Below the pieces are notes generated by a model. It made no database searches, was not told the origin of the DNA, and was given only the letters and a program-made list of their open reading frames with translations. Of a stretch of 64,000 nucleotides of DNA, positions 1 through 64,000 are shown in pieces. The stretch is from Sphingobium sp. EP60837. Its GTDB lineage: Bacteria; Pseudomonadota; Alphaproteobacteria; Sphingomonadales; Sphingomonadaceae. The DNA lies in the NCBI RefSeq assembly GCF_001658005.1, contig NZ_CP015987.1, forward strand, positions 434,001-498,000, written 5' to 3'. Both the position numbers and the translations under genes were made by a program. Within the stretch, counting starts at the first letter, position 1, and each line of letters begins with the position of its first letter.

Positions 1-759
1 GGTGGCGCCAAAAATCACGGCATCGTCATGCCGGACGCTGATCTCGACCAGGTCGTCAATGATCTTGCAGGCGCTGCCTTTGGCTCGGCCGGCGAACGCT
101 GCATGGCCCTGCCCGTCGTCGTGCCGATCGGGGATAGGACCGCCCTTGCCCTGCGCGAAAAGCTGATCCCGGCGATCGAAGCACTGCGCGTAGGCGTCTC
201 CACCGACCCCGACGCCCATTATGGCCCGGTCGTCACCGCCGCACATAAGGCGAAGATCGAAAGCTATATCCAGATGGGCGTCGATGAAGGCGCGGAGCTG
301 GTGGTCGATGGGCGCGGCTTCAAGCTGCAGGGGCATGAGGAAGGCTTCTTCGTCGGCCCTACGCTGTTCGACCATGTGAAGCCCACCATGCGCACCTACA
401 AGGAAGAGATTTTCGGTCCGGTCCTGCAGATGGTCCGTGCAGAGAATTTCGAAGAGGCGCTCGCCCTCCCCAGCCAGCATCAATATGGCAATGGCGTTGC
501 GATCTTCACGCGCAACGGCCACGCCGCGCGCGAATTCGCCGCCCGCGTGAATGTCGGCATGGTCGGCATCAACGTCCCGATCCCGGTGCCGGTCGCCTAT
601 CACACCTTCGGCGGCTGGAAGCGTTCGGCCTTTGGCGACACCAACCAGCACGGCATGGAAGGCGTCAAATTCTGGACGAAGGTAAAGACCGTGACGCAGC
701 GCTGGCCCGATGGCGGTGCGTCTGACGATAGTGCCTTCATCATTCCGACAATGGGGTGA
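1..759 (+). CDS. mmsA: Methylmalonate-semialdehyde dehydrogenase (CoA-acylating), C-terminal part
   Basis: This is the last enzyme of valine breakdown: it oxidises methylmalonate semialdehyde to propionyl-CoA using NAD and CoA in the cytoplasm. The frame is open from base 1, so the start lies outside the window. About 252 residues are visible, roughly the C-terminal half of a family of about 500. The aldehyde dehydrogenase nucleophile segment GSAGERCMA is present, with the catalytic Cys codon at about base 100. The later EEIFGPVL and FGGWKRSAFGD segments are also typical. The downstream acyl-CoA dehydrogenase, hydroxyisobutyryl-CoA hydrolase and hydroxyisobutyrate dehydrogenase complete a valine operon, which supports mmsA over other aldehyde dehydrogenases. 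Confidence 0.93.
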   Translation, partial: GGAKNHGIVMPDADLDQVVNDLAGAAFGSAGERCMALPVVVPIGDRTALALREKLIPAIEALRVGVSTDPDAHYGPVVTAAHKAKIESYIQMGVDEGAELVVDGRGFKLQGHEEGFFVGPTLFDHVKPTMRTYKEEIFGPVLQMVRAENFEEALALPSQHQYGNGVAIFTRNGHAAREFAARVNVGMVGINVPIPVPVAYHTFGGWKRSAFGDTNQHGMEGVKFWTKVKTVTQRWPDGGASDDSAFIIPTMG

Positions 760-763
760 TATT

Positions 764-793
764 TGTGCGGGGAGCGTCCACGCTCCCCGCACA
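764..793. terminator. GC-rich perfect hairpin between mmsA and the acyl-CoA dehydrogenase
   Basis: A 14-base arm TGTGCGGGGAGCGT (764-777) is exactly complementary to 780-793, leaving a very tight loop. It starts 5 bases after the mmsA stop. No U-tract follows, so it is more likely an attenuator, processing site or 3'-end stabiliser than a full intrinsic terminator. The next gene starts 80 bases downstream in the same direction. Confidence 0.5.
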
Positions 794-874
794 TGCCGGT
801 TGGCCGCACAGGTTCCAGCGGTCCAATAAGGCAGGCCGTGGCGTAAAGCGCCCCCACAACAGGGCTGAGAGACG

Positions 875-2017
875 ATGACCCAGTTCGATCTTACCGACGA
901 CCAGCGCGAAATTCAGGATCTGGCGCGGCGTTTCACCGCCGAGGCGATCACCCCCCATGCCGCGGAATGGGACGAAAAGCATATTTTCCCGCGCGACACG
1001 ATCCGCGCCGCGGCGGAACTGGGCTTTGGCGCCATCTATGTTTCCGAATCGTCCGGCGGCATCGGCCTCGGGCGGCTGGAGTCGGCGCTGATCATGGAGG
1101 CGATGGCCTATGGCTGCCCCTCCACCAGCGCCTTCATCTCCATCCACAATATGGCCGCCTGGATGATCGACCGCTTTGGCGGCCAGGGGGTCAAGGACAA
1201 ATATCTGCCCTCCATGGTGACGATGGACCGGATGGGCAGCTATTGCCTTACCGAAGCGGGCGCAGGGTCAGACGCCGCCGCGCTCAAGACCAGGGCGGTG
1301 AAGGATGGCGATCATTATGTCGTCACCGGCTCCAAGCAGTTCATCTCAGGGGGCGGCGAGAATGAAGTCTATGTCGTCATGGTCCGCACCGGCGAGGATG
1401 GGCCGAAGGGCATCAGCTGCCTCGTCATCGAAAAGGACATGTCCGGCGTCAGCTTCGGCGCGCAGGAACGCAAGCTCGGTTGGCATTCCCAACCGACCGC
1501 CCAGGTCAATTTCGACGGCGTACGCGTGCCGGTGGAAAATCTCGTCGGGGCAGAAGGCGAAGGTTTCCGCATCGCGATGATGGGCCTCGACGGCGGCCGT
1601 CTCAATATCGGCGCCTGTTCGCTCGGCGGCGCGCAGCGCTGCATCGACGAAGCGGTCGCCTATACCAAGGACCGGCAGCAGTTCGGCCAGAGCATCGCCG
1701 ATTTCCAGAACACGCAATTCACCTTGGCCGACATGGAAACGGAGCTTCAGGCCGCCCGCGCGCTGCTCTACATGGCCGCCGTCAAGGTCACGGAAAACGC
1801 GCCGGACAAGACCCGCTTCGCCGCCATGGCCAAGCGCATCGCTACGGACACCGGCTCTTCTGTCGCCGACCGTGCGCTGCAGTTGCACGGCGGCTATGGC
1901 TACCTGATGGATTATCCGATCGAACGCCTCTGGCGCGACCTGCGCGTCCATTCCATTCTGGAAGGCACCAATCAGGTCATGCGCATGATCGTTGCCCGCG
2001 ACATGCTGCGGCAATAG
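875..2017 (+). CDS. Acyl-CoA dehydrogenase, probably isobutyryl-CoA dehydrogenase
   Basis: This FAD flavoprotein removes two hydrogens from a short acyl-CoA. In this operon isobutyryl-CoA to methacrylyl-CoA is the likely reaction. The 380-residue length is normal for the family. The first signature CLTEAGAGSDAAALKT and the FAD/substrate segment GSKQFISGGGENEVY are visible. The C-terminal LHGGYGYLMDYPIERLWRD and LEGTNQ block contains the usual catalytic Glu. The start ATG follows a weak purine stretch. The next gene begins 7-10 bases after the stop. The exact acyl chain preference rests on neighbours, not on active-site residues. Confidence 0.88.
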   Translation: MTQFDLTDDQREIQDLARRFTAEAITPHAAEWDEKHIFPRDTIRAAAELGFGAIYVSESSGGIGLGRLESALIMEAMAYGCPSTSAFISIHNMAAWMIDRFGGQGVKDKYLPSMVTMDRMGSYCLTEAGAGSDAAALKTRAVKDGDHYVVTGSKQFISGGGENEVYVVMVRTGEDGPKGISCLVIEKDMSGVSFGAQERKLGWHSQPTAQVNFDGVRVPVENLVGAEGEGFRIAMMGLDGGRLNIGACSLGGAQRCIDEAVAYTKDRQQFGQSIADFQNTQFTLADMETELQAARALLYMAAVKVTENAPDKTRFAAMAKRIATDTGSSVADRALQLHGGYGYLMDYPIERLWRDLRVHSILEGTNQVMRMIVARDMLRQ

Positions 2018-2027
2018 GGGAGAGATG

Positions 2028-3110
2028 ATGACGGACCAGCTTCTGATTTCGATCGACAATGGCGTCGGCCGCATCCGGTTGAATCGGCCAAAGGCAATTC
2101 ACGCGCTCACAACCGAGATGTGCGCCGCGATGATCGATACGCTGCTGGCCTGGCGTCAGGACGACAGCGTCGTCGCGGTGATGCTCGACCACGCACCCTC
2201 GCCGGATGGCGATCCCAAATTGTCGCGCGGCTTCTGCGCAGGCGGCGACATCGCCATGCTCGCGGGCAGCGCGAAGGGCGACTGCGCACAGGCCGAGCAA
2301 TTTTTCCATACGGAATATCGCCTCAATCATCTGCTGTTCGTCTATGAAAAGCCGGTCATCGCCTTCATCGACGGCATCGTTATGGGCGGCGGCGTCGGCA
2401 TCTCCGATCCCGCCCGTTTCCGCATCGCGACCGAACGAACGACTTACGCCATGCCCGAAACCGGCATCGGCCTGTTCCCGGACGTGGGCGGCGGCTGGTT
2501 CCTCCCCCGCATGCCCGGCCGCGCGGGCGCATGGCTCGCGACCACAGGCGCGCGGATCAAGGGCGCGGACTGCCTCGCGATAGGCATCGCCACCCATTAT
2601 ATGGCGTCGGACAAGCTCGACGCCGTCAAGGCGCGGATCATCGCCGACCCGGACGGCCTTGGCGAAATCCTCGACGAAATGAGCGACACGCCGCCACCTT
2701 CCCAATGGGAAGCGCGGCGCGAAGATATCGATCGCCTCTTCGCTTCGGACCGTTATCAGGATATTCTCGCCGCGCTTCAGGCAGACGGATCGGAATGGGC
2801 GCGAGCGCAACTCGCAACCCTCGCCACCAAATCGCCTCAAACGATAAAGGTCGCACTGCGGCAAATGGCGGAGGGTGCGGCTTTCACCGACTTTGCCGAC
2901 AATATGCGCAACGAATATCGCATCGGCTGCCATGTCATCCGCCGTCCCGACTTCATCGAAGGCGTGCGCGCGGTGATCTTTGACAAGGATAATGCGCCGC
3001 GATGGAACCCGGCCACGCCCGAAGAGGTGACGGACGAGCTAATCGACAGCCTGTTCGCCCCGCTGCCGCCGGAAAAGGAATGGACGCCGCTTCCCCAATT
3101 GCGCGGCTGA
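2028..3110 (+). CDS. 3-hydroxyisobutyryl-CoA hydrolase (enoyl-CoA hydratase/isomerase fold)
   Basis: A crotonase-fold enzyme that removes CoA from 3-hydroxyisobutyryl-CoA in valine catabolism. It has about 360 residues, longer than a plain enoyl-CoA hydratase and typical of HIBCH. The oxyanion-hole and active-site segments RGFCAGGDI and MGGGVGIS are present, as is the HIBCH-type MPETGIGLFPDVGGG. Two ATGs stand in tandem (2025 and 2028) directly after GGGGAGAG. The second gives the better spacing and was chosen, but the first is possible. An in-frame extension back to 1992 overlaps the previous gene and has no ribosome binding site. Confidence 0.88.
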   Translation: MTDQLLISIDNGVGRIRLNRPKAIHALTTEMCAAMIDTLLAWRQDDSVVAVMLDHAPSPDGDPKLSRGFCAGGDIAMLAGSAKGDCAQAEQFFHTEYRLNHLLFVYEKPVIAFIDGIVMGGGVGISDPARFRIATERTTYAMPETGIGLFPDVGGGWFLPRMPGRAGAWLATTGARIKGADCLAIGIATHYMASDKLDAVKARIIADPDGLGEILDEMSDTPPPSQWEARREDIDRLFASDRYQDILAALQADGSEWARAQLATLATKSPQTIKVALRQMAEGAAFTDFADNMRNEYRIGCHVIRRPDFIEGVRAVIFDKDNAPRWNPATPEEVTDELIDSLFAPLPPEKEWTPLPQLRG

Positions 3111-3132
3111 GAAGAACAAAGGAGAGCCTGAC

Positions 3133-4017
3133 ATGAGCCAGACCATCGCCTTCATCGGCCTCGGCAATATGGGCGGCGGCATGGCCGCCAACCTGCTGAA
3201 GAACGGCTTTGCCGTCCGCGCCTTCGACCTGTCAGAGGACGCATTAGCGAAGGCGGAAGCGGCAGGCGCCGTCCATTGCGCCAGCGCCGCCAATGCCGTT
3301 GAGCAGGCAGACGCTGTGGTCTCCATGCTCCCCGCGGGCAAGCATGTCGAAGCCGTCTATTCCAGCGAGGTCTTTGGCGCGGCAAAGCCCGGCGCTCTTT
3401 TCGTTGACTGCTCCACCATCGACGTCGCCACCGCGCGCCGCGTCGAGGAAGCAGCTCAGGCTAAGGGGTTCGAAATGGTCGATGCCCCCGTCTCGGGCGG
3501 CATCGCCGCTGCCGCCGGCGGCACGCTGACCTTCATGGTGGGCGGCAGCGAGGCCGCCTACGGCAGGGCAAAGCCCATCCTGTCCGCCATGGGCAAGGCT
3601 GTGATCCACGCAGGCGGCGCAGGCAATGGGCAGGCAGCCAAGATCTGCAACAACATGTTGCTCGGCGCGACGATGGTCGCCACCTGCGAAAGCTTCGCCA
3701 TGGCCAAAAAGCTCGGCCTCGACCCACAAACCTTTTACGACATCTCCAGCGTGTCCTCGGGCCAGAGCTGGTCGATGACCAGCTATTGCCCGGTCCCCGG
3801 CGTCGGCCCGCAAAGCCCGTCCGACAATGGCTATCAGGGCGGCTTCGCGGTGGGCCTGATGCTCAAGGACCTGAAGCTCGCCACTGAAGCCGCCGCTTCG
3901 GTGGGCGCCTCAGTGCCGATGGGCAGCACCGCTGAAGCCCTCTACCAACTGCTTGCCAACCAGGGGGAGTCGGGCCGCGACTTCTCCTTGATGATCGAGA
4001 TGCTGGAGGGGAAATAA
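3133..4017 (+). CDS. mmsB: 3-hydroxyisobutyrate dehydrogenase
   Basis: This enzyme oxidises 3-hydroxyisobutyrate to methylmalonate semialdehyde with NAD, feeding MmsA upstream in the same operon. It has 294 residues, a normal length. The Rossmann motif GLGNMGGGMAANL lies at the N terminus. The family segment DAPVSGG follows at about 120-126. The helix GNGQAAKICNNMLLG carries the catalytic Lys. A Shine-Dalgarno GGAGAG lies about 8 bases before the ATG. It is the last gene of the valine operon and is followed by repeat-rich non-coding DNA. Confidence 0.93.
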   Translation: MSQTIAFIGLGNMGGGMAANLLKNGFAVRAFDLSEDALAKAEAAGAVHCASAANAVEQADAVVSMLPAGKHVEAVYSSEVFGAAKPGALFVDCSTIDVATARRVEEAAQAKGFEMVDAPVSGGIAAAAGGTLTFMVGGSEAAYGRAKPILSAMGKAVIHAGGAGNGQAAKICNNMLLGATMVATCESFAMAKKLGLDPQTFYDISSVSSGQSWSMTSYCPVPGVGPQSPSDNGYQGGFAVGLMLKDLKLATEAAASVGASVPMGSTAEALYQLLANQGESGRDFSLMIEMLEGK

Positions 4018-4277
4018 CATCCTTCTCTCCCCTTAAGGGGTCGATGAGAGGCAGGGGAGAGAGGAGCGACAGCAGGTCACTCACTCCCCCTCTCGCGGCA
4101 CCATTACGCTCGCCACCCTCTCCCTCAGGAGAGAGGGAATTTGCGTCCATCCCACAAGCACCTCATCCTGAACTTGTTTCACGATCCATTTCGCCCCACA
4201 CATCGAAGCTCAATCAAAGCAAAGATGCCGAACCAATTTCAGCATGACGAAGGGGGCAGGCATAACAGCCGCGATAA
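4018..4277. repeat. Intergenic repeat region with three inverted repeats
   Basis: No gene is seen in this 260-base gap. It holds a perfect 10-base inverted repeat TCTCTCCCCT (4024-4033) with 4053-4062. A second hairpin pairs CCCTCTC (4116-4122) with 4131-4137. A longer imperfect inverted repeat links 4163-4180 (TCATCCTGAACTTGTTTC) with 4230-4247. The last element matches a dispersed sequence that I recall as common between sphingomonad genes. The hairpins probably end valine operon transcription. Confidence 0.6.
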
Positions 4278-5168
4278 ATGATCGACCCCAGAGCCCTCCG
4301 CACCTTCCTTGCCGTCTGCCGCGCTAATTCGATCAGCGGCGGCGCGCGGCTACTCAACATTTCTCAGCCCTCCGTTTCCATCGCCATTGCGCAGCTCGAA
4401 CAATCGATCGGCGCAACCCTGCTCGAACGCTCACGCGCGGGCATCCTGCTCACCGCCGAAGGACGCATGCTGCTCCGCCGCGCTCAGGCGATGGAGGGGC
4501 TGTTGAAAGACGCCGAGGAAGAGCTGCAACTGTCCCGTCAGGGCATCGCCGGCCCTTTGCGCATCGGAGGCACACCCGGCGCGCTGGTCAGCCTTCTCCC
4601 CGGCGCGGTCCGCTTCCTGGAAGATGACATCGGCAGCTTCGCGCTCCACGTCATCGAACGGCCCGATCCCGACCTCGCAACCCTGCTGCGTCAGGGCGAC
4701 ATAGAATTGGCCTTCGTCACCACCGGCATAGACACGCCGCCCGACGACCTAGACGAAATCACTTTTTCGCAGGACCCCTTCGCCCTCATAGTCGGCCGCG
4801 CCAACGAACATCTGCCAAGCGAAGTCTCGCTCAAGGATGTAGCGGACCTCCGCTGGGTCCTCCCCGAAGCACGCGGCGCATTCCGCCGCCAGATCGACGC
4901 GCTGTTCCTGGGCGCGAGCGCTGCCGTGCCGCGTGACAGCATCCGCTGTGACTCTCTTCTCACCACCAAGGCGATCGTGCGGGCCAGCAGCCGCGTGACT
5001 ATCCTCCCGATGCAGGTCGCAGCCGCCGAATTATCCATCGGCGTCCTGCGCGCCATCGCGATTCAGGAAGCCATATTTCCCCGCAGCATCGGCATCCGCA
5101 AGCTGAAGGGCGCCCGGCTATCCGCTCTGGCTCAACACCTGCTTGACCAACTCATCCATAGCCGGTGA
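4278..5168 (+). CDS. LysR-family transcriptional regulator
   Basis: DNA-binding regulator of 296 residues with the usual LysR layout: an N-terminal winged helix-turn-helix (residues 1-60, with SISGGARLLNISQPSVS as recognition region), then a linker helix and a periplasmic-binding-like effector domain. It lies at the head of a long co-directional catabolic locus and 88 bases before the amidohydrolase gene. A 24-base dyad sits in that gap, so it likely controls that locus in response to a pathway intermediate. The flavonoid regulator FdeR is also a LysR protein, but assignment to that subgroup is inference. Confidence 0.88.
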   Translation: MIDPRALRTFLAVCRANSISGGARLLNISQPSVSIAIAQLEQSIGATLLERSRAGILLTAEGRMLLRRAQAMEGLLKDAEEELQLSRQGIAGPLRIGGTPGALVSLLPGAVRFLEDDIGSFALHVIERPDPDLATLLRQGDIELAFVTTGIDTPPDDLDEITFSQDPFALIVGRANEHLPSEVSLKDVADLRWVLPEARGAFRRQIDALFLGASAAVPRDSIRCDSLLTTKAIVRASSRVTILPMQVAAAELSIGVLRAIAIQEAIFPRSIGIRKLKGARLSALAQHLLDQLIHSR

Positions 5169-5188
5169 CTATGGTAATAGAAAAAATG

Positions 5189-5212
5189 ATTATTTTTCTT
5201 TTGTGAAATAAT
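5189..5212. promoter_or_regulatory. Candidate LysR operator upstream of the amidohydrolase gene
   Basis: ATTATTT (5189-5195) and AAATAAT (5206-5212) form a perfect dyad with a 10-base spacer in an AT-rich island of an otherwise GC-rich sequence. LysR proteins bind AT-rich T-N11-A dyads, and the site lies between a lysR gene and the first gene of the locus. Binding by this particular regulator is inferred. Confidence 0.45.
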
Positions 5213-5256
5213 GGCGCATTCCCTGCCCGGCAAGACAAGGACCGGGAGAGGAAGGC

Positions 5257-6492
5257 ATGCGGCAGCTCATCCATGATGTGCGCATTTTCGATGGTAGCGG
5301 CGCTGCCAGCGCGCCGGGCTCTGTGCTGATCGACGGCGACCAGATCGCCGCCATTCTTCCCGAAGGCGCAGACCTCACGACGATCACGAGCGACACCCGC
5401 ATCGATGGGCGAGGCAACACCCTCATGCCGGGCATGGTTGACGCCCATTGCCATCTCACCTGGGGCAGCTCCGTCGAGCATATCTACCACCAGTTCATCC
5501 TGCCGCCCGAGGAACTGAAGACCGCCGCCTGGCGCAACGCCCGCGTCCTGCTCGACCATGGTTTCACCAGCGCCTATTCCGCCGGAGCCCTTGGCGAAAA
5601 TATAGAGGCTGCCCTCGCCTGCGCCATTGAGGCGGGGGAAACCGCAGGCCCGCGCCTTATCCCCTCCACCCTCGAACGCAGCCCCGAAGGCGAACAGGGC
5701 GTGGAGACCGGTGATGTCTTCAACGGCCGCGGCCCGGACGCGATGCGCGCGTTCATGGACCATTGCCGCGACACCCGCGTCAAGTCGGTGAAGCTCGTCA
5801 TCTCGGGCGAGGATGCGCTGAAGCCCGGATCAGCCCAGGACATTCTCTACAGCGACGAGGAAATCGAGGCCGCAGGCGAAGCGGCAAAGGCGAACGGCCT
5901 GTGGATCGCCGCCCATACCTACTCCACCCGCGCCATCGAGATGGCGATCAGGGCTGGCGCTCGCATCCTCTATCATTGCTCCTTCGCCGACGAAGCCGCC
6001 ATCGACCTGATGGCCGCGCACAAGGCTGATTTCTTCTATGCTCCCGGCCCCGGCGTGTCGGTCGCCGCGCTCGAAGCCACGCCGCCGCCGCATATCGACA
6101 TGAGAGCGATGAAGGCCAGCGCCACCCAGCGCCTGCAGCTGGAGGCGAACCTCGTTCCAGAACTCAAGCGCCGGGGCGTGCGCATCCTTATCGGCGGCGA
6201 CTATGGCTTCCCCTTCAATCCCCATGGCCGCAACGCCCGCGATCTCCAGCACTTCGTGGACTATTACGGCTTCACCCCGGCGGAGGCGCTGAGCGCTGCA
6301 ACCATGCTCGGCGGCCAGTTGATGGGCCAGCAGGTCGGCCTCATCCGCGAAAATTATCTTGCCGACCTCCTCTTGGTCGACGGCGATCCCACGCAGGACA
6401 TTGCCATCCTCCAGGATCCCGCGCGCCTCACGGTGATCATGCAGGGCGGCCGCCTTCACAAAGCCCCCGCCGCCCAGCCGGTTTCCGCCTGA
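5257..6492 (+). CDS. Metal-dependent amidohydrolase-family protein
   Basis: 411-residue member of the amidohydrolase superfamily (imidazolonepropionase-like layout) with no signal peptide, so cytoplasmic. The metal-binding segment GMVDAHCHLTWG lies at about residues 64-75. AAHTYS and YHCS supply further His ligands, and GGDYGFPF near the C terminus carries the expected Asp. The ATG follows GGGAGAGGAAGGC. It is the first gene of the catabolic locus, 16 bases before the hydroxylase. It may open a lactone, amide or C-C bond of a ring-cleavage product, but the substrate cannot be read from the sequence. Confidence 0.82.
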   Translation: MRQLIHDVRIFDGSGAASAPGSVLIDGDQIAAILPEGADLTTITSDTRIDGRGNTLMPGMVDAHCHLTWGSSVEHIYHQFILPPEELKTAAWRNARVLLDHGFTSAYSAGALGENIEAALACAIEAGETAGPRLIPSTLERSPEGEQGVETGDVFNGRGPDAMRAFMDHCRDTRVKSVKLVISGEDALKPGSAQDILYSDEEIEAAGEAAKANGLWIAAHTYSTRAIEMAIRAGARILYHCSFADEAAIDLMAAHKADFFYAPGPGVSVAALEATPPPHIDMRAMKASATQRLQLEANLVPELKRRGVRILIGGDYGFPFNPHGRNARDLQHFVDYYGFTPAEALSAATMLGGQLMGQQVGLIRENYLADLLLVDGDPTQDIAILQDPARLTVIMQGGRLHKAPAAQPVSA

Positions 6493-6508
6493 AAGAGCCG
6501 ATCCCAGA

Positions 6509-7975
6509 ATGTTCGACGTAGCGATCATCGGTTGCGGTCCGGTAGGGGCTTTTGCCGCCAATCTCCTCGGCAAGGCGGGCCTGTCAGTGCTCGTCGTCGA
6601 GCAGGAGGCGCAGCCCTATCCCCTCCCCCGTGCCGTCCATCTCGATCATGAGATGATGCGCCTGTTCCAATCGGCGGGCGTCATCGATCGCGTCGCCCCC
6701 GACATGCGCGATACCGAAGGTCATCTTCATGTCGGCGCGGACCATGGCGTCATCCGCTATATGGGCACGGTCGGCCGCCCCCGCCCGTTCAGCTGGTCCA
6801 ACGACTATTTCTTCTACCAGCCCGAACTGGAACAGCATCTCCGCAACGCGCTCGCCGCCTATCCCAATGTCGCCGTGCAGCTCGGCACCGCGTTCGAAGG
6901 GCTGGAACAGGACGACGAAGCCGTCACCCTCCGCCTCTCGGGCAACCGCACCGAACGCGCCCGCTATGTCATCGCCTGCGACGGTTCCCGCAGCGCTGTT
7001 CGCAAGGCGCTCGGCATCGCGCTTGACGATCTCGATTTTGAGGAACCCTGGCTCGTCGTCGATGCCGAAGTCGATGGCCCGGTCCGTTTCCCCGATCTCT
7101 GGGGCGTGCCGAAAGCTGCCGATCTGCAGAAGCTCTCGGTCATGATCTGCGACCCAAAGCGTCCCGCGACCATCGTGCCGGGCCGTGGTAATCACCGCCG
7201 CTGGGAATTCATGCTCCTCCCCGGTGAGGATGACAGCGTCCTGATGCAGCCGGACAATGTCGCCGCGCTCGTCGCTCCCTATCTGACCGACGTCCCGCAC
7301 AAGATCGTACGCGCCGCCACCTACCGCTTCCACGGCCTCATCGCCGAACAATGGCGGCAGGGCCGCGTCTTCCTTGCCGGAGACGCTGCGCATCAGACGC
7401 CGCCCTTCTTCGGTCAGGGCATGTGCCACGGCCTGCGCGACATCGCGAACCTCGCCTGGAAACTCGAACTGGCGCTGGCCGATCGCGCCCCCGCCACCCT
7501 CCTCGACAGCTACCAGACAGAGCGTGACCCCCATGTCCGCGCGGTCATCTCCGCCGCCGTCGCCGCTGGCCGCTACATCTGCATGCTCGACCCCGCACAG
7601 GCCGCCGCCCGCGACACGCAGATGCGCGAGGCCGCCAAGAGCGTTAGTCAAGGCACCGCCGCCGACCTCATCCCGCCCATCGCGCAGGGCATCGTTGCCA
7701 CTGGCATGCCCGGTGCAGGTGAACGCTTCATCCAGCCCTGCGTCAATGGCCAGTTACTCGACGACATCACCGGCAGCGGCTGGCGTCTCTTCTCCCGCGC
7801 GCCCATCGACGCCCCCACCGAGATCACCGTCGTCCTCATAACCGAAGGCGCGATCGAGGATTGGCTCACCGCCCATGACGCGCAAGCCGTCCTCGTCCGC
7901 CCGGACCATTATGTCTTTGGCACCGGCGCACCCGCCGACCTCCTCGCCCAGCTCGAAGGAAAGCTCCGGCCATGA
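6509..7975 (+). CDS. FAD-dependent aromatic ring monooxygenase (MhpA-like)
   Basis: Class A flavoprotein hydroxylase of 488 residues that likely uses NAD(P)H and O2 to hydroxylate a phenolic ring. The N-terminal GCGPVGAFAANLLGKAG is the FAD dinucleotide-binding fold. CDGSRSAVRKALG is the central DG motif. GRVFLAGDAAHQTPPFFGQG is the second FAD-binding GD motif. A C-terminal thioredoxin-like tail follows. The closest layout is 3-(3-hydroxyphenyl)propionate hydroxylase. The flavanone 8-hydroxylase FdeE of Herbaspirillum is, to my knowledge, of the same general class. It overlaps the next gene by ATGA. Confidence 0.87.
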   Translation: MFDVAIIGCGPVGAFAANLLGKAGLSVLVVEQEAQPYPLPRAVHLDHEMMRLFQSAGVIDRVAPDMRDTEGHLHVGADHGVIRYMGTVGRPRPFSWSNDYFFYQPELEQHLRNALAAYPNVAVQLGTAFEGLEQDDEAVTLRLSGNRTERARYVIACDGSRSAVRKALGIALDDLDFEEPWLVVDAEVDGPVRFPDLWGVPKAADLQKLSVMICDPKRPATIVPGRGNHRRWEFMLLPGEDDSVLMQPDNVAALVAPYLTDVPHKIVRAATYRFHGLIAEQWRQGRVFLAGDAAHQTPPFFGQGMCHGLRDIANLAWKLELALADRAPATLLDSYQTERDPHVRAVISAAVAAGRYICMLDPAQAAARDTQMREAAKSVSQGTAADLIPPIAQGIVATGMPGAGERFIQPCVNGQLLDDITGSGWRLFSRAPIDAPTEITVVLITEGAIEDWLTAHDAQAVLVRPDHYVFGTGAPADLLAQLEGKLRP

Positions 7976-8403
7976 CCATCACACTCGCCCAGGCACGCTC
8001 CATCCTCGACGCCGCGCTCACCCACGCCCGCGCGCAGGATGCGCAGCCGCTCGCGATCGTCATCCTCGACGCAGGCGCGCACCCCGTCGCCTTCGCGCGC
8101 GAGGACGGCGCCAGTCTCTTCCGCTTCGACATAGCCAGGGCAAAGGCCTCGGGCGCATTGGGGTTGGGAGCGGATACACGGGTCATCGCGACCCGCGCCG
8201 TCGCCAACCCCGCCTTCTTCCAGAGCGTGGTGGCCGTCACCGGCGGCCAGCTCGCTCTGTCACCCGGCGGCGTCATCATCCGTGACTCGGAATGGCGGCT
8301 AATCGGCGCCGTCGGGACCAGCGGCGACACGGGCGACATAGACGAAGCCTGCGCCATCGCCGGGATCACCGCCGCCGGCCTTACCCACGGAGCCGCATCA
8401 TGA
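7972..8403 (+). CDS. HbpS/GlcG-like (DUF336) protein
   Basis: 143-residue single-domain protein of the GlcG/HbpS heme-binding-like family. The opening ITLAQARSILDAALTHA and the core segment LAIVILDAGAHPVAFARED are diagnostic. The family is frequent in aromatic and glycolate catabolic operons but its catalytic role is poorly defined. Proposed roles include binding heme or small ligands and assisting isomerase-type steps. It overlaps both neighbours by ATGA, so it is translated together with the hydroxylase and the VOC protein and probably takes part in the same pathway. Confidence 0.82.
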   Translation: MTITLAQARSILDAALTHARAQDAQPLAIVILDAGAHPVAFAREDGASLFRFDIARAKASGALGLGADTRVIATRAVANPAFFQSVVAVTGGQLALSPGGVIIRDSEWRLIGAVGTSGDTGDIDEACAIAGITAAGLTHGAAS

Positions 8404-9299
8404 AATTACGCAGCATCGAACTGGCGCTGCCCCACGCCGCAGAGGCCGCTGCCTTCCTGACCGGCATATGGGGCATGGCCTCCGCTGAAGTCCGTGGGCA
8501 GACCCATTATCTGCGCGGCTCAGGCCCCTTCCCCTATCTCGTCGCGCTCGAAGAGTCGGCGGAGGCCTATGTCCGCTCCACCACCTTCACCTGCGCGCGC
8601 GAGCGGCTGGAGGAACTGAAGGTCAGCGTCACCCGAGCCAATCTCCCCGCGCGCCCGGTCACTTCGGACGATCCGGGCGGCGGCCGTGGCATCATCGTCG
8701 AACTGGCCGAAGGCGAATTGCTCCGCTTCCTCACCGACACGAGCGAAGTCGCCCCGATCGAGGGCAAGGACTTACCCGTCAAGCTGACCCATATCGTCTT
8801 CAACGCGACCGATGCTGAAGCCACCGGAACGCTGATCGAGCAGGCGCTGGGCTTCCGCGTCTCCGACCGCACCAAGGGCATGGTCTTCGTCCGCTGCAAC
8901 GAATCCCACCACTCGACCGCCTTCGCCCGCGCGGGTTTCTCCTCCCTCAACCATATCGCCTTCGAAATGGCGGACATGGACGCAGTGATGCGCGGCATCG
9001 GCCGCCTGCGCGACCATGGCATGGTCCCCGCCTGGGGCCCCGGTCGACACGGTCCGGGCGCCAATGTCTTTGCCTATTTCATCGCCCCCTTCGGCCCGGT
9101 GATCGAATTCTCGACCGCCGTCGAGAAGGTCCCGGAGGACTATCAACCCGGCGCGCCCGAAGACTGGACCTGGCCCGAAGGCCGCATCGACCAATGGGGC
9201 ATGTCGGACAAGGATTTCGCAGGGCTCCGCGCGGCCGAGGAAAAATTCCGCCACCGCCGCGACTGGGGCCCGCAACCGCTCAATGAGGAACAAGCCTAA
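8400..9299 (+). CDS. VOC-superfamily extradiol dioxygenase-like protein
   Basis: 299 residues with two vicinal-oxygen-chelate modules, the layout of type I extradiol dioxygenases. Likely metal ligands are the His of KLTHIVFN, the His of LNHIAFE and the Glu of GPVIEFS, which form a two-His-one-carboxylate site. If active it would cleave the ring of a dihydroxylated product of the upstream monooxygenase. The start is the ATG overlapping the previous TGA. A longer open frame to 8292 is Arg-rich read-through of another frame. The stop overlaps the next start by one base (TAATG). Confidence 0.83.
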   Translation: MKLRSIELALPHAAEAAAFLTGIWGMASAEVRGQTHYLRGSGPFPYLVALEESAEAYVRSTTFTCARERLEELKVSVTRANLPARPVTSDDPGGGRGIIVELAEGELLRFLTDTSEVAPIEGKDLPVKLTHIVFNATDAEATGTLIEQALGFRVSDRTKGMVFVRCNESHHSTAFARAGFSSLNHIAFEMADMDAVMRGIGRLRDHGMVPAWGPGRHGPGANVFAYFIAPFGPVIEFSTAVEKVPEDYQPGAPEDWTWPEGRIDQWGMSDKDFAGLRAAEEKFRHRRDWGPQPLNEEQA

Positions 9300-10123
9300 T
9301 GCGTTATGTGAGCTTCCGCCGCCCCGACGGCACCCCCAGCTTCGGCCGCCTGGACGACGAGGCGATCGTCGAACTGACCGGCGCGCCCAGCCTCAAGGCT
9401 GCGCTCGCCGCAGGCAATCTTGCGGGCCTCACCGACGGCGCGAGCTTCAACCGCAACGACATCGTCTTGCTGCCCGTCATCCCGGACCCGGCCAAGATCC
9501 TTTGCGTCGGTCTCAACTATGCCGAACATGTGAAGGAAACCGGCCGCGAGCAGAAGGAGCATCCGGCAATCTTCGTCCGCTATGCCGACAGCCTCGTCGC
9601 GGACGGCCAGCCAATGGTGAAGCCCTCCGTCACGACCCGCTTCGACTATGAAGGCGAATTGGCCGTCATCATCGGCAAGCCCGCGCACAAGGTCGCCCGC
9701 GCCGACGCTATGGCCTACATCGCCGGTTACGCCTGCTTCAACGACGGCTCCGCCCGCGACTGGCAGCGCCACAATATCCAATTCACGCCCGGCAAGACCT
9801 TCCCCGGCACAGGCGGCTTCGGCCCCACGCTGGTGACGCCCGACGAGGCGGGCGACCTCGCGTCCCAGCGCGTCCAGACCCGCCTCAACGGCGAACTGGT
9901 CCAGGACCAGCCGGTCAGCGACATGATCTGGGATATCCCCACGGTCATCGAATATATCTCGGCCTTCACGCCCCTCGCGCCCGGCGACGTCATCGCCACC
10001 GGCACCCCCGGCGGCGTCGGCGATAAGCGCACCCCGCCTCTCTACATGAAGGCTGGCGACAAGGTCGAAATCAGCATCGGCGTCATCGGCACGCTCACCA
10101 ACCGCATCATCGACGAACAGTAA
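9299..10123 (+). CDS. Fumarylacetoacetate hydrolase-family protein
   Basis: 274-residue FAH-fold enzyme. The core ILCVGLNYAEHVKETG is followed by acidic metal ligands in FDYEGELAVIIGK. The closing segment PGDVIATGTPGGVG is also typical. FAH relatives hydrolyse or hydrate 2-oxo-dienoic acids or acylpyruvates made by extradiol cleavage, so it fits directly after the VOC dioxygenase. It has no signal peptide and is cytoplasmic. The exact reaction (acylpyruvate hydrolase, hydratase or decarboxylase) cannot be decided from the sequence alone. Confidence 0.88.
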   Translation: MRYVSFRRPDGTPSFGRLDDEAIVELTGAPSLKAALAAGNLAGLTDGASFNRNDIVLLPVIPDPAKILCVGLNYAEHVKETGREQKEHPAIFVRYADSLVADGQPMVKPSVTTRFDYEGELAVIIGKPAHKVARADAMAYIAGYACFNDGSARDWQRHNIQFTPGKTFPGTGGFGPTLVTPDEAGDLASQRVQTRLNGELVQDQPVSDMIWDIPTVIEYISAFTPLAPGDVIATGTPGGVGDKRTPPLYMKAGDKVEISIGVIGTLTNRIIDEQ

Positions 10124-10146
10124 TTAAAAAGGGGAGAGGAAACATC

Positions 10147-12495
10147 ATGCGTAAGATCACCAAAGCTTTGACAGGCGCCAGCCTGCTGGCCCTCGCCACG
10201 CCCGCCTTCGCACAGGAAGCCACCGCGCCCGAGCAGGCGGCCGAGCAAGCCTCCGGCTCCAGCGCGGACATCGTCGTCACTGCCACGCGCCGCGCCGAAC
10301 GTCTGCAGGACGTGCCCCTCGCCGTATCCGCGCTCGGGGGCGAACAACTCGCCGCGACTGGTTTCAAGGATCTGACTAACATCGCCTATACCTTCTCGGG
10401 CGTGCAGTTCGGGACGACGCCCAATGACGCGGGCTTCCGCGTGCGCGGCGTCGGGACGTTGGGCGGCTTTACCAGCGCATCGGAAGCGCCGGTCGGCTTG
10501 GTCGTGGACAACGTCGTCATCGGCTTCGGCAGCCCGGTCAACAGCCTGGGCGATCTCGAACGCATCGAAGTGCTCAAGGGGCCTCAGGGCACCCAGTTCG
10601 GGAAGAACGCCTCGTCGGGCGTCATCAACATCACGACCAAAAAACCCGAGCTGGGCGAATTCAGCGGCAATATCTATGGCTCCTATGGCTCGTTTGACGA
10701 ACGTGACATTCATGGCGCGGTCAACGTGCCCATCGGCAGCAAGGCCGCGCTCAACATCTATGCCTTCGACCGCGCCTATGACGGCTTCATCAAGAATGTC
10801 GTCCGCGACGAAACCTGGGGCGGCCAGCATTATTACGGCACCCGCGCCAAGCTGCTGGTGGAGCCGACCGAAGGGCTGTCTGTCACGCTGATCGGCGACT
10901 ATTCCCGCCAGAAGCAGAAGGGGCCGGGGCAAACCTGGACGCTCAACAAGCTGTCCGCCGCGCAGACCGCGCCTGGCGGCATCGCGGGTGTTCCCTTTGT
11001 CAATCTCGCCGCGCTGGGCGTCACGCCCGGCCTGCACAATGAAGTGTCGATCGAGGATGGCGCGGGCTTCTACGACGTCGAAAATTACGGCGCTTCGCTT
11101 CAGCTGGACCTGGAATTGGGCGACTACACACTGACCTCCGTCTCCGCCTGGCGCGAATTCAACGAAGCGCCTTTCACCTACGCGATCGACGGTCTGCCCT
11201 ATGAAAAATTCTTCGCCAAGTCGAAGGGCGAAACCAAGCGCTTCTATTCGCAAGAACTGCGGTTAACGTCTCCCCAGGGTCAGCCGCTTGAATATATCGC
11301 CGGGCTCTTCTTCTCGCGCCAGAAGACCGGCCTTGGCGGCGGGCAGAGCGCAATCCTGCGTCCGGCGCTGCCCTATTCGACCTTCCCGACTATTTCAATC
11401 ACGGCTGGCTACAATGTAACGCGCACCAAGTCGGACAGTGCCGCGCTGTTCTTCGACGGCAAATATCACATCACCGACACGCTAAGCCTGCTCGGCGGCG
11501 CGCGTCTGACCCGCGACAAGGTGACGGCACTGAACTACTCCTATGTCGATCCCGAACTGGAGCCGTTCGTCCCGCCGACGCCCGCCAACAACTTCACGCC
11601 CTCGGGCACCCTACCCTACGCGGTCCGCGCACCGCAGACCGGCCGTGCCAAGAAGACCGACATTTCGGGCCGCTTGGGCCTGGAATATAAGCCCGATCGC
11701 GACCTCCTTTTCTACGCCACCTACGCGCGCGGCTATCTGGGGCCGACGGTCACTTTCTCCGGTCTCAGCGGTACGCGCAGCACCGTGGCGCCGCAGACGG
11801 TGGACGACATCACGGCTGGCGCAAAAATGCAGTTTCTCGATCGCACGCTGACCGTGAACCTCAATGCCTTCTGGGATAAGTATAAGGATCTTCAGACGTC
11901 GGTGTTCGATGGTCAGGAATTTCTCACCGAAAATGCCGGTGGCGCAGAAGTGAAGGGCTTCGAAGTGGAACTGGTCGCCCGGCCATCCAAGACCTTCTCG
12001 GTCAACGCGTCCTTCACTTATTCGGACGCGAAATTCACCGATTACATCACCGCCTGTCCGACCGTGTTCGTCGTCGCTGGAACGGCCGCGACCGTCTGCA
12101 ACGCGTCGGCCACGCCGGGCCAGTTGTTCGACGCCAGCGGCGAAGTCCTGCCGGGCTCCCCCAAATATAGCATCGTCCTGGGCGCAAACTGGGAGTATCC
12201 GATTACCGACCGGCTGACCTTCGACGCGTCCAGCAACCTGTCCTTCCGGTCGAAGACGCAGAATGCTGTCGGCGATAAGAACACCATTCAGCCAGCCTAT
12301 GAGGTGGTAAACGTCAACCTGGGCATCGGCGATGCGGACGGCGCATGGCGCGTCGGTGGGTTCGTGCGTAACCTGTTCGACGTTGATTTCAACTCGGCGA
12401 TCCTCGGCTTGCCCTTCTCGGATGGCGGCTATGTGAACTGGCGGACGCGCGAAGCTGAACGCACCTTCGGTGTGTCGTTCGAGGCACGGTTCTAA
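10147..12495 (+). CDS. TonB-dependent outer-membrane receptor
   Basis: 782-residue outer-membrane barrel with a Sec signal peptide ending AFAQ at about residue 23. The region near residues 40-55 (IVVTATRRAERLQDVPLAV) is the start of the plug, typical of the large sphingomonad receptor family for plant and aromatic compounds. The plug continues to about residue 170 and a 22-strand barrel follows, ending in the aromatic-terminal FEARF. A good ribosome site (GGGGAGAGG) precedes the ATG. Its position between ring-cleavage enzymes and glycosidases suggests it imports the glycoside or aglycone. Confidence 0.9.
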   Translation: MRKITKALTGASLLALATPAFAQEATAPEQAAEQASGSSADIVVTATRRAERLQDVPLAVSALGGEQLAATGFKDLTNIAYTFSGVQFGTTPNDAGFRVRGVGTLGGFTSASEAPVGLVVDNVVIGFGSPVNSLGDLERIEVLKGPQGTQFGKNASSGVINITTKKPELGEFSGNIYGSYGSFDERDIHGAVNVPIGSKAALNIYAFDRAYDGFIKNVVRDETWGGQHYYGTRAKLLVEPTEGLSVTLIGDYSRQKQKGPGQTWTLNKLSAAQTAPGGIAGVPFVNLAALGVTPGLHNEVSIEDGAGFYDVENYGASLQLDLELGDYTLTSVSAWREFNEAPFTYAIDGLPYEKFFAKSKGETKRFYSQELRLTSPQGQPLEYIAGLFFSRQKTGLGGGQSAILRPALPYSTFPTISITAGYNVTRTKSDSAALFFDGKYHITDTLSLLGGARLTRDKVTALNYSYVDPELEPFVPPTPANNFTPSGTLPYAVRAPQTGRAKKTDISGRLGLEYKPDRDLLFYATYARGYLGPTVTFSGLSGTRSTVAPQTVDDITAGAKMQFLDRTLTVNLNAFWDKYKDLQTSVFDGQEFLTENAGGAEVKGFEVELVARPSKTFSVNASFTYSDAKFTDYITACPTVFVVAGTAATVCNASATPGQLFDASGEVLPGSPKYSIVLGANWEYPITDRLTFDASSNLSFRSKTQNAVGDKNTIQPAYEVVNVNLGIGDADGAWRVGGFVRNLFDVDFNSAILGLPFSDGGYVNWRTREAERTFGVSFEARF

Positions 12496-12560
12496 ATCAG
12501 GTGGGCGGGCGGTTCGTGCAGGACCGCCCATCTCGCCCCGGCGGTGAGGAAAGGGAGAGG

Positions 12561-13400
12561 ATGAAGGACAGCATCGCAGCCATGGGTCAGACCCTGGGTC
12601 CTGCCATTCTCGATCAGGTCAAGGCGCTCTTTGGTGCGGAACAGAGCGCATTTGCGGAACGCGTGCGCGCTTCCGCCACAGACCTCCCTTACGGCCCCCA
12701 CGAACGCCATCGCCTCGACCTATACGCCCCGCAAGGCGCCTCAAACGCCCCCATCCTCATATTCTTCCATGGCGGCGGCTTCCTGAAAGGCGACAAGGGC
12801 GACGATCAGAACTGGCCCAACGCCAATGTCGGCCGCATGGCCGCGCAGGCGGGCTTTGTCGGCATCGTTCCCAACTACCGCCTGGCGCCTGATCACCAAT
12901 GGCCCGCTGGCCCCGAAGACGTCGCCGCCCTCATCGCCTGGACAAAGGCCAACGCCGCGCAGCATGGCGGCGACCCGACCCGCATCGTCCTTGCCGGAAC
13001 CTCAGCCGGGGCCGTCCATGTCGCCGGCTATATCAAGCGCTCCGGCACCGCCGACATCCGCGCCGCCATCCTGCTCTCGGGCCTTTACGGCTACACCCCG
13101 CTCGATGAGCGAGACACGCTCTATTATGGCGACCCGTCTCTTTACCCCGAGCGCATGCCGCTCGAAGCCATCGCTTCCACTAACCTCCCCCTTTTCATCG
13201 CCTGCGCCCAGCATGACCCCGCCCGTTTTCAGCAGGAATTCCTCGCCCTGCTCCAGGACAGGCTCACCCGCCACGGCGTCATGCCCCGCGCGATGATCGT
13301 CAGCGGACATAATCACTACAGCCTGCCCATGCACCTCGGCACAGCGGACGGCCGCCTTGCCGACGAAATCTGCGCCTTCATCCAGGACACAACAAACTAA
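12561..13400 (+). CDS. Alpha/beta hydrolase (hormone-sensitive lipase/esterase type)
   Basis: 279-residue alpha/beta hydrolase without a clear signal peptide. FFHGGGF near residue 70 is the oxyanion-hole HGGG motif. AGTSAGA supplies the nucleophilic Ser, and HNHYSLP near the end supplies the catalytic His. The ATG at 12561 follows GGGAGAGG. The upstream 20-residue open extension was excluded because it lies before the ribosome site. Between the receptor and the beta-glucosidase it may remove acyl groups from a glycoside or open a lactone. Confidence 0.85.
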   Translation: MKDSIAAMGQTLGPAILDQVKALFGAEQSAFAERVRASATDLPYGPHERHRLDLYAPQGASNAPILIFFHGGGFLKGDKGDDQNWPNANVGRMAAQAGFVGIVPNYRLAPDHQWPAGPEDVAALIAWTKANAAQHGGDPTRIVLAGTSAGAVHVAGYIKRSGTADIRAAILLSGLYGYTPLDERDTLYYGDPSLYPERMPLEAIASTNLPLFIACAQHDPARFQQEFLALLQDRLTRHGVMPRAMIVSGHNHYSLPMHLGTADGRLADEICAFIQDTTN

Positions 13401-13421
13401 CCCAAAAAGGGAGAGAGAGAC

Positions 13422-14732
13422 ATGATCGACCGCCGGACCCTGCTCGCCACTGGCGCGGCGCTTGCGGCCAGCCCCGCGCTCGCGGCCGCCGACCGGCTGA
13501 GCAGCCGCAGCTTCCCCAAGGGCTTCCTCTGGGGCGCTTCCACAGCCGGGCATCAGATCGAAGGCAATAATATCGCCAGCGACCAGTGGCTGCTCGAAAA
13601 TATCAAACCGACCATCTATTCGGTGCCATCGGGCGACGCCGCCAACAGCTTCGCGCTTTGGCCGCAGGATATGGACCTCGCCAGGGGCATGGGCCTCAAC
13701 AGCTATCGCTTCTCCATCGAATGGGCACGCATTGAGCCCGAACCCGGCCTCTTCTCCGTCGCCATGCTCGATCATTACAAGCGCATGATAGCGGGCGCAC
13801 GCGAGCGGGGCCTCAATCCCGTCGTCACCTTCAACCATTTCTCCGCGCCCCGCTGGTTCAGCGCCATGGGCGGCTGGACGAACGGCGAAAGCATCCAGCT
13901 CTTCGCTCGCTTCTGCGACCGCGCCGCCCGGCATCTGGCGGACGGCATCAGCCACGCCATCACCTTCAACGAACCCAACATCCTCCTCGTCCTGCGCGCC
14001 GTCATCCTCCCCCCGCAGGTGTTGGAAGCGCAAAAGACCATGCTCGCCGAAGCCGCCCGTCGCATGGGCACGCCCAAATTCACGGCGCTCAACGCCGCCA
14101 ATCTGGACGACCTCGACGCCATGCAGGCGAACCTCGTCCCCGCGCACAAGGCCGCCAAGGCAGCGATAAAGGCCGTGCGCGGCGACTTGCCGGTTGGCCT
14201 CTCCCTCTCCATGTTCGATGATCAAGCCATCGGCCGCAACAGCCTCCGCGACGCCAAGCGGCGGGAGCTTTACGGCAACTGGCTCGAAACCGCCCGCGCC
14301 GACGATTTCCTCGGCGTCCAGAACTACGAGCGCAACATGTGGAGCGACAAGGGCAAGCTCCCTCCGCCCAAGGGCGCGCCGCTCAACTATAGCGGCGCGG
14401 AAGTCTATGCCCCGTCCCTCGCGGGCGCCGTCCGCTACGCCCATCAGGCGAGCGGCGTGCCCATCTTCGTCACAGAACATGGCGTCGGCGCCGCCGACGA
14501 CAGCATCCGCGCCCGCTTCATCCCGGCCGCGCTCGCCGAACTGCAAAAGACGATGGCCTCCGGAGTGCCCGTCATGGGCTACTGCCACTGGTCGCTGATC
14601 GACAATTTCGAATGGATCTTCGGCTATCGTCCCAAGTTCGGCCTGCACAGCGTTGATCCCACGACCTTCGCCCGCATTCCCAAGCCGAGCGCAGCCGTCT
14701 ATGGTGCCATCGCTCGCGCCAACGCGATCTGA
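13422..14732 (+). CDS. Glycoside hydrolase family 1 beta-glycosidase, exported
   Basis: 436-residue GH1 enzyme. The N terminus (MIDRRTLLATGAAL to about residue 26, ALAA) looks like a Tat-type export signal with a twin Arg. GFLWGASTAGHQIEGN is the GH1 opening motif. TFNEPN carries the acid/base Glu and FVTEHG the nucleophile Glu. It likely removes beta-linked glucose from a plant glycoside in the periplasm. Its partner GH106 rhamnosidase two genes downstream suits a rhamnosyl-glucoside such as rutinose or neohesperidose conjugates. Confidence 0.9.
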   Translation: MIDRRTLLATGAALAASPALAAADRLSSRSFPKGFLWGASTAGHQIEGNNIASDQWLLENIKPTIYSVPSGDAANSFALWPQDMDLARGMGLNSYRFSIEWARIEPEPGLFSVAMLDHYKRMIAGARERGLNPVVTFNHFSAPRWFSAMGGWTNGESIQLFARFCDRAARHLADGISHAITFNEPNILLVLRAVILPPQVLEAQKTMLAEAARRMGTPKFTALNAANLDDLDAMQANLVPAHKAAKAAIKAVRGDLPVGLSLSMFDDQAIGRNSLRDAKRRELYGNWLETARADDFLGVQNYERNMWSDKGKLPPPKGAPLNYSGAEVYAPSLAGAVRYAHQASGVPIFVTEHGVGAADDSIRARFIPAALAELQKTMASGVPVMGYCHWSLIDNFEWIFGYRPKFGLHSVDPTTFARIPKPSAAVYGAIARANAI

Positions 14733-14763
14733 AGAATAGAACAGAAGAGAGGAGACCCGTTCG

Positions 14764-15678
14764 ATGAAGCATCTGGCCCTGACCGCGCTGGCCCTTGCCA
14801 TTGCAACGCCCGCCGCCGCGCAAATGCAGATCACCCCGATCGCAAAGCCCAAGCTCGCCGAAATCCCGCTCTACCCGGCCGCGAAGGACGCGGACAAGGA
14901 ACAGTGGGAGCATGTCAGCGGCAAATATGGCCAGATCGTCATCGACAATGACACCGTCCGCAACGTCACCCGTCCCACCATCACCCCCTATCTGCCCGAC
15001 CCGGCCAAGGCGACCGGCGCAGCCGTGGTCGTCGCGCCCGGCGGAGCCTTCATGTCGCTTTCCATGTCGAGCGAGGGCGAAGTCATCGCCCGCTGGCTCA
15101 CGGAACAGGGCATCGCTGCCTTCGTGCTCAAATATCGCCTCAACGAAACGCCCCGCGATTCCAAGGCGTTCATGAGCGCCTTGGGCCAACGCATGGGCCA
15201 GGCCGCCCGCAACCTGCCCGGCGCGGACATCAAGGAACCCCGCGCCACCCAGGATGCGCTCGCCGCCCTCGCCTTGATCCGCACCCGCGCCAAGGAATTC
15301 CGCGTCGATCCCGCCCGCGTCGGCATGATCGGCTTCTCCGCCGGCGCCATGACCGCCCTCAACGCTGCGCTGGAAGGACAAGGGAGCGCTCGCCCCGCCT
15401 TCATCGGCTATATCTACGGCCCCATGACCACCGTCACCGTGCCCACCGACGCGCCGCCCATGTTCGCGGCCATCGCGATGGACGACGGCCTGTTCAGGAA
15501 GCAGGGCTTCGCCATCGCCGAAGCCTGGCGCAACGCCCGCCGCCCGGTCGAACTGCACGCCTATGAGCGTGGCGACCACGGCTTTGGCATCGGCCGCCCC
15601 GGCACCACCACCACCGGCCTACTGCCGCAATTCACCGACTGGCTGCGCATGCACGGCCTGCTGACCGCCTCTCGCTGA
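14764..15678 (+). CDS. Secreted alpha/beta hydrolase (acetyl esterase type)
   Basis: 304 residues with a Sec signal peptide ending PAAAQ at about residue 20. APGGAFMSLS is the oxyanion region, GFSAGAM holds the nucleophilic Ser and DHGFGIG holds the catalytic His near the C terminus. The form matches carbohydrate or acetyl-xylan-type esterases. It lies 31 bases after the GH1 gene and 17 before the GH106 gene, so it may deacylate sugar decorations before the glycosidases act. Confidence 0.85.
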   Translation: MKHLALTALALAIATPAAAQMQITPIAKPKLAEIPLYPAAKDADKEQWEHVSGKYGQIVIDNDTVRNVTRPTITPYLPDPAKATGAAVVVAPGGAFMSLSMSSEGEVIARWLTEQGIAAFVLKYRLNETPRDSKAFMSALGQRMGQAARNLPGADIKEPRATQDALAALALIRTRAKEFRVDPARVGMIGFSAGAMTALNAALEGQGSARPAFIGYIYGPMTTVTVPTDAPPMFAAIAMDDGLFRKQGFAIAEAWRNARRPVELHAYERGDHGFGIGRPGTTTTGLLPQFTDWLRMHGLLTASR

Positions 15679-15695
15679 TCCTCGAGGACCTCTCA

Positions 15696-18600
15696 ATGAA
15701 GACCCGCACCCTGCGCCTCGCGCTGCTCCTCGCCTGCACCGCCTTCGCCAGCCCTCTGCTCGCCGACGAACTGGCCGACGGCTTCCGCAACCCGCCACAG
15801 AGCGCCCGTCCACGCGTCTGGTGGCATTGGATGAACGGCAATGTCACGAAGGAAGGGATCGACAAGGATCTCGACTGGATGGCGCGCATGGGCATCGGGG
15901 GCGTGCAGAATTTCGACGCCAGCCTCCTCACCCCCCAGATCGTGCCCAAGCGCCTGTCCTACATGACGCCTGAGTGGAAGGACGCGTTCGCCCACGCCGT
16001 CCGGACCGCCGATGCTAAGGGTCTTGAATTCGCTATCGCTTCCTCTCCCGGCTGGAGCGAAACGGGCGGCCCCTGGGTCAAGCCCGAGGACGCGATGAAG
16101 AAGCTCGTCTGGGCGGAAGCCGATGTAAAGGGCGGCCGCCGCTTCACCGGCCCGCTGCCGGTGCCGCCCGGTGTCGCAGGCCCGTTCCAGAACGCGCATC
16201 TTACCGAAGCCATGCCCGGCGCGGTCGAAGGCGCAAAGCCGCTCGCCCCGCTCTATCGCGACGCGCGCGTCCTCGTATATCCGGTAAAGCCTGTCGCTTT
16301 GCCCGTCCCTCAGCTGCGCCTTCCTGACGGCAGCGCCCTCGACGCGGCCGCACTCACCGACGCCGACCTCGACAGCGCTTTGAAAGTTTCCACTGGAACC
16401 ACGGAGCAGCCCGGCACGCTGACCCTCGATTATGGCAAGCCGGTTACAGTCCGCTCCGCCACCATCTTCATCCCCAACGCCAAGCCCCCCTTCCGCGACC
16501 CCGCCTACCGGCCCGTGCTGGAGGCGGAACAGGGCGGCAGCTGGCGCGCGCTGGGCGACTTCGCCCTGTCCGAAGCAGCGACCACCATCGCCTTCCCGGC
16601 AACGACCGCCCGCCGGTTCCGCGTCGTTCTGCGCCCGAATGACGCACGACCCGCGCCGGGCCTCGGCGAAGGCGTGCCCGGCGCGATCTCCATGGATATT
16701 TTTGCCCGCGCCCGAAAGGCGACGCTCCCCATCGGCGAACTGCGCCTGTCGGCCGAGCCGCGTATCGATCGTGTCGAAGCCAAGGCAGGCTTCACCGTGC
16801 TGCGCGACTATAGCAGCCTGCCGGTCCCGGCATCCTCGACCGCGGGCGCAGTCGATCCAGCCAAGGTGATCGACATCAGCAGCCATCTCCGCCCTGACGG
16901 CACGCTCGACTGGACCGCGCCCTCGGGCAGCGACTGGCGCGTCCTCCGCCTCGGCTATTCGCCCACCGGCAAGGTCAATCATCCCGCCACCGTCGAAGCG
17001 ACCGGCCTGGAGGTCGATAAATATGATCCCGCCGCCGTCCGCCGCTACATGGAAACCTACCTGTCCATGTATCGCGATGCGGTCGGCCCGGACTGGATCG
17101 GCGCAAAGGGCATCCGCGCGCTCCTTACCGACAGCATAGAGGTCGGCGCATCCAACTGGACGCCCCGCATGGTCGAGGAGTTCACCGCACGGCGCGGCTA
17201 TGACCCGCTGCCCTACCTTCCCGTACTCACCGGCACGATCGTCGGTTCGCCCGCCCGCAGCGAGGCGTTCCTCTATGATTTCCGCCGCACCCTCGCCGAT
17301 CTGTTGGCCGACTCCCATTATGGCACCATCGCCAAGGTCGCGCACGAAAACGGCATGAAGGTCTATGGCGAAGCGCTGGAGGATGGCCGCCCGGTATTGG
17401 GCGATGACCTCACCATGCGCCGCTACGCCGATGTGCCGATGGCGGCGCTCTGGACCTGGAACCGGGACAGCACTCCGCGCCCGACCCTGCTCGGCGACAT
17501 GAAGGGCGCGGCGTCGGTCGCCCATATCTATGGCCAGAACATCGTCTCGGCGGAATCGATGACGTCCGTCTTTTCTCCCTGGGCGTTCGCGCCTTCCGAC
17601 TTGAAGCGCATCATCGACCTGGAATTTGCGTCCGGCGTCAACCGGCCGATCGTTCACACTTCGGTCCATCAGCCGGTCGATGACAAGCTGCCCGGCCTGT
17701 CGCTGATGATCTTCGGCCAATATTTCAACCGGCATGAAAGCTGGGCGGACATGGCCAAGCCCTGGGTCGATTATATGGCGCGCACCGGCTATCTGCTCCA
17801 GCAGGGCCGCGACCATGCCGACCTCGCCTGGTTCCCTGGCGAAGATGCGCCCATCACCGCCCTCTTCCTCACCGGCGCGCCCGCTGGCCTGCCGAAGGGT
17901 TATGCCTATGACTTCATCAATGCGGACATCCTGTCCAACGTGCTGAAGGTAGAGGATGGACAGCTCGTCGCGCCTGGCGGAGCCCGTTACCGCGCGGTCT
18001 ATCTCGGAGGGTCGAGCCGCGTCATGACGCTGCCGACCCTGCGCCGCATCGCCGCGCTGGCTGACGCAGGCGTTCCCATCATCGGCGAAGCGCCGCAGCG
18101 CGACCCCGCGTTTAAGGACGATCCGGCCGCCTTCACCGCGCTTGTCGACCGCCTCTGGAAAGGCACGACCACGGCCAAGCCGCGCATCATTCCCGGTGCG
18201 GACCCGGACGCCGCGCTCGCCCGTATCGGCATCGCGCCCGACTTCCGTGTCACCGGCGGCGCATCCGACAGCGACTATCGTTTCGTCCACCGCAAACTGC
18301 CCGACGGCGACCTTTATTTCGTCAACAACCGCCAGAACCGTGCCGAGAAGGTCGAGGCCCGCTTCCGCATCACCGGCCGCCAGCCCGAAATCTGGCGCGC
18401 CATCGACGGCACCGCCGCACCCGTCTCTTATCGGACCGAGGGCCAGGAAACCGTCATTCCGCTCGATGTGGGCGCAGAGGATGCTTTCTTCATCCTCTTC
18501 CGCAAGCCTGCCACCGCGTCATCGGCCACGCTCCCGGCACCCGCGCCGCGCCAGTTGGCAACGCTGGACCAACCCTGGCAGCTCAGCTTCCAGCCCGGCC

Positions 18601-19028
18601 GTGGCGCGCCTGCCTCCCTCGGCATGGCCCAACTCTCCCCCCTCAACGAGGCAGAGGATAAGGGCGTCCGTTATTTCTCCGGCGTCACGACCTATAGCAG
18701 CCGCTTCACCCTGCCCAAGGGCGCAAAGCGCGGCCAGCCCCTTTGGCTGGACTTGGGCAAGGTCGGCGACCTTGCCGAAGTCCGGGTCAATGGCCAGCTT
18801 GCAGGAACGACCTGGTTCGCGCCCTACCGCCTCGACATCGGCCGCTACGTCAAATCCGGCACCAACCGGCTGGAAGTCAAGGTCGCCAATCTCTGGGTCA
18901 ACCGGCTCATCGGCGATCAGCAGCCCGGCGCGCAGAAGATCACCTACACCGCTGTCCCCACCTACAAAGCCGGCGCGCCGCTGCGCCCAAGCGGCCTGAT
19001 CGGTCCGGTGACGTTCTGGGCTGAGTAA
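15696..19028 (+). CDS. GH106-type alpha-L-rhamnosidase, secreted
   Basis: 1110-residue exported enzyme with a signal peptide ending in PLLAD near residue 25. The opening PRVWWHWMNGNVT and the following GIGGVQNFD are hallmarks of the GH106 family. GH106 has founding and characterised members from sphingomonads acting on flavonoid rhamnosides. Central barrel segments such as DSIEVG and YGEALEDG carry candidate catalytic acids. A C-terminal galactose-binding-like beta domain spans about residues 980-1110. It ends the locus and is followed by a palindrome. Confidence 0.86.
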   Translation: MKTRTLRLALLLACTAFASPLLADELADGFRNPPQSARPRVWWHWMNGNVTKEGIDKDLDWMARMGIGGVQNFDASLLTPQIVPKRLSYMTPEWKDAFAHAVRTADAKGLEFAIASSPGWSETGGPWVKPEDAMKKLVWAEADVKGGRRFTGPLPVPPGVAGPFQNAHLTEAMPGAVEGAKPLAPLYRDARVLVYPVKPVALPVPQLRLPDGSALDAAALTDADLDSALKVSTGTTEQPGTLTLDYGKPVTVRSATIFIPNAKPPFRDPAYRPVLEAEQGGSWRALGDFALSEAATTIAFPATTARRFRVVLRPNDARPAPGLGEGVPGAISMDIFARARKATLPIGELRLSAEPRIDRVEAKAGFTVLRDYSSLPVPASSTAGAVDPAKVIDISSHLRPDGTLDWTAPSGSDWRVLRLGYSPTGKVNHPATVEATGLEVDKYDPAAVRRYMETYLSMYRDAVGPDWIGAKGIRALLTDSIEVGASNWTPRMVEEFTARRGYDPLPYLPVLTGTIVGSPARSEAFLYDFRRTLADLLADSHYGTIAKVAHENGMKVYGEALEDGRPVLGDDLTMRRYADVPMAALWTWNRDSTPRPTLLGDMKGAASVAHIYGQNIVSAESMTSVFSPWAFAPSDLKRIIDLEFASGVNRPIVHTSVHQPVDDKLPGLSLMIFGQYFNRHESWADMAKPWVDYMARTGYLLQQGRDHADLAWFPGEDAPITALFLTGAPAGLPKGYAYDFINADILSNVLKVEDGQLVAPGGARYRAVYLGGSSRVMTLPTLRRIAALADAGVPIIGEAPQRDPAFKDDPAAFTALVDRLWKGTTTAKPRIIPGADPDAALARIGIAPDFRVTGGASDSDYRFVHRKLPDGDLYFVNNRQNRAEKVEARFRITGRQPEIWRAIDGTAAPVSYRTEGQETVIPLDVGAEDAFFILFRKPATASSATLPAPAPRQLATLDQPWQLSFQPGRGAPASLGMAQLSPLNEAEDKGVRYFSGVTTYSSRFTLPKGAKRGQPLWLDLGKVGDLAEVRVNGQLAGTTWFAPYRLDIGRYVKSGTNRLEVKVANLWVNRLIGDQQPGAQKITYTAVPTYKAGAPLRPSGLIGPVTFWAE

Positions 19029-19074
19029 AATCGCGTTACGGGTGGGCAGGATGACCTCCACCCGGCCCGTTTCC

Positions 19075-19150
19075 CCACTCCGTCATGCTGAAACAGGTGC
19101 AGGATGACGGAGTGGAATGCCACCCCACCCGTTCGGGCTGAGCTTGTCGA
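19075..19150. repeat. Palindrome and dispersed repeat after the rhamnosidase gene
   Basis: CCACTCCGTCAT (19075-19086) pairs perfectly with ATGACGGAGTGG (19104-19115), a 12-base stem with a 17-base loop that probably ends the catabolic transcript. It is followed by GTTCGGGCTGAGCTTGTCGA (from about 19127), a sequence I recall as dispersed in sphingomonad intergenic regions. Related but diverged copies occur near 33853, 36499 and 40779 in this window. Confidence 0.6.
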
Positions 19151-19236
19151 AGCCTTCTTCTTCCAAAAAGCGCACAGCTCCCGACAACCAAAGCCCGCCA
19201 ACAGCGTTCAAAGCTTCAACAAATGGAGAAGAACGC

Positions 19237-20208
19237 ATGGTCCACCTATCGGGCAAAGCAGGGACCAGCGACAAGGAAGCCGCGCTCCTCGATCTCATCA
19301 CCTTCCTGAAAGAAGGTGACTATCACTTCGTCACGCCCACGCCTGCTACCCATGCCCGCGTCCTCGCGCGCGCCTCCCAGTCCCGAGCCCATGACCTCCG
19401 CGACATTTTCGGCTGGTCGCTTCCCTTCGATCCGCAGCAGATCGACCCGCTGCTGCTCCGCATCCTGCGGGACGCCGAAATGGTGAAGCAGCAGGGCGAT
19501 GGTCTTAAGAGCCGCCTCCGCGTCTCTTCCCTTGGCGATGATCTCATCCTCCATTCCGCCTATCCCACTGACGGCCAGGACGCGGTATTCTTCGGTCCCG
19601 ACAGCTACCGTTTCGCCCGGCTGATACGCCAGCAGCTTTCCAATCATCCTCAAAAGGCAGGCGCGCGGCTGGTGGACATTGGCACTGGCGCCGGAGCAGG
19701 CGCGATTGTCGCCGCGCATCTGTGCCCATCGGCCGACATAGTCATGACCGACATCAACCCCTTCGCCCTGCATCTGGCGCGGATCAATGCGCGGGCGGCG
19801 GGCGTGGACGCGCATTTTGTCGAGACCGGCGACCTGGCGGAGATTGGGGGCCAATTCGACCTGCTGCTCGCAAACCCGCCCTATATCGCGGACGCCGCAG
19901 GCCGCGCCTATCGCGACGGCGGCGGCATGCATGGCGGCAAGCTGTCGTTGGACATGGCGCGGCAGGCCATCCCTCGATTGGCGGCGGGTGGCCGGTGCAT
20001 CCTCTATACCGGCAGCGCGATTGTCGATGGCAGGGACAAGTTGCGCGAGCAGCTCTCCGATCTTGCACAGCAGCAGCAATGCCTGCTCCATTACGAAGAG
20101 ATCGACCCCGATGTCTTCGGGGAGGAACTGGAGAGCGATGCCTATGCCGACGTCGAGCGCATTGCGGTGGTCGCCGCAGTGATCGAGCGACGGGCGAGCC
20201 TGCCTTGA
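19237..20208 (+). CDS. Class I SAM-dependent methyltransferase (HemK/N6-type)
   Basis: 323-residue methyltransferase. After an N-terminal helical domain of about 120 residues comes the SAM-binding loop DIGTGAGAGAIVAA, then the NPPY motif in LLANPPYIAD. NPPY marks methylation of an amide or amino nitrogen, as in HemK/PrmC or N6-adenine enzymes, but the target is unknown. The start at 19237 has GGAGAA 6 bases upstream. An open extension to 19117 only translates the dispersed repeat. It overlaps the next gene at TTGA. Confidence 0.8.
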   Translation: MVHLSGKAGTSDKEAALLDLITFLKEGDYHFVTPTPATHARVLARASQSRAHDLRDIFGWSLPFDPQQIDPLLLRILRDAEMVKQQGDGLKSRLRVSSLGDDLILHSAYPTDGQDAVFFGPDSYRFARLIRQQLSNHPQKAGARLVDIGTGAGAGAIVAAHLCPSADIVMTDINPFALHLARINARAAGVDAHFVETGDLAEIGGQFDLLLANPPYIADAAGRAYRDGGGMHGGKLSLDMARQAIPRLAAGGRCILYTGSAIVDGRDKLREQLSDLAQQQQCLLHYEEIDPDVFGEELESDAYADVERIAVVAAVIERRASLP

Positions 20209-21428
20209 TCGCGGTTAAGGCGCGCCCGCTGCAATTGCTCGCCGGTCTGGCCGCCGGGCTCATTGCAGGCATGGTCACCAGCGGAGCACCGCAAAAGGCA
20301 TTGGGTCATGTCCTCCTGCCCATCGGCAGCCTGTGGCTCGACGCCTTGACCATGACGGTAGTGCCGCTGGTCTTCGGCCTGCTGGTCACTGGCGTCGCCT
20401 CCGCCTCCCGCAGCGCCTCGGCGGGCAGCATCGCTATGCGCACTCTCATCCTCTTTGCGCTTATGCTGACAGTCGCCTCCGTCATGGCGGCGATATTGGC
20501 GGATGGGTTGCTGCGGCTCTGGCCCGTTGCACAGGGCATGGCGCAGGCTGCGGGCGCGCCGCCTGCCCCTGCCTCGCCGGGTGAATGGTATCACGCGATC
20601 ATCCCCGCAAATCCCATCAGGGCGGCCGCCGAAACCGCGATGGTGCCGCTGGTCGTGTTCGCGCTCTTCTTCGGCTTTGCGGTCGCCCGGATCAGCGAGG
20701 CCTTGGCCGAAGCGTTACTGAAACTGCTGAGTGGCCTTGTCGAAACCATGCTGGTGATCGTTGGCTGGGTCCTGGCCGTTGCGCCAATCGGCATAGCCGC
20801 GCTGGCTTTTAGCGCGGGCGCGCGGCTGGGCGCCGGGGTGCTGGGCGCCTTCGCTCAATATGTCGCGATCGTCGCCGCCTGCTGCCTTGCCGCGACGCTG
20901 GTCGCCTATCTTTGGGCCGCAATCTTGGGCCGAGTCTCGCCCCTGCGCTTCGCCCGCGCATCCTTGTCGGCCCAGGCGGTCGCGCTCGGCACGCAATCCT
21001 CGCTTGCGACCCTTCCGGTCATGGTCGAAGCCGCGCGCACCCTTGACGTTCCGGAAGCAAGGACCGCTATCGTCCTGCCAATGGCCGTCTCGCTCTTCCG
21101 CACGGCAAGCGTCGCCGCCAACGTCGCCGTCACCCTTTATCTCGCCCATCTCCATGCCGTGCCCATCGGCCTGGGCCAACTCGCGCTGATCGCGCTAGTC
21201 GCCGTGCCGGTCAGCTTAGGCGCAGTCGGCCTTCCGGCGCAGGTCTCCTTCTTCGCAACCATCGCGCCCGTCTGCATCGCCGCCGGCGTGCCCGTCACCG
21301 CGCTACCCCTACTCCTCGCGATCGAAGCGATACCGGACCTTTTCCGTACGGTTGGCAACGTCACCAACGACATTGCCATCGCCTGCGCAGCCGGACGCAC
21401 TTCCACCTGCAAAAAAGAATTTGAATAG
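20205..21428 (+). CDS. Dicarboxylate/amino acid:cation symporter (DAACS family)
   Basis: 407-residue inner-membrane transporter of the glutamate/C4-dicarboxylate symporter family. Multiple hydrophobic helices and the re-entrant loop motif TQSSLATLP (about residue 263) are visible. VTNDIAIACAAGR follows near the C terminus, where family members bind substrate. The proposed start is a TTG overlapping the previous stop (TTGA); no ATG is available near the first helix. It is coupled to the methyltransferase gene, which is an uncommon pairing. Confidence 0.85.
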   Translation: MIAVKARPLQLLAGLAAGLIAGMVTSGAPQKALGHVLLPIGSLWLDALTMTVVPLVFGLLVTGVASASRSASAGSIAMRTLILFALMLTVASVMAAILADGLLRLWPVAQGMAQAAGAPPAPASPGEWYHAIIPANPIRAAAETAMVPLVVFALFFGFAVARISEALAEALLKLLSGLVETMLVIVGWVLAVAPIGIAALAFSAGARLGAGVLGAFAQYVAIVAACCLAATLVAYLWAAILGRVSPLRFARASLSAQAVALGTQSSLATLPVMVEAARTLDVPEARTAIVLPMAVSLFRTASVAANVAVTLYLAHLHAVPIGLGQLALIALVAVPVSLGAVGLPAQVSFFATIAPVCIAAGVPVTALPLLLAIEAIPDLFRTVGNVTNDIAIACAAGRTSTCKKEFE

Positions 21429-21611
21429 GCGACCCCTCCCCTTCGGCCCCCTCCAAGCGGATAGGAGATCCCCAAAACTGGTTTGATTCGCTACCTCATC
21501 CATTAAATCCAGACAGGATCTCTCGAACCCTCTTCCCCTTTGCCCACCGTCGGCATCGACATAGTTATCGATTCCCGGAAGGAACCGCCTATGCCGTCCC
21601 TCGGAAGCGCT

Positions 21612-22100
21612 TCAACTGGGCTCAGACGCCCGAGTGATCTTCGCCACCCCAGCTTCATATTTGAGATTGTGGACGGAAACGTTTGTCACCACCCGTTGCA
21701 CGCCGGGCAGGCTCCGTACCTTCTTCGTCACCAATTCATTCAGCTGCTCGATGTTGGTGAAAAGCCCCATCGCCAGCAAATTGTATCGGCCCAGCAGCAG
21801 CACGACGCAATTAATCTCCGGCATTCGCCTTATCTGCTCGGCAAGTTCGGTAACACGCGACGGATCCGCGTCGATCCCCATCATGCAAAGGTTCGGCGAT
21901 CCGGCCAGGCGGAAATCCGTCACGACCGTAAAGTGTATCAACCCTTCCTTCTGCAGACGCTTGATGCGCGACCGGATGGTGCCCTCCGTCACGTTCAGTT
22001 CTGCCGCAATCGCCCGATTGGAAATGCGGGCGTCGCGCGACAGCTTTTCGACGATCTTGCGGTCCAGCGGGTCGAGCCGGTGGCGGCTCATATCAGTCAT
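21612..22100 (-). CDS. Lrp/AsnC-family regulator (second gene of a coupled pair)
   Basis: 162 residues: an N-terminal helix-turn-helix (LDPLDRKIVEKLSRDARISN through VTEGTIRSRIKRL) and a C-terminal RAM ligand-binding domain. Such proteins sense amino acids or related metabolites and assemble as dimers to octamers. Its start overlaps the stop of the other Lrp/AsnC gene by ATGA, so the two are made together and could form hetero-oligomers. The target is unknown. The convergent symporter gene is a nearby candidate. Confidence 0.87.
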   Translation of the reverse strand: MTDMSRHRLDPLDRKIVEKLSRDARISNRAIAAELNVTEGTIRSRIKRLQKEGLIHFTVVTDFRLAGSPNLCMMGIDADPSRVTELAEQIRRMPEINCVVLLLGRYNLLAMGLFTNIEQLNELVTKKVRSLPGVQRVVTNVSVHNLKYEAGVAKITRASEPS

Positions 22101-22579
22101 AGTGGAACCACGTTGAATTCATATTTCACGATATCGACAGCCACACCGGAATCGATCTGCGCTACACCCTCGATGCCCGAGATATGGTCGTAGAGAAATT
22201 CCTGAACCTCGGAAAAATCATGCAACGCGACCATCAGCTCCAGGTCATAGCCCCCGTTCATGGCATTGACGCTCAGCACTTCAGGGAATTTCGCTAGGTC
22301 CCGGCCCACATCCTGGATGCTGCGTCCCTGCACCCGCACGCCAACTGCAATGATCACATTATAACCCCGCGCCGCGAAATCCGTGACAGCGACCACCCGC
22401 ATCGCACGCGCATCCTCCATCTTCTGCAAGCGCGCGGAAACGGTCGCTGCGGTCACCGAAAGCTGCTGCGCTATATCCTGGTTGGTCGCACGGCCATTCT
22501 TCCGCAGGATTTCAATGATGTTATTGTCCAGGGCGTCCAATGAGGGCGGTGGTACTATGCGCCCATTTCTTATCTGCAT
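22097..22579 (-). CDS. Lrp/AsnC-family regulator (first gene of a coupled pair)
   Basis: 160 residues with the Lrp/AsnC layout: a helix-turn-helix (SLDALDNNIIEILRKNGRAT then QDIAQQLSVTAATVSARLQK) and a RAM domain. The ATG at 22579 was chosen because GGGAGG lies 9 bases upstream and gives normal family length. A longer frame to 22702 adds an Arg-rich tail with no ribosome site. The upstream region to 22800 is AT-rich and contains a dyad that may be an autoregulatory site. Confidence 0.86.
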   Translation of the reverse strand: MQIRNGRIVPPPSLDALDNNIIEILRKNGRATNQDIAQQLSVTAATVSARLQKMEDARAMRVVAVTDFAARGYNVIIAVGVRVQGRSIQDVGRDLAKFPEVLSVNAMNGGYDLELMVALHDFSEVQEFLYDHISGIEGVAQIDSGVAVDIVKYEFNVVPL

Positions 22580-22748
22580 TCCACAATGCCTCCCGTCTGG
22601 GAAACCCATAGCGCGCGAAAATAGAGAGTGCCACTGAGCCCTCAGCCCGGCCTTATTCGACTTTATGCGCCGCCTTCGGCAATGCACAGCAATCGATCGC
22701 AACTTGGCGAATGTCCTGATTGTTTCGAGCCTCTCTTTACGGCGATGC

Positions 22749-22769
22749 GTAAAAAATAGGGCTTTTTAC
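22749..22769. promoter_or_regulatory. AT-rich dyad upstream of the Lrp/AsnC pair
   Basis: GTAAAAA (22749-22755) and TTTTTAC (22763-22769) form a perfect inverted repeat with a 7-base spacer, inside an AT-rich patch about 170 bases before the first regulator start. Lrp/AsnC proteins often autoregulate through AT-rich dyads. The assignment is inferred. The rest of 22580-22814 shows no gene. Confidence 0.35.
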
Positions 22770-22814
22770 CGAGGAGAAAAAATTTCAGCACGCTGCGTTT
22801 TCGATCAGCGCAGT

Positions 22815-23450
22815 TTAGTCTGAAGGAATCCCCTTACTGCTTTGACGGCATTTCGGGCGCGTTTGAGGGGATAGTCCTTTGTCGATGGCGTTTTGCTGCG
22901 GTATTTCGATGCTGAGGGGTGTGTTGGGATTGAGGGCGTTGAGGAAGGCGGGGATGGGGAACGCGCCTTGTCCGGGGATGAGGCGCTGGATGCCGGCTTC
23001 CCATTCGATTTGGGCGGGATCGATGGTGGCGGGTCCGTCGGCGAGTTGGGCAACGGCTATGGCAGGGTGGTTGAGGAGGACGAAGCTGGCGTCGACATCG
23101 CCGCCGCGCATGACGTGGAGGAGGTCGAGGGTGACACCGACGTCGCTGCGGCCGGTCTTGTCGATTTCGCCGAGGGCTTCGCTGAGGGTCTTGACCTGGG
23201 AGGGTGGATAAAATTCGATGGCGAGCGCGATGCCATAAGTTGCGGCGAGCTCGGCCAGTTCGACGAGCCTTTCGGTGCGACGGACAGGATCGCGATCGTA
23301 GCAAAGGACGTTGGCGAGGGGGGCGCCCAGGGTTGCGCAGGCCTAGAGCGCGGGGGCGAACGCGGGGTCGGTACTCTACCCCAGTACAGACCAAATCCAG
23401 CGCAACATCATCTCCGAACGAGCCCTCGGTATGCCACGCAAACCTAGTCA
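22815..23450 (-). pseudogene. Decayed sugar-phosphate isomerase/epimerase-like TIM-barrel gene
   Basis: The minus strand encodes the C-terminal part of a xylose-isomerase-like TIM-barrel protein. The frame is continuous from about 23345 down to the stop at 22815 and includes ANVLCYDRDPVRRTERLVE, IEFYPPSQVKTLSEALGEI, VGVTLDLLH and IPAFLNALN. Upstream the frame is interrupted by a TAG within a segment reading FAPAL-stop-ACATLG and by another TAG before it. The N-terminal half is absent. The ATG near 23450 opens a different frame. It looks like a truncated gene with nonsense mutations. Its original substrate is unknown. Confidence 0.68.
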
Positions 23451-23506
23451 CCTCGAACTGAAGAAGGGCTTCGGCGGCCTGATAAATGCCGCCGGAGCCC
23501 TCTGGA

Positions 23507-24748
23507 TTAGATCACCTTCAGCTCTTGCAGCTCAGCAATGCGGGCTTCGTCATAGCCCAACTCGCCCAGCACTTCGGCGGTATGCTCGCCGAGCAGCGGC
23601 GGCGCCCTGCGGATCGTGGCCGGAGACGCTGACATATTAGCCAAAGGGCTGGCGATGAGATCGACCGAGCCCGTCGCGGCCCAGGAATGCGGCGTCGTGA
23701 CACGTAGGCCCCGGTGCTGGACCTGCGGGTCTTCCCAGACTTCAGGCAATTCATTGTAGCGCGCGGCAGGGATGCTGACTTCATCGAACATTGCCTGAAG
23801 TTCTTCCGAAGTGAAGCCACGGCTCCATTCGTTGATGATGTCCATCAACTCCAAGCGGTTCAACTTGCCACGCTTGTAGTTCTCGTCGAAGCGCGGGTCC
23901 TGATACAGTTCAGGTTGGCCCATCAGAACGGTAAGACGGCGCCAATGTTCGTCGCCGCCTGCCGTCAGATACAGCATGCCGTCCTTGGTATGAACCAGAT
24001 CCGCCGGCCCGCCGCCATTGCCGCCATTGCCGAGGCGCGGTGGCGGAACACCGTTGAGCAGATAATCCTGCATGATATGGCTCAGCATCGCCACCGAACT
24101 ATCCAGCAAGGCTATATCGATATGCTGCCCTTCACCGGTGCGGTTACGATGTTGCAGCGCGGCCAGGACAGCGATCGCGGTATTATGGCCAGTGATAAAA
24201 TCAACCAGGCTGGGTCCCGCCTTGAGAGGCCCGGCTCCTGGCTGCCCGTCCGGAATGCCGGTCACCGCCATCATGCCGCCTGTCGCCTGGAAAAGCCCGT
24301 CATAGCCGGGGCGCGCGGCCATCGGTCCAGTCTGGCCGAAACCAGTAACGGAGCAATAGATCAGGCCGGGGTTGACCGCCTTCAGGCTCTCATAATCAAG
24401 CCCGAAACGCTTCAGATCGCCGACCTTGTAATTTTCGATCAGAACATCGGCGGTCCGCACCAGCCTGAGGAGGATTTCCTGGCCCTCGGGCCTGGAATGG
24501 TTAAGTGTGATGGACCGCTTGTTACGGTTTGCCGCCGCGAAGAACCCCCCTTGGCGGAGGCTCATCCCATCCTTACCCTGAACCTCGGCCAGGCCGTACA
24601 CCCGGCCGTCGTCACCGACGCCAGGACGTTCCACCTTGATCACATCGGCGCCCAGGTCGCCCAATATCTGCCCGCCAACAGGGCCAGCTAACACGCGGCT
24701 CATGTCAATAACGCGGATGCCCCCAAGGGCAGCATTTCTAGTGGTCAT
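23507..24748 (-). CDS. CaiB/BaiF-type (class III) CoA-transferase
   Basis: 413-residue class III CoA-transferase that moves CoA between organic acids through an aspartyl-CoA intermediate. The N-terminal GGIRVIDMSRVLAGPVGGQILGD and DVIKVERPG are typical. The Asp of GPSLVDFITG sits where the catalytic Asp is expected (about residue 185). A conserved C-terminal segment LGEHTAEVLGELGY is present. It stands alone between the pseudogene and a 155-base gap, and is a different subgroup from the CoA-transferase at 27727. Donor and acceptor cannot be inferred. Confidence 0.87.
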   Translation of the reverse strand: MTTRNAALGGIRVIDMSRVLAGPVGGQILGDLGADVIKVERPGVGDDGRVYGLAEVQGKDGMSLRQGGFFAAANRNKRSITLNHSRPEGQEILLRLVRTADVLIENYKVGDLKRFGLDYESLKAVNPGLIYCSVTGFGQTGPMAARPGYDGLFQATGGMMAVTGIPDGQPGAGPLKAGPSLVDFITGHNTAIAVLAALQHRNRTGEGQHIDIALLDSSVAMLSHIMQDYLLNGVPPPRLGNGGNGGGPADLVHTKDGMLYLTAGGDEHWRRLTVLMGQPELYQDPRFDENYKRGKLNRLELMDIINEWSRGFTSEELQAMFDEVSIPAARYNELPEVWEDPQVQHRGLRVTTPHSWAATGSVDLIASPLANMSASPATIRRAPPLLGEHTAEVLGELGYDEARIAELQELKVI

Positions 24749-24903
24749 AGTCGTCTGCTGGTCCAGATTGATATGCGTAGCGTGGGGCGGCGCTTTACTC
24801 CCTTTTCTGTCAAAACGCCAGACGAGCGCCCCCGAAAGTTGCAGGAAGGAAGCAAAATTTCTACAGTTTCGAGGCTACGGAAATCAGAGCACCGCCTGCC
24901 TCA

Positions 24904-26016
24904 TCAGGCGAAAGGCGCCAGCCCGGTCAGGATCAGCCGCACCAGATCCGCCTGCCCCTTCGCCCCCGTCTTTTCATAAACCCGCTTGGAGTAATTTCGC
25001 GCCGTCTCACTCGTCAGGCGCAGTTGCTCGCCCGCACTGACGATGCTCTCCCCTTTGCTCAGCGCGTGGGCCAGCGCCGCCTCGCTCGCCGATAATCCAT
25101 GCAAGGCCGCAAGGGTACCGGTTGCCGCCAGGGCGGGCTCTCGCCGGGGCGTGCGCAATATTCCGATCACCGCGGGCAAAGCGCACGGTTCGCTTAGCGC
25201 TACATCCGACTTGCGCAGCAACAGGTCCAGTTCCCGCGCTTCATCGATACGGATCACACGCGTCACCCCGGGCGCGGCCGACGCCATTTCCGCGCAAGCC
25301 CGGTTGAGCGCATGCGCCACCTCCGGCAGCAATTGCAGCCGCCTCTCCGGGCTAGGCCCCGGCTTGACCGTGAAGGCCAGCATCGCCTCCGCCGCTGGAT
25401 CGGCCGCCATCACCCGCCCGCCCCAATCGAGCGCCAGTTGCGCCACACCCAGCCGCGCCAACGCTCCCTGCGCCATTGCCACCTGTAGCTGCGCCTCGAT
25501 TAGCGCGACCAACGTCCGTAGCGCCGCTGCAAAATGGGGCACGATGCTCGACAGGACGGCCACCGCCGACGCAGAAAAATCCTCCCGTTCCCGCACCAGC
25601 AGGAAATGCGCGTCTGCAACGCCGCCCGCCGCGACACGCAGCCAGCGGCCATAGCGGATATTCATCTCGTTCAACGCTTCGCGCTGCCGCCCCAACTCTT
25701 CAGCATTATCATAGTTCAGCATCTCATCCAGCGCATAGACGCGCCCTGGCCGCAACGAGCCGTAGGGATGCAGCCGCAGCGCCTCCAGCCGCCGAAAATC
25801 CAGCGGCGGCTCCTGCGATGCCCGTGGTGCCGCAACATGGATTACCGTCGGCTCCTGCTCCGGCATGGCATTGGCCAGCGAAACAATCAGGAAGGCGCGC
25901 CGGGCATAGGTTCGCCCGACGAGATTGCGCAGAAAGGCGCCAAAGGGGGGGCTTTCATGGATGCCGTCCACCAGCGGCAGGAACAATTCATTCTGATCGG
26001 CCCAGAGCGATGGCAT
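24904..26016 (-). CDS. LuxR-type helix-turn-helix regulator
   Basis: 370 residues. The N-terminal two thirds are a PAS/GAF-like sensory region without a clear motif. The C-terminal 65 residues (GLSASEAALAHALSKGES through TARNYSKRVYEKTGA) form a LuxR/GerE DNA-binding domain. The ATG at 26016 follows GGGAGAG with 7-base spacing. A 30-residue extension to 26106 would overlap the CitE gene. It is 44 bases downstream of that gene on the same strand, so it is probably the operon's own regulator. No phospho-acceptor domain is seen. Confidence 0.82.
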   Translation of the reverse strand: MPSLWADQNELFLPLVDGIHESPPFGAFLRNLVGRTYARRAFLIVSLANAMPEQEPTVIHVAAPRASQEPPLDFRRLEALRLHPYGSLRPGRVYALDEMLNYDNAEELGRQREALNEMNIRYGRWLRVAAGGVADAHFLLVREREDFSASAVAVLSSIVPHFAAALRTLVALIEAQLQVAMAQGALARLGVAQLALDWGGRVMAADPAAEAMLAFTVKPGPSPERRLQLLPEVAHALNRACAEMASAAPGVTRVIRIDEARELDLLLRKSDVALSEPCALPAVIGILRTPRREPALAATGTLAALHGLSASEAALAHALSKGESIVSAGEQLRLTSETARNYSKRVYEKTGAKGQADLVRLILTGLAPFA

Positions 26017-26060
26017 GTATCCGCTCTCCCATATGGGAGATAAAGGGTCAAGCCATGCTC

Positions 26061-26915
26061 CTAGCAGCGAGCGAGAAGCGCCTGCGCCTTCTTCAAATGC
26101 GGCCAATCGATCATCTTGCCGTCGAGCGTCAGCACACCCGCACCCGGATTGGCGGCGAAGGCATCAACCACCGCCTGCGCATGCGCAATCTCCTCCGGCG
26201 CGGGCGTAAAGGCGGCGTTGATTACCTGCACCTGATCGGGATGCACCGCCATCATACCCAGAAAGCCGTCGCGCGCCCCCCGCGCCGCATAGGCGGCCAG
26301 GCCCTCCAGATCGCGGATCGCCGGATAGACCGTCTCGATCGGCGTCACCTCCGCAGCGGCCGCCGCAAACAGAGTGAGCGCCCGCGCTATTTCATAAGGC
26401 GGGGTATAGCCGCCGTCCGCCTGACGGGCGGTCAACGCTCCCACCGCCGCAGGCAAATCTTCCGCGCCCCATGTAAGCCCCGCGAGCCGCTCGCGGACCT
26501 CCACATATTCACCGAGGCGGAACAGCGCCTTGGGCGTTTCCGTCGCAATCGGCAGGATCCGCGCCTGCGCATCGCCCCTCATCCGCAGCCGCTCGTCCAG
26601 GTCTGCGATCGAGGCCGCGCCTTCAGCCTTGGGCAGCATGATCCCGGCGGGGCGCGCTTCAACGATCGCGTCCAGATCCGCATCGGTCAGCCCGCCATCA
26701 AGCGGGTTCACCCGGACGAACAGCATCGCTTGGCTACCCGCCGCTTCTGTCAGGAACGCCGAAACCTCCTTGCGCGCCCGCGATTTCGCATCGATCGCAA
26801 CGGAATCCTCCAGGTCCAGGATCAAGGCATCAGCGCCGCTGCCCAGCGCCTTACGCATCCGTTCCGGCCGGTCGCCAGGCACGAACAACAAGGAACGCAG
26901 GCGTAGTCCGCTCAT
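26061..26915 (-). CDS. CitE-family CoA lyase, probable (S)-citramalyl-CoA/malyl-CoA lyase
   Basis: 284-residue HpcH/HpaI-CitE TIM-barrel lyase that likely splits citramalyl-CoA into pyruvate and acetyl-CoA (or acts on malyl/beta-methylmalyl-CoA). Family marks in order: RSLLFVPGDRPERMRKALG at the N terminus, the metal-binding DLEDSV, RVNPLDGG, then MLPKAEG. The length fits stand-alone citramalyl-CoA lyases better than the longer Chloroflexus Mcl. It starts inside the end of the meh gene (ATGA overlap), which ties it to the mesaconyl-CoA enzymes encoded upstream. Confidence 0.84.
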   Translation of the reverse strand: MSGLRLRSLLFVPGDRPERMRKALGSGADALILDLEDSVAIDAKSRARKEVSAFLTEAAGSQAMLFVRVNPLDGGLTDADLDAIVEARPAGIMLPKAEGAASIADLDERLRMRGDAQARILPIATETPKALFRLGEYVEVRERLAGLTWGAEDLPAAVGALTARQADGGYTPPYEIARALTLFAAAAAEVTPIETVYPAIRDLEGLAAYAARGARDGFLGMMAVHPDQVQVINAAFTPAPEEIAHAQAVVDAFAANPGAGVLTLDGKMIDWPHLKKAQALLARC

Positions 26916-27730
26916 TGATATGCCACCCTTGCAGTCATAGCTGTCGCCCCGTCGCAGCGAACAGCCCGTACCTCGCCCTCTCCGCGCTGCAACCGGATCG
27001 GCTGCCCGAGGAACAGCGGCGACTGAGCCCGGAAACTGAAGCGCGCTAATCTGCCCTCGAGCTCCGCGAAAGCTGCAAGTTTTGCAGCGGTGAACGGCCC
27101 ATGGACGACCAGCGCCGGATAGCCCTCTGCCTCTTGTGCATAGGGCAGGTCATAATGGATGCGATGGCTGTTAAAGGTGACCGCGGAAAAGCGGAACAGA
27201 TTGACGGGACCGGGCTCCCATAGCTCCCCTTCGACAGGCCCACCCCCTGGCACCGGCATTGGCGCGGGCGAACCCATGTCCCGATAGACATAGGTTTGAC
27301 GCTCCCGCACGCGCACGTCGCCATCCTGGCTGATCGCCCGATCGACATCGACGAAGATCAGGTCACCCGACTGCCCGCTCTTGTGCGTGACGCTCGCGAC
27401 GCTGCTCAGCATCTCCGCCTCACGCCCGAGGAGCAGCGGCGCCTCGAAACTGATGTCTGCGGCGGCGAACATGCGGCGCGGCAGGCTGACCGCAGGCAGG
27501 AAGCCGCCTCTCCGGGGGTGCCCATCCTCGCCTATGTCGCCATCTTCCGGTTGCGGCAGGAAAAAGGCCCAATGAGCAAGCGGCGGCAGGACCTGCTCCA
27601 CCTTCGGGTCGGAGCCGACCGCCAGCGCATAACGACGCAGGCTCTCATGCTCCAATACCTCTGCGCGCGTCTCGCTACGCCCGACGCTGCCCTTCCACTC
27701 CTCCAACGCCGCCGGATCCAGATCGCTCAT
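26912..27730 (-). CDS. meh: Mesaconyl-C4-CoA hydratase-like protein (MaoC/HTD2 hot-dog fold)
   Basis: 272 residues with two hot-dog domains, the form of 3-methylfumaryl-CoA (mesaconyl-C4-CoA) hydratase. An N-terminal FAS1-like dehydratase half includes PPLAHWAFFLPQ and ISFEAPLLLGREAE. The C-terminal half has FNSHRIHYDLPYA and VVHGPF, with candidate catalytic His and Asp. The predicted reaction is water addition to mesaconyl-C4-CoA giving (S)-citramalyl-CoA. It overlaps both the CoA-transferase upstream and the lyase downstream by ATGA. An itaconyl-CoA hydratase role is the main alternative. Confidence 0.8.
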   Translation of the reverse strand: MSDLDPAALEEWKGSVGRSETRAEVLEHESLRRYALAVGSDPKVEQVLPPLAHWAFFLPQPEDGDIGEDGHPRRGGFLPAVSLPRRMFAAADISFEAPLLLGREAEMLSSVASVTHKSGQSGDLIFVDVDRAISQDGDVRVRERQTYVYRDMGSPAPMPVPGGGPVEGELWEPGPVNLFRFSAVTFNSHRIHYDLPYAQEAEGYPALVVHGPFTAAKLAAFAELEGRLARFSFRAQSPLFLGQPIRLQRGEGEVRAVRCDGATAMTARVAYQ

Positions 27731-28929
27731 GCCACGATCCCCGCATCATGCAGCTTGCCGATCTCGCCGCTCGACAGGCCCAGAAGATCCGACAGCACCT
27801 CATCGCTATGCTGGCCGATGCGCGGCGATGCGAACGGCTCGCCCAGATCCTCGCCGGGAATGCGCGCTGCCGCCCGCGGCGTTGGATAGCTATCCCCGCC
27901 CCCATGGGTCGCCTCGCCATAAATGGGATTGTCCGCAAACAAACGAGGCTCTCGCTCCAGCGCCTCGGCGAGCGTGCGATAGATCGACCAGGTCACGCCC
28001 GTCGCTTCGAACAGTTCCGCGCATTTCGCCAGAGGCCGCTCGGCAATCGCGCTGGCCACCAAAGCGTCTACCTCCGTGCGGTGGACAAAACGTGTACCCT
28101 CATCGGCGGCGAAATCAACGCCCAAGCGCGCCTCCAGATCGGCAATCGCTTCTCCCAGGCCCAGCGCTTTGATTAGCCCTGTCCACTGGCGCGGAGTGAT
28201 CGCGACCAGCATCACCCGCTCGCCATCCGCCGTTGCGAAGTCGCGACCGAACGCGCCGAACAGATTATTGCCGCTCCTCGGCCGGTCCTGCCCGCTCAGC
28301 GTCACCTCGGCGACATTGCCCAGATTGCCCATCGTCGCCGCTGCCAGATCGGAAAGCGCCAGTCGCACCTCACGCCCCTTGCCGCTCGCTTGCCGCTCCC
28401 GCTCCGCCGCCAGCAGCGCAAAGGCACCATAGGCCCCCGCGAGCAGATCCCACGCGGGCAGCACATGATTGACAGGACGCGGATCATCTGGATGCCCGGT
28501 TAGATAAGGCATCCCGACGCTGGCATTCACCGTATAATCGACCGCCGGCGTGCCATCGGCCCAGCCCATCACCCGCAGGCAGACCAGATCGACCCGCAGC
28601 GCGGACAGCTTTTCATAGGACAGGAACCCCTGCACCGGGAAATTGGTGACGAACAATCCGTCGCCGCTGGTCGCCACCCGCTGCGCCAACTCCCGTCCTT
28701 CGGGTCGGCCAAGATCAATCGCCAGTGATTTCTTGCCCTTGTTCAACCCCTCCCAATAAAGGCTCTGCGCCTTGGGACCGATCGGCCAGCGCGCGCTGTC
28801 GGGGCCCCCGCCGATCTGGTCGAAACGGATCACGGTCGCGCCCATCTGCGCCAGATGCAGCCCGCAGGACGGCCCGGCGATAAAAGCCGCGCCTTCGACA
28901 ACCGTCAGTCCTTTGAGCAATCCATACAT
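27727..28929 (-). CDS. mct: Mesaconyl-CoA C1-C4 CoA-transferase-like protein (2-methylfumaryl-CoA isomerase)
   Basis: 400-residue class III CoA-transferase. From memory it resembles Chloroflexus Mct, the intramolecular mesaconyl-C1-CoA to mesaconyl-C4-CoA transferase, across the whole length rather than general CaiB proteins. Shared-looking segments are GLTVVEGAAFIAGP, the DYTVNASVG loop, NHVLPAWDLLAGAYG with the Asp at the catalytic position, and FGAFGRDF. The start ATG overlaps the fbiC stop by one base (TGATG), and the longer frame to 29034 runs into fbiC. It overlaps the meh gene at its end. No alignment was run. Confidence 0.78.
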   Translation of the reverse strand: MYGLLKGLTVVEGAAFIAGPSCGLHLAQMGATVIRFDQIGGGPDSARWPIGPKAQSLYWEGLNKGKKSLAIDLGRPEGRELAQRVATSGDGLFVTNFPVQGFLSYEKLSALRVDLVCLRVMGWADGTPAVDYTVNASVGMPYLTGHPDDPRPVNHVLPAWDLLAGAYGAFALLAAERERQASGKGREVRLALSDLAAATMGNLGNVAEVTLSGQDRPRSGNNLFGAFGRDFATADGERVMLVAITPRQWTGLIKALGLGEAIADLEARLGVDFAADEGTRFVHRTEVDALVASAIAERPLAKCAELFEATGVTWSIYRTLAEALEREPRLFADNPIYGEATHGGGDSYPTPRAAARIPGEDLGEPFASPRIGQHSDEVLSDLLGLSSGEIGKLHDAGIVA

Positions 28930-31232
28930 CAGGCCGCGACCTCCTGTTCGACCGATCCGTAAAGCGTGGTCCGCTGCCGGGCGTATCGGCCCGCTGTTTC
29001 GGCCGTGCGGTGCATCCGCTCCACATCGAAACACTGCCCATGCGCTCCGCCCGCTGCGCGCGTGATGGATTCGTCCATCAGCACTCCGCCGAGGTCATTG
29101 ACCCCCGCGCCCAGCGCCGCGATCACGCCCTGCTCGCCCAGCTTCACCCAGCTCGCCTGGATGTTGCCGATCGCGCCATGCAGCGCGATACGCGCCACTG
29201 CCTGCATCAGCAGCGCTTCGCGGAAGCTCGGGCCCGACCGCGCCTTGCCCTTGCGCCACATCGGCGCTTCCATATGCACGAAGGGCAGCGGCACAAACTC
29301 AGTAAAGCCGCCCGTCTCCTCCTGCAGGCCGCGCACGACGTTCAAGTGCCGTGCCCAGTGGCGATACTCATCGACATGGCCAAACATAATCGTCGCCGTG
29401 CTTTTCAGGCCAACGCGATGCGCCGCCCGCATCACCGCCACCCATTCATCCGTCGAAACCTTGTCGGGGCAGATGATGGCCCGCACTTCCTCATGCAGCA
29501 CTTCGGCCGCCGTCCCTGGCAGCGTCGAAAGCCCCGCCTCCTTCAGCATCGCCAGATAGGGTTCCAACTCCATGCCAAGGGTGGAGGCGCCATGCGCGAT
29601 CTCCAGCGGGGAAAAGGCGTGGACATGGATCCCCGGCGCGGCATCCCGCACCGTCCGGACGATCGACAGATAGGTATGCCCATCATAGTCCGGATGAATG
29701 CCGCCCTGCAGGCAGACTTCGGTCGCGCCACGCGCATGAGCCTCAGCCGCCCTGCGTCCCACCTCTTCCAGGTCCAGCTTATAGGCAGGGCCGCGCAAAG
29801 CCTTCGCCGTCCCCTTGGAAAAGGCGCAGAAGCCGCAGCGATAGCTGCAGATATTCGTGTAGTTGATGTTGCGGTTGATCACATAAGTAATCGCGTCACC
29901 CACCGCCTCATGCCGCAGCGTATCCGCCGCTTCCATCACCCGCCCGGCATCCGGCCCGGCGGCTTCGAACAGCGTGATAATCTCGCTATCGTCCAGCCCT
30001 TCACCCGCCTTGGCGATAATCTCGTCGATCCGTCCGCCAATCAGCGTCCGTCCCACCAGAGGCAGCACCGGCGGCGCTTCTCCCGCGCCCGCGCGCCAGC
30101 GCTCGACGATCGGCAGACCGCGCGCATCCACCGCTCGCCGTACCTTTAGCGCAACTTCGGGCTCCAGCCACCGCTCCGGCTCCTTTGCATAGGCAGGCCC
30201 TACCGCCAGCCGCTCCGTCAGCACCCGTCCCGCCGCCGCTGTCGCAGCCGCCAGCGCCATCAGATGCGGCCAGGGCGCTTCGGGGTTCACATGGTCGGGC
30301 GTCACTGGCGAGACGCCGCCCCAGTCATTCACCCCCGCACGCATCAGCGCAGCCAAACCATCCGGCTGCAGATTGGGCGGCGCCTGGATCGTCATTTCCG
30401 GCCCCAGGATCAATCGCGCCGCCGCGATGGTCCACAGATGCTCCTCCAGCGGCGGTTCTGCATGATCCGCCATGCGCGTGTCCGGTTTGGCCCGGAAATT
30501 TTGGACGATCACTTCCTGCACATGCCCATGCCGCGCATGTGCATCGCGAATCGCCAGCAGCGCCTCGATGCGCTCCATCCGCGTCTCGCCGATGCCGATC
30601 AGCAAACCGGTGGTGAAGGGCACCCGCGCCCGCCCCGCTGCCTCGATCGCCTCCAGCCGCACCGCAGGAACCTTGTCCGGCGATCCATGATGCGGCCCCC
30701 CTTTTGCGCACAGCCGATCGGACGTGCTTTCCAGCATCAGGCCCATCGACGCGGCCACTGGGCGCAGCATCGCCAGATCGGCGTCCCCCATGATGCCGGG
30801 GTTCAGGTGGGGCAACAGGTTCGTTTCCACCAGTACCGCCGCCGCCGCCTCCCGCAAATAGCGCAGCGTCGAGCCATGCCCCAACACCTCCAGCGCCGTC
30901 CGCGCCACGGCATAGCGATCCTCCGGCCGGTCCCCGAGCGTAAATAGCGCCTCTCGGCATCCCGCCGCCTCACCCGCCCGGGCAATCTTCAGCACTTCGT
31001 CGATCGACAGATAGGGCGATCCGGCATTGCGCGGCGCTTTGGCGAAGGTGCAATAATGGCAAACGTCGCGACATAGGTGAGTCAGGGGAATGAAGACCTT
31101 GCGCGAATAGGTGACGGTCGCGCCAAATGACGCCAGCGTCATCGCCTCGGCCTGGTCAAGCAGCGCGCCGAGCGGTTCACGCCCAAGCGCTTTTGCCCAT
31201 GACACGGCCGAATCCACGTCCTCGATCCTCAT
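28929..31232 (-). CDS. fbiC: FO synthase, fused CofG-CofH radical SAM protein
   Basis: 767 residues that make FO (7,8-didemethyl-8-hydroxy-5-deazariboflavin), the chromophore core of F420 and of some photolyases. The N-terminal CofG half has CRDVCHYC (Cys 54, 58, 61) and the C-terminal CofH half has CSYRCGFC near residue 460. These are two CxxxCxxC clusters for separate [4Fe-4S]/SAM sites. The length equals that of actinobacterial FbiC. The ATG follows GAGGCGAGGA. It is the first gene of the mct-meh-citE operon. No other F420 biosynthesis gene or photolyase lies in this window. Confidence 0.92.
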   Translation of the reverse strand: MRIEDVDSAVSWAKALGREPLGALLDQAEAMTLASFGATVTYSRKVFIPLTHLCRDVCHYCTFAKAPRNAGSPYLSIDEVLKIARAGEAAGCREALFTLGDRPEDRYAVARTALEVLGHGSTLRYLREAAAAVLVETNLLPHLNPGIMGDADLAMLRPVAASMGLMLESTSDRLCAKGGPHHGSPDKVPAVRLEAIEAAGRARVPFTTGLLIGIGETRMERIEALLAIRDAHARHGHVQEVIVQNFRAKPDTRMADHAEPPLEEHLWTIAAARLILGPEMTIQAPPNLQPDGLAALMRAGVNDWGGVSPVTPDHVNPEAPWPHLMALAAATAAAGRVLTERLAVGPAYAKEPERWLEPEVALKVRRAVDARGLPIVERWRAGAGEAPPVLPLVGRTLIGGRIDEIIAKAGEGLDDSEIITLFEAAGPDAGRVMEAADTLRHEAVGDAITYVINRNINYTNICSYRCGFCAFSKGTAKALRGPAYKLDLEEVGRRAAEAHARGATEVCLQGGIHPDYDGHTYLSIVRTVRDAAPGIHVHAFSPLEIAHGASTLGMELEPYLAMLKEAGLSTLPGTAAEVLHEEVRAIICPDKVSTDEWVAVMRAAHRVGLKSTATIMFGHVDEYRHWARHLNVVRGLQEETGGFTEFVPLPFVHMEAPMWRKGKARSGPSFREALLMQAVARIALHGAIGNIQASWVKLGEQGVIAALGAGVNDLGGVLMDESITRAAGGAHGQCFDVERMHRTAETAGRYARQRTTLYGSVEQEVAA

Positions 31233-31477
31233 TCCTCGCCTCTTATTCTCGCCACTGAATTTTACAATAGCGGATAGTTTTCGTTGAGCGCAAGCTTCAG
31301 CCGCGGCCCATCCCTGCCCTGACCCCTCCGGGGCTTTAAATCAAGCTTTTGACGGCAGCAGAAGCACGGTTGCCCATTTTCCCCTTGCCCCCGCGGCGAT
31401 CCCATGCACAAAGCTTGCCAATTGCCTTGGCAGAGCTGGTGTTTTACCTCCGCACCGCGGAGCAGCAAGGACGGATA
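31233..31477. promoter_or_regulatory. Divergent intergenic region fbiC/lptB
   Basis: 245 bases between the divergent fbiC and lptB starts must hold promoters for both. The only longer open frame is a plus-strand extension of lptB from 31349 without a ribosome site. An AT-richer patch near 31260-31290 is the likeliest fbiC promoter zone. No clear dyad or terminator was seen. Confidence 0.35.
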
Positions 31478-32263
31478 ATGGACGACCTCATGATCCAGGA
31501 TAGACAGGGCGCCCGATCGCCCTTTTCGCCGCAGGAAGTGGGCGAAGGGCTATCCGTCATCTCCATCGCCAAGAGCTATGACAAACGCGCCGTCCTGACC
31601 GACGTGTCGCTGACCGTGGGCAAGGGCGAGGTGGTCGGCCTGCTTGGCCCCAATGGCGCGGGCAAGACGACCTGCTTTTATTCGGTGATGGGACTCGTCC
31701 GTCCCGATCAAGGCCGCATCATTCTGGATGGCCAGGACATTACCGGCCTCCCCATGTACCGCCGCGCGATCCTGGGCCTTGGCTATCTGCCACAGGAAAC
31801 CTCGATCTTCCGCGGCCTCACCGTCGCCCAGAATATCAGCGCCGTGCTGGAACTGGCCGAGCCGGACAAGGCAGCGCGCCAAGCGCGGCTTACCCAGCTG
31901 CTCGAAGAATTCGGCCTCACCCGCCTCGCCCATTCCCCCGCCATGGCGCTGTCGGGCGGTGAGCGCCGCCGCTGCGAAATCGCCCGGGCGCTGGCCGCCA
32001 ATCCCTCGATTGTCCTCCTCGATGAGCCCTTTGCGGGCATCGACCCCCTTTCCATCGCCGACATTCGCGATCTGGTGAAGCAATTGAAGACGCGCGGCAT
32101 CGGCGTCCTCATCACCGACCATAATGTCCGGGAAACGCTGGAAATCGTTGATCGCGCCTGCATCATCTATGGCGGTCAGGTCCTCTTCGCGGGCAGCCCG
32201 ACCGAACTGGTCGCCAACGCCGATGTCCGCCGCCTCTATCTGGGCGAGAATTTCTCGCTCTGA
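31478..32263 (+). CDS. lptB: LPS export ABC transporter ATP-binding protein LptB
   Basis: 261-residue ATPase that powers lipopolysaccharide transport from the inner membrane with LptFG. Walker A is GPNGAGKTT, the ABC signature is LSGGERRRCEIARALA, and Walker B is SIVLLDEPFAGIDP with the switch His in LITDHNVRE. The start at 31478 follows AAGGACGG. Directly followed by rpoN, the conserved alphaproteobacterial order. The lptC and lptA genes often found just upstream are not here; a divergent fbiC gene takes that place. Confidence 0.92.
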   Translation: MDDLMIQDRQGARSPFSPQEVGEGLSVISIAKSYDKRAVLTDVSLTVGKGEVVGLLGPNGAGKTTCFYSVMGLVRPDQGRIILDGQDITGLPMYRRAILGLGYLPQETSIFRGLTVAQNISAVLELAEPDKAARQARLTQLLEEFGLTRLAHSPAMALSGGERRRCEIARALAANPSIVLLDEPFAGIDPLSIADIRDLVKQLKTRGIGVLITDHNVRETLEIVDRACIIYGGQVLFAGSPTELVANADVRRLYLGENFSL

Positions 32264-32312
32264 TGAGCGGCCCGCCCGCCTCCCTGCGACCTGACGGCCA
32301 AGGCGCCAGCTA

Positions 32313-33818
32313 ATGGCCCTCGCGCCCCGCCTCGACCTGCGGCAAAGCCAGTCACTGGTAATGACGCCGCAGCTCCAGCAGGCGATCAAGCTGCTGGCGC
32401 TCTCCAACCTCGAAATCGACGCCTTCGTCGCGGCTGAGCTGGAAAAGAACCCCCTGCTGGAAACCGGCGCGCCAGTCGAAGCCGTTGCGCCCGGCGAGAT
32501 CGAGGCTGAGATCGATCGCCCTGCTCTTGCCGCCGAGACCGGCGCGACCGACGATCTTATCGGCCAGGGACTGGGCGAAACCGACGCTCCGCTCGACGTC
32601 GATTATGGTGCGGAAACCTTCATCGACGACGGCCCCGCCGATCGGGCTACGAGCGCGATTGGCTCAGGCAGCTTAGACTTGCTCTCCGGCAGCGGCGAAG
32701 CGCCCGATTTTGACAGCTTCGCTAATCCCGAACAGGGCTTGCAGGAACATCTGATGGACCAGGCGCGCAGCGCGCTGTCGGGCATGGACCTGCTCATTGC
32801 TACCCAGCTGATCGGCCAGATCGACGAAGCAGGCTATCTCGAAGCCAATCTCCTCGAAACCGCCCATGGCCTCGGCGTACCGCTCGCGCAGGCGGAGGAG
32901 GTGCTGGGCGTCATCCACGGCTTCGACCCCACTGGCGTGGGGGCGCGCTCGCTCGCCGAATGTCTGACGCTCCAGGCCAAGGAAGCCAACCGCTACGACC
33001 CCTGCATGGCGAAGCTGCTCGCCAATCTCGACCTGCTCGCCCGCGGCGCCCTCCCCCAGCTGCGCCGCATCTGCGGCGTGGATGAGGAGGACATGGCCGA
33101 CATGATCCGCGAACTGCGGGCCTATAATCCCAAGCCCGGCCTTCGCTTCTCCACCGATCGCGCGCCACCGGTCACGCCCGACCTCTTCGTCAATCCCACC
33201 GGCGCTGGCTGGTCGATCGAGATTAATAGCGGGACCCTTCCGCGCCTGCTCATCAATCGCAGCTATTATGTGGAGCTTGCCTCCGGCCCGCAGAGCCGCG
33301 CCTCAAAGGCGTGGCTCGCCGATTGCCTCGCCAGCGCCAACTGGCTGGTCAAGGCACTCGATCAGCGGCAGAAGACGATCATCAAGGTCGCGACCGAGAT
33401 CGTCCGCTGCCAGGAGGAATTTTTCCGCAAGGGCGTCGCACATCTGAAGCCACTGACGCTCAAGATGGTCGCCGAAGCGATCAACATGCATGAATCTACG
33501 GTCAGCCGCGTCACCTCGAACAAATATCTCGCCTGCCCGCGCGGCATCTATGAACTCAAATATTTCTTCACTAGCGGCGTCTCGGCCTCGGACGGCGAAG
33601 GCGCGGTGTCGGCCGAGGCCGTGAAGAGCCACATCAAGGCCCTGATCGCCGCAGAAGCGCGCGACGCCATCCTGTCCGACGACACGCTAGTCGATCTGCT
33701 TCGCGCCAAGGGCATGGATATAGCCCGACGCACGGTCGCCAAATACCGAGAAGCCTTAGGCATAGGCTCCTCCGTCCAAAGGCGCCGCCAAAAGGCGCTG
33801 CAAGGCAAAGCGGCCTGA
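32313..33818 (+). CDS. rpoN: RNA polymerase sigma-54 factor
   Basis: 501-residue alternative sigma factor for promoters of the -24/-12 type, requiring AAA+ activators. The N-terminal Gln-rich activator-interacting region (LRQSQSLVMTPQLQQAIKLL) is clear. The core-binding domain follows, then the C-terminal DNA-binding domain with the RpoN box ARRTVAKYRE near residue 473. It lies 49 bases after lptB with an ATG after CGCCAGCTA, a weak ribosome site, which suggests coupling to lptB translation. Confidence 0.95.
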   Translation: MALAPRLDLRQSQSLVMTPQLQQAIKLLALSNLEIDAFVAAELEKNPLLETGAPVEAVAPGEIEAEIDRPALAAETGATDDLIGQGLGETDAPLDVDYGAETFIDDGPADRATSAIGSGSLDLLSGSGEAPDFDSFANPEQGLQEHLMDQARSALSGMDLLIATQLIGQIDEAGYLEANLLETAHGLGVPLAQAEEVLGVIHGFDPTGVGARSLAECLTLQAKEANRYDPCMAKLLANLDLLARGALPQLRRICGVDEEDMADMIRELRAYNPKPGLRFSTDRAPPVTPDLFVNPTGAGWSIEINSGTLPRLLINRSYYVELASGPQSRASKAWLADCLASANWLVKALDQRQKTIIKVATEIVRCQEEFFRKGVAHLKPLTLKMVAEAINMHESTVSRVTSNKYLACPRGIYELKYFFTSGVSASDGEGAVSAEAVKSHIKALIAAEARDAILSDDTLVDLLRAKGMDIARRTVAKYREALGIGSSVQRRRQKALQGKAA

Positions 33819-33852
33819 TCCGCGCCGCCTGTTCATGTCAAATGCCCATACC

Positions 33853-33921
33853 CCCGTTCGTTTCAAGCGAAGTCGAGAAACGGAAAGCGCCTGCTTCTCA
33901 ACTTCGCTCAAAGCGAGCGGC
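33853..33921. repeat. Imperfect inverted repeat between convergent rpoN and DUF1489 genes
   Basis: GTTCGTTTCAAGCGAAGTCG (from 33855) is partly mirrored by ACTTCGCTCAAAGCGAGCGG (from 33901). The two arms flank about 15 bases. The element belongs to the GTTCG...GAAGTCGAG family of short palindromes in sphingomonad intergenic DNA and probably acts as a bidirectional terminator here. Confidence 0.5.
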
Positions 33922-33945
33922 GCTAAGAGACACACTCACCCCCCC

Positions 33946-34344
33946 TCAAACCAACCCTAACCGCGTCAACTCCCCCAGCATCGCGGGCGGCATCGCATCC
34001 AGATCATCTGCCTCATCCGCGCCAAGGTCCGGCGGCGCATCCTTCCCCTCCAGATACCGCCACCCCTGGTGCGCCCGCTTGGGCGCGCCCCGCACCGCGA
34101 TCAATCTGGGTTCCAGCCTGATCCAGAAGCGCCCCTGCCCCGTCTCCTGAAATCCAATCAACGGGCTGCGCCCCACGAGCCGATGCTGGTGAACCCAGTA
34201 AAGCGAACCGCCCTCCATCTCCGCCACACGCTTGGGCAGGTAACGCGTCGTCAACCGCGCCTCACCCGCATGGCTTTCCAGCCACGCCCGCAATGTCGCA
34301 GGACTTTCGCTGCCAAAGGCTATCTTGGTGATATGAAGCGGCAT
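33946..34344 (-). CDS. DUF1489 family protein
   Basis: 132-residue cytoplasmic protein conserved in Alphaproteobacteria and of unknown function. The opening PLHITKIAFG, the central LYWVHQHRLVGRSPLIGF and FWIRLEPRLIAV match my memory of the DUF1489 family. It has no signal peptide or membrane helix. It lies 47 bases downstream of mgtE on the same strand and converges with rpoN. Confidence 0.8.
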   Translation of the reverse strand: MPLHITKIAFGSESPATLRAWLESHAGEARLTTRYLPKRVAEMEGGSLYWVHQHRLVGRSPLIGFQETGQGRFWIRLEPRLIAVRGAPKRAHQGWRYLEGKDAPPDLGADEADDLDAMPPAMLGELTRLGLV

Positions 34345-34391
34345 GAGCGAGAAGATGGGCGCTTGCGCACACTGGTCAAGATAGGGCGACC

Positions 34392-35825
34392 CTAAAGCCC
34401 CCAGATCGTCGCCAGCCCCAAAAAGGAAAAGAACCCCATCACATCGGTCATAGCGGTGACAAACACGGCCGACGAAACCGCAGGATCGATATTGAACCGG
34501 TCCAGCGTCACCGGCACCAATATCCCGGCCAGCCCAGCCACCAGATTGTTCGTCAGCATCGCCAGCGCGATCACGATCCCCAAATCATGATTGCCATAGA
34601 TCAGCCCCACCGCGATCCCGATCAAGATCCCCAATGCCGTTCCATTGGCGCTGGCGATCCGGAACTCGCGCACAATCTGCCGGATCGTATTGGAACTGGT
34701 CAGTTGATTGGTCGCCAGTGCACGCACCGCCACCGCCATGGTCTGCGTTCCCGCATTGCCGCCCATGCCCGACACGATCGGCATCAGCACGGCCAGCACG
34801 ACATATTTTGAGATAGTGGACTGGAACAATCCGACGACAGAAGCGGCCAGCACCGCCGTCCCCAGATTCACGACCAGCCAGGAAAGGCGCGTCCGAACCG
34901 TCTCCAGGATCGGCTGGTTGATGTCGCCCTCGCCCGCACCGGACAGGCGCAATATGTCCTCGCCCGCTTCTTCCGAAATGATGTGGACCACGTCATCGAC
35001 CGTGATCATGCCCACCAGCCGCCCACTCGCATCCACTACCGCAGCCGAAATCAGCGCATATTTCTGGAAACGCAGCGCCACTTCCTCCTGATCCATATCG
35101 ACCGGGATCAGCGTCTGCTCGCGCTTCATGACGTCCGCAATCGCGATCGACCGCGGGCAGGTAAGGATCCAGCTCAGCTGGCAGGTGCCGATCGGCTTAT
35201 GCGCCTCGTCCACCACGAAGATTTCCCAGAAATCGGTCGTCAGGTCGCGATTGTCGCGCAGATAGTCAATCACCTGCCCGACCGTCATATGCTCGGGCAC
35301 CGCGACCAGGTCGCGCTGCATCAAACGACCGGCGGATTCCTCCGGATAGGACAGCGCGCTTTCGATCGCAGCGCGATCTTCCGGGTCCAGCGCATCGAGC
35401 ACGGCCTGCTGATCGGCCGCCTCCATATCCTCGATGATCGCCACCGCGTCGTCTGTATCCAGTTCCGCGGCGAAGTCGGCGACCTGCTGCGGCTCAAGCG
35501 CGTCGAGCAGGTCGTCGCGCACATAGTCGTTGAGCTCGGACAGAACCTCCGCGCCCACCAGATCGCCCAGCGCCGCCGCAACATCGCCACGCCGGTCGGA
35601 TGGGGTCAGTTCCAGAAGGTCGGCGATATCCGCCGGGTGCAGCGGCGAAACCAGATCGCGCGCCCGGTCCCGGTCATCCTCTTCCACCGCGTCTAGAACG
35701 GCGGAAACAAAGTCCGGCCTCAGCCGGTCATCCTCGTCATGACGGGATTCCGGCTGCTCGACGGTCTTGTCGTCAGCAGCTAGGTCGTCCGGCCGGGGTT
35801 CGGCCATATCGGCTCGCTCGCTCAT
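34392..35825 (-). CDS. mgtE: Magnesium transporter MgtE
   Basis: 477-residue Mg2+ channel of the inner membrane. It has an N-terminal acidic MgtE_N domain (SPLHPADIADLLELT), then two CBS domains (about residues 150-280) that sense Mg2+. Five C-terminal helices include the pore segment GMGGNAGTQTMAV. The start at 35825 follows AGGGGAC. A longer frame to 35921 has no ribosome site. The N-terminal 45 residues are rich in Asp and Glu. An Mg2+-dependent leader was not evident upstream. Confidence 0.92.
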   Translation of the reverse strand: MSERADMAEPRPDDLAADDKTVEQPESRHDEDDRLRPDFVSAVLDAVEEDDRDRARDLVSPLHPADIADLLELTPSDRRGDVAAALGDLVGAEVLSELNDYVRDDLLDALEPQQVADFAAELDTDDAVAIIEDMEAADQQAVLDALDPEDRAAIESALSYPEESAGRLMQRDLVAVPEHMTVGQVIDYLRDNRDLTTDFWEIFVVDEAHKPIGTCQLSWILTCPRSIAIADVMKREQTLIPVDMDQEEVALRFQKYALISAAVVDASGRLVGMITVDDVVHIISEEAGEDILRLSGAGEGDINQPILETVRTRLSWLVVNLGTAVLAASVVGLFQSTISKYVVLAVLMPIVSGMGGNAGTQTMAVAVRALATNQLTSSNTIRQIVREFRIASANGTALGILIGIAVGLIYGNHDLGIVIALAMLTNNLVAGLAGILVPVTLDRFNIDPAVSSAVFVTAMTDVMGFFSFLGLATIWGL

Positions 35826-35982
35826 CGCGTCCCCTACTGTCCGGTTCCTGTAACATTTCGCTGCTTTTGCCGATGGAAGGGATAAATGCAATGCCTCAAA
35901 GGTTGATTGAGGCGCTTCCATCCCCCGCCTAACGCTCTATATGGACCAACATTTCCCCACTCCCCCGAAAGAGGAGATTTTC

Positions 35983-36435
35983 ATGGCCGACGAAACGCTC
36001 ACCCTCACCCTCGACAGCGGCGGCGATGTCGTCATCAAGCTGCGCCCCGACCTCGCTCCCGGCCATGTGGAACGCATCGCCCAACTCGCCAAGGAAGGCT
36101 TTTATGACGGCGTGGTCTTCCACCGCGTCATCCCCGGCTTCATGGCGCAGGGCGGCGACCCGACCGGCACCGGCATGGGTGGGTCCAAGCTGCCTGACCT
36201 GAAGGCTGAATTCAGCCGCGAACCCCATGTGCGCGGCGTTTGCTCCATGGCTCGTTCGTCGAACCCGAACAGCGCCAACAGCCAGTTCTTCATCTGCTTC
36301 GACGACGCCACCTTCCTCGACGGCCAATATACCGTCTGGGGCGAAGTCACCTCGGGCATGGAACATGTCGATGCCCTGCCCAAGGGCGAACCGCCCCGGA
36401 CCCCAGGCAAGATCCTGAAGGCGACAATTTCCTGA
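35983..36435 (+). CDS. Cyclophilin-type peptidyl-prolyl cis-trans isomerase
   Basis: 150-residue cyclophilin that catalyses proline isomerisation during folding. The active-site motif FHRVIPGFMAQGGDPTGTG carries the catalytic Arg. SMARSSNPNSANSQFFICF and FLDGQYTVWGEV complete the family pattern. There is no signal peptide, so it is the cytoplasmic PpiB type. GAGGAG precedes the ATG at 35983 by 7 bases. A strong terminator follows directly. Confidence 0.93.
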   Translation: MADETLTLTLDSGGDVVIKLRPDLAPGHVERIAQLAKEGFYDGVVFHRVIPGFMAQGGDPTGTGMGGSKLPDLKAEFSREPHVRGVCSMARSSNPNSANSQFFICFDDATFLDGQYTVWGEVTSGMEHVDALPKGEPPRTPGKILKATIS

Positions 36436-36443
36436 TAAAGCGG

Positions 36444-36478
36444 AGGGGGCCGATCCAAAGATCAGCCCCCTTCTTCGT
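36444..36478 (+). terminator. Rho-independent terminator after the cyclophilin gene
   Basis: GGGGGC (36445-36450) pairs with GCCCCC (36465-36470), extended inward by GATC/GATC with one bulge, around a CAAA loop. TTCTTCGTT follows. It lies 9 bases after the cyclophilin stop. Confidence 0.8.
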
Positions 36479-36552
36479 TAGAGCGTAATCCTGACCACCC
36501 GTTCGCTTCGAACAAAGTCGAGAGGCACAAGGCTCGCCCTTTCAGCTAATCG

Positions 36553-37209
36553 TCACTCCGAACCATTCCCCACGACCGCATTATCGGTCTCACCCTCAAC
36601 CGGGGCCACATAAGGCCCGATCGCCTCGATATGCCAGCGCCGGTCGGCTTTGCTCGACCCCGGCACATCATTGGCGCGCCGCAACGTGACCTGCCGCAGC
36701 CTGTACCAGGGCTTCCCATTGGCCGCGATCCGCCCATAGACTTGCACCGGCACGACGACATAGAGCGACCCTGCCGCGCCCTCCATCTGTCCGGGCGCAC
36801 CGACATTCGCGTGGATCTCACTGAAATTGCGGAATCGCCGGGCGAAGACCTCGTCTTCCTCGGCGCCCACCGCGCTCTCGTCGTTCCACAGGTCCTGCGC
36901 GTCGTCGAAACGCCGCGCCTCCAACAGGCCATAATAGCCCTGCACCACCTGGGCAGCGCCTTGCGGCCCCTTGGGATCGTTCGACCCTTCCTCCAGCGGC
37001 GTTCTGTCGTCCGGCAGGCCGCCCGGCGTTCCGGGTGCCGGCGGCTTGAGCGGCTCCAAGGCCGCCTGCGCCTCGGCGCGGAAGCTGTTCTCTACCTGGA
37101 CGGCATTGGCGCCGTTGGCGAGATTGTCGATCGCGCTTTCCTCCCGCCCGTCACAAGCGGCGAGCGAGAGGCATGCGATAAGCGCTGCTGCGCCGGTTCC
37201 AACCCGCAT
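36553..37209 (-). CDS. Predicted lipoprotein of unknown function
   Basis: 218 residues. A lipoprotein signal peptide MRVGTGAAALIACLSLAAC with lipobox LAAC is clear, so it is probably anchored in the envelope. The mature part has a Pro-rich linker, a helical segment with VQGYYGLLEARRFDDAQDLW and a beta-rich end including YVVVPVQVYGRI. This is compatible with an NTF2-like fold, though that is a guess. Its ATG overlaps the stop of the upstream lipoprotein gene (TGATG), so the start at 37209 is preferred over 37233. Confidence 0.75.
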   Translation of the reverse strand: MRVGTGAAALIACLSLAACDGREESAIDNLANGANAVQVENSFRAEAQAALEPLKPPAPGTPGGLPDDRTPLEEGSNDPKGPQGAAQVVQGYYGLLEARRFDDAQDLWNDESAVGAEEDEVFARRFRNFSEIHANVGAPGQMEGAAGSLYVVVPVQVYGRIAANGKPWYRLRQVTLRRANDVPGSSKADRRWHIEAIGPYVAPVEGETDNAVVGNGSE

Positions 37210-37784
37210 CAGCGGCGCAACGTCCCGCGCCAATGATCCCCATCGGATCGCCTGTCTCGCGTCTCACCGGAATCACCCGACCGGCCACCGCCCCAGCTGC
37301 CGCGCGGGCTGCCCGCACGCGGTTCACTGCGCGTCACCGGCGGACTGGCCGTAGCACCCGCGCCATCGCGGTCGCGCCAGCGGCGGCCCTGCCAAGACTG
37401 CTCCTGCCGGCGCTGACCCTGCCAAGTGCGGCCTTGATCAGGCTGCGCCAGGCTGCCGCGCCAATGCCCGCCCTGCTGAGCCTGTCCGCGCCTGCCTTCC
37501 CAATAACGGCGCTGGCTGTCGTTCCAACGGTGGCGGCGACCGCCCCGGTCGAAGACATAGTAGCCGCTGCCGGGATAATAATAATCGCCATACCAGCCAT
37601 AAGTGGGGCCGTAATAGCCGGGGCCCCAATAATCATCATAATAGCCGCCATAATAGCCGCTGCCATAATAACCCGAACCCACACTCACGCCGCCATAATA
37701 GCCATCGTCATAGGCGCAGCCGCCCAAGGCGACCGCACCTGCAAGGCCAATCGCAGCCAGAAACTTCTGTCCGGACCACGTCAT
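37209..37784 (-). CDS. Gly/Tyr-rich predicted lipoprotein
   Basis: 191 residues. The signal peptide from MTWSGQKFLAAIGL ends at lipobox ALGGC. The mature N-terminal 60 residues are a low-complexity Gly-Tyr-Asp region with repeats of YYG and GYY. The C-terminal half is rich in Arg, Gln and Trp with WQGRR-like repeats, giving opposite charge. No catalytic domain was recognised. It may be a surface or scaffold lipoprotein of the kind annotated as YXGXW/RcnB-like in sphingomonads. GGAGAGAG precedes the ATG at 37784. Confidence 0.72.
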   Translation of the reverse strand: MTWSGQKFLAAIGLAGAVALGGCAYDDGYYGGVSVGSGYYGSGYYGGYYDDYWGPGYYGPTYGWYGDYYYPGSGYYVFDRGGRRHRWNDSQRRYWEGRRGQAQQGGHWRGSLAQPDQGRTWQGQRRQEQSWQGRRWRDRDGAGATASPPVTRSEPRAGSPRGSWGGGRSGDSGETRDRRSDGDHWRGTLRR

Positions 37785-38025
37785 CGCCTCTCTCCTTTTC
37801 TCCAATATGGGCAGGATAACGTCTCCCGGTTGAATTGGTTGTGAATGAAGAGACGAAGAAGCTCACTTCGCGTTCATCCATGCTTCATCGTCGGAAAGGG
37901 ATGAACCGTTTGCATAAGCGCTGGACAGACCGCCTGGCGCGCTGTCTTATCCGCTTCGGCCTTCCTTCCAGGAGGCCAGGGGTTCGGGGCGGCGTTGGAC
38001 TGCAGCCGTCCCGAATTCCCTTATC
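37785..38025. other. Intergenic region between ppc and the lipoprotein pair
   Basis: 241 bases after the ppc stop and before the lipoprotein start, both on the minus strand. It must hold the promoter of the lipoprotein genes. No ORF, dyad or clear terminator was recognised. Confidence 0.3.
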
Positions 38026-40722
38026 TTACCCGCTGTTGCGCAGCGCCGTCGCGATCGCGTTGATCGACAGCTCGATGCCCTCCTTGATCCGCGCATCATC
38101 CTCCCCGCCGCGATGCCGCTTCATCAGTTCCACCTGCAGCAGGTTGAGCGGCTCGATATAGGGCAGGCGCAGTCGGATCGATTCATCCAACTTGGGATTC
38201 TTCTCCAGCAGTCGCGACTGCCCCGTTGCCGCCAGCAGCCCGTCATGGGTCAGCTGCCACCCCTCGCGAATACGTTCGAATATCGCAGCACCGCCCGCCT
38301 GATCCTCGACCAGCGGCAGATAATGGGCGGCGATCCCGAGGTCCGACTTCGCCAGCACCATCTCCAGATTGGCGAGCGCCGACTGCAGGAACGCCCAGCT
38401 CTGCGCCATGTCCGCCAGCAGCGCCTTGTCACGGAAAGCGTCGAACGCCTGCCCCATGCCATACCAGCCCGGCAGCATCACCCGCGCCTGCGACCAGCTG
38501 AACACCCAGGGGATGGCGCGCAGATCCTCGATCCGGGTGCTCTTCGTCCGGCTGGCGGGCCGCGAGCCGATCTTCAAGCCGGAAATCTCCTGAATCGGCG
38601 TCAGCTCGCGGAAGAACTCCTTGAACCCCTGCGTCCCATAAACAAGGTCGCGATAGGCGGCGAAAGCGGTCTTCGACAGCTCATCCATCGCCGCCGCAAA
38701 GCGCGCCGCATCCCGGTCCGAAATCCCCTCCGGTTCTAGGCTGGCGAGCAGCGTCGCGCTCGTCATCGCCTCCAAATTGGTCATTGCGACATCGCGCGTG
38801 CCGAATTTCGCCGCGATCACCTCGCCCTGTTCGGTGATGCGGATGCGTCCCTGCACCGTGCCCTTGGGCTGCGCCTGGATCGCGGCAAAGGATGACCCGC
38901 CACCGCGCCCCACCGCGCCGCCCCGGCCATGGAACAGCTGCATCGCCGTCCCCGCCTTCTCGAACACCGGCGCCAGCGCCTTGCTCGCCTGATAAAGCGA
39001 CCAGGTAGAGGTGATGTACCCACCATCCTTGTTGCTGTCGGAATAGCCGATCATCACTTCTTGATGGCCCCGCTCGCGCACCACGCCCGCAATCTCGGGT
39101 AGCCCGAAATAGGCCGCCATGATGCTGGGCGCGGCCTCAAGGTCGGCGATCGTCTCGAATAGCGGCACCGCCATGATCGCCGCCTGCGCAGGGGCATCAC
39201 CCTTCGTCGCGCGCCACAACCCCGCCTCCTTCAGCAGCAGGTTGACCTCCAACAGATCAGAAACGCTCTCCGCCTTGGAGATGATATAATGACTAATGCA
39301 GGCCGGACCGTAGATGCGATGCGCCTCCGCCGCCGCCTGCACGATCGCCAGTTCGGACGCGGTCTCCTCAGAATATTCCGAAAAGCGCGACCCTAAAGGC
39401 CGGTTGCTTGCCAGCTCCCGCCGCAGCAGCGCGATCCGCGCATATTCATCGAGCGCGGCATAATCTTCCTGCACGTCCGCCACCTTCAGCAGCTCCGCAA
39501 CGACGCGCTCATGCACATCGCTATTCTGCCGCATGTCGAGCGTGGCGAGATGGAAGCCGAATGTTTCCACCGCCCGGATCAGCCGCCCCAGTGCGCCCCC
39601 CGTCGCCAGCGCGCCGTCACCCTCGCTCGCTAGCCCCTGCGCTACCGTCACCAGATCGCGCCGCAAGTCGCCCGGCTGCGCATAGGGCTCGCCGTCCAGT
39701 CGCGAAGGGCGTGGCGGCTCCTTGCCCACCAGCGTGCGATAGGTCGCCGCCAGCCGCGCATAAATGCCCGAAATCGCCCGCCGATAGGGCTCATCCTGTC
39801 GGCTGGGCGAGCTATCCCCGCTTGCCTCCGCCAGTGCCAGCACGCCGTCCGGCACATGCGCCAACTCGGTGGACAACGACAGTTCCGCCCCCAGCGCATG
39901 CAGCGCGTCGAGATAAAAGGCGACCGCCGCCTCGCATCCCCGCGCCAATGCTGATCGCAATTGCGGCGCCTGGACGAAGGGATTGCCGTCCCGGTCCCCG
40001 CCAATCCAGTTGCCCACCCGCAGGAAGCTCGGCGGCCGCACGCCCAATACCCGCTCCCATCGCGCATAAAGCGCAGGCAGCACCGGCAGGAACACGTCGC
40101 GGAAATAGGTCAGGACATTGTCGATCTCGTCCTGCACGAACAGCTTCTGCCGCCGCAGCGGCCGCGTCTGCCACAACAGCGCAATCTGCCGGGCGATCGC
40201 TTCGTCCAGATTCTCGCCATCTTCCGTCTCGCTGCGCCCCGCATCCTTCAGCAGCATCAGGTCGGCGATGCGGTTCTTATGATCGATCATGCTCTTGCGC
40301 CGCACCTCGGTCGGGTGGGCGGTCAGCACCGGGACGATCAGCGAATGGTTGAGCAGCGAAAGCACAGCATCCCGATCGACCCCATGCCCCTCCAGCCGCT
40401 CGATGGCCGAAGCCACATCGGCGTCCGGATCGGCCGCCACGCCTTGCCGGTCCTCGGCCAGATTGGCGAGCATCGAAAACAGCATGAACCCCCGAACGAA
40501 GGATAGCGTATCATCCAGGCTCAGCGCCTCCAGCCCGGTATCCACCACATCCGCGCCGTGCAGCCCCCGCGCCCGATCGACCGACGCGGACCGGATATAT
40601 TCCGTCTGCCGATACAGCCGATCTCCGCCATAGGCCCGGATCACATCGCCGAGCAGGCGGCCGAGATACCGAATGTCCGGATTTTGCGTAACCGCCGGAA
40701 CGGGGGAGGAAAGAGTCGCCAT
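38026..40722 (-). CDS. ppc: Phosphoenolpyruvate carboxylase
   Basis: 898-residue anaplerotic enzyme that carboxylates PEP with bicarbonate to oxaloacetate. VLTAHPTEVRRKSM near residue 148 carries the catalytic His. GYSDSNKDGGY and FHGRGGAVGRGGGSS are the two signature motifs. The length is normal. The ATG at 40722 is favoured by homology position, though it lacks a good ribosome site. A start at 40758 would add MTRRLLRRSIDF. The gene is divergent from the HerA-like gene. Confidence 0.95.
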   Translation of the reverse strand: MATLSSPVPAVTQNPDIRYLGRLLGDVIRAYGGDRLYRQTEYIRSASVDRARGLHGADVVDTGLEALSLDDTLSFVRGFMLFSMLANLAEDRQGVAADPDADVASAIERLEGHGVDRDAVLSLLNHSLIVPVLTAHPTEVRRKSMIDHKNRIADLMLLKDAGRSETEDGENLDEAIARQIALLWQTRPLRRQKLFVQDEIDNVLTYFRDVFLPVLPALYARWERVLGVRPPSFLRVGNWIGGDRDGNPFVQAPQLRSALARGCEAAVAFYLDALHALGAELSLSTELAHVPDGVLALAEASGDSSPSRQDEPYRRAISGIYARLAATYRTLVGKEPPRPSRLDGEPYAQPGDLRRDLVTVAQGLASEGDGALATGGALGRLIRAVETFGFHLATLDMRQNSDVHERVVAELLKVADVQEDYAALDEYARIALLRRELASNRPLGSRFSEYSEETASELAIVQAAAEAHRIYGPACISHYIISKAESVSDLLEVNLLLKEAGLWRATKGDAPAQAAIMAVPLFETIADLEAAPSIMAAYFGLPEIAGVVRERGHQEVMIGYSDSNKDGGYITSTWSLYQASKALAPVFEKAGTAMQLFHGRGGAVGRGGGSSFAAIQAQPKGTVQGRIRITEQGEVIAAKFGTRDVAMTNLEAMTSATLLASLEPEGISDRDAARFAAAMDELSKTAFAAYRDLVYGTQGFKEFFRELTPIQEISGLKIGSRPASRTKSTRIEDLRAIPWVFSWSQARVMLPGWYGMGQAFDAFRDKALLADMAQSWAFLQSALANLEMVLAKSDLGIAAHYLPLVEDQAGGAAIFERIREGWQLTHDGLLAATGQSRLLEKNPKLDESIRLRLPYIEPLNLLQVELMKRHRGGEDDARIKEGIELSINAIATALRNSG

Positions 40723-40892
40723 GAAATCGATGCTGCGCCGCAACAATCGCCGGGTCAAGCCTCGTAACGCCCCACCCTCGTTCGGGCTGAGCCTGGCGAT
40801 GCCCGCGCACCACCTTCACAAGTTCACCCCGAAGCTGTGCTGACGCCACACAATCCTTGCGCGAATCCCACCGCCTGGGCCAAAGGACATAT

Positions 40893-42347
40893 GTGACCGC
40901 CACCATCAGCATAGGAACCGACGGCAACGGCAACCCCGTTCCGATCGACGTCGAGGAATTGCTCGCCACCCGCCTGCTCGTTCAGGGCAATTCGGGCTCC
41001 GGCAAGTCGCACCTCCTCCGCCGTTTGCTGGAGGAAAGCGCGTCCCTGGTCCAGCAGGTAGTCATCGATCCCGAAGGCGATTTCGTCACCCTCGCCGACG
41101 AATACGGCCACGTCGTCATCGACGCGGGCGATTATAATGAGCGCGAGATCGTCAAGATGGCCGCGCGCATCCGCGAACATCGCGCGTCGGTGGTCCTCAG
41201 CCTCGAAAGCCTGGAGTTGGAGGCGCAGATGAAATGCGCCGCGACCTTCCTCTCCACCCTGTTCGACGCCCCGCGCGACCATTGGTATCCCGCCCTCGTC
41301 GTGGTGGACGAAGCACAAATGTTCGCCCCGGTCGCCGCGGGAGACGTGTCCGACGAAGCCCGCCGCCTCAGCCTCGCCGCCATGACCAACCTCATGTGCC
41401 GGGGCCGCAAGCGCGGCCTTGCGGGCGTCATCGCCACCCAGCGCCTTGCCAAGCTCGCCAAGAATGTCGCGGCCGAAGCGTCGAATTTCCTGATGGGCCG
41501 CACCTTCCTCGACATCGACATGGCCCGCGCCGCCGACTTGCTGGGCATGGAGCGCCGCCAGGCCGAACAGATACGTGACCTGGAACGCGGCCGCTTCCTC
41601 GCGCTCGGCCCCGCCATCTGCCGCCGCCCGGTCGCGGTGAAGATTGGCACGGTCAAAACCAGCACGCGCGGCGGCACCCACAAGCTGATGCCGCCGCCTG
41701 CCGCAGCAACCGAAAATATGCAGGAACTGCTCTTCGCCAGCGCAGGCGAGGACGACGCGCTGCCGCCTCCGCCGCCCCGCGCCGACCCGCCGCCGCTACC
41801 GGCCGAGGAACTGATGCGCGCGCTCGCCAACGCCCCTTCGGCCAAGCCCGCCGCGCCCGAACTCGACTTCGGCCAGAATGAGCCCGTGGTCATCGCCGTC
41901 CTCGGAGAGATCGTCGCCGACCTTGGCGACGCGCAGCCCAGCGTCTCGACCCTCTATCAGGATTTCGGCGTCCGCTGCCGCATGAAGGGGCTGCGCACGC
42001 CCCCGCTCGACCTCTCCGCCTTCCGCAAGCGTTTCGCGATGGCGCAGGCGGGCATGTTCGACGCCGCTGATCCGCGTTGGGACGATGCGATGAAGGCCGC
42101 ACAACCCCTGCCCGAAGACATGCTCGCGCCCTTCCTCCTCATCGCGCGCGCGGCGATGCAGGGCCTGCCCTGCCCCGACGATGCCGCCCTCGCCCGAGCC
42201 TATGGCACCAGCTCGCCCGGCCGCGTCCGCCGCCTCATCGACTATATGGAAAAGATCGGCGTCATCGTCGCCCGCACCGATTTTGGCGGCCGACGCTCGA
42301 TTGGCGTGCCTCAACTCGGCCTCTCCACCGCAGCGGCCGAAGGATGA
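40893..42347 (+). CDS. HerA-like (DUF87) ATP-binding protein
   Basis: 484-residue P-loop ATPase of the HerA/FtsK clade. Walker A GNSGSGKSH lies at about residues 32-40 and Walker B ALVVVDEAQMF near 140. The Arg-rich segment MCRGRKRGLAGVIATQRLAKLAKN follows. A Pro-rich linker (about residues 285-310) leads to a C-terminal helical domain of unknown role. HerA proteins are hexameric DNA translocases, usually with NurA, but no NurA-like gene is adjacent. The start is a GTG preceded by AAAGGA. It overlaps the phosphatase gene by ATGA. Confidence 0.82.
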   Translation: MTATISIGTDGNGNPVPIDVEELLATRLLVQGNSGSGKSHLLRRLLEESASLVQQVVIDPEGDFVTLADEYGHVVIDAGDYNEREIVKMAARIREHRASVVLSLESLELEAQMKCAATFLSTLFDAPRDHWYPALVVVDEAQMFAPVAAGDVSDEARRLSLAAMTNLMCRGRKRGLAGVIATQRLAKLAKNVAAEASNFLMGRTFLDIDMARAADLLGMERRQAEQIRDLERGRFLALGPAICRRPVAVKIGTVKTSTRGGTHKLMPPPAAATENMQELLFASAGEDDALPPPPPRADPPPLPAEELMRALANAPSAKPAAPELDFGQNEPVVIAVLGEIVADLGDAQPSVSTLYQDFGVRCRMKGLRTPPLDLSAFRKRFAMAQAGMFDAADPRWDDAMKAAQPLPEDMLAPFLLIARAAMQGLPCPDDAALARAYGTSSPGRVRRLIDYMEKIGVIVARTDFGGRRSIGVPQLGLSTAAAEG

Positions 42348-42811
42348 GCATCTCCGTCCTCTTCGTCTGCCTTGGCAATATCTGCCGCTCACCCCTCGCG
42401 GAAGCGGCCTTGCGCGCCGAAGCCGAACGTGCGGGACTGTCCATCAAAGTGGACTCGGCGGGCACCGGCGACTGGCATGTCGATTGCCCACCCGACAAAC
42501 GCGCACAAGCCGTCGCCCTCCGCAACGGCATAGACATATCCAACTATAGGGGCCGCCAGGTCACCGCGCAGGATTTCCACCGTTTCGACCACATCTTCGC
42601 CCTCGACGCGGACAATCTGCAAAACCTCCGCCGCATCCGCCCCTCCGACGGCACCGCCGACCTCCGCCTCCTCATGGACCTCGTCCCCGGCCGAGAAGGC
42701 ACCAGCGTCACCGACCCCTATTTCGGTGAGGATGCAGGCTTTGACGAAACCTGGGGAGATGTAACCAGAGCGGCAAAGGCCCTCATCGAACGGCTAAAGG
42801 GCTCCTTATAG
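42344..42811 (+). CDS. Low-molecular-weight protein-tyrosine phosphatase
   Basis: 155-residue cytoplasmic phosphatase. The P-loop VCLGNICRS at residues 8-16 has the nucleophilic Cys and the binding Arg. DPYFGEDAGF near residue 127 holds the general-acid Asp. The fold and length are standard. The ATG overlaps the previous stop, so it is translated with the HerA-like ATPase. This differs from the usual capsule-locus Wzb context. The target is unknown. Confidence 0.9.
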   Translation: MSISVLFVCLGNICRSPLAEAALRAEAERAGLSIKVDSAGTGDWHVDCPPDKRAQAVALRNGIDISNYRGRQVTAQDFHRFDHIFALDADNLQNLRRIRPSDGTADLRLLMDLVPGREGTSVTDPYFGEDAGFDETWGDVTRAAKALIERLKGSL

Positions 42812-42826
42812 CCCCTCCACTTCAGG

Positions 42827-42854
42827 TTCAAACGAGGCATGTGACTCGTTTGAA
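42827..42854. terminator. Perfect hairpin after the phosphatase gene
   Basis: TTCAAACGAG (42827-42836) pairs perfectly with CTCGTTTGAA (42845-42854) around an 8-base loop, 15 bases after the phosphatase stop. A run of G rather than T follows, so it may be a factor-assisted terminator or a protein-binding dyad. Confidence 0.5.
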
Positions 42855-42946
42855 GGGTTGGGGTGGCTCTGGCACGGCATACCCCTTCCATCCGCAGGCG
42901 CTCCCCCTCCGCCCGAGAAGATATAGCTATTTCCTACCCGCCAATC

Positions 42947-42968
42947 TCATGATACACCTGCATCATGA
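42947..42968. promoter_or_regulatory. Palindrome overlapping the chrB start codon
   Basis: TCATGAT (42947-42953) and ATCATGA (42962-42968) form a perfect 7-base dyad with an 8-base spacer. The right arm contains the chrB ATG (42965). ChrB proteins are reported as chromate-responsive regulators of chr operons, so this is a good candidate autoregulatory operator. No Shine-Dalgarno sequence precedes the ATG. Confidence 0.5.
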
Positions 42969-43906
42969 CTTCGTGGTTAGCCCTCCTCCACCAGCTCCCC
43001 GCCAAGCCCCCCTATCTGCGCGTCAAGATCTGGCGCCGCCTCCAATCCATTGGCGCGGTTCCGCTCAAAAACGCCGTCCACGTCCTTCCGCATTCGGGCG
43101 ACTCTGAAGCTGCCTTCCACGCCCTGCTCGAAGAAATCACCAGCAGCGGCGGCGAAGCCATCCTCACCGAAACCCGCCTGCTCGCTGGCCAGTCGGATGC
43201 CGAAGTCCGCAGCCTTTTCGACACCGCCCGCGACGCCGATTATGACGAACTGGCCCAGTCTGCCTACCGCCTGCTCGAAACCGGCCCCGCCACCCCCGCC
43301 GACATCGCCAAGCTCCAGAAGCGCCTAGAAGAGATCGGCCGGATCGACTTTTTCGGCGCGCACGGCCGCCAGGAGGCGGCAGCAGCCCTCGCCGAACTCG
43401 AGCGCCACCGCTATCAGCATCCCGATGTCAGCCGCGCCGAGCCTGCCCAGACCCCCGTGCCGCAGAACCTCACCGACCGCATCTGGGTCACGCGCAGCGG
43501 CGTCCATGTCGATCGCATCGCCTGCGCCTGGCTGATCCAGCGCTTCATCGATCCCAAGGCGCGCTTCCGCTTCGTCGATAGCCGCTCCCATGATCCGGAA
43601 CCGGGCGAGCTGCGCTTCGACATGGCCGACGCCGAATTTACCCATGAAGGGGACCGTTGCAGCTTCGAAACCCTGCTGCTCCGCGCCGCCCTCACTGAAG
43701 ATCCCGCCCTCTGCGCCATCGGCGAGATCATCCACGAACTCGACATAGCCGACGGTAAGTTCGCCCGCCCGGAAACCGCGGGCCTCGGCGCGATCCTGTC
43801 GGGCGTCTGCGCCTCGACTGACGACGATCTCCAACGCATCGCCCTCGCCAGCGACGCCCTCAATCAATTCCACGCCTTCTTCAGCAATCGAAAGGCCGAT
43901 CGATGA
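42965..43906 (+). CDS. chrB: Chromate resistance protein ChrB
   Basis: 313-residue protein with two ChrB domains. The N-terminal half (LPAKPPYLRVKIWRRLQSIG and the following AVPLKNAVHVLP) is the ChrB_N type. The C-terminal half starts at WVTRSGVHVDRIACAWLIQRF and includes FDMADAEFTHEGDRCSFE and GEIIHELDIADGKF. Several His, Asp and Cys residues there could bind metal. ChrB is known as a sensor or repressor that helps ChrA confer chromate resistance. It overlaps chrA by ATGA. No clear ribosome site lies before its ATG. Confidence 0.88.
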   Translation: MTSWLALLHQLPAKPPYLRVKIWRRLQSIGAVPLKNAVHVLPHSGDSEAAFHALLEEITSSGGEAILTETRLLAGQSDAEVRSLFDTARDADYDELAQSAYRLLETGPATPADIAKLQKRLEEIGRIDFFGAHGRQEAAAALAELERHRYQHPDVSRAEPAQTPVPQNLTDRIWVTRSGVHVDRIACAWLIQRFIDPKARFRFVDSRSHDPEPGELRFDMADAEFTHEGDRCSFETLLLRAALTEDPALCAIGEIIHELDIADGKFARPETAGLGAILSGVCASTDDDLQRIALASDALNQFHAFFSNRKADR

Positions 43907-45303
43907 GCAGCAACGCATCGACCCTCTCCGCCGCCGCCACTTCTGCCCCCGACCACGGCATCTCGCTCGGCGAAGCCACCCGTCAATGGACGAAGATCGC
44001 GGCGCTCAGCTTCGGCGGCCCCGCAGGACAGATCGCGGTGATGCACCGCATCTTGGTCGAGGAAAAGAAGTGGATCGGCGAGGAGCGTTTCCTCCACGCC
44101 CTCAACTATTGCATGCTGCTTCCTGGCCCAGAAGCGCAGCAGCTCGCCGTCTATATCGGCTGGCTCCTCCACAAGACGAAAGGCGGCCTCATCGCGGGTA
44201 TCCTCTTCGTGCTCCCCGGTTTCTTGTCGATCCTGGCGCTAAGCTACATCTACGTCCTCCTCGGCAAAGTGCCGCTTGTTGAAGGGCTCTTCTTCGGCCT
44301 CAAGGCCGCCGTCCTTGCCGTGGTCGTGCAAGCCGTCATCCGCGTCGGCTCCCGCGCGCTCAAGAACGGCGTGATGCGCGGCATCGCCGCCGCCGCCTTT
44401 GTCGCCATTTTCTTCCTCGACGCCCCCTTCCCGCTGATCGTGCTGGCGGCGGGCCTCATCGGCTATCTCGGCGGCCGCAGCGGCATCGCCCAGTTCAAGG
44501 GCGGCGGCGGCCATGGCCCGGCCTCCGGAAACATCATCCACGACCGCGACACCGCGCTCGGCGAAGCGCTTCCCGATCACGCCCGCCCGAACCTGCGCTG
44601 GTCGCTCCAGATTTCGACCGTCCTGTTGCTGCTTTGGCTGGCGCCTGTCCTGACCCTCTTCCTCGCGCTCGGCCCCGACGATGTATTCGCCCGCATCGCC
44701 AGCTTCTTCAGCCAGATGGCGGTCGTTACTTTCGGCGGGGCCTATGCCGTCCTCGCTTATGTCGCGCAGGAGGCGGTCGGCACTTTCGGCTGGCTCCGTC
44801 CGGGTGAGATGCTCGACGGCCTCGGCATGGCTGAAACCACGCCGGGCCCGTTGATCATGGTAACGCAGTTCGTCGGTTTCCTCGCTGCCTTCCGCGACGC
44901 CGGGACGCTCCCGCCACTGCTCGCCGCGACGATCGGCGCGATCCTCACCACCTGGGTGACCTTCGTCCCCTGTTTCCTGTGGATCTTCGCGGGAGCGCCC
45001 TTCATCGAACGCCTGCGCGGCAACCGCGCCCTCTCCTCAGCGCTTACCGCCATCACCGCAGCGGTGGTGGGCGTGATCCTGAACCTCGCCCTCTGGTTCG
45101 CGATCCACACGCTCTTCGGGAAGGTTCAGGCCGTAGCGACGCCGACCGGATCGCTCGACGTCCCGGTCCTCGCCTCGATCAATCTCCCGGCCCTGATCCT
45201 CTCCACCGCAGCGCTCATCGCCGTCCTGCGCTTCAAGGCCGGGGTCCTCCCCGTCCTCCTCTGCTCCGCCGCAGCAGGCGCCGCTTTTATCCTGCTGACC
45301 TAG
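43903..45303 (+). CDS. chrA: Chromate efflux transporter ChrA
   Basis: 466-residue long-chain CHR-family transporter that exports chromate across the inner membrane. Two homologous halves are visible: the first with LSFGGPAGQIAVMHRILVEEKKW and LPGPEAQQLAVYIGW, the second with VTFGGAYAVLAYVAQEAVG and TPGPLIMVTQFVGF. Each half has several hydrophobic helices. The first 25 residues are cytoplasmic and Ser/Ala-rich. It is coupled to chrB by overlap. Confidence 0.93.
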   Translation: MSSNASTLSAAATSAPDHGISLGEATRQWTKIAALSFGGPAGQIAVMHRILVEEKKWIGEERFLHALNYCMLLPGPEAQQLAVYIGWLLHKTKGGLIAGILFVLPGFLSILALSYIYVLLGKVPLVEGLFFGLKAAVLAVVVQAVIRVGSRALKNGVMRGIAAAAFVAIFFLDAPFPLIVLAAGLIGYLGGRSGIAQFKGGGGHGPASGNIIHDRDTALGEALPDHARPNLRWSLQISTVLLLLWLAPVLTLFLALGPDDVFARIASFFSQMAVVTFGGAYAVLAYVAQEAVGTFGWLRPGEMLDGLGMAETTPGPLIMVTQFVGFLAAFRDAGTLPPLLAATIGAILTTWVTFVPCFLWIFAGAPFIERLRGNRALSSALTAITAAVVGVILNLALWFAIHTLFGKVQAVATPTGSLDVPVLASINLPALILSTAALIAVLRFKAGVLPVLLCSAAAGAAFILLT

Positions 45304-45432
45304 CGCACGATGATGTTGGAACGCACCGTCTGCGTCCGCTCGCTACCAACATAGTCGCGAAGCGGAGAGCGCGACGTTAACGTTTTTCCGATTTGGACCG
45401 AAACGAACGGATCAACCCCCAATCATGTTACT

Positions 45433-47535
45433 CTAGGCTAGCGCTTTCACCCGAGCCCTGAACGCATGCAACAAGGGCTCGGTATAGCCGTTAGGCTGCA
45501 CCACGCCCTCAAACACCAGCGCCCGCGCCGCCTGGAAAGCCAGGCTCTCCTCCTCCCGCCCCCTCATCGGCTGGTAAAGCGGATCGCCCTTATTCTGCGC
45601 ATCCACCTTCGCCGCCATCCGCTTGAGCGCTGCATCGACCTCGTCGGCGGAACACACCCCATGCAGTAGCCAACTGGCGATATGCTGCGAAGAAATCCGC
45701 AACGTCGCCCGGTCCTCCATCAGCCCGATGTCATGAATGTCCGGTACCTTGGAGCAACCGACGCCCTGATCCACCCAGCGCACGACATAACCCAATATCC
45801 CCTGCGCATTATTGTCCAGCTCGTCGCGAATATCCTCCGCCGACCAGTTCACCCCAGCCGCCAGCGGGATCGTCAGCAGCGCGTCCAGACCCGCGACCGG
45901 CTCCGCCTTCCGCTCCTCCTGGCGCGCAAACACGTCGACGGCATGATAGTGCGTCGCGTGCAAGGTCGCGGCCGTCGGGGAAGGCACCCAGGCCGTATTC
46001 GCCCCCGTCATCACATGCCCGATCTTCTGCTCCAGCATGTCCGCCATCCGGTCCGGCGCGGCCCACATGCCCTTGCCGATCTGCGCCTTGCCGGACAGTC
46101 CGCAGGCAAGCCCGATCTGCACATTGCGATCCTCATAGGCTTTGATCCAGGCGGCATCCTTCATCTCGCCCTTGCGGACCATCGGCCCCGCGCGCATCGA
46201 CGTATGGATCTCGTCGCCTGTGCGATCCAGGAAGCCGGTATTGATGAAGACGATCCGGTCCCGCACCGCATGGATGCAGGCGGCGAGGTTCGCCGAAGTC
46301 CGCCGCTCCTCATCCATCACCCCGACCTTCAGCTGATGCCGCTTCAGCCCCAGCAGATCCTCGATCGCGTCGAATAAATCGTTGGTGAAGGCGACCTCCT
46401 CCGGGCCATGCATCTTGGGCTTGACGATATAGATACTGCCCGCCCGGCTGTTGACGAAGCGCCCCTCCCGCCGAAGGTCGTGCAAGGCGATCAGGCTGGT
46501 GACAATCCCGTCAAGAATCCCCTCCGGCGCCTCCGCCCCGTCGCTCATCCGGACGGCAGGCGTCGTCATCAAATGCCCGACATTGCGCACGAACAGCAGC
46601 GACCGCCCCGGCAGGGTAAAGCTGCTCCCATCGGGCGCGACATAGCTGCGGTCGCCGTTCAACCGCCGCGTCATCATCGCGCCATTCTTCTCGAAACTAT
46701 CCTCCAGATCGCCCTTCATCAGGCCCAGCCAGTTGGCATAAGCCGCAACCTTATCGGCGGCATCCACCGCCGCGACCGAGTCCTCCAGGTCGCAAATGGT
46801 CGATAATGCGGACTCCAGCACGACATCCGCCAAATGCGCCGGATCATCCCGCCCCACGGCATGCCCAGCATCGATCACCAGCTCGATATGAAGCCCATTA
46901 TTGCGCAGCAGGAAATTATCCCCCGCCCGTCCCACCAATTGCGAAGCATTCCGCAACACCGGCGCTTCCCCTCGCCAGTCCGCCCAGCTCCCATCGGCCA
47001 GCGGGACGGCCCGGTCCAGAAACTCCTTGGCCCAGCCAATCACCTGCGCCCCGCGCGCCGCATCATAGCCCTTCCCCGCCGGAACGCTCCCAATCGCATC
47101 GGTCCCATAGAGCGCATCATAGAGGCTCCCCCACCGCGCATTAGCCGCGTTCAGCAGGAAGCGCGCATTGAGGATCGGCACGACCAGCTGCGGCCCCGCC
47201 AGCCTCGCCAGCTCGTCATCCACCCGCGTCGATCCGATGGCAAAGGGAGCAGGCTCCGGCGCCAGATAGCCAATCTCGGTCAGGAAAGCCCGGTAAGCCG
47301 TCCCATCCACCGCTTGCCCCGCGTGAGCCTCATGCCACTTATCGATCTGATCCTGCATCGCGTCCCGCTTCGCCAGCAGCGCGGCATTACGCGGGCCAAA
47401 GCGCTCGAAAATGCCGGCCACCCCGCCCCAGAAATCATCCGCCTCGATCCCGGTGCCGGGCAACACCTTCTCATCGATGAAGCCCGCCAGCTCGGCGGCG
47501 ACCTTCAGGCCAGATTTCTCGATCAGGTCGGGCAT
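45433..47535 (-). CDS. glcB: Malate synthase G
   Basis: 700-residue enzyme that joins glyoxylate and acetyl-CoA to malate. Diagnostic segments are [53 protein letters not shown] and [18 protein letters not shown], and the length is that of isoform G. The ATG at 47535 has GGAG upstream. The frame to 47595 adds an unlikely 20 residues. It shares a 105-base divergent region with a LysR gene, which may regulate it. Confidence 0.95.
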
Positions 47536-47640
47536 GCATCCACTCCGCGCGAAAATAACTGCGGCCAAGCATAGACCCGCCCGCCATCCTCGCACTAGAC
47601 AAGAAAAAGTTGAAAGATATTTTCCGCATTGGAAAAGATC

Positions 47641-48546
47641 ATGATGGACCCGGACTATCTCCTCTTCACCCGCGCCGTCGACGCCGGCAGCCTCTCGGCC
47701 GCCGGACGGATGCTCAACATTTCCCCAGCGATGATGTCGAAGCGCATCTCTCGCTTAGAAGCCCGCCTCGGCGTGCGCCTCATCCACCGTACCACCCGCC
47801 GCCTCGCGCTGACGGAGGAAGGCGCCAGCCTTCATCGCGACATCACCGGCATCCTGGAAGCGATCCAGCAGGCGGAGGACCGCGCCACCAACCGCCACCG
47901 CGCGATATCCGGCGCGCTGCGGGTCTCCGCCCCCACCTCCTTCGGCCGCCTCCACATCGCCCCGCATGTCCAGCGCTTCCTGCAGAGCCATCCCAAAGTC
48001 GATCTGGAGCTCAATCTTTCCGACGCCTATGAGGACCTGCTCTCGCAGCGGGTCGATCTCGCCATCCGCATCACCAGCGACGTTCCCGCGCATCTGGAGG
48101 GCCATTATCTCGCCGCCAACCAACGCATCCTCTGCGCCAGCCCCGCCTATCTCTCGGAACATGGCGCGCCGCAAAAGATCGCCGACCTTTCCCGCCACCG
48201 CCTGCTCGCCGCGGAAGGACAACTGCCCTGGCGGCTCGACAACGGCCGCATGCGCCGGCAGATCGACGGCCGTAGTCATGTGCGCACCAACAGCAGCGAG
48301 ATCGTCCGCGAACTCGCCGTGACCGGTGCCGGCATTGCACTCCGCTCGCTCTGGGACGTTGGCCCGCTTCTCGCCGAGGGAAAGCTCGTCCGCCTGCTCG
48401 ATGGCTGGGAAGGCCCCTCTGACCTCGCCGTCTATGCCGTCCATCCCCGCGCGGCGGGCCGTCCCCCCGCGGTCGATGCCTTCATCGCCTTTCTCCGCCA
48501 AACCTTCCGCAATGCCCCCTGGAACGTGCCGGCATCCAAGCACTGA
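47641..48546 (+). CDS. LysR-family transcriptional regulator
   Basis: 301-residue LysR protein. The helix-turn-helix lies at residues 1-60 ([29 protein letters not shown]). An effector domain follows, with [18 protein letters not shown] at its start. It is of the AaeR/DsdC-like group in which SxxAxxL and ISxxxxSxxI replace the usual pattern. GGAAAAGATC precedes tandem ATGs at 47641 and 47644. A 9-base motif AAAAGTTGA occurs upstream (47605-47613) and again after the gene (48565-48573), so it may control both itself or glcB and the small downstream ORF. Confidence 0.88.
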
Positions 48547-48564
48547 GACGGCCAAAATAGCTTC

Positions 48565-48586
48565 AAAAGTTGATGCTTTTTCAACT
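48565..48586. promoter_or_regulatory. Inverted repeat in the promoter region of the small ORF
   Basis: AGTTGA (48568-48573) and TCAACT (48581-48586) form a perfect dyad with a 7-base spacer. The left arm is part of AAAAGTTGA, also present upstream of the LysR gene at 47605-47613. It lies about 80 bases before the 59-residue ORF and fits the size of a LysR operator. Confidence 0.4.
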
Positions 48587-48663
48587 CTAATCTGTTTTAT
48601 TGCCGCCGCGACCGGCCCAGTGATATAGGGACGGCCATAAGAAATCAGAGAGAGGATTGGGCC

Positions 48664-48843
48664 ATGCGCCCCCACGACGCATCACATTTTTCCGCCTGCG
48701 CGGCACTGGAAGCGCGGCAGGCCAGAGAAGCCCGGCAGCGCGGAGCAGACCAGGCGACCATCGCACTGCATAACGAACGCGCCGTCCGCTACCAGGCCAT
48801 GGCCTTGCGCCTCAAGCGCAACTCCGGCAACGCGCTGAACTGA
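48664..48843 (+). CDS. Small hypothetical protein (59 aa)
   Basis: The frame from ATG 48664 to TGA 48841-48843 encodes 59 residues, preceded by the strong ribosome site GAGAGAGGAT six bases upstream. The peptide begins MRPHDASHFSACAALEARQA and continues as an Ala/Arg/Gln-rich helix ending LKRNSGNALN. It has one Cys, no signal peptide and a strongly basic charge. A dyad and AT-rich sequence 60-100 bases upstream look like a promoter. No family was recognised. Sphingomonads often have such short helical proteins of unknown role. Confidence 0.55.
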   Translation: MRPHDASHFSACAALEARQAREARQRGADQATIALHNERAVRYQAMALRLKRNSGNALN

Positions 48844-49135
48844 GCAACGACAGCCATTCCCCCTCCCCCCTTCAGGCAGAGAGCCGGGGCGAAAGAAGCG
48901 CTCCGACCGACAACTCCTCCGTCATCCCGGCCTTGAGCCTGCATCCCGCTTCCTCTGATCGGCAAAGTTAAGCGAGACCCCGGACCAAGTCCGGGGTGAC
49001 CAGAACTGGCGACCGTCATTGGTCCTCAACAGCCCTTCCAAGTCCCCCTCCACTTCTCCCCACCCAACCACCCCCTTGCCTCTCCCCCGCACCCTCGCTA
49101 TCGCCACCCCGTCCGGTTCACCCGGACAAAGATCG
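48844..49135. other. Non-coding region before the riboswitch with a short palindrome
   Basis: No gene was seen in these 292 bases. CCCCGGAC (48978-48985) and GTCCGGGG (48989-48996) form a perfect hairpin within GAGACCCCGGACCAAGTCCG. From memory this is a dispersed sphingomonad intergenic element. The promoter of the riboswitch transcript should lie in the right part, but no clear -35/-10 pair could be chosen. Confidence 0.5.
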
Positions 49136-49354
49136 CGCCGGTGCCTCGAAAGAGGCTTAAAAGGGAACACGGTAAGGGGGGCATCCGCCTCCCGAAGCCG
49201 AGGCTGTCCCTGCAACTGTAAGCGGCGAGCGCGATGCACATCGCCCCACCTCACAAGCAGGAGGGTGCAAGTCACTGGGCGGACGCTAAGTCATGCGAGC
49301 TCCGGGAAGGCCGTGCATCAAGCGACGACCCGCGAGCCAGGAGACCTGCCGGCG
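49136..49354 (+). ncRNA. Cobalamin (adenosylcobalamin-type) riboswitch aptamer
   Basis: The region carries the conserved blocks of the cobalamin class in order. These are AAAAGGGAACACGGT, then the B12-box-like GCTGTCCCTGCAACTGTAAG, GCAAGTCACTGGG, CTCCGGGAAGGCCG and GAGCCAGGAGACCTGCC. The P1 stem pairs CGCCGG (49136-49141) with CCGGCG (49349-49354). Binding of cobalamin would be expected to reduce expression of the receptor gene 195 bases downstream. Exact ends are estimated from P1 pairing. Confidence 0.92.
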
Positions 49355-49502
49355 TATGGTCGCTCTTGCCTTGGCCCAGGGGATGGCCGCGGCACGGTGA
49401 TTTCCGTCTGAGCGACGAACGAGCGGTGGAGGCCGCTTCGGTGACGTTGGCGGCCGCCTTGGGGGCGTCCGGCTGCCTGCGTGCGCCGGCCGTTCGCTAG
49501 GG

Positions 49503-49513
49503 CGGCAGGTCTC
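49503..49513 (+). promoter_or_regulatory. Candidate alternative-pairing strand of the cobalamin riboswitch
   Basis: CGGCAGGTCTC is exactly complementary to GAGACCTGCCG at 49341-49351, the 3' side of the aptamer including part of P1. Pairing with it would disrupt the ligand-bound fold, so this is a likely switching strand. The site lies 36 bases before the receptor ATG. The 49355-49548 interval is otherwise non-coding. Confidence 0.55.
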
Positions 49514-49548
49514 TTACCGGATGTCGCCAGACGCCCGGAGTGAACGAC

Positions 49549-51570
49549 ATGAAATCTCACAGCGATTTGGCCTGGGTCGCCTGCGCCCTCACCGCCAGCC
49601 TTTCGGCTTCTCCCGCCACTGCCGCCGATGATGCGGCAGCCGCCGAAGCGGCCGCCACCATCATCGTTTTCGGCCGGGGAGAGGACAAGATCGGCACCGC
49701 CCATGCGGCGAGCGAAGGCAGCGTCGGCGGCGCGGACCTGCTTGTCCGCCCGCTGCTGCGCGTCGCCGAACTACTCGAAGCCGTGCCCGGCATGGTCGCC
49801 GCCCAACATTCGGGCAGCGGCAAGGCCAATCAATATTTCCTGCGTGGCTTCAACCTCGACCATGGGTCGGACTTCACCACTTACATTGACGGCGTGCAGA
49901 TGAACTTCCGCACCCACGGGCATGGCCATGGCTATCTCGACCTCAACGGCCTCATCCCGGAAATCGTCGCGCGGGAGGATTTTCGCAAAGGTCCCTATCG
50001 CGCCGATGGCGGCGACTTCGCGCTGGCGGGCGCAGCCTATATGACCACGATCGACGGCTATGACCGGCCCTGGATATCGGCGGAGGGCGGCTCCTATGGC
50101 TGGCGCAGGCTGGCGGCAGGCGGCACGGTCAAGGCCGGTGGAGGCGATCTCACGCTCGTCGCCCAGGCCAAGGCTTATGATGGTCCCTGGGAAGAGCCGG
50201 AACATCTGCGCCATTATGCGGGCTTCGCCAAATATGCGATCCCGGCCGGGGCCGGAAAGCTCGAAGCCTCGCTCCACGCCTATCGCTCGACCTGGCGCCC
50301 TACCGAGCAGATTCCCGAACGGATCATCGGCACGCTCCAATGTCCGGACGTCTTCTGCTCGCCAGACCCTTCCGCGCGCGGCGAAACGACGCGCATCATC
50401 GGCAATCTCGCCGCCGTCCAGCCGACATGGCGCGCCAATCTCTACGCTCAATTTTATGACTGGACGATGTTCTCCAACCCCACCTACGCCGACCCGGACG
50501 GGACCAGCGCGCAGATCGAGCAATTCGATCGCCGGTGGGTCCTTGGCCTTACCGGCGAAAAGCGCTGGGACGTCAATCCCGCGGTACAACTGAAGATCGG
50601 CACCGAAAATCGCTATGACGCGATCGGCAATGTCGGGGTCGACCGCACCGCCGATCGGGTCTTCCTCTCCTCGCTCGGGCGCTACCGGGTGAACGAAGCC
50701 TCCGCCGCCCTCTATGGTGAAGCGACCCTTACCCCGCTACCCGGCCTGCGCCTGACCGGTGGCCTGCGGGGCGACTATTATCATTATTCGGTCACGGCAA
50801 GGGACGCCGCCGCCGCCGCGCTCGGGGAAGGCAGCGGGTCGGACACCCTCGTTTCACCCAAGGCCGCGATCGCTTATCAACTCAGTCCCCGCATCGAAGT
50901 TTACGCCAATTGGGGCCGGGGCTTCCATTCCAACGACGCGCGCGGCGCAGTGAACGTCACCACGCCGGTTCCCCTGCTCGTCCGCGGCACCGGCAAGGAA
51001 TTGGGCGCGCGCCTGCAACTGCCCGGCTTCTCTTTCACCGCCACCTATTGGTGGCTGAATGTCGGCAGCGAGTTGCGCTTTGTAGGCGATTCCAATGCGG
51101 TTGAGCCTAGCGGCGCCAGCAGCCGCCATGGCTATGAGCTTGTCGCGTTCTGGCGGCCCTTCCCCTGGCTCGCTTTCGACGGCAATTACACCGCCAGCCA
51201 TTCGCGCTTCGACAATGGCGACCATATCCCCAATGCGTTCAAAAACGCCGCCTCCGCAGGAGCCGCACTGGTCCTCGATCCCTGGGAAGCCAGCATCCGC
51301 GTCCGCCATCTCGGCCCATCGCCACTGATCGAGGACAATAGCGTGCGCGACCCCGGTAGCAGCATCGTCAACGCCCGCGCCGCATGGAAGGGCAAAAACA
51401 TCCAAATTTATGGAGAGCTGCTCAACATCCTCGCCAGCCGGGACAAGGACATCGCCTATTTTTATGAATCCTATGTTCCTTCTTTTGACGCTGGCGGGCC
51501 GGTCGAGGGACGCCTGAGCCGCGTGGTGGAACCGCGCTTGCTCCGTGTAGGGGCAAAGTTTAGCTTCTAA
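49549..51570 (+). CDS. TonB-dependent receptor under cobalamin riboswitch control
   Basis: 673-residue outer-membrane receptor with a signal peptide ending PATAA at about residue 25. A short TonB-box-like stretch TIIVFGRGED is followed by a plug domain with QYFLRGFNLDHGSDFTTYID. A His-rich plug loop FRTHGHGHGYLDLN follows, then a barrel ending VGAKFSF. It is not a close match to BtuB as I know it. The riboswitch suggests it imports a corrinoid or a cobalt complex. The ATG at 49549 follows GGAG with 8-base spacing. A GTG at 49540 is the alternative. Confidence 0.88.
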   Translation: MKSHSDLAWVACALTASLSASPATAADDAAAAEAAATIIVFGRGEDKIGTAHAASEGSVGGADLLVRPLLRVAELLEAVPGMVAAQHSGSGKANQYFLRGFNLDHGSDFTTYIDGVQMNFRTHGHGHGYLDLNGLIPEIVAREDFRKGPYRADGGDFALAGAAYMTTIDGYDRPWISAEGGSYGWRRLAAGGTVKAGGGDLTLVAQAKAYDGPWEEPEHLRHYAGFAKYAIPAGAGKLEASLHAYRSTWRPTEQIPERIIGTLQCPDVFCSPDPSARGETTRIIGNLAAVQPTWRANLYAQFYDWTMFSNPTYADPDGTSAQIEQFDRRWVLGLTGEKRWDVNPAVQLKIGTENRYDAIGNVGVDRTADRVFLSSLGRYRVNEASAALYGEATLTPLPGLRLTGGLRGDYYHYSVTARDAAAAALGEGSGSDTLVSPKAAIAYQLSPRIEVYANWGRGFHSNDARGAVNVTTPVPLLVRGTGKELGARLQLPGFSFTATYWWLNVGSELRFVGDSNAVEPSGASSRHGYELVAFWRPFPWLAFDGNYTASHSRFDNGDHIPNAFKNAASAGAALVLDPWEASIRVRHLGPSPLIEDNSVRDPGSSIVNARAAWKGKNIQIYGELLNILASRDKDIAYFYESYVPSFDAGGPVEGRLSRVVEPRLLRVGAKFSF

Positions 51571-51578
51571 TGAGCATT

Positions 51579-51620
51579 GGGAAGGCCACGGCGGAAACTG
51601 ATCGCTACGGCCTTTCTTTC
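51579..51620 (+). terminator. Possible terminator after the receptor gene
   Basis: GGGAAGGCC (51579-51587) can pair with GGCCTTTCT (51609-51617), with two G-T wobbles, around a 21-base loop. Pyrimidine-rich TTCTTTC follows. It lies 9 bases after the receptor stop. The large loop makes it a weak call. Confidence 0.4.
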
Positions 51621-51803
51621 AACTACTTACTAAAAGAACGGTCATGTTCTTAAAGTAAAGGAACCGGTCAATTTGGATATATATCGCACTTTACTTAGGT
51701 TAAGCCGTTGAAAAATGTGGAGACCTGTTGACGCAGTGCGCGACCTATGCAACTTTCCGCTACGGCAAGCTGAACAAAGAATCGGCTGCTGGAGAGGATG
51801 CCC

Positions 51804-52046
51804 ATGAAACATGCACCAGTGCGGGGTGCCGTCTTCCACGCAATCCTGCGGGACTGCCTGGAAGCGCAGCGCGCTCCTAAAGAAACCGAAATACAACTGA
51901 TCGCTTGTAAGATCTGGCAAGACAGTTTCGCCGCCATCTCAAATAAAGACTGGCATGACCTCATACCCGGTAGCGAGGAATATGAATATACCCTCAATGC
52001 GGCCCGGATGGCTTTCGGCATCCACGCGGCCAACACCGCTGCCTGA
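51804..52046 (+). CDS. Small hypothetical protein (80 aa)
   Basis: 80 residues starting MKHAPVRGAVFHAILRDCLE, predicted helical, with no signal peptide. GGAGAGG lies 6 bases before ATG 51804. The ATG at 51798 is too close to the ribosome site. A strong terminator 44 bases after the stop suggests a separate transcription unit. The base composition is lower in GC than that of its neighbours, and the 230 bases upstream are also AT-richer. No family was recognised. It could be acquired DNA or a small regulatory protein. Confidence 0.62.
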   Translation: MKHAPVRGAVFHAILRDCLEAQRAPKETEIQLIACKIWQDSFAAISNKDWHDLIPGSEEYEYTLNAARMAFGIHAANTAA

Positions 52047-52089
52047 AATCTATACTATAGACTAAAATTACCCGTGCTCCCCCGGAAGT

Positions 52090-52146
52090 GCTCGGGCAGG
52101 CCCGCCATGTCCTCCCTTCATGGCCTTCCTGCCCGAGCGCGTTTTT
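52090..52146 (+). terminator. Strong rho-independent terminator after the small hypothetical gene
   Basis: GCTCGGGCAGG (52090-52100) pairs perfectly with CCTGCCCGAGC (52128-52138). An inner CCAT/ATGG pair closes the loop, and GCGTTTTTC follows. It is the clearest intrinsic terminator in the window. Confidence 0.88.
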
Positions 52147-52211
52147 CTCTTCATTATTTTGTCCCAGCTCTCATATTAGGGTCTTAAAACAATTGCGGGA
52201 CGGGATGAACG

Positions 52212-53393
52212 ATGCAGGATCCAGTTGTCATTGTGGGCTACGCCAGAACCCCGATGGGCGGGTTCCAGGGCGTCCTTTCTCCCCTTAAGGCAACGGAACT
52301 CGGCGCTGCCGCCGTCAAGGCCGCAGTCGAGCGTTCAGCCGTCTCCCCCGAGGCCATCGACCGCATCTATATGGGCTGCGTCCTGGCCGCCGGACTGGGG
52401 CAGGCTCCCGCCCGCCAAGCCGCACTGGGCGCCGGCCTCCCCCGCTCCGTCGAGGCGACAACCGTCAATAAGATGTGCGGCTCGGGCATGCAGGCCGCGA
52501 TCATGGCGCAGGAAGCGCTGCTGGCTGGAAGCGCCGACATCATCGTCGCGGGCGGCATGGAAAGCATGACCAACGCGCCCTACGCGCTACCCAAGCATCG
52601 CTCCGGCGCCCGCATCGGCCATGACCGCATTATCGACACGATGATGATGGACGGGCTGGAGGATGCCTATGAACCGGGCAAGGCGATGGGCGTCTTTGCC
52701 GAAGACGCCGTCCGCGACTATCAGTTCACCCGCCAAGAGCAGGACGCCTATGCCGTCCGCTCGCTCGAACGGGCGCAGGCCGCCATCGCCAGCGGCGCGT
52801 TCGAGCGCGAGATCACCCCGCTGTCCGTCCCGGGCCGCTCCGGCGAAACGCTGGTCGAGAGTGACGAGCAGCCCGGCAAAGCGCGCCCGGAAAAGATCCC
52901 CACGCTAAAGCCCGCCTTCGTCAAGGACGGGACGATCACAGCCGCAAATTCCTCATCCATCTCCGACGGCGCGGCAGCGCTGGCGATGACCCGGCGCAGC
53001 GTCGCAGATCGCCTCGGCTTGCCCGTCATCGCCACCGTCGTAGCGAGCGCCGCCCACGCCCATGAACCCTCGCGCTTCACCACCGCGCCCGTTCCCGCCA
53101 TCACCAAGCTGCTGAACCGCGCGGGCTGGTCGGTGGCCAACGTCGATCTCTTCGAAGTCAACGAAGCCTTCGCCGTCGTGGCGATGATCGCCGCTAAGGA
53201 ACTGGGCATTCCCGCTGACAAGCTCAACGTCAACGGAGGTGCGACCGCGCTCGGACACCCGATCGGCGCGAGCGGCGCACGCATTCTCACCACCTTGATC
53301 GCCGCGCTGGAGAATCGCGGCCTTAAGCGCGGCATCGCCAGCCTGTGCATCGGCGGCGGTGAAGCAACCGCCATGGCTGTCGAACTCGCTTGA
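52212..53393 (+). CDS. Acetyl-CoA acetyltransferase (thiolase)
   Basis: 393-residue biosynthetic-type thiolase that condenses two acetyl-CoA to acetoacetyl-CoA or runs in reverse. NKMCGSGMQAA near residue 90 holds the acyl-accepting Cys. NVNGGATALGHPIGASGAR carries the catalytic His and LCIGGGEATAM the second Cys. The length is normal. It is probably monocistronic. PHA synthesis or fatty acid and ketone body use cannot be decided here. Confidence 0.93.
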   Translation: MQDPVVIVGYARTPMGGFQGVLSPLKATELGAAAVKAAVERSAVSPEAIDRIYMGCVLAAGLGQAPARQAALGAGLPRSVEATTVNKMCGSGMQAAIMAQEALLAGSADIIVAGGMESMTNAPYALPKHRSGARIGHDRIIDTMMMDGLEDAYEPGKAMGVFAEDAVRDYQFTRQEQDAYAVRSLERAQAAIASGAFEREITPLSVPGRSGETLVESDEQPGKARPEKIPTLKPAFVKDGTITAANSSSISDGAAALAMTRRSVADRLGLPVIATVVASAAHAHEPSRFTTAPVPAITKLLNRAGWSVANVDLFEVNEAFAVVAMIAAKELGIPADKLNVNGGATALGHPIGASGARILTTLIAALENRGLKRGIASLCIGGGEATAMAVELA

Positions 53394-53462
53394 CCGGTTG
53401 ACGGGGGGAACGATCCCCGTCTTCATGACTTGGACAGGGGGAAGAGAGGATGAGGTTCCCCC

Positions 53463-54209
53463 TTGCATCATAGCCCGGTTCCCTATTGCGGCGGCGCGCC
53501 TCTTCCCGATGAGTTCTGGACGCGGTGGAACTGGGACCCGCTCCTCCTTCTTTCCCTTGCCATCTGGCTGCTCATCGCCCTGCGGCTTGCGCCCCCCCGC
53601 CGAAATGCCGCGTTTGGTCTCATCGGCCTTTGGGCGCTCCTCTATGTATCCCCCTTTTGCGCCTTGGGCTCGGCCCTTTTTTCAGCCCGCGCTCTCCACC
53701 ACCTCGCCCTCATCCTGATCGCCGCACCTCTGCTCGCCCGCGCATCAGGAGCCTTGAACATCAGAGGATCGCTGCCCGCCTGGACGATCCTCCAGGCGCT
53801 CATCCTCTGGTTCTGGCACGCCCCGGCCGCCTATGACTGGGCCCTGTCCTCCTCGCTTGTCTTTTGGACGATGCAACTGACTATCCTCGTCTCCGCCGCC
53901 GGCTTCTGGCATGTGCTCGCGCGTTCGGCGATGCCTGCTAAGATCATCGCGCTCTTCGCGACCATGATGCAAATGAGCCTGCTCGGCGCGCTGATCGCCT
54001 TTTCTGGGACAGCGCTTTACCGGCCGCACTGGCTGACCACCCAAGCCTGGGACCTCAGCCCATTGGCCGATCAGCAGATGGCGGGCATCCTCATGTGGAT
54101 TCCGGGCGGCACGCTCTACCTCGCGGCAGCCCTCTTTTACGCTTGGCACATATTGGCCGAGCCGGATGAACAGCCCCTGACCTATGTCGGTCTGGGCGAC
54201 AGGGTATAG
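53463..54209 (+). CDS. Cytochrome c oxidase assembly factor, CtaG (caa3) type
   Basis: 248-residue membrane protein of the Caa3_CtaG family, involved in copper insertion or assembly of caa3-type oxidases. It has about seven hydrophobic helices, including PLLLLSLAIWLLIALRLA and HHLALILIAAPLLARAS. WFWHAPAAYDWAL and GGTLYLAAALFYAWH are family-typical. The likely start is a TTG at 53463 with GAGG seven bases upstream. The ATG-initiated frame nearby stops at once. It converges with the oxidase operon, and its last 28 bases overlap the end of the cytochrome c gene. Confidence 0.82.
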   Translation: MHHSPVPYCGGAPLPDEFWTRWNWDPLLLLSLAIWLLIALRLAPPRRNAAFGLIGLWALLYVSPFCALGSALFSARALHHLALILIAAPLLARASGALNIRGSLPAWTILQALILWFWHAPAAYDWALSSSLVFWTMQLTILVSAAGFWHVLARSAMPAKIIALFATMMQMSLLGALIAFSGTALYRPHWLTTQAWDLSPLADQQMAGILMWIPGGTLYLAAALFYAWHILAEPDEQPLTYVGLGDRV

Positions 54210-54610
54210 AGATAAGCGGCTATGTCCCGCGCCTCCTGATCGCCGATCCCCATGTTCGGCATGGCGTTGCCCGGGACCACGGATTGCGGGAAGCGGACCC
54301 AGCGCACCAAGGCCACGGGATCGTTGCGCAGCACACCCGCCACCGTCTTGCGCGCAGCAAATCCCCCCAGCGAAGGAGCAGCAGCACCCCGCGCTCCGGC
54401 CATGCCCGGTATCTCGTGACAAGCGTTGCATTGCCGCGCGATGATCGCGCGCTCGCCCCGTTCCACGACGCCGTCGGTCAGCGCCTGCGCATGCGTTTCC
54501 TGCTGGGCGGTTTCCTGTCGCTGCTGCACCACAAAGCTGGCGAGGGATCCAAGCACGCCGAAGCCGCCCAACCAGGTTACGAACCAAAGGCTTGATGGAA
54601 GGCGCCTCAT
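54182..54610 (-). CDS. Membrane-anchored c-type cytochrome
   Basis: 142 residues with an N-terminal signal anchor (SSLWFVTWLGGFGVLGSLAS). One heme c site CNACH lies at about residue 60, and a Met ligand is likely in GNAMPNMG. It probably carries electrons to the oxidase encoded upstream. The ATG at 54610 overlaps the previous stop by ATGA. A longer open frame to 54922 is a shadow of two other genes. It is the last gene of the oxidase operon and overlaps the ctaG-like gene tail to tail. Confidence 0.85.
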   Translation of the reverse strand: MRRLPSSLWFVTWLGGFGVLGSLASFVVQQRQETAQQETHAQALTDGVVERGERAIIARQCNACHEIPGMAGARGAAAPSLGGFAARKTVAGVLRNDPVALVRWVRFPQSVVPGNAMPNMGIGDQEARDIAAYLYTLSPRPT

Positions 54611-54891
54611 GGCCTGCACCCTGTCAGGATCAGCACCGCCAGCGCCTGGAACAGCAGCGCCAGGAAGAATATCCCCACCCACAAAAACGCGCCCCATTTG
54701 TGCGCCGCAAGCCGCACCAGAGCCCAGCTGGCCAGACCGATCACCAGCAGAAACAGCGCCATGCCCACCCCTGGCCAAGGCGGCCCCGATGGACAAGCCG
54801 CATGCAGGATGAAGCCCAAAGCCTGCTGGCTCGCGAACCACAAGAGCGGCGGCGCGGCGAAGAGGATGGCGTAACGCGCGTTCCTGCTCAT
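54607..54891 (-). CDS. Small membrane protein of the oxidase operon
   Basis: 94 residues with three predicted membrane helices (YAILFAAPPLLWFASQQALG, GMALFLLVIGLASWALVRLA and FLWVGIFFLALLFQALAVLI). No heme or copper motif is present. It overlaps the subunit III gene and the cytochrome c gene by ATGA on both sides, so it is very likely a small oxidase subunit or assembly factor, in the position where subunit IV occurs in other oxidase operons. Confidence 0.75.
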   Translation of the reverse strand: MSRNARYAILFAAPPLLWFASQQALGFILHAACPSGPPWPGVGMALFLLVIGLASWALVRLAAHKWGAFLWVGIFFLALLFQALAVLILTGCRP

Positions 54892-55502
54892 GCCATCCTC
54901 GGCGCCCAATAGACCAGCGCATAGATCGGCAGCCAGCTCAGCTCGACGAACCGCCAGTAATTGCCATTATCCTCGACATCGGCGAACTGCCGGTCACCCA
55001 CCTCATGCGTGTGCAGCCACAGCGCCAGCACCAGCGTGTCGCCCCAGTCGGTCACCAGATGAACGGTGTGCAGGATCATCAGCATCCACAGGACGGAGCC
55101 ATAGGCATTCTCGTCCCATCGCAACCCCAGCACCGTGAACTCCAAGGCGCGCGGCACGAACAGCAGGAACGCGACCGCCGTCATGATGACGATGCCGATC
55201 CTGACGGCCCGCTCGTTCCGCGCTTTCGCCTTCTTGATAAGCCAACCATTGGGTATCTCGCTGAGCAGCAGCCCCGCCGTAAAGATGATGCCCCATAGAA
55301 GTTCCGGCGGAGCAAAACCCTTCGGCGGCCAGGACGGGCTGGCCACCATCAGATACAGGTAAGACCCGCCCGCCAGCAGGAAGGCGGTGCCTTCGATCGC
55401 CATGAAGCCGACATTGCCCCACCAGGCGAGGCTCGCCGGGCCGTCCCTGCTCGTGGGCAGGTCCGACACATCGCCATGGATGGAGATCGGCCGGTCGCTC
55501 AT
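54888..55502 (-). CDS. Cytochrome c oxidase subunit III
   Basis: 204-residue heme-copper oxidase subunit III with five predicted helices. WWGNVGFMAIEGTAFLLAGG contains the conserved Glu region. HTVHLVTDWGDTLVLALWL and NYWRFVELSWLPIYALVYWAP are family-typical. It is short, like the five-helix subunits of caa3-type enzymes. The start at 55502 overlaps the subunit I stop by ATGA; a longer frame to 55850 runs through subunit I in another frame. Confidence 0.85.
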   Translation of the reverse strand: MSDRPISIHGDVSDLPTSRDGPASLAWWGNVGFMAIEGTAFLLAGGSYLYLMVASPSWPPKGFAPPELLWGIIFTAGLLLSEIPNGWLIKKAKARNERAVRIGIVIMTAVAFLLFVPRALEFTVLGLRWDENAYGSVLWMLMILHTVHLVTDWGDTLVLALWLHTHEVGDRQFADVEDNGNYWRFVELSWLPIYALVYWAPRMA

Positions 55503-57373
55503 GCCTTCGCCTCCTTGCGACGGGGGCGCGTCGGCCAGAACCAGATGGTGAGCGCCACAGCCAGTGGCAGCGCCCCCCATATCAGCGCCCAAGGCGTGAA
55601 GATGCTTCCGACGAACAATGCCGACGTCACAAGCGCCGCGATCAACGGCCAGATGGACGGTCCAGGACTCAGCTGACGATATTGCGGCCTTGCATCGAGC
55701 AGCGATGTGACGAGCACCTCCCGGCATTGGCTCGACAGCCCGCGCAGCACGGGGAAGGGCTCCAGCACAGCATCCCACATCGGCGCGGCGCTTGTGACCA
55801 CCGGCACATAGGCAAAGCCATAGGCGGGCGGCGGCGAACTGCTCGCCCATTCAAGCGTCGATCCGCCCCAGGGGTCAGCTCCCGCATGCTTCCCCCGCCA
55901 ATAGCTAAGAAAGGCATTGGCCACGAAGATCGTCGCTCCCGCCGAAGCGATAACCGTTCCCCCTGTCGCAACCAGGTTCAGATCGCCCCAGCCCATCTCC
56001 GGCCCATAGGTGTAGATGCGCCGCGGCATGCCCATCAGGCCCAATATGTGCATGGGAAAGAAGGCGATGTTGAACCCCGCGACGATCAGCGCGCAGCTGA
56101 CGATCCCCCAGCCATCCGACATCATCCGCCCGGTCGCCTTGGGATACCAATAGGTGAAGGCGCCAAAAAGCGGGAACATCGCACCGCCGATCAGCACATA
56201 ATGCAGGTGCGCGACAACGAAATAGCTATCGGTCAGCTGCAGGTCGAGCGGCGCGGACGCGGTCATCACGCCGGACAACCCGCCGATGACGAACGTCAGG
56301 ATGAACGCTACGATCCACAGCAGCGGCGTGCGAAAGCTCGGCCGTCCCAGGGCAATCGTCGCGATGAAGCAGAATATCTGGATACCAGCGGGCAGTGCGA
56401 TCGCCATGCTCGCCGCCGTATAGAGCGCGTTCCCGACCTTGGGTAGGCCGACCGCGAACATATGATGCACCCATAGGCCAAAGGCGAGGAAGGCGATGGC
56501 CAGCATCGACAGCACGACCGGCACATGACCAAACAGCCGTCGCCGTGAAAATGTCTCGACGATCGCGGAAACAAAACCCAACCCCGGTAGGAAGATGATG
56601 TAAACTTCCGGATGACCGAAGAACCAGAATAGGTGCTGGAACAACAGCACGTCGCCGCCGCTCGCTGGACTGAAGAAATGCGTCGATACGAGGCGGTCGG
56701 CAATCAGCATGGACGTCACCAGCATGACCGCGGGGAGCGCCAAAATGGTCATCACCGCCGACACCAGCATCGCCCACAGGAAAGCAGGCATCCGCGCTAG
56801 CGTCATGCCGGGCGGGCGCATCTTCAAAATAGTGACGGCGACATTGACCGACACGGAAAGCGCGGCGACCTCGGTAAAGGTGATCATCTGCGCCCAAATG
56901 TCCGCGCGATGTCCTGGCGAATAGGATAGACCTGATAGCGGCGGATATTCGAACCAGCCAAGGTCGGGCGTCACCCCCACCATATGCGGCAGCCACAGCA
57001 TCAGGACCCCGCCCAGATACAGCCAAAAACTGAACGCGTTGAGGCGCGGGAACGCCATCGTGCGCTGTCCCAGCATCAACGGCACCAGCCACATCGCCAT
57101 GGCCTCCATCACCGGCACCGACACCAGGAACAACATGGTCGATCCATGCAGGGCGAAGGATTCATTATAGAGCTGCGCCGTCATCCGGTGCATCTGCGGC
57201 TGGCTTAGCTGCACGCGCATGTCGAGCGCCAGCAGCCCGGACAGGATCAACAGCGCCATCGCCGTTAGGATGTAGCGCCCCGCAATCCGATGGGGGTTCA
57301 CGCTCGTCAGGAAACCCCACAGCCCCGGCGGGTCCGACCAGGTTGCGCGCAGCATGTCATGCTCCACGCTCAT
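55499..57373 (-). CDS. Cytochrome c oxidase subunit I with unusual proton-channel residues
   Basis: 624-residue catalytic subunit in the inner membrane. The heme and copper ligands are present: the His in LHGSTML, GHPEVYII with the His-Tyr pair and Glu, the HHMF pair, and the two His of AHLHYVLIGG. Where A1 oxidases have APDMAFPRLNN this protein has GQRTMAFPRLNA, so the D-channel Asp is Thr. Where they have VPTGIK it has LPAGIQ, so the K-channel Lys is Gln and the nearby Thr is Ala. About 90 C-terminal residues add two extra helices. It overlaps both neighbours by ATGA. Confidence 0.92.
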   Translation of the reverse strand: MSVEHDMLRATWSDPPGLWGFLTSVNPHRIAGRYILTAMALLILSGLLALDMRVQLSQPQMHRMTAQLYNESFALHGSTMLFLVSVPVMEAMAMWLVPLMLGQRTMAFPRLNAFSFWLYLGGVLMLWLPHMVGVTPDLGWFEYPPLSGLSYSPGHRADIWAQMITFTEVAALSVSVNVAVTILKMRPPGMTLARMPAFLWAMLVSAVMTILALPAVMLVTSMLIADRLVSTHFFSPASGGDVLLFQHLFWFFGHPEVYIIFLPGLGFVSAIVETFSRRRLFGHVPVVLSMLAIAFLAFGLWVHHMFAVGLPKVGNALYTAASMAIALPAGIQIFCFIATIALGRPSFRTPLLWIVAFILTFVIGGLSGVMTASAPLDLQLTDSYFVVAHLHYVLIGGAMFPLFGAFTYWYPKATGRMMSDGWGIVSCALIVAGFNIAFFPMHILGLMGMPRRIYTYGPEMGWGDLNLVATGGTVIASAGATIFVANAFLSYWRGKHAGADPWGGSTLEWASSSPPPAYGFAYVPVVTSAAPMWDAVLEPFPVLRGLSSQCREVLVTSLLDARPQYRQLSPGPSIWPLIAALVTSALFVGSIFTPWALIWGALPLAVALTIWFWPTRPRRKEAKA

Positions 57374-58329
57374 CGTAGCGCTTCCAGATAGCGCGCCACT
57401 GCATCGGCATCCTGCGGCGAAAGGTCGCTCGGCGGCATGGACGTTCCCGGCTTGATCGCCTGTGGCTGTATGATCCAGCCACGCAGGCTGCCTCGCGTCA
57501 GTGGCGCCGCGCCTGCAGCGATCGTGCGGCGCGACGCCAGATGGGTCAGATCAGGCCCGACGCGTCCCTGCGCGCCCGTTCCCCTTATATGGTGACAAAC
57601 CGCGCAACTACCTTTCTCCACAATCGCCCGCCCTGCTGCCTCGCCTGCCACAGGTTCCGCTTGATGCGCCAGCCAGCGCGTAAACTCGCCGGGCCGTTCG
57701 ACCTTCGCCACCAGCGCCATATTGGCATGCTGCGTCCCGCAAAATTCCGCGCACTGCCCCCTGAACCAGCCGGTCTTGCCCGGCGTCACCGTCATGCTGT
57801 TTATCCGCCCCGGTATCATGTCCATCTTGCCCGCCAGATTGGGGACCCAAAAGCTGTGGATCACATCCGCCGCCCGCAGTTCCAGCGTCACGGGCACGCC
57901 CATGGGAAGATGCAGTTCGTTCGCGGTCTCGATCCACCGCCCCCGCCCCGCCTCATATTCGATGCGCCACCACCATTGATGCCCGGTAACCCGCACGCGC
58001 AGCGCCTTTTGCGACGCCGCGCCCAGCGTCCTGTCGGCAAGGAAACTGCCCACAGCCAGGATGACCAGCCCCAACAGGATAAGGCCGATCCAAATTCCCA
58101 ACATTGCCCGCACGCCCGTTTCACCAGTCTCCGCCACGGCGCGCCGCCGGACCAGGCTCCAGCCAAGGAAAAGGATGACGAGCAGATAGGCGATGCCGCA
58201 CACCCACAGCATGAGTTGAAACAGCGACATCAGCGTCGCCGCATGGTCGGCCGCAGGGTGCAAGGCGGATTGCCGCTGCCCGCATCCCGGCAGTGTGGCC
58301 AGCGCCAGCAGCAACTGCCAGCGGCTCAT
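57370..58329 (-). CDS. Cytochrome c oxidase subunit II fused to cytochrome c (caa3 type)
   Basis: 319 residues. A lipoprotein signal with lipobox LPGC ends at residue 17. Two membrane helices follow (about 37-60 and 80-102). The periplasmic cupredoxin domain has HQWWWRIEY and the CuA motif CAEFCGTQHANM. The last 90 residues are a cytochrome c domain with heme site CAVCHH and a Met ligand in TSMPPSDL. The fusion makes this a caa3-type oxidase that takes electrons through its own heme c. The ATG at 58329 overlaps the previous stop. Confidence 0.92.
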   Translation of the reverse strand: MSRWQLLLALATLPGCGQRQSALHPAADHAATLMSLFQLMLWVCGIAYLLVILFLGWSLVRRRAVAETGETGVRAMLGIWIGLILLGLVILAVGSFLADRTLGAASQKALRVRVTGHQWWWRIEYEAGRGRWIETANELHLPMGVPVTLELRAADVIHSFWVPNLAGKMDMIPGRINSMTVTPGKTGWFRGQCAEFCGTQHANMALVAKVERPGEFTRWLAHQAEPVAGEAAGRAIVEKGSCAVCHHIRGTGAQGRVGPDLTHLASRRTIAAGAAPLTRGSLRGWIIQPQAIKPGTSMPPSDLSPQDADAVARYLEALR

Positions 58330-58748
58330 AGCGGCCCCTGCCATTGCTTCGCCGTTGGCTCTCCCTGCTGGTCCACCGCCTGCCGGTGCCGCTTCGCCGT
58401 GTCGGTGGCGGGTAGCGAATTGAGGTAGGCGCTGATCTGCCATCTTTGTTCGGCAGCGATCCTGCGGTCATAGCCCTTGTGCCCGATCCGCGCATAATAG
58501 GTCACGAAGGGCAGGCGCGGAGGCCATCCCGCTTTCGGCTCGCCATGGCAATTGGTACAGCCATACCAGGTGAAATAGCGCCCCCCCTGCGAGATCTGAT
58601 AAAAATTGTCCTTGATGGCCGCAATGCGCGGGTCGCCTGGCCCGTTCGGGGCTGAGGTCGGCTGCGGCGCTGTCAATGTGCGCTGTTCAGAACTGCAGCC
58701 CCCCGCCAGAAGCAGGCTCGTGATGATCGCGCCGGTCCGCAGTCGCAT
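58326..58748 (-). CDS. Lipoprotein c-type cytochrome
   Basis: 140 residues with a lipoprotein signal ending at lipobox AGGC (Cys 18) and one heme c site CTNCHG near residue 65. No obvious distal Met was found within the short C-terminal half, which ends in a Gln-rich tail. It lies between the molybdopterin oxidoreductase and subunit II and could relay electrons between them. It starts 15 bases after the oxidoreductase stop and overlaps subunit II by ATGA. Confidence 0.82.
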   Translation of the reverse strand: MRLRTGAIITSLLLAGGCSSEQRTLTAPQPTSAPNGPGDPRIAAIKDNFYQISQGGRYFTWYGCTNCHGEPKAGWPPRLPFVTYYARIGHKGYDRRIAAEQRWQISAYLNSLPATDTAKRHRQAVDQQGEPTAKQWQGPL

Positions 58749-58763
58749 GCCGCGCCTGCCCCC

Positions 58764-61058
58764 TCAGGAGGCCCGGCTGATCGTCACCGGTACGGACTTT
58801 GCCGCCGGAACATGGCTCTCCTCGGCATGATGCTCGATCGGGATGAGCACATTGCATTCGGGATAATAGGCGCCCAGGCAGCCGCGCGGGATATTATAAA
58901 CGGTGGCGATCAAGCCCGGCCGGCGCCGCACCCGCCCGTCCTGCGATGCGCCTTCCAGCGTCACCACATCACCTTCGCGCAAACCTTCCTGCATCATGTC
59001 TTCTGCATTCATGAAAAGCACATCGCGCGTTCCCTTCACGCCGCGGAAACGATCATGATAGCCATAGATGGTCGTGTTGAACTGATCGTTGGACCGCAGT
59101 GTCATCAGCCGATACTGCCCGCCCTTGTCCGTAAAGCCGGTCGCCGACATGCCCGAGGGAGGCAGGAATTCCGCCTTTCCGCTCGGCGTCTCCCAAATCC
59201 GCTCCGCCGCCTTATTCCCCTTCCAGAAGCCGCCAGGCTGGAACAGGCGCTGGTTGAAGTCCTTGAACTTGTCCGGATAGGTCGCCTCGATTGCGTCCCT
59301 GATACGGCCGTAATCCTCAACCCAACTGTCCCAATCGACGCGTGGATTGGGCGGCAGGAGCCGTCTGGCCAGCGCAGCCACGATCGCCGGTTCGGACAGC
59401 AGATACTCGCTGGCTGGCTCCGCCTTGCCCAGCGATCCATGAATGCAGCTGGTGGAATCCTCCATCGATACCGCCTGCGGACCGCTTTGCTGCATGTCCC
59501 TTTCTATGCGACCAAGGCAGGGGAGCAGATAGGCTTGCCGTCCGGGAAATAGGTGGCTGCGGTTTAGCTTGGTCGCGACATGCACTGTCAGGTCCAGTCG
59601 CGGCCATGCCGTCTCCATCTTTTCGGTATCGGGAATCGCGCGCAGGAAATTGCCGCCCAGACCGATGAACGCCCTCACCGATCCATCGACGATGCCCTGG
59701 CATGTCTCGACCGTGTCGAGCCCTTTTTCCGTCGGCGGATTGAACCCATATAGCTCTTTCAGCTTCTCGACGGGCGCAAGTTCGGTTTTTTCCGTGATGC
59801 CGACCGTGCGCTGCCCCTGCACATTGCTGTGGCCGCGCACCGGCATAGGTCCTGCGCCAGGCTTGCCGATGTTTCCACGCAATAGCAGCAGGTTGACGAC
59901 CATCCGGACATTCTCGACCCCCTTCACATGCTGGGTCAGCCCCATGCCGTAAATGGCCAGCACGGCCTTGGACCGGGCATAGACGCGCGCCGCTTGCTCC
60001 AGCGCCCAGCGGGTAAGGCCCGACTCCGCTTCTATTTCCTCCCAGGATGACGCCCGCACTTTCTCCGCAAAGGCATGGAAATCCTTGGTATGCTGCTCGA
60101 TAAAATGATGATCCAGCACCGGGGGATCGCCGACCGCTTTGGCCGCATCGTCCCATTCGATGAGGAACTTCGCGAGGCCCATCATGGCGGCGATGTCACC
60201 GCCGGTTTTCACCTGATGATATTGGGTGGAAATGCCCGTTTCCTGGAGCGTCGCCATCTCGATCGGGTTTTGCGGATCGGTAAAGCGTTCAAGTCCGCGT
60301 TCGCGCAGCGGGTTGAAGGTGATGATCTCCACCCCCCGCTTCCGCACACGGCGCAAGTCGTGCAGCATGCGCGGGGAATTGGACCCGACATTCTGGCCGA
60401 AGAAGAAAATCGCGTCGCACTCGTCGAAGTCCTTCAACTGTGTCGTTCCGACGGGCACGCCGATGGCGGCCTTCAATCCCACCGAAGTGGATTCATGACA
60501 CATGTTGGAACTGTCGGGCAGATTCTGGTTGCCGTACATGCGCGCCATCAGGCCGTACATATAGGATGCCTCCAGACTGGTGCGCCCGGATGAGTAGAAA
60601 ACCACCCTCTTGGGGTCCATCGGCCGCAGGCTGGCCGCGATGGCGTCAAAGGCTTCGTCCCATGAACAGGCGACATATTTGTCCGCCGCCGCGTCATAGC
60701 GCAGCGGGTGGGTCAAGCGCCCATGCTGTTCCAGATCATAGTCCCGCCATTCCCGCAGGGCGGTGACGCTATGATCCCGGAAAAAGTCCGGCGTTGTCCG
60801 TAATTTCGTCAATTCCCACGCGGTTGCCTTCGCGCCTTCCTCACAAAACTCCGCCGGGTGGGGCTCGCCGGGCTTTGCCCAGGCGCAGCTGACGCACATG
60901 AACCCATCGGGCTTATTCTGACGGGCCAACTCCCGCATGCCTTCAAGGGGGAAATGCTCGCGCGGCAGTATTTCGGCGAGCGAGCGCACGGAACCCCAGC
61001 CTCCGGCAGGACCCCGAAACGGCTTGATACGGGGTTTGCTTCCTTTGGTGGCCGCCAT
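58764..61058 (-). CDS. FdhF/YdeP-family molybdopterin oxidoreductase
   Basis: 764-residue Mo-bis-MGD enzyme of the FdhF/YdeP branch. The N-terminal region CVSCAWAKPGEPHPAEFCEE supplies three Cys of a probable Fe-S site. SSGRTSLEASYMYGLMAR and SSNMCHESTSVGL, with a Cys at the usual Mo-ligand position, follow near residues 155-195. A C-terminal dinucleotide-binding domain contains RSNDQFNTTIYGYHDRFRG. No signal peptide is present, so it is cytoplasmic. The substrate of this branch is not established; formate is only a family-level guess. It heads the oxidase operon. Confidence 0.87.
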   Translation of the reverse strand: MAATKGSKPRIKPFRGPAGGWGSVRSLAEILPREHFPLEGMRELARQNKPDGFMCVSCAWAKPGEPHPAEFCEEGAKATAWELTKLRTTPDFFRDHSVTALREWRDYDLEQHGRLTHPLRYDAAADKYVACSWDEAFDAIAASLRPMDPKRVVFYSSGRTSLEASYMYGLMARMYGNQNLPDSSNMCHESTSVGLKAAIGVPVGTTQLKDFDECDAIFFFGQNVGSNSPRMLHDLRRVRKRGVEIITFNPLRERGLERFTDPQNPIEMATLQETGISTQYHQVKTGGDIAAMMGLAKFLIEWDDAAKAVGDPPVLDHHFIEQHTKDFHAFAEKVRASSWEEIEAESGLTRWALEQAARVYARSKAVLAIYGMGLTQHVKGVENVRMVVNLLLLRGNIGKPGAGPMPVRGHSNVQGQRTVGITEKTELAPVEKLKELYGFNPPTEKGLDTVETCQGIVDGSVRAFIGLGGNFLRAIPDTEKMETAWPRLDLTVHVATKLNRSHLFPGRQAYLLPCLGRIERDMQQSGPQAVSMEDSTSCIHGSLGKAEPASEYLLSEPAIVAALARRLLPPNPRVDWDSWVEDYGRIRDAIEATYPDKFKDFNQRLFQPGGFWKGNKAAERIWETPSGKAEFLPPSGMSATGFTDKGGQYRLMTLRSNDQFNTTIYGYHDRFRGVKGTRDVLFMNAEDMMQEGLREGDVVTLEGASQDGRVRRRPGLIATVYNIPRGCLGAYYPECNVLIPIEHHAEESHVPAAKSVPVTISRAS

Positions 61059-61113
61059 GATTGTTTCCGCTTTGTGTCTCTACGGCACGCAACGGACGGG
61101 GCGATGCTTTGGT

Positions 61114-61566
61114 TCAAAGTTTAAATTGAGTAATCCATTCGCAGATGAGCGCGGGCTTATCCTCGCCCTCGATCTCCACCGTCGCCTCCGTAGTCAGCTG
61201 GATCTGCCCCGGTCGCTTTTCGACGATTTCCAAAGGCTTGAACCGCCCCCGCACGCGCTTGCCCGACCGCACAGGGGACAGGAACCGCAGCTTGTTGCTG
61301 CCATAATTGATCTCGGTCGCGCCCTCGGGAATGATGTCCCCTCGCGCATCGGCGCAAAGACAGGACAAGAGCGACAGCGTCAAAAAGCCGTGGGCAATCG
61401 TCCCGCCAAAGGGTGATTGCTTGGCAGCTTCAGGATCAACATGAATATATTGGTGATCCTTGGTCGCATCGGCGAACTGATCGATCATCTCCTGACTGAC
61501 CAAGAGCCAGTCCGACACATCTTCCTTGTCAGCTTTGGATTGGAGATAATCGAAAAACTGGCTCAT
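61114..61566 (-). CDS. MaoC-like dehydratase
   Basis: 150-residue single hot-dog enzyme. The hydratase motif region VSQEMIDQFADATKDHQYIH is followed by AKQSPFGGTIAHGFLTLSLL, with catalytic Asp and His positions present. Such proteins hydrate enoyl-CoA; this one resembles the NodN-like and (R)-specific enoyl-CoA hydratase group. It is 55 bases from the molybdopterin enzyme gene and may share its transcript, but no functional link is apparent. Confidence 0.87.
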   Translation of the reverse strand: MSQFFDYLQSKADKEDVSDWLLVSQEMIDQFADATKDHQYIHVDPEAAKQSPFGGTIAHGFLTLSLLSCLCADARGDIIPEGATEINYGSNKLRFLSPVRSGKRVRGRFKPLEIVEKRPGQIQLTTEATVEIEGEDKPALICEWITQFKL

Positions 61567-61646
61567 GATCGTGGCCCCCTCCGGTTCGAGTTAGTGGAAA
61601 GACTATGACCAACCGAGGGGGATTGCGACAGGAAAATAGGGAAGGC

Positions 61647-62780
61647 TTACCCTGGCGAGCCGCTCAAATATTTGCGGCGCAGCACGGCGATGTCCAATGC
61701 CGTCAAGCCCAACCCGTCCCGCGCATAGGCTTCCATCGAGCCATAAGTGCGATCGACTTCATCAAAGGCGCTCTGCAGATATTCAGGCCGGACCGTCAGC
61801 ACCGGCTCCAGAAAGGCTGGGTTGATCGCCGCGCCCGACGCCGCCAGCGCCTTCATCGTCGCGTCATTCTTCGTCCGCAGATAAGCATTGCTCTGCAGAT
61901 AATCCGCCATCACCGTCTCGCGCGGCACGCCGAGCAGCGTCAGGATCACCGCCGTCGCCCAGCCCGTGCGATCCTTGCCCGCGGTGCAGTGATAGATGAT
62001 TGGCTCCTGCCCCCCATCGATCAGGCGGCGCAGCAGCGCGCTGTAGGCCGCGCGTGCGCTGCGCAGCGTGACGAAATCGCGATTGGCGCTGACCAGCATC
62101 TCCGCACCCTTGCCAGAGGCGATCGCCGCTTGCGCCTGGCGCATATCGCCGCCGAGCGTTCCGTTCGCATCGGCCGCCACATCCAGCACCAGCCCCCGTC
62201 CGCGCGGCGGAATGCGATCCGGCTCGCGATCCCGTTCTGACTGCGTGCGCAGATCAACCACCAGCGACGGCCCCAGCCCATCGATAGCGGCAAGATCCTT
62301 GTCGCTCAGCCGGTTGAGCTGATCGGACCGGAAGATAAGCCCTGGCTTCACCCAATGCCCATCAGCGGTCCGATAGCCGCCAACGTCCCTGAAATTGGGA
62401 GCGGTCGCCAGATGCAGCCCCTTATCCGCAACAGTCAGCGGCGCGCCGCGATCCGGCACCAGGGTGAAATACCAGCGCTGCGCTGCGTCCAGCCCCTTGA
62501 TGACCGCGCTGCCACCGGCGACGCCCTCTGCCGCAACAGCGCCGGTCACGTTTCCGGCCGGGTCCGTTCCCGCATAAACACGAACGCGGCTCGCAGCCGG
62601 GGCCTGCCAGGCGACACGATAGCTTCCGTCGGAACCCTTTTCGACAGAGGCGGCTGTGAACGGACTTTGCGCGACTTGCCCAACAGCAGCATGAGGCGCG
62701 CTCGCCAGCGGCCGCTCGCTCGTAGCCGCGCATCCGGCAAGCATTGCCGCAAGGATTGTCAGGACAAAGTCGCGCTTCAT
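61647..62780 (-). CDS. Exported tyrosine-protein phosphatase (Y_phosphatase3 type)
   Basis: 377 residues. A lipoprotein signal MKRDFVLTILAAMLAGC is clear. An N-terminal domain of about 100 residues (fibronectin-like, with YRVAWQAPAASRVRVYAG) precedes the phosphatase domain. The active site HCTAGKDRTGWA lies near residue 265, and the substrate-loop region NFRDVGGYRTADG near residue 130. Relatives dephosphorylate phosphotyrosine or phosphoinositides. The start at 62780 follows GCGAGG. It follows the SDR gene with a 2-base gap (TGATCATG). Confidence 0.85.
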   Translation of the reverse strand: MKRDFVLTILAAMLAGCAATSERPLASAPHAAVGQVAQSPFTAASVEKGSDGSYRVAWQAPAASRVRVYAGTDPAGNVTGAVAAEGVAGGSAVIKGLDAAQRWYFTLVPDRGAPLTVADKGLHLATAPNFRDVGGYRTADGHWVKPGLIFRSDQLNRLSDKDLAAIDGLGPSLVVDLRTQSERDREPDRIPPRGRGLVLDVAADANGTLGGDMRQAQAAIASGKGAEMLVSANRDFVTLRSARAAYSALLRRLIDGGQEPIIYHCTAGKDRTGWATAVILTLLGVPRETVMADYLQSNAYLRTKNDATMKALAASGAAINPAFLEPVLTVRPEYLQSAFDEVDRTYGSMEAYARDGLGLTALDIAVLRRKYLSGSPG

Positions 62781-62782
62781 GA

Positions 62783-63559
62783 TCAACCTCGCTGGGATGA
62801 GATATTGCCGCCATCCACCACAATTTCGCTGGCGGTGATATAGCTTGCTTCCTCGGAAAGCAGGAAGCGCACCACCCGCCCTATTTCCATGGGATCCCCG
62901 ATCCTTTCAAGAAGGATACGCTTTTCGAAGAAACCATCGGGCAGCGCCTCGATCGCCGGACGCATCATTGGCGTCAATATCTGCCCCGGCGACACCGAGT
63001 TGATGCGAATGCCATCGCGCGCCAGCCGATCCGCGAAGGAGCGCACCAGCGACAGCATGCCGCCCTTCGCCGCCGAGTAGATCGGGTTCATCGCATTGCC
63101 CAGCGTCGCGTTGATAGAAGCAATCGCGACGATCGCCGAACCCGGCTGCGCCGCAAGGTCAGCATGGATCGCCTGGGTCACAAAGGCGAAGGACCGCAGA
63201 TGCACCGCCATCCCCGCGTCCCAGCTTTCGACCGTTAGTCCGTCGATCGAGGCTGTATCGACCGTCCCGGCCGCATGCACCAGCCCGCCCAAAGCACCTA
63301 TGCCACCCCGGCTCGCGTCCAAGGCCGGACCGATGGCGGCAGGATCGCGCAGGTCCACCCGCACCCCGACTGCCTTGACCCCATATTCCGCAGCAATCCG
63401 CTTCGCCGCAGCCTCCGCCGCCTCGCCGTTAATGTCCCACAGCGCGACCGCACGGCCGACCACCGCCAGCGCCTCGGCGCAAGCAAGCCCAATGCCCGAC
63501 GCGCCGCCGGTAACAACAACAGCGGTTCCGGGACTTCCCAAAGCAGGTGAAATAGTCAT
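62783..63559 (-). CDS. Short-chain dehydrogenase/reductase
   Basis: 258-residue classical SDR. The cofactor site is TGGASGIGLACAEAL, and the catalytic Ser is in AIASINATLG with Tyr and Lys in YSAAKGGML. The C-terminal ITASEIVVDGGN is family-typical. The Asp in LWDING after the second strand favours NAD over NADP. The ATG at 63559 has AGAGGAT upstream; a TTG at 63577 is unlikely. The substrate is unknown. It forms a unit with the phosphatase and, 22 bases upstream, the metallophosphoesterase gene. Confidence 0.88.
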   Translation of the reverse strand: MTISPALGSPGTAVVVTGGASGIGLACAEALAVVGRAVALWDINGEAAEAAAKRIAAEYGVKAVGVRVDLRDPAAIGPALDASRGGIGALGGLVHAAGTVDTASIDGLTVESWDAGMAVHLRSFAFVTQAIHADLAAQPGSAIVAIASINATLGNAMNPIYSAAKGGMLSLVRSFADRLARDGIRINSVSPGQILTPMMRPAIEALPDGFFEKRILLERIGDPMEIGRVVRFLLSEEASYITASEIVVDGGNISSQRG

Positions 63560-63581
63560 CGCAAATATCCTCTTCAAAAAT

Positions 63582-64000
63582 TCAGGGCCGGGAAGCTAAA
63601 CTCGCAGGCCCTTCCTTGGGGAAAAAGCCGTCCAGCCGGACGTTGGTGATGCTGGGTGCGCCCTTGGCGACGGACACCCACATGACATGGTCGAGCACGG
63701 CTGGGTCGCTCGCCGGCCCGCCCGGCATGCCGCCGGTCACGCCTAGTTGCACATAGTCATGGCCGGCCCGCAACTGATGGTCGTATTTATGGAAATGCCC
63801 CGCTAGCACGGTGTAGTCGCGGCCCTTCAGCATCCCCTCAATCTCGCGGAAGGCGGGCGAGTCCACCTTCCACGCAGGCCGGTGCATCAACAGGAAAGTC
63901 CAGCGCACATCGCGGTTGCGCGCGAGCGCCGCCCGCACCAGCGCCACCTGTGCCGGGCTGAAGGCGACATTTTCCGACGCCTTCAGCTTGCCCGCCAACT
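63582..64000 (-). CDS. Metallophosphoesterase, C-terminal part
   Basis: The frame is open through the right edge, so only about 139 C-terminal residues are visible. FLLMHRPAWKVDS and VLAGHFHKYDHQLR match the C-terminal metal-binding His motifs (the GHxH-type site) of calcineurin-like phosphoesterases. The N-terminal Asp/His metal site lies outside the window. It precedes the SDR gene on the same strand. Confidence 0.8.
   Translation of the reverse strand, partial: LAGKLKASENVAFSPAQVALVRAALARNRDVRWTFLLMHRPAWKVDSPAFREIEGMLKGRDYTVLAGHFHKYDHQLRAGHDYVQLGVTGGMPGGPASDPAVLDHVMWVSVAKGAPSITNVRLDGFFPKEGPASLASRP

Follow-up and report, generated by a model that had tools for sequence, protein, structure and literature searches.

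For the CoA-transferase Mct of Roseiflexus, the residues Asp165, Arg47 and Arg314 have been described (PMC9196870), and the numbering of the solved structure 7xkg agrees with that account. Because a further intramolecular CoA-transferase, of family I, is reported in excerpts of PMC11659651, such enzymes are not confined to mesaconyl-CoA. The methylsuccinyl-CoA dehydrogenase Mcd (PDB code 6es9) is described in the excerpted text of PMC5798300 as possessing a three-arginine cluster, a methyl pocket formed by Ala285 and Phe287, and a catalytic Glu535. In Pseudomonads, as excerpts of a 2025 paper on methylsuccinate relate, the cluster encoding Ict, Ich, Ccl, Mcd-C4 and Msi oxidises methylsuccinate via mesaconyl-C4-CoA and (S)-citramalyl-CoA, and the dehydrogenases named in those excerpts are the C4-type and the ethylmalonyl-CoA enzyme only (PMC12290011). 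The purpose of F420 in Proteobacteria was an open question in the excerpted portion of a 2021 review (PMC8498797). Here we analyze a window of 64,000 nucleotides from the second replicon of Sphingobium sp. EP60837 (NZ_CP015987.1, positions 434,001 to 498,000), in which an F420 biosynthesis gene shares an operon with genes of a predicted mesaconyl-CoA route.

Results

The genes fbiC (28929-31232), mct (27727-28929), meh (26912-27730) and citE (26061-26915) all lie on the minus strand, with successive overlaps of 1, 4 and 4 bases, and are followed in operon order by a minus-strand luxR. These coordinates reproduce the five-gene arrangement described in the first-pass annotation, in which the word "fused" was loose, the genes being overlapped and no gene fusion being present. 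The placement of luxR after citE likewise holds, but its start does not: rather than the TTG of the frame 24904-26106, ATG 26016 is most likely used, because this is the annotated start of the homologue in Sphingobium sp. TomTYG65, to which the window protein is 94% identical. From this codon, luxR (24904-26016, 370 aa) begins 44 bases past citE without overlapping it. Its product is a LuxR-type regulator with a weak helix-turn-helix match (PF00196, E 0.0068, 16.5 bits, below the cut-off of 23.5). Immediately upstream of luxR, at 26026-26039, is a perfect 14-base palindrome, CTCCCATATGGGAG, a candidate operator for which all 7 related fbiC-luxR loci inspected have an identical copy and the whole genome has this single exact site; three one-mismatch sites examined in the genome revealed no clear regulon. 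Behind luxR lies a minus-strand gene for a CaiB-type, succinate--glutarate-like CoA-transferase (23507-24748; PF02515, 394 bits; NF052585, 379 bits, below its cut-off of 750), which occupies the equivalent place in the related loci L159, L161, L162 and L207-L209. The flanks of the operon in relatives match those of the window, with rpoN and an ABC-transporter gene at one end and luxR-caiB at the other. Because four long frames have family matches and relatives share these flanks, the operon is real and its arrangement exceeds chance.

The mct product (400 aa from an ATG start) is 49.4% identical to the solved Mct 7xkg (396 bits), which we take to be the Roseiflexus castenholzii enzyme. The two best solved relatives are both Mct chains (396 and 390 bits) and the next best scores 93, so that Frc, SUGCT and CaiB are not nearest, and the original view that the protein resembles Mct rather than a generic CaiB was borne out. 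Alignment with solved Mct, which had been proposed as a check, places catalytic Asp165 at window Asp161 and finds Arg47 conserved, both residues being kept in 99 of 99 aligned Mct rows. Arg314, contributed by the second subunit in Roseiflexus, is replaced by Gly311 in the window protein (Gly in 95 of the 99 rows, Arg in none), and the substrate preference of the window Mct may therefore differ. Since the score on the 2-methylfumaryl-CoA isomerase equivalog TIGR04253 (413.3 bits) misses the cut-off of 725, the gene is filed as Mct-like. It is the only match in its genome at E≤1e-60, and it is 60-64% identical to the Mct encoded in P450 clusters, in a separate (starred) clade.

The predicted mesaconyl-C4-CoA hydratase Meh (272 aa, MaoC/hot-dog) has as its closest solved relatives 8khg and 8huc (177 bits; next, 29), which places it in the Meh/itaconyl-CoA hydratase group; of these, 8khg carries the name itaconyl-CoA hydratase. 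It matches PF13452 at 24.4 bits and no NCBIfam model, and is the single match in its genome at E≤1e-30. The CitE-like acyl-CoA lyase (284 aa), a candidate (S)-citramalyl-CoA lyase, matches PF03328 at 114 bits and scores 169.8 bits on NF038242 (RipC_Ccl), missing the cut-off of 375; its solved relatives are 3qll, 8khl, 5vxc, 6aq4 and 5ugr (121, 112, 110, 108 and 104 bits, respectively), scores that do not set the Ccl type apart from the Mcl, CLYBL or Rv2498c types. Proteins of the CitE type are encoded by 92 of the 94 same-genus genomes (E≤1e-15), and CitE is therefore not pathway-specific. The CitE assignment is ambiguous, and both the Meh and the citramalyl-CoA lyase assignments are made at the family level. 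The family matches nevertheless fit the trio of families and the predicted reaction order, Mct, Meh, CitE, that had been proposed for the operon.

FbiC (767 aa) is a bifunctional FO synthase, with fused CofG and CofH domains, that passes NF006687 (1119.5 bits, cut-off 1018), TIGR03550 (494, cut-off 213) and TIGR03551 (546, cut-off 374). It is the sole fbiC match in its genome (E≤1e-3). CofC, CofD, CofE and NpdG all score above cut-off in the same genome, with CofC, CofD and CofE on the chromosome. The deazaflavin-dependent redox step once suggested for this locus was not found in the Mct-Meh-CitE trio, and a scan of the cluster proteins gave no clear F420-dependent enzyme. LLM proteins were considered as F420 users and set aside: the genome has six PF00296 matches, and the one beside chromosomal cluster II is left ambiguous by the models, scoring under the cut-off of every model listed. 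Among the 94 same-genus genomes, 12 of the 35 that carry Mct have no fbiC, and the Mcd-Mct module as such therefore does not need F420.

The strongest partner of Mct is Mcd, which points to methylsuccinyl-CoA oxidation: all 34 Mcd-bearing genomes among the 94 also carry Mct, and the two genes lie within 12 kb of each other in 32 of them, the exceptions being the genome under study, where they are on two replicons, and the draft genome G011, where they are on two contigs. The chromosomal Mcd of our strain (560 aa) aligns over residues 24-557 with Paracoccus denitrificans Mcd 6es9 (708 bits) and keeps Arg252, Arg376, Arg421, Ala285, Phe287, Glu380 and Glu535, together with an N-terminal extension of about 170 residues. 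Among 80 named Mct loci, many of them short, 39 have an Mcd match above 450 bits and 32 have one to Meh, whereas fbiC is in view in one. The ethylmalonyl-CoA pathway was rejected as a source of methylsuccinyl-CoA in this genome, where no crotonyl-CoA carboxylase/reductase (Ccr) exceeds the cut-off (best match 57.7 bits, cut-off 378.55); none of 19 genomes from the genus, ours included, has a Ccr above cut-off, as against 6 of 12 from elsewhere in the order.

The chromosome contains two conserved catabolic clusters, one with P450 and Mcd genes, in which the mct-meh slot is empty, and one with npdG, in which the fbiC slot is empty; the window operon, on the second replicon, carries the very genes that these two slots lack. 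In the P450/Mcd cluster, 32 bases stand where the relatives compared (L034/L194, L046, L164, L165 and L167) carry mct-meh, and in the npdG cluster, 61 bases separate npdG from tetR where G015, G028, G067 and G092 carry fbiC. Likewise, fbiC adjoins npdG in G026. The cluster P450 has P450cam as its nearest relative (242 bits), which does not settle its substrate. In Sphingomonas jatrophae (L075), the order fbiC-npdG-P450-...-mct-meh-...-ECH-Mcd spans 17.6 kb on one strand, its Mcd having been found by tblastn alone and missed by the simple ORF caller used to call neighbouring genes, which set a number of starts wrongly and overlooked certain genes. The search once proposed for fbiC beside mct in other genomes places mct no more than 20 kb from a different type of fbiC in eight further genomes and finds both in the single run of S. 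jatrophae, but only the one named Mct locus in 80 has fbiC in view. Of the 17 genomes whose best Mct is 60-64% identical, 15 carry the 55-61% fbiC type (G016 by fragments), and one, G019 (60%), has no fbiC. The co-occurrence and spacing of fbiC, Mct and Mcd were computed from 55 of 62 fbiC rows, seven short fragments being omitted (which drops G031, a genome without Mct), and from all Mct (42) and Mcd (39) rows; the compared genomes are related to each other, and Fisher values are descriptive only.

Relatives of the same replicon lineage keep fbiC-luxR without mct, without mct and meh, or without mct, meh and most of citE. Three of them (G009, G010 and G022) have no mct in the operon or elsewhere, and no Mcd either; G010 retains the C-terminus of citE behind fbiC. 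These deletion scars suggest that the four-gene operon was ancestral to the replicon lineage. That mct-meh had been inserted into a pre-existing fbiC-citE operon was considered less likely than loss in the relatives, because of the G010 citE remnant and because meh of TomTYG65 starts ATGTATGG like mct, with which it has 8 bases in common, as against 3 with the window meh. An MY start is found in 79 of 99 Mct rows and in 0 of 27 Meh rows, the window included, under a trimming rule that favored MY starts. A more distant Meh-like match (47-48%) is present elsewhere in G009 and G022, and the G070 junction shows a short match resembling the end of meh.

Discussion

On balance, we think it probable that this accessory operon makes up in trans for the steps that the two chromosomal catabolic clusters lack. 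FbiC would make FO, from which chromosomal CofC, CofD and CofE would produce F420, with NpdG holding it reduced. Mcd from the P450 cluster would form mesaconyl-C1-CoA by oxidizing (2S)-methylsuccinyl-CoA, which may be the β-oxidation end of a methyl-branched and perhaps terpenoid-like compound. The window Mct would then shift CoA to C4, Meh would hydrate the resulting mesaconyl-C4-CoA to (S)-citramalyl-CoA, and CitE would cleave this to acetyl-CoA and pyruvate. More tentatively, and somewhat short of calling it probable, we propose that sphingomonads possess an F420-linked P450/acyl-CoA dehydrogenase pathway for a methyl-branched, possibly terpenoid compound, which ends in Mcd-Mct-Meh-CitE and uses F420H2 for an upstream reduction, and that this lineage lost the chromosomal cofactor gene and the Mct-Meh steps, both of which the second-replicon operon took over.

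Alternatively, the operon might degrade free C5 dicarboxylates such as mesaconate, itaconate or methylsuccinate, the downstream CaiB-type enzyme activating the acid, Mct-Meh-CitE finishing its breakdown and fbiC being a bystander in the shared transcript. The closeness of Meh to itaconyl-CoA hydratase, the top score of CitE on RipC_Ccl (below cut-off), the caiB gene behind luxR and the five-gene Pseudomonad cluster for itaconate and methylsuccinate, as excerpted in PMC12290011, are consistent with this scheme. However, a transferase that formed the C4 ester would presumably make Mct needless, caiB remains beside luxR in relatives that have no mct and meh there, and Mct tracks Mcd, so we regard the scheme as unlikely. 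We judge it similarly improbable that fbiC and mct-meh-citE are chance neighbors in one eroding transcription unit, linked without functional meaning. Although the persistence of fbiC-luxR in same-lineage relatives that lack one or more of the other genes would fit such erosion, the eight further genomes and S. jatrophae bring these functions together in a different arrangement, and the three mct-less relatives are also without Mcd. Least probable, and in our estimation very unlikely, is a partial 3-hydroxypropionate bicycle in which propionyl-CoA and glyoxylate would yield mesaconyl-C1-CoA via β-methylmalyl-CoA. The three reactions of the trio are those of the Chloroflexus branch, and heterotrophic 'Ca. 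Kentron' is predicted, in excerpts of PMC6593406, to have most enzymes of the bicycle minus two key ones; against this stands Mcd, an alternative source of mesaconyl-C1-CoA that is present here and never occurs without Mct in the genus genomes. Thus, while the reaction order stands, the original tie to the bicycle and to propionyl-CoA plus glyoxylate is less well supported, and judging from gene content, the methylsuccinyl-CoA route fits better.

The preferred reading, trans supply of missing catabolic steps and of a cofactor, ties F420 genes to one acyl-CoA catabolic system in two arrangements and so offers a concrete hypothesis for F420 use; the operon hints at why Sphingobium-type soil bacteria make F420. 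In the open-access PubMed Central literature, we found no linkage of F420 with mesaconyl-CoA among the matches listed and none of F420 with sphingomonad catabolism, and the matches listed there for methylsuccinyl-CoA dehydrogenase and mesaconyl-CoA included no Sphingobium. The analysis further suggests that Mct serves in nature outside the Chloroflexus bicycle as well, linking methylsuccinyl-CoA oxidation of the C1 type with the route through citramalyl-CoA.

Compared with F420 biosynthesis in Proteobacteria as excerpted from PMC8498797 (FbiC, CofC, CofD, CofE, Fno/NpdG), our strain likewise has FbiC, CofC, CofD, CofE and NpdG, but its fbiC lies within an acyl-CoA operon apart from cofC, cofD and cofE. 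With the Mct-Meh-Mcl branch of Chloroflexus and Roseiflexus, the window shares the Mct family, the catalytic Asp and Arg47, and the predicted order from mesaconyl-C1-CoA through the C4 ester and citramalyl-CoA to pyruvate and acetyl-CoA. It differs in the Arg314 to Gly replacement, in the link of Mct to Mcd and F420 genes in related genomes, and in a CitE that scores best on the RipC/Ccl model (below cut-off) rather than the Mcl model. The feature in common with the ethylmalonyl-CoA pathway is an Mcd of the (2S)-methylsuccinyl-CoA dehydrogenase type, whereas here no Ccr is over cut-off and the product appears to be routed to Mct-Meh, not Mch-Mcl. The Pseudomonad cluster, in the excerpts of PMC12290011, has a hydratase and a lyase from families related to those of the window. 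It needs no Mct because its dehydrogenase acts on the C4 ester, and its five genes include no F420 gene, unlike the window operon. Because the Mcd homologue of our strain belongs to the (2S)-C1 type, Mct would be needed to arrive at the C4 ester.

Enzymes of the operon

The first-pass annotation had placed five minus-strand genes here, fbiC (28929-31232), mct (27727-28929), meh (26912-27730), citE (26061-26915) and luxR, and recomputation on the window reproduced these positions and the exact overlaps of 1, 4 and 4 bases; comparison with an annotated homologue sets the luxR start at the ATG at 26016, later than the listed ORF start. GC3 is alike in all five genes (0.73-0.77), and base composition therefore shows no sign of recent foreign insertion. 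Upstream of luxR lies a perfect palindrome, CTCCCATATGGGAG (26026-26039), which is identical in 7 of 7 related loci examined, occurs as an exact site once in the whole genome and, as the simplest guess, is a candidate autoregulation site. A one-mismatch copy is found on the second replicon (L223 8204-8217; G000:C2:186203). This copy stands 16 bases past the 3′ end of one ORF, which overlaps a PF00296 match, and ~120 bases upstream of another, which is TetR-like.

FbiC scored above the equivalog cut-off for FO synthase in a profile search. Among solved structures, two chains of Mct (mesaconyl-CoA C1-to-C4 CoA-transferase) were by a wide margin nearest to the window Mct, and one of these, 8apq, is named 2-methylfumaryl-CoA isomerase in its structure listing. 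Identity to 7xkg, which we take to be the Roseiflexus Mct, is 49.4%. Asp165 and Arg47, described as catalytic in PMC9196870, are both present in the alignment, while Arg314 of the same paper is replaced by Gly, the residue found in 95 of 99 related rows. Because its profile score falls under the TIGR04253 cut-off, the protein is named Mct-like. The nearest solved relative of Meh is an itaconyl-CoA hydratase, an enzyme that, according to PMC12290011, hydrates mesaconyl-C4-CoA as well, and CitE belongs to a broad citramalyl/malyl/HMG-type lyase group whose scores do not separate these types.

Related clusters on the chromosome

The window lies on the 1.13-Mb contig C2, and its fbiC, mct and meh are the sole matches in the genome at the E-value limits used. 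On chromosome C1, a P450/Mcd cluster (~26.6-47 kb; Mcd, methylsuccinyl-CoA dehydrogenase homologue) runs Mcd, enoyl-CoA hydratase, SDR, CaiB, cytochrome c, thiolase, ACAD and, after a 32-base gap, oxidoreductase, two ACADs, P450, M20 peptidase, ALDH, MFS and TonB receptor. The SDR, cytochrome c, thiolase, ALDH, MFS and TonB receptor were named by our sequence reading, the oxidoreductase via its L164 homologue and the remaining genes by searches. The gap corresponds to the position of mct-meh in the relatives compared (L034/L194, L046, L164, L165 and L167). A second cluster (~338-356 kb) has the order thiolase, npdG, 61-base gap, tetR, APH, SDR, ACAD, MFS, ligase, PQQ dehydrogenase, FadB, thiolase (npdG, APH, SDR, ACAD, PQQ dehydrogenase and the last thiolase named by searches, the rest by our reading); fbiC stands between tetR and npdG in G015, G028, G067 and G092, and adjoins npdG in G026. 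CofC, CofD and CofE genes lie at ~1.517 Mb of C1. At the end of the second cluster, an LLM-class protein (L220 1273-2280), accompanied by a CaiB-like ORF, may use F420 or FMN.

Linkage to F420 and history of the operon

In eight further genomes 15-16 kb separate an mct from an fbiC of a 55-61% identity type; of the 17 genomes in which the best Mct match reaches 60-64% identity, 15 carry this type. The Sphingomonas jatrophae locus L075, the only one of 80 named Mct loci with fbiC in view, carries on one strand fbiC, npdG, P450, two ACADs, oxidoreductase, mct, meh, ACAD, thiolase, cytochrome c, CaiB, SDR, ECH and a 74% identical Mcd. Among the 94 genomes of the genus, mct and fbiC were found directly adjacent in the present one alone. 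A search of these genomes found no fbiC in 12 of 35 Mct-bearing ones; F420 thus goes with a single version of the pathway rather than with the Mct module itself. G019 has the trio in another order, mct-citE-meh (L215 926-3848), and no fbiC was found there. A further fbiC type, ~69% identical, adjoins an LLM-class protein at L173 11872-12879 and L176 11800-12849; the L173 protein scores best on F420-dependent oxidoreductase models, under the cut-off.

Shorter versions of the operon occur in relatives: fbiC-meh-citE-luxR-caiB on the TomTYG65 plasmid, fbiC-citE-luxR-caiB in TomTYG64, TomMM7A, G009, G022 and G070, and fbiC-luxR in G010. These could reflect gain of genes in the present lineage or loss in the others. 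Because the TomTYG65 meh begins with the first bases of mct, and the end of citE is still present in G010, the sequences support loss from an ancestral four-gene operon, with gain less favoured. In a quick tree (SH-aLRT support alone), the window Mct falls in a well-supported clade separate from the P450-cluster Mct. Neither Mct (E<=1e-60) nor Mcd (E<=1e-140) was found in G009, G010 or G022; in G070, a different Mcd stands beside an mct of its own.

Predicted role

Frequent neighbors of Mct in sphingomonads are Meh, acyl-CoA dehydrogenases, thiolases and a 545-560-residue dehydrogenase. The latter is a homologue of the methylsuccinyl-CoA dehydrogenase 6es9 (614 bits for L171, 708 bits for the own-genome copy) and, in alignment, has retained both the cluster of arginines and the methyl pocket that PMC5798300 describes for that enzyme. 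Among the 94 genomes, Mcd is present in 34 (E<=1e-140) and Mct in 35 (E<=1e-60), including all 34 with Mcd. At the 80 named Mct loci, which are those kept out of a larger set and many of which are short, Mcd (>450 bits) is found in 39, Meh in 32 and both in 21. The first-pass annotation had likened the trio to the Chloroflexus branch from mesaconyl-CoA to pyruvate and acetyl-CoA. Its family-level reading of mct, meh and citE is good, whereas the link to Chloroflexus is less well supported. Disposal of methylsuccinyl-CoA for a catabolic cluster is a predicted role that fits the trio better than a Chloroflexus-type pathway.
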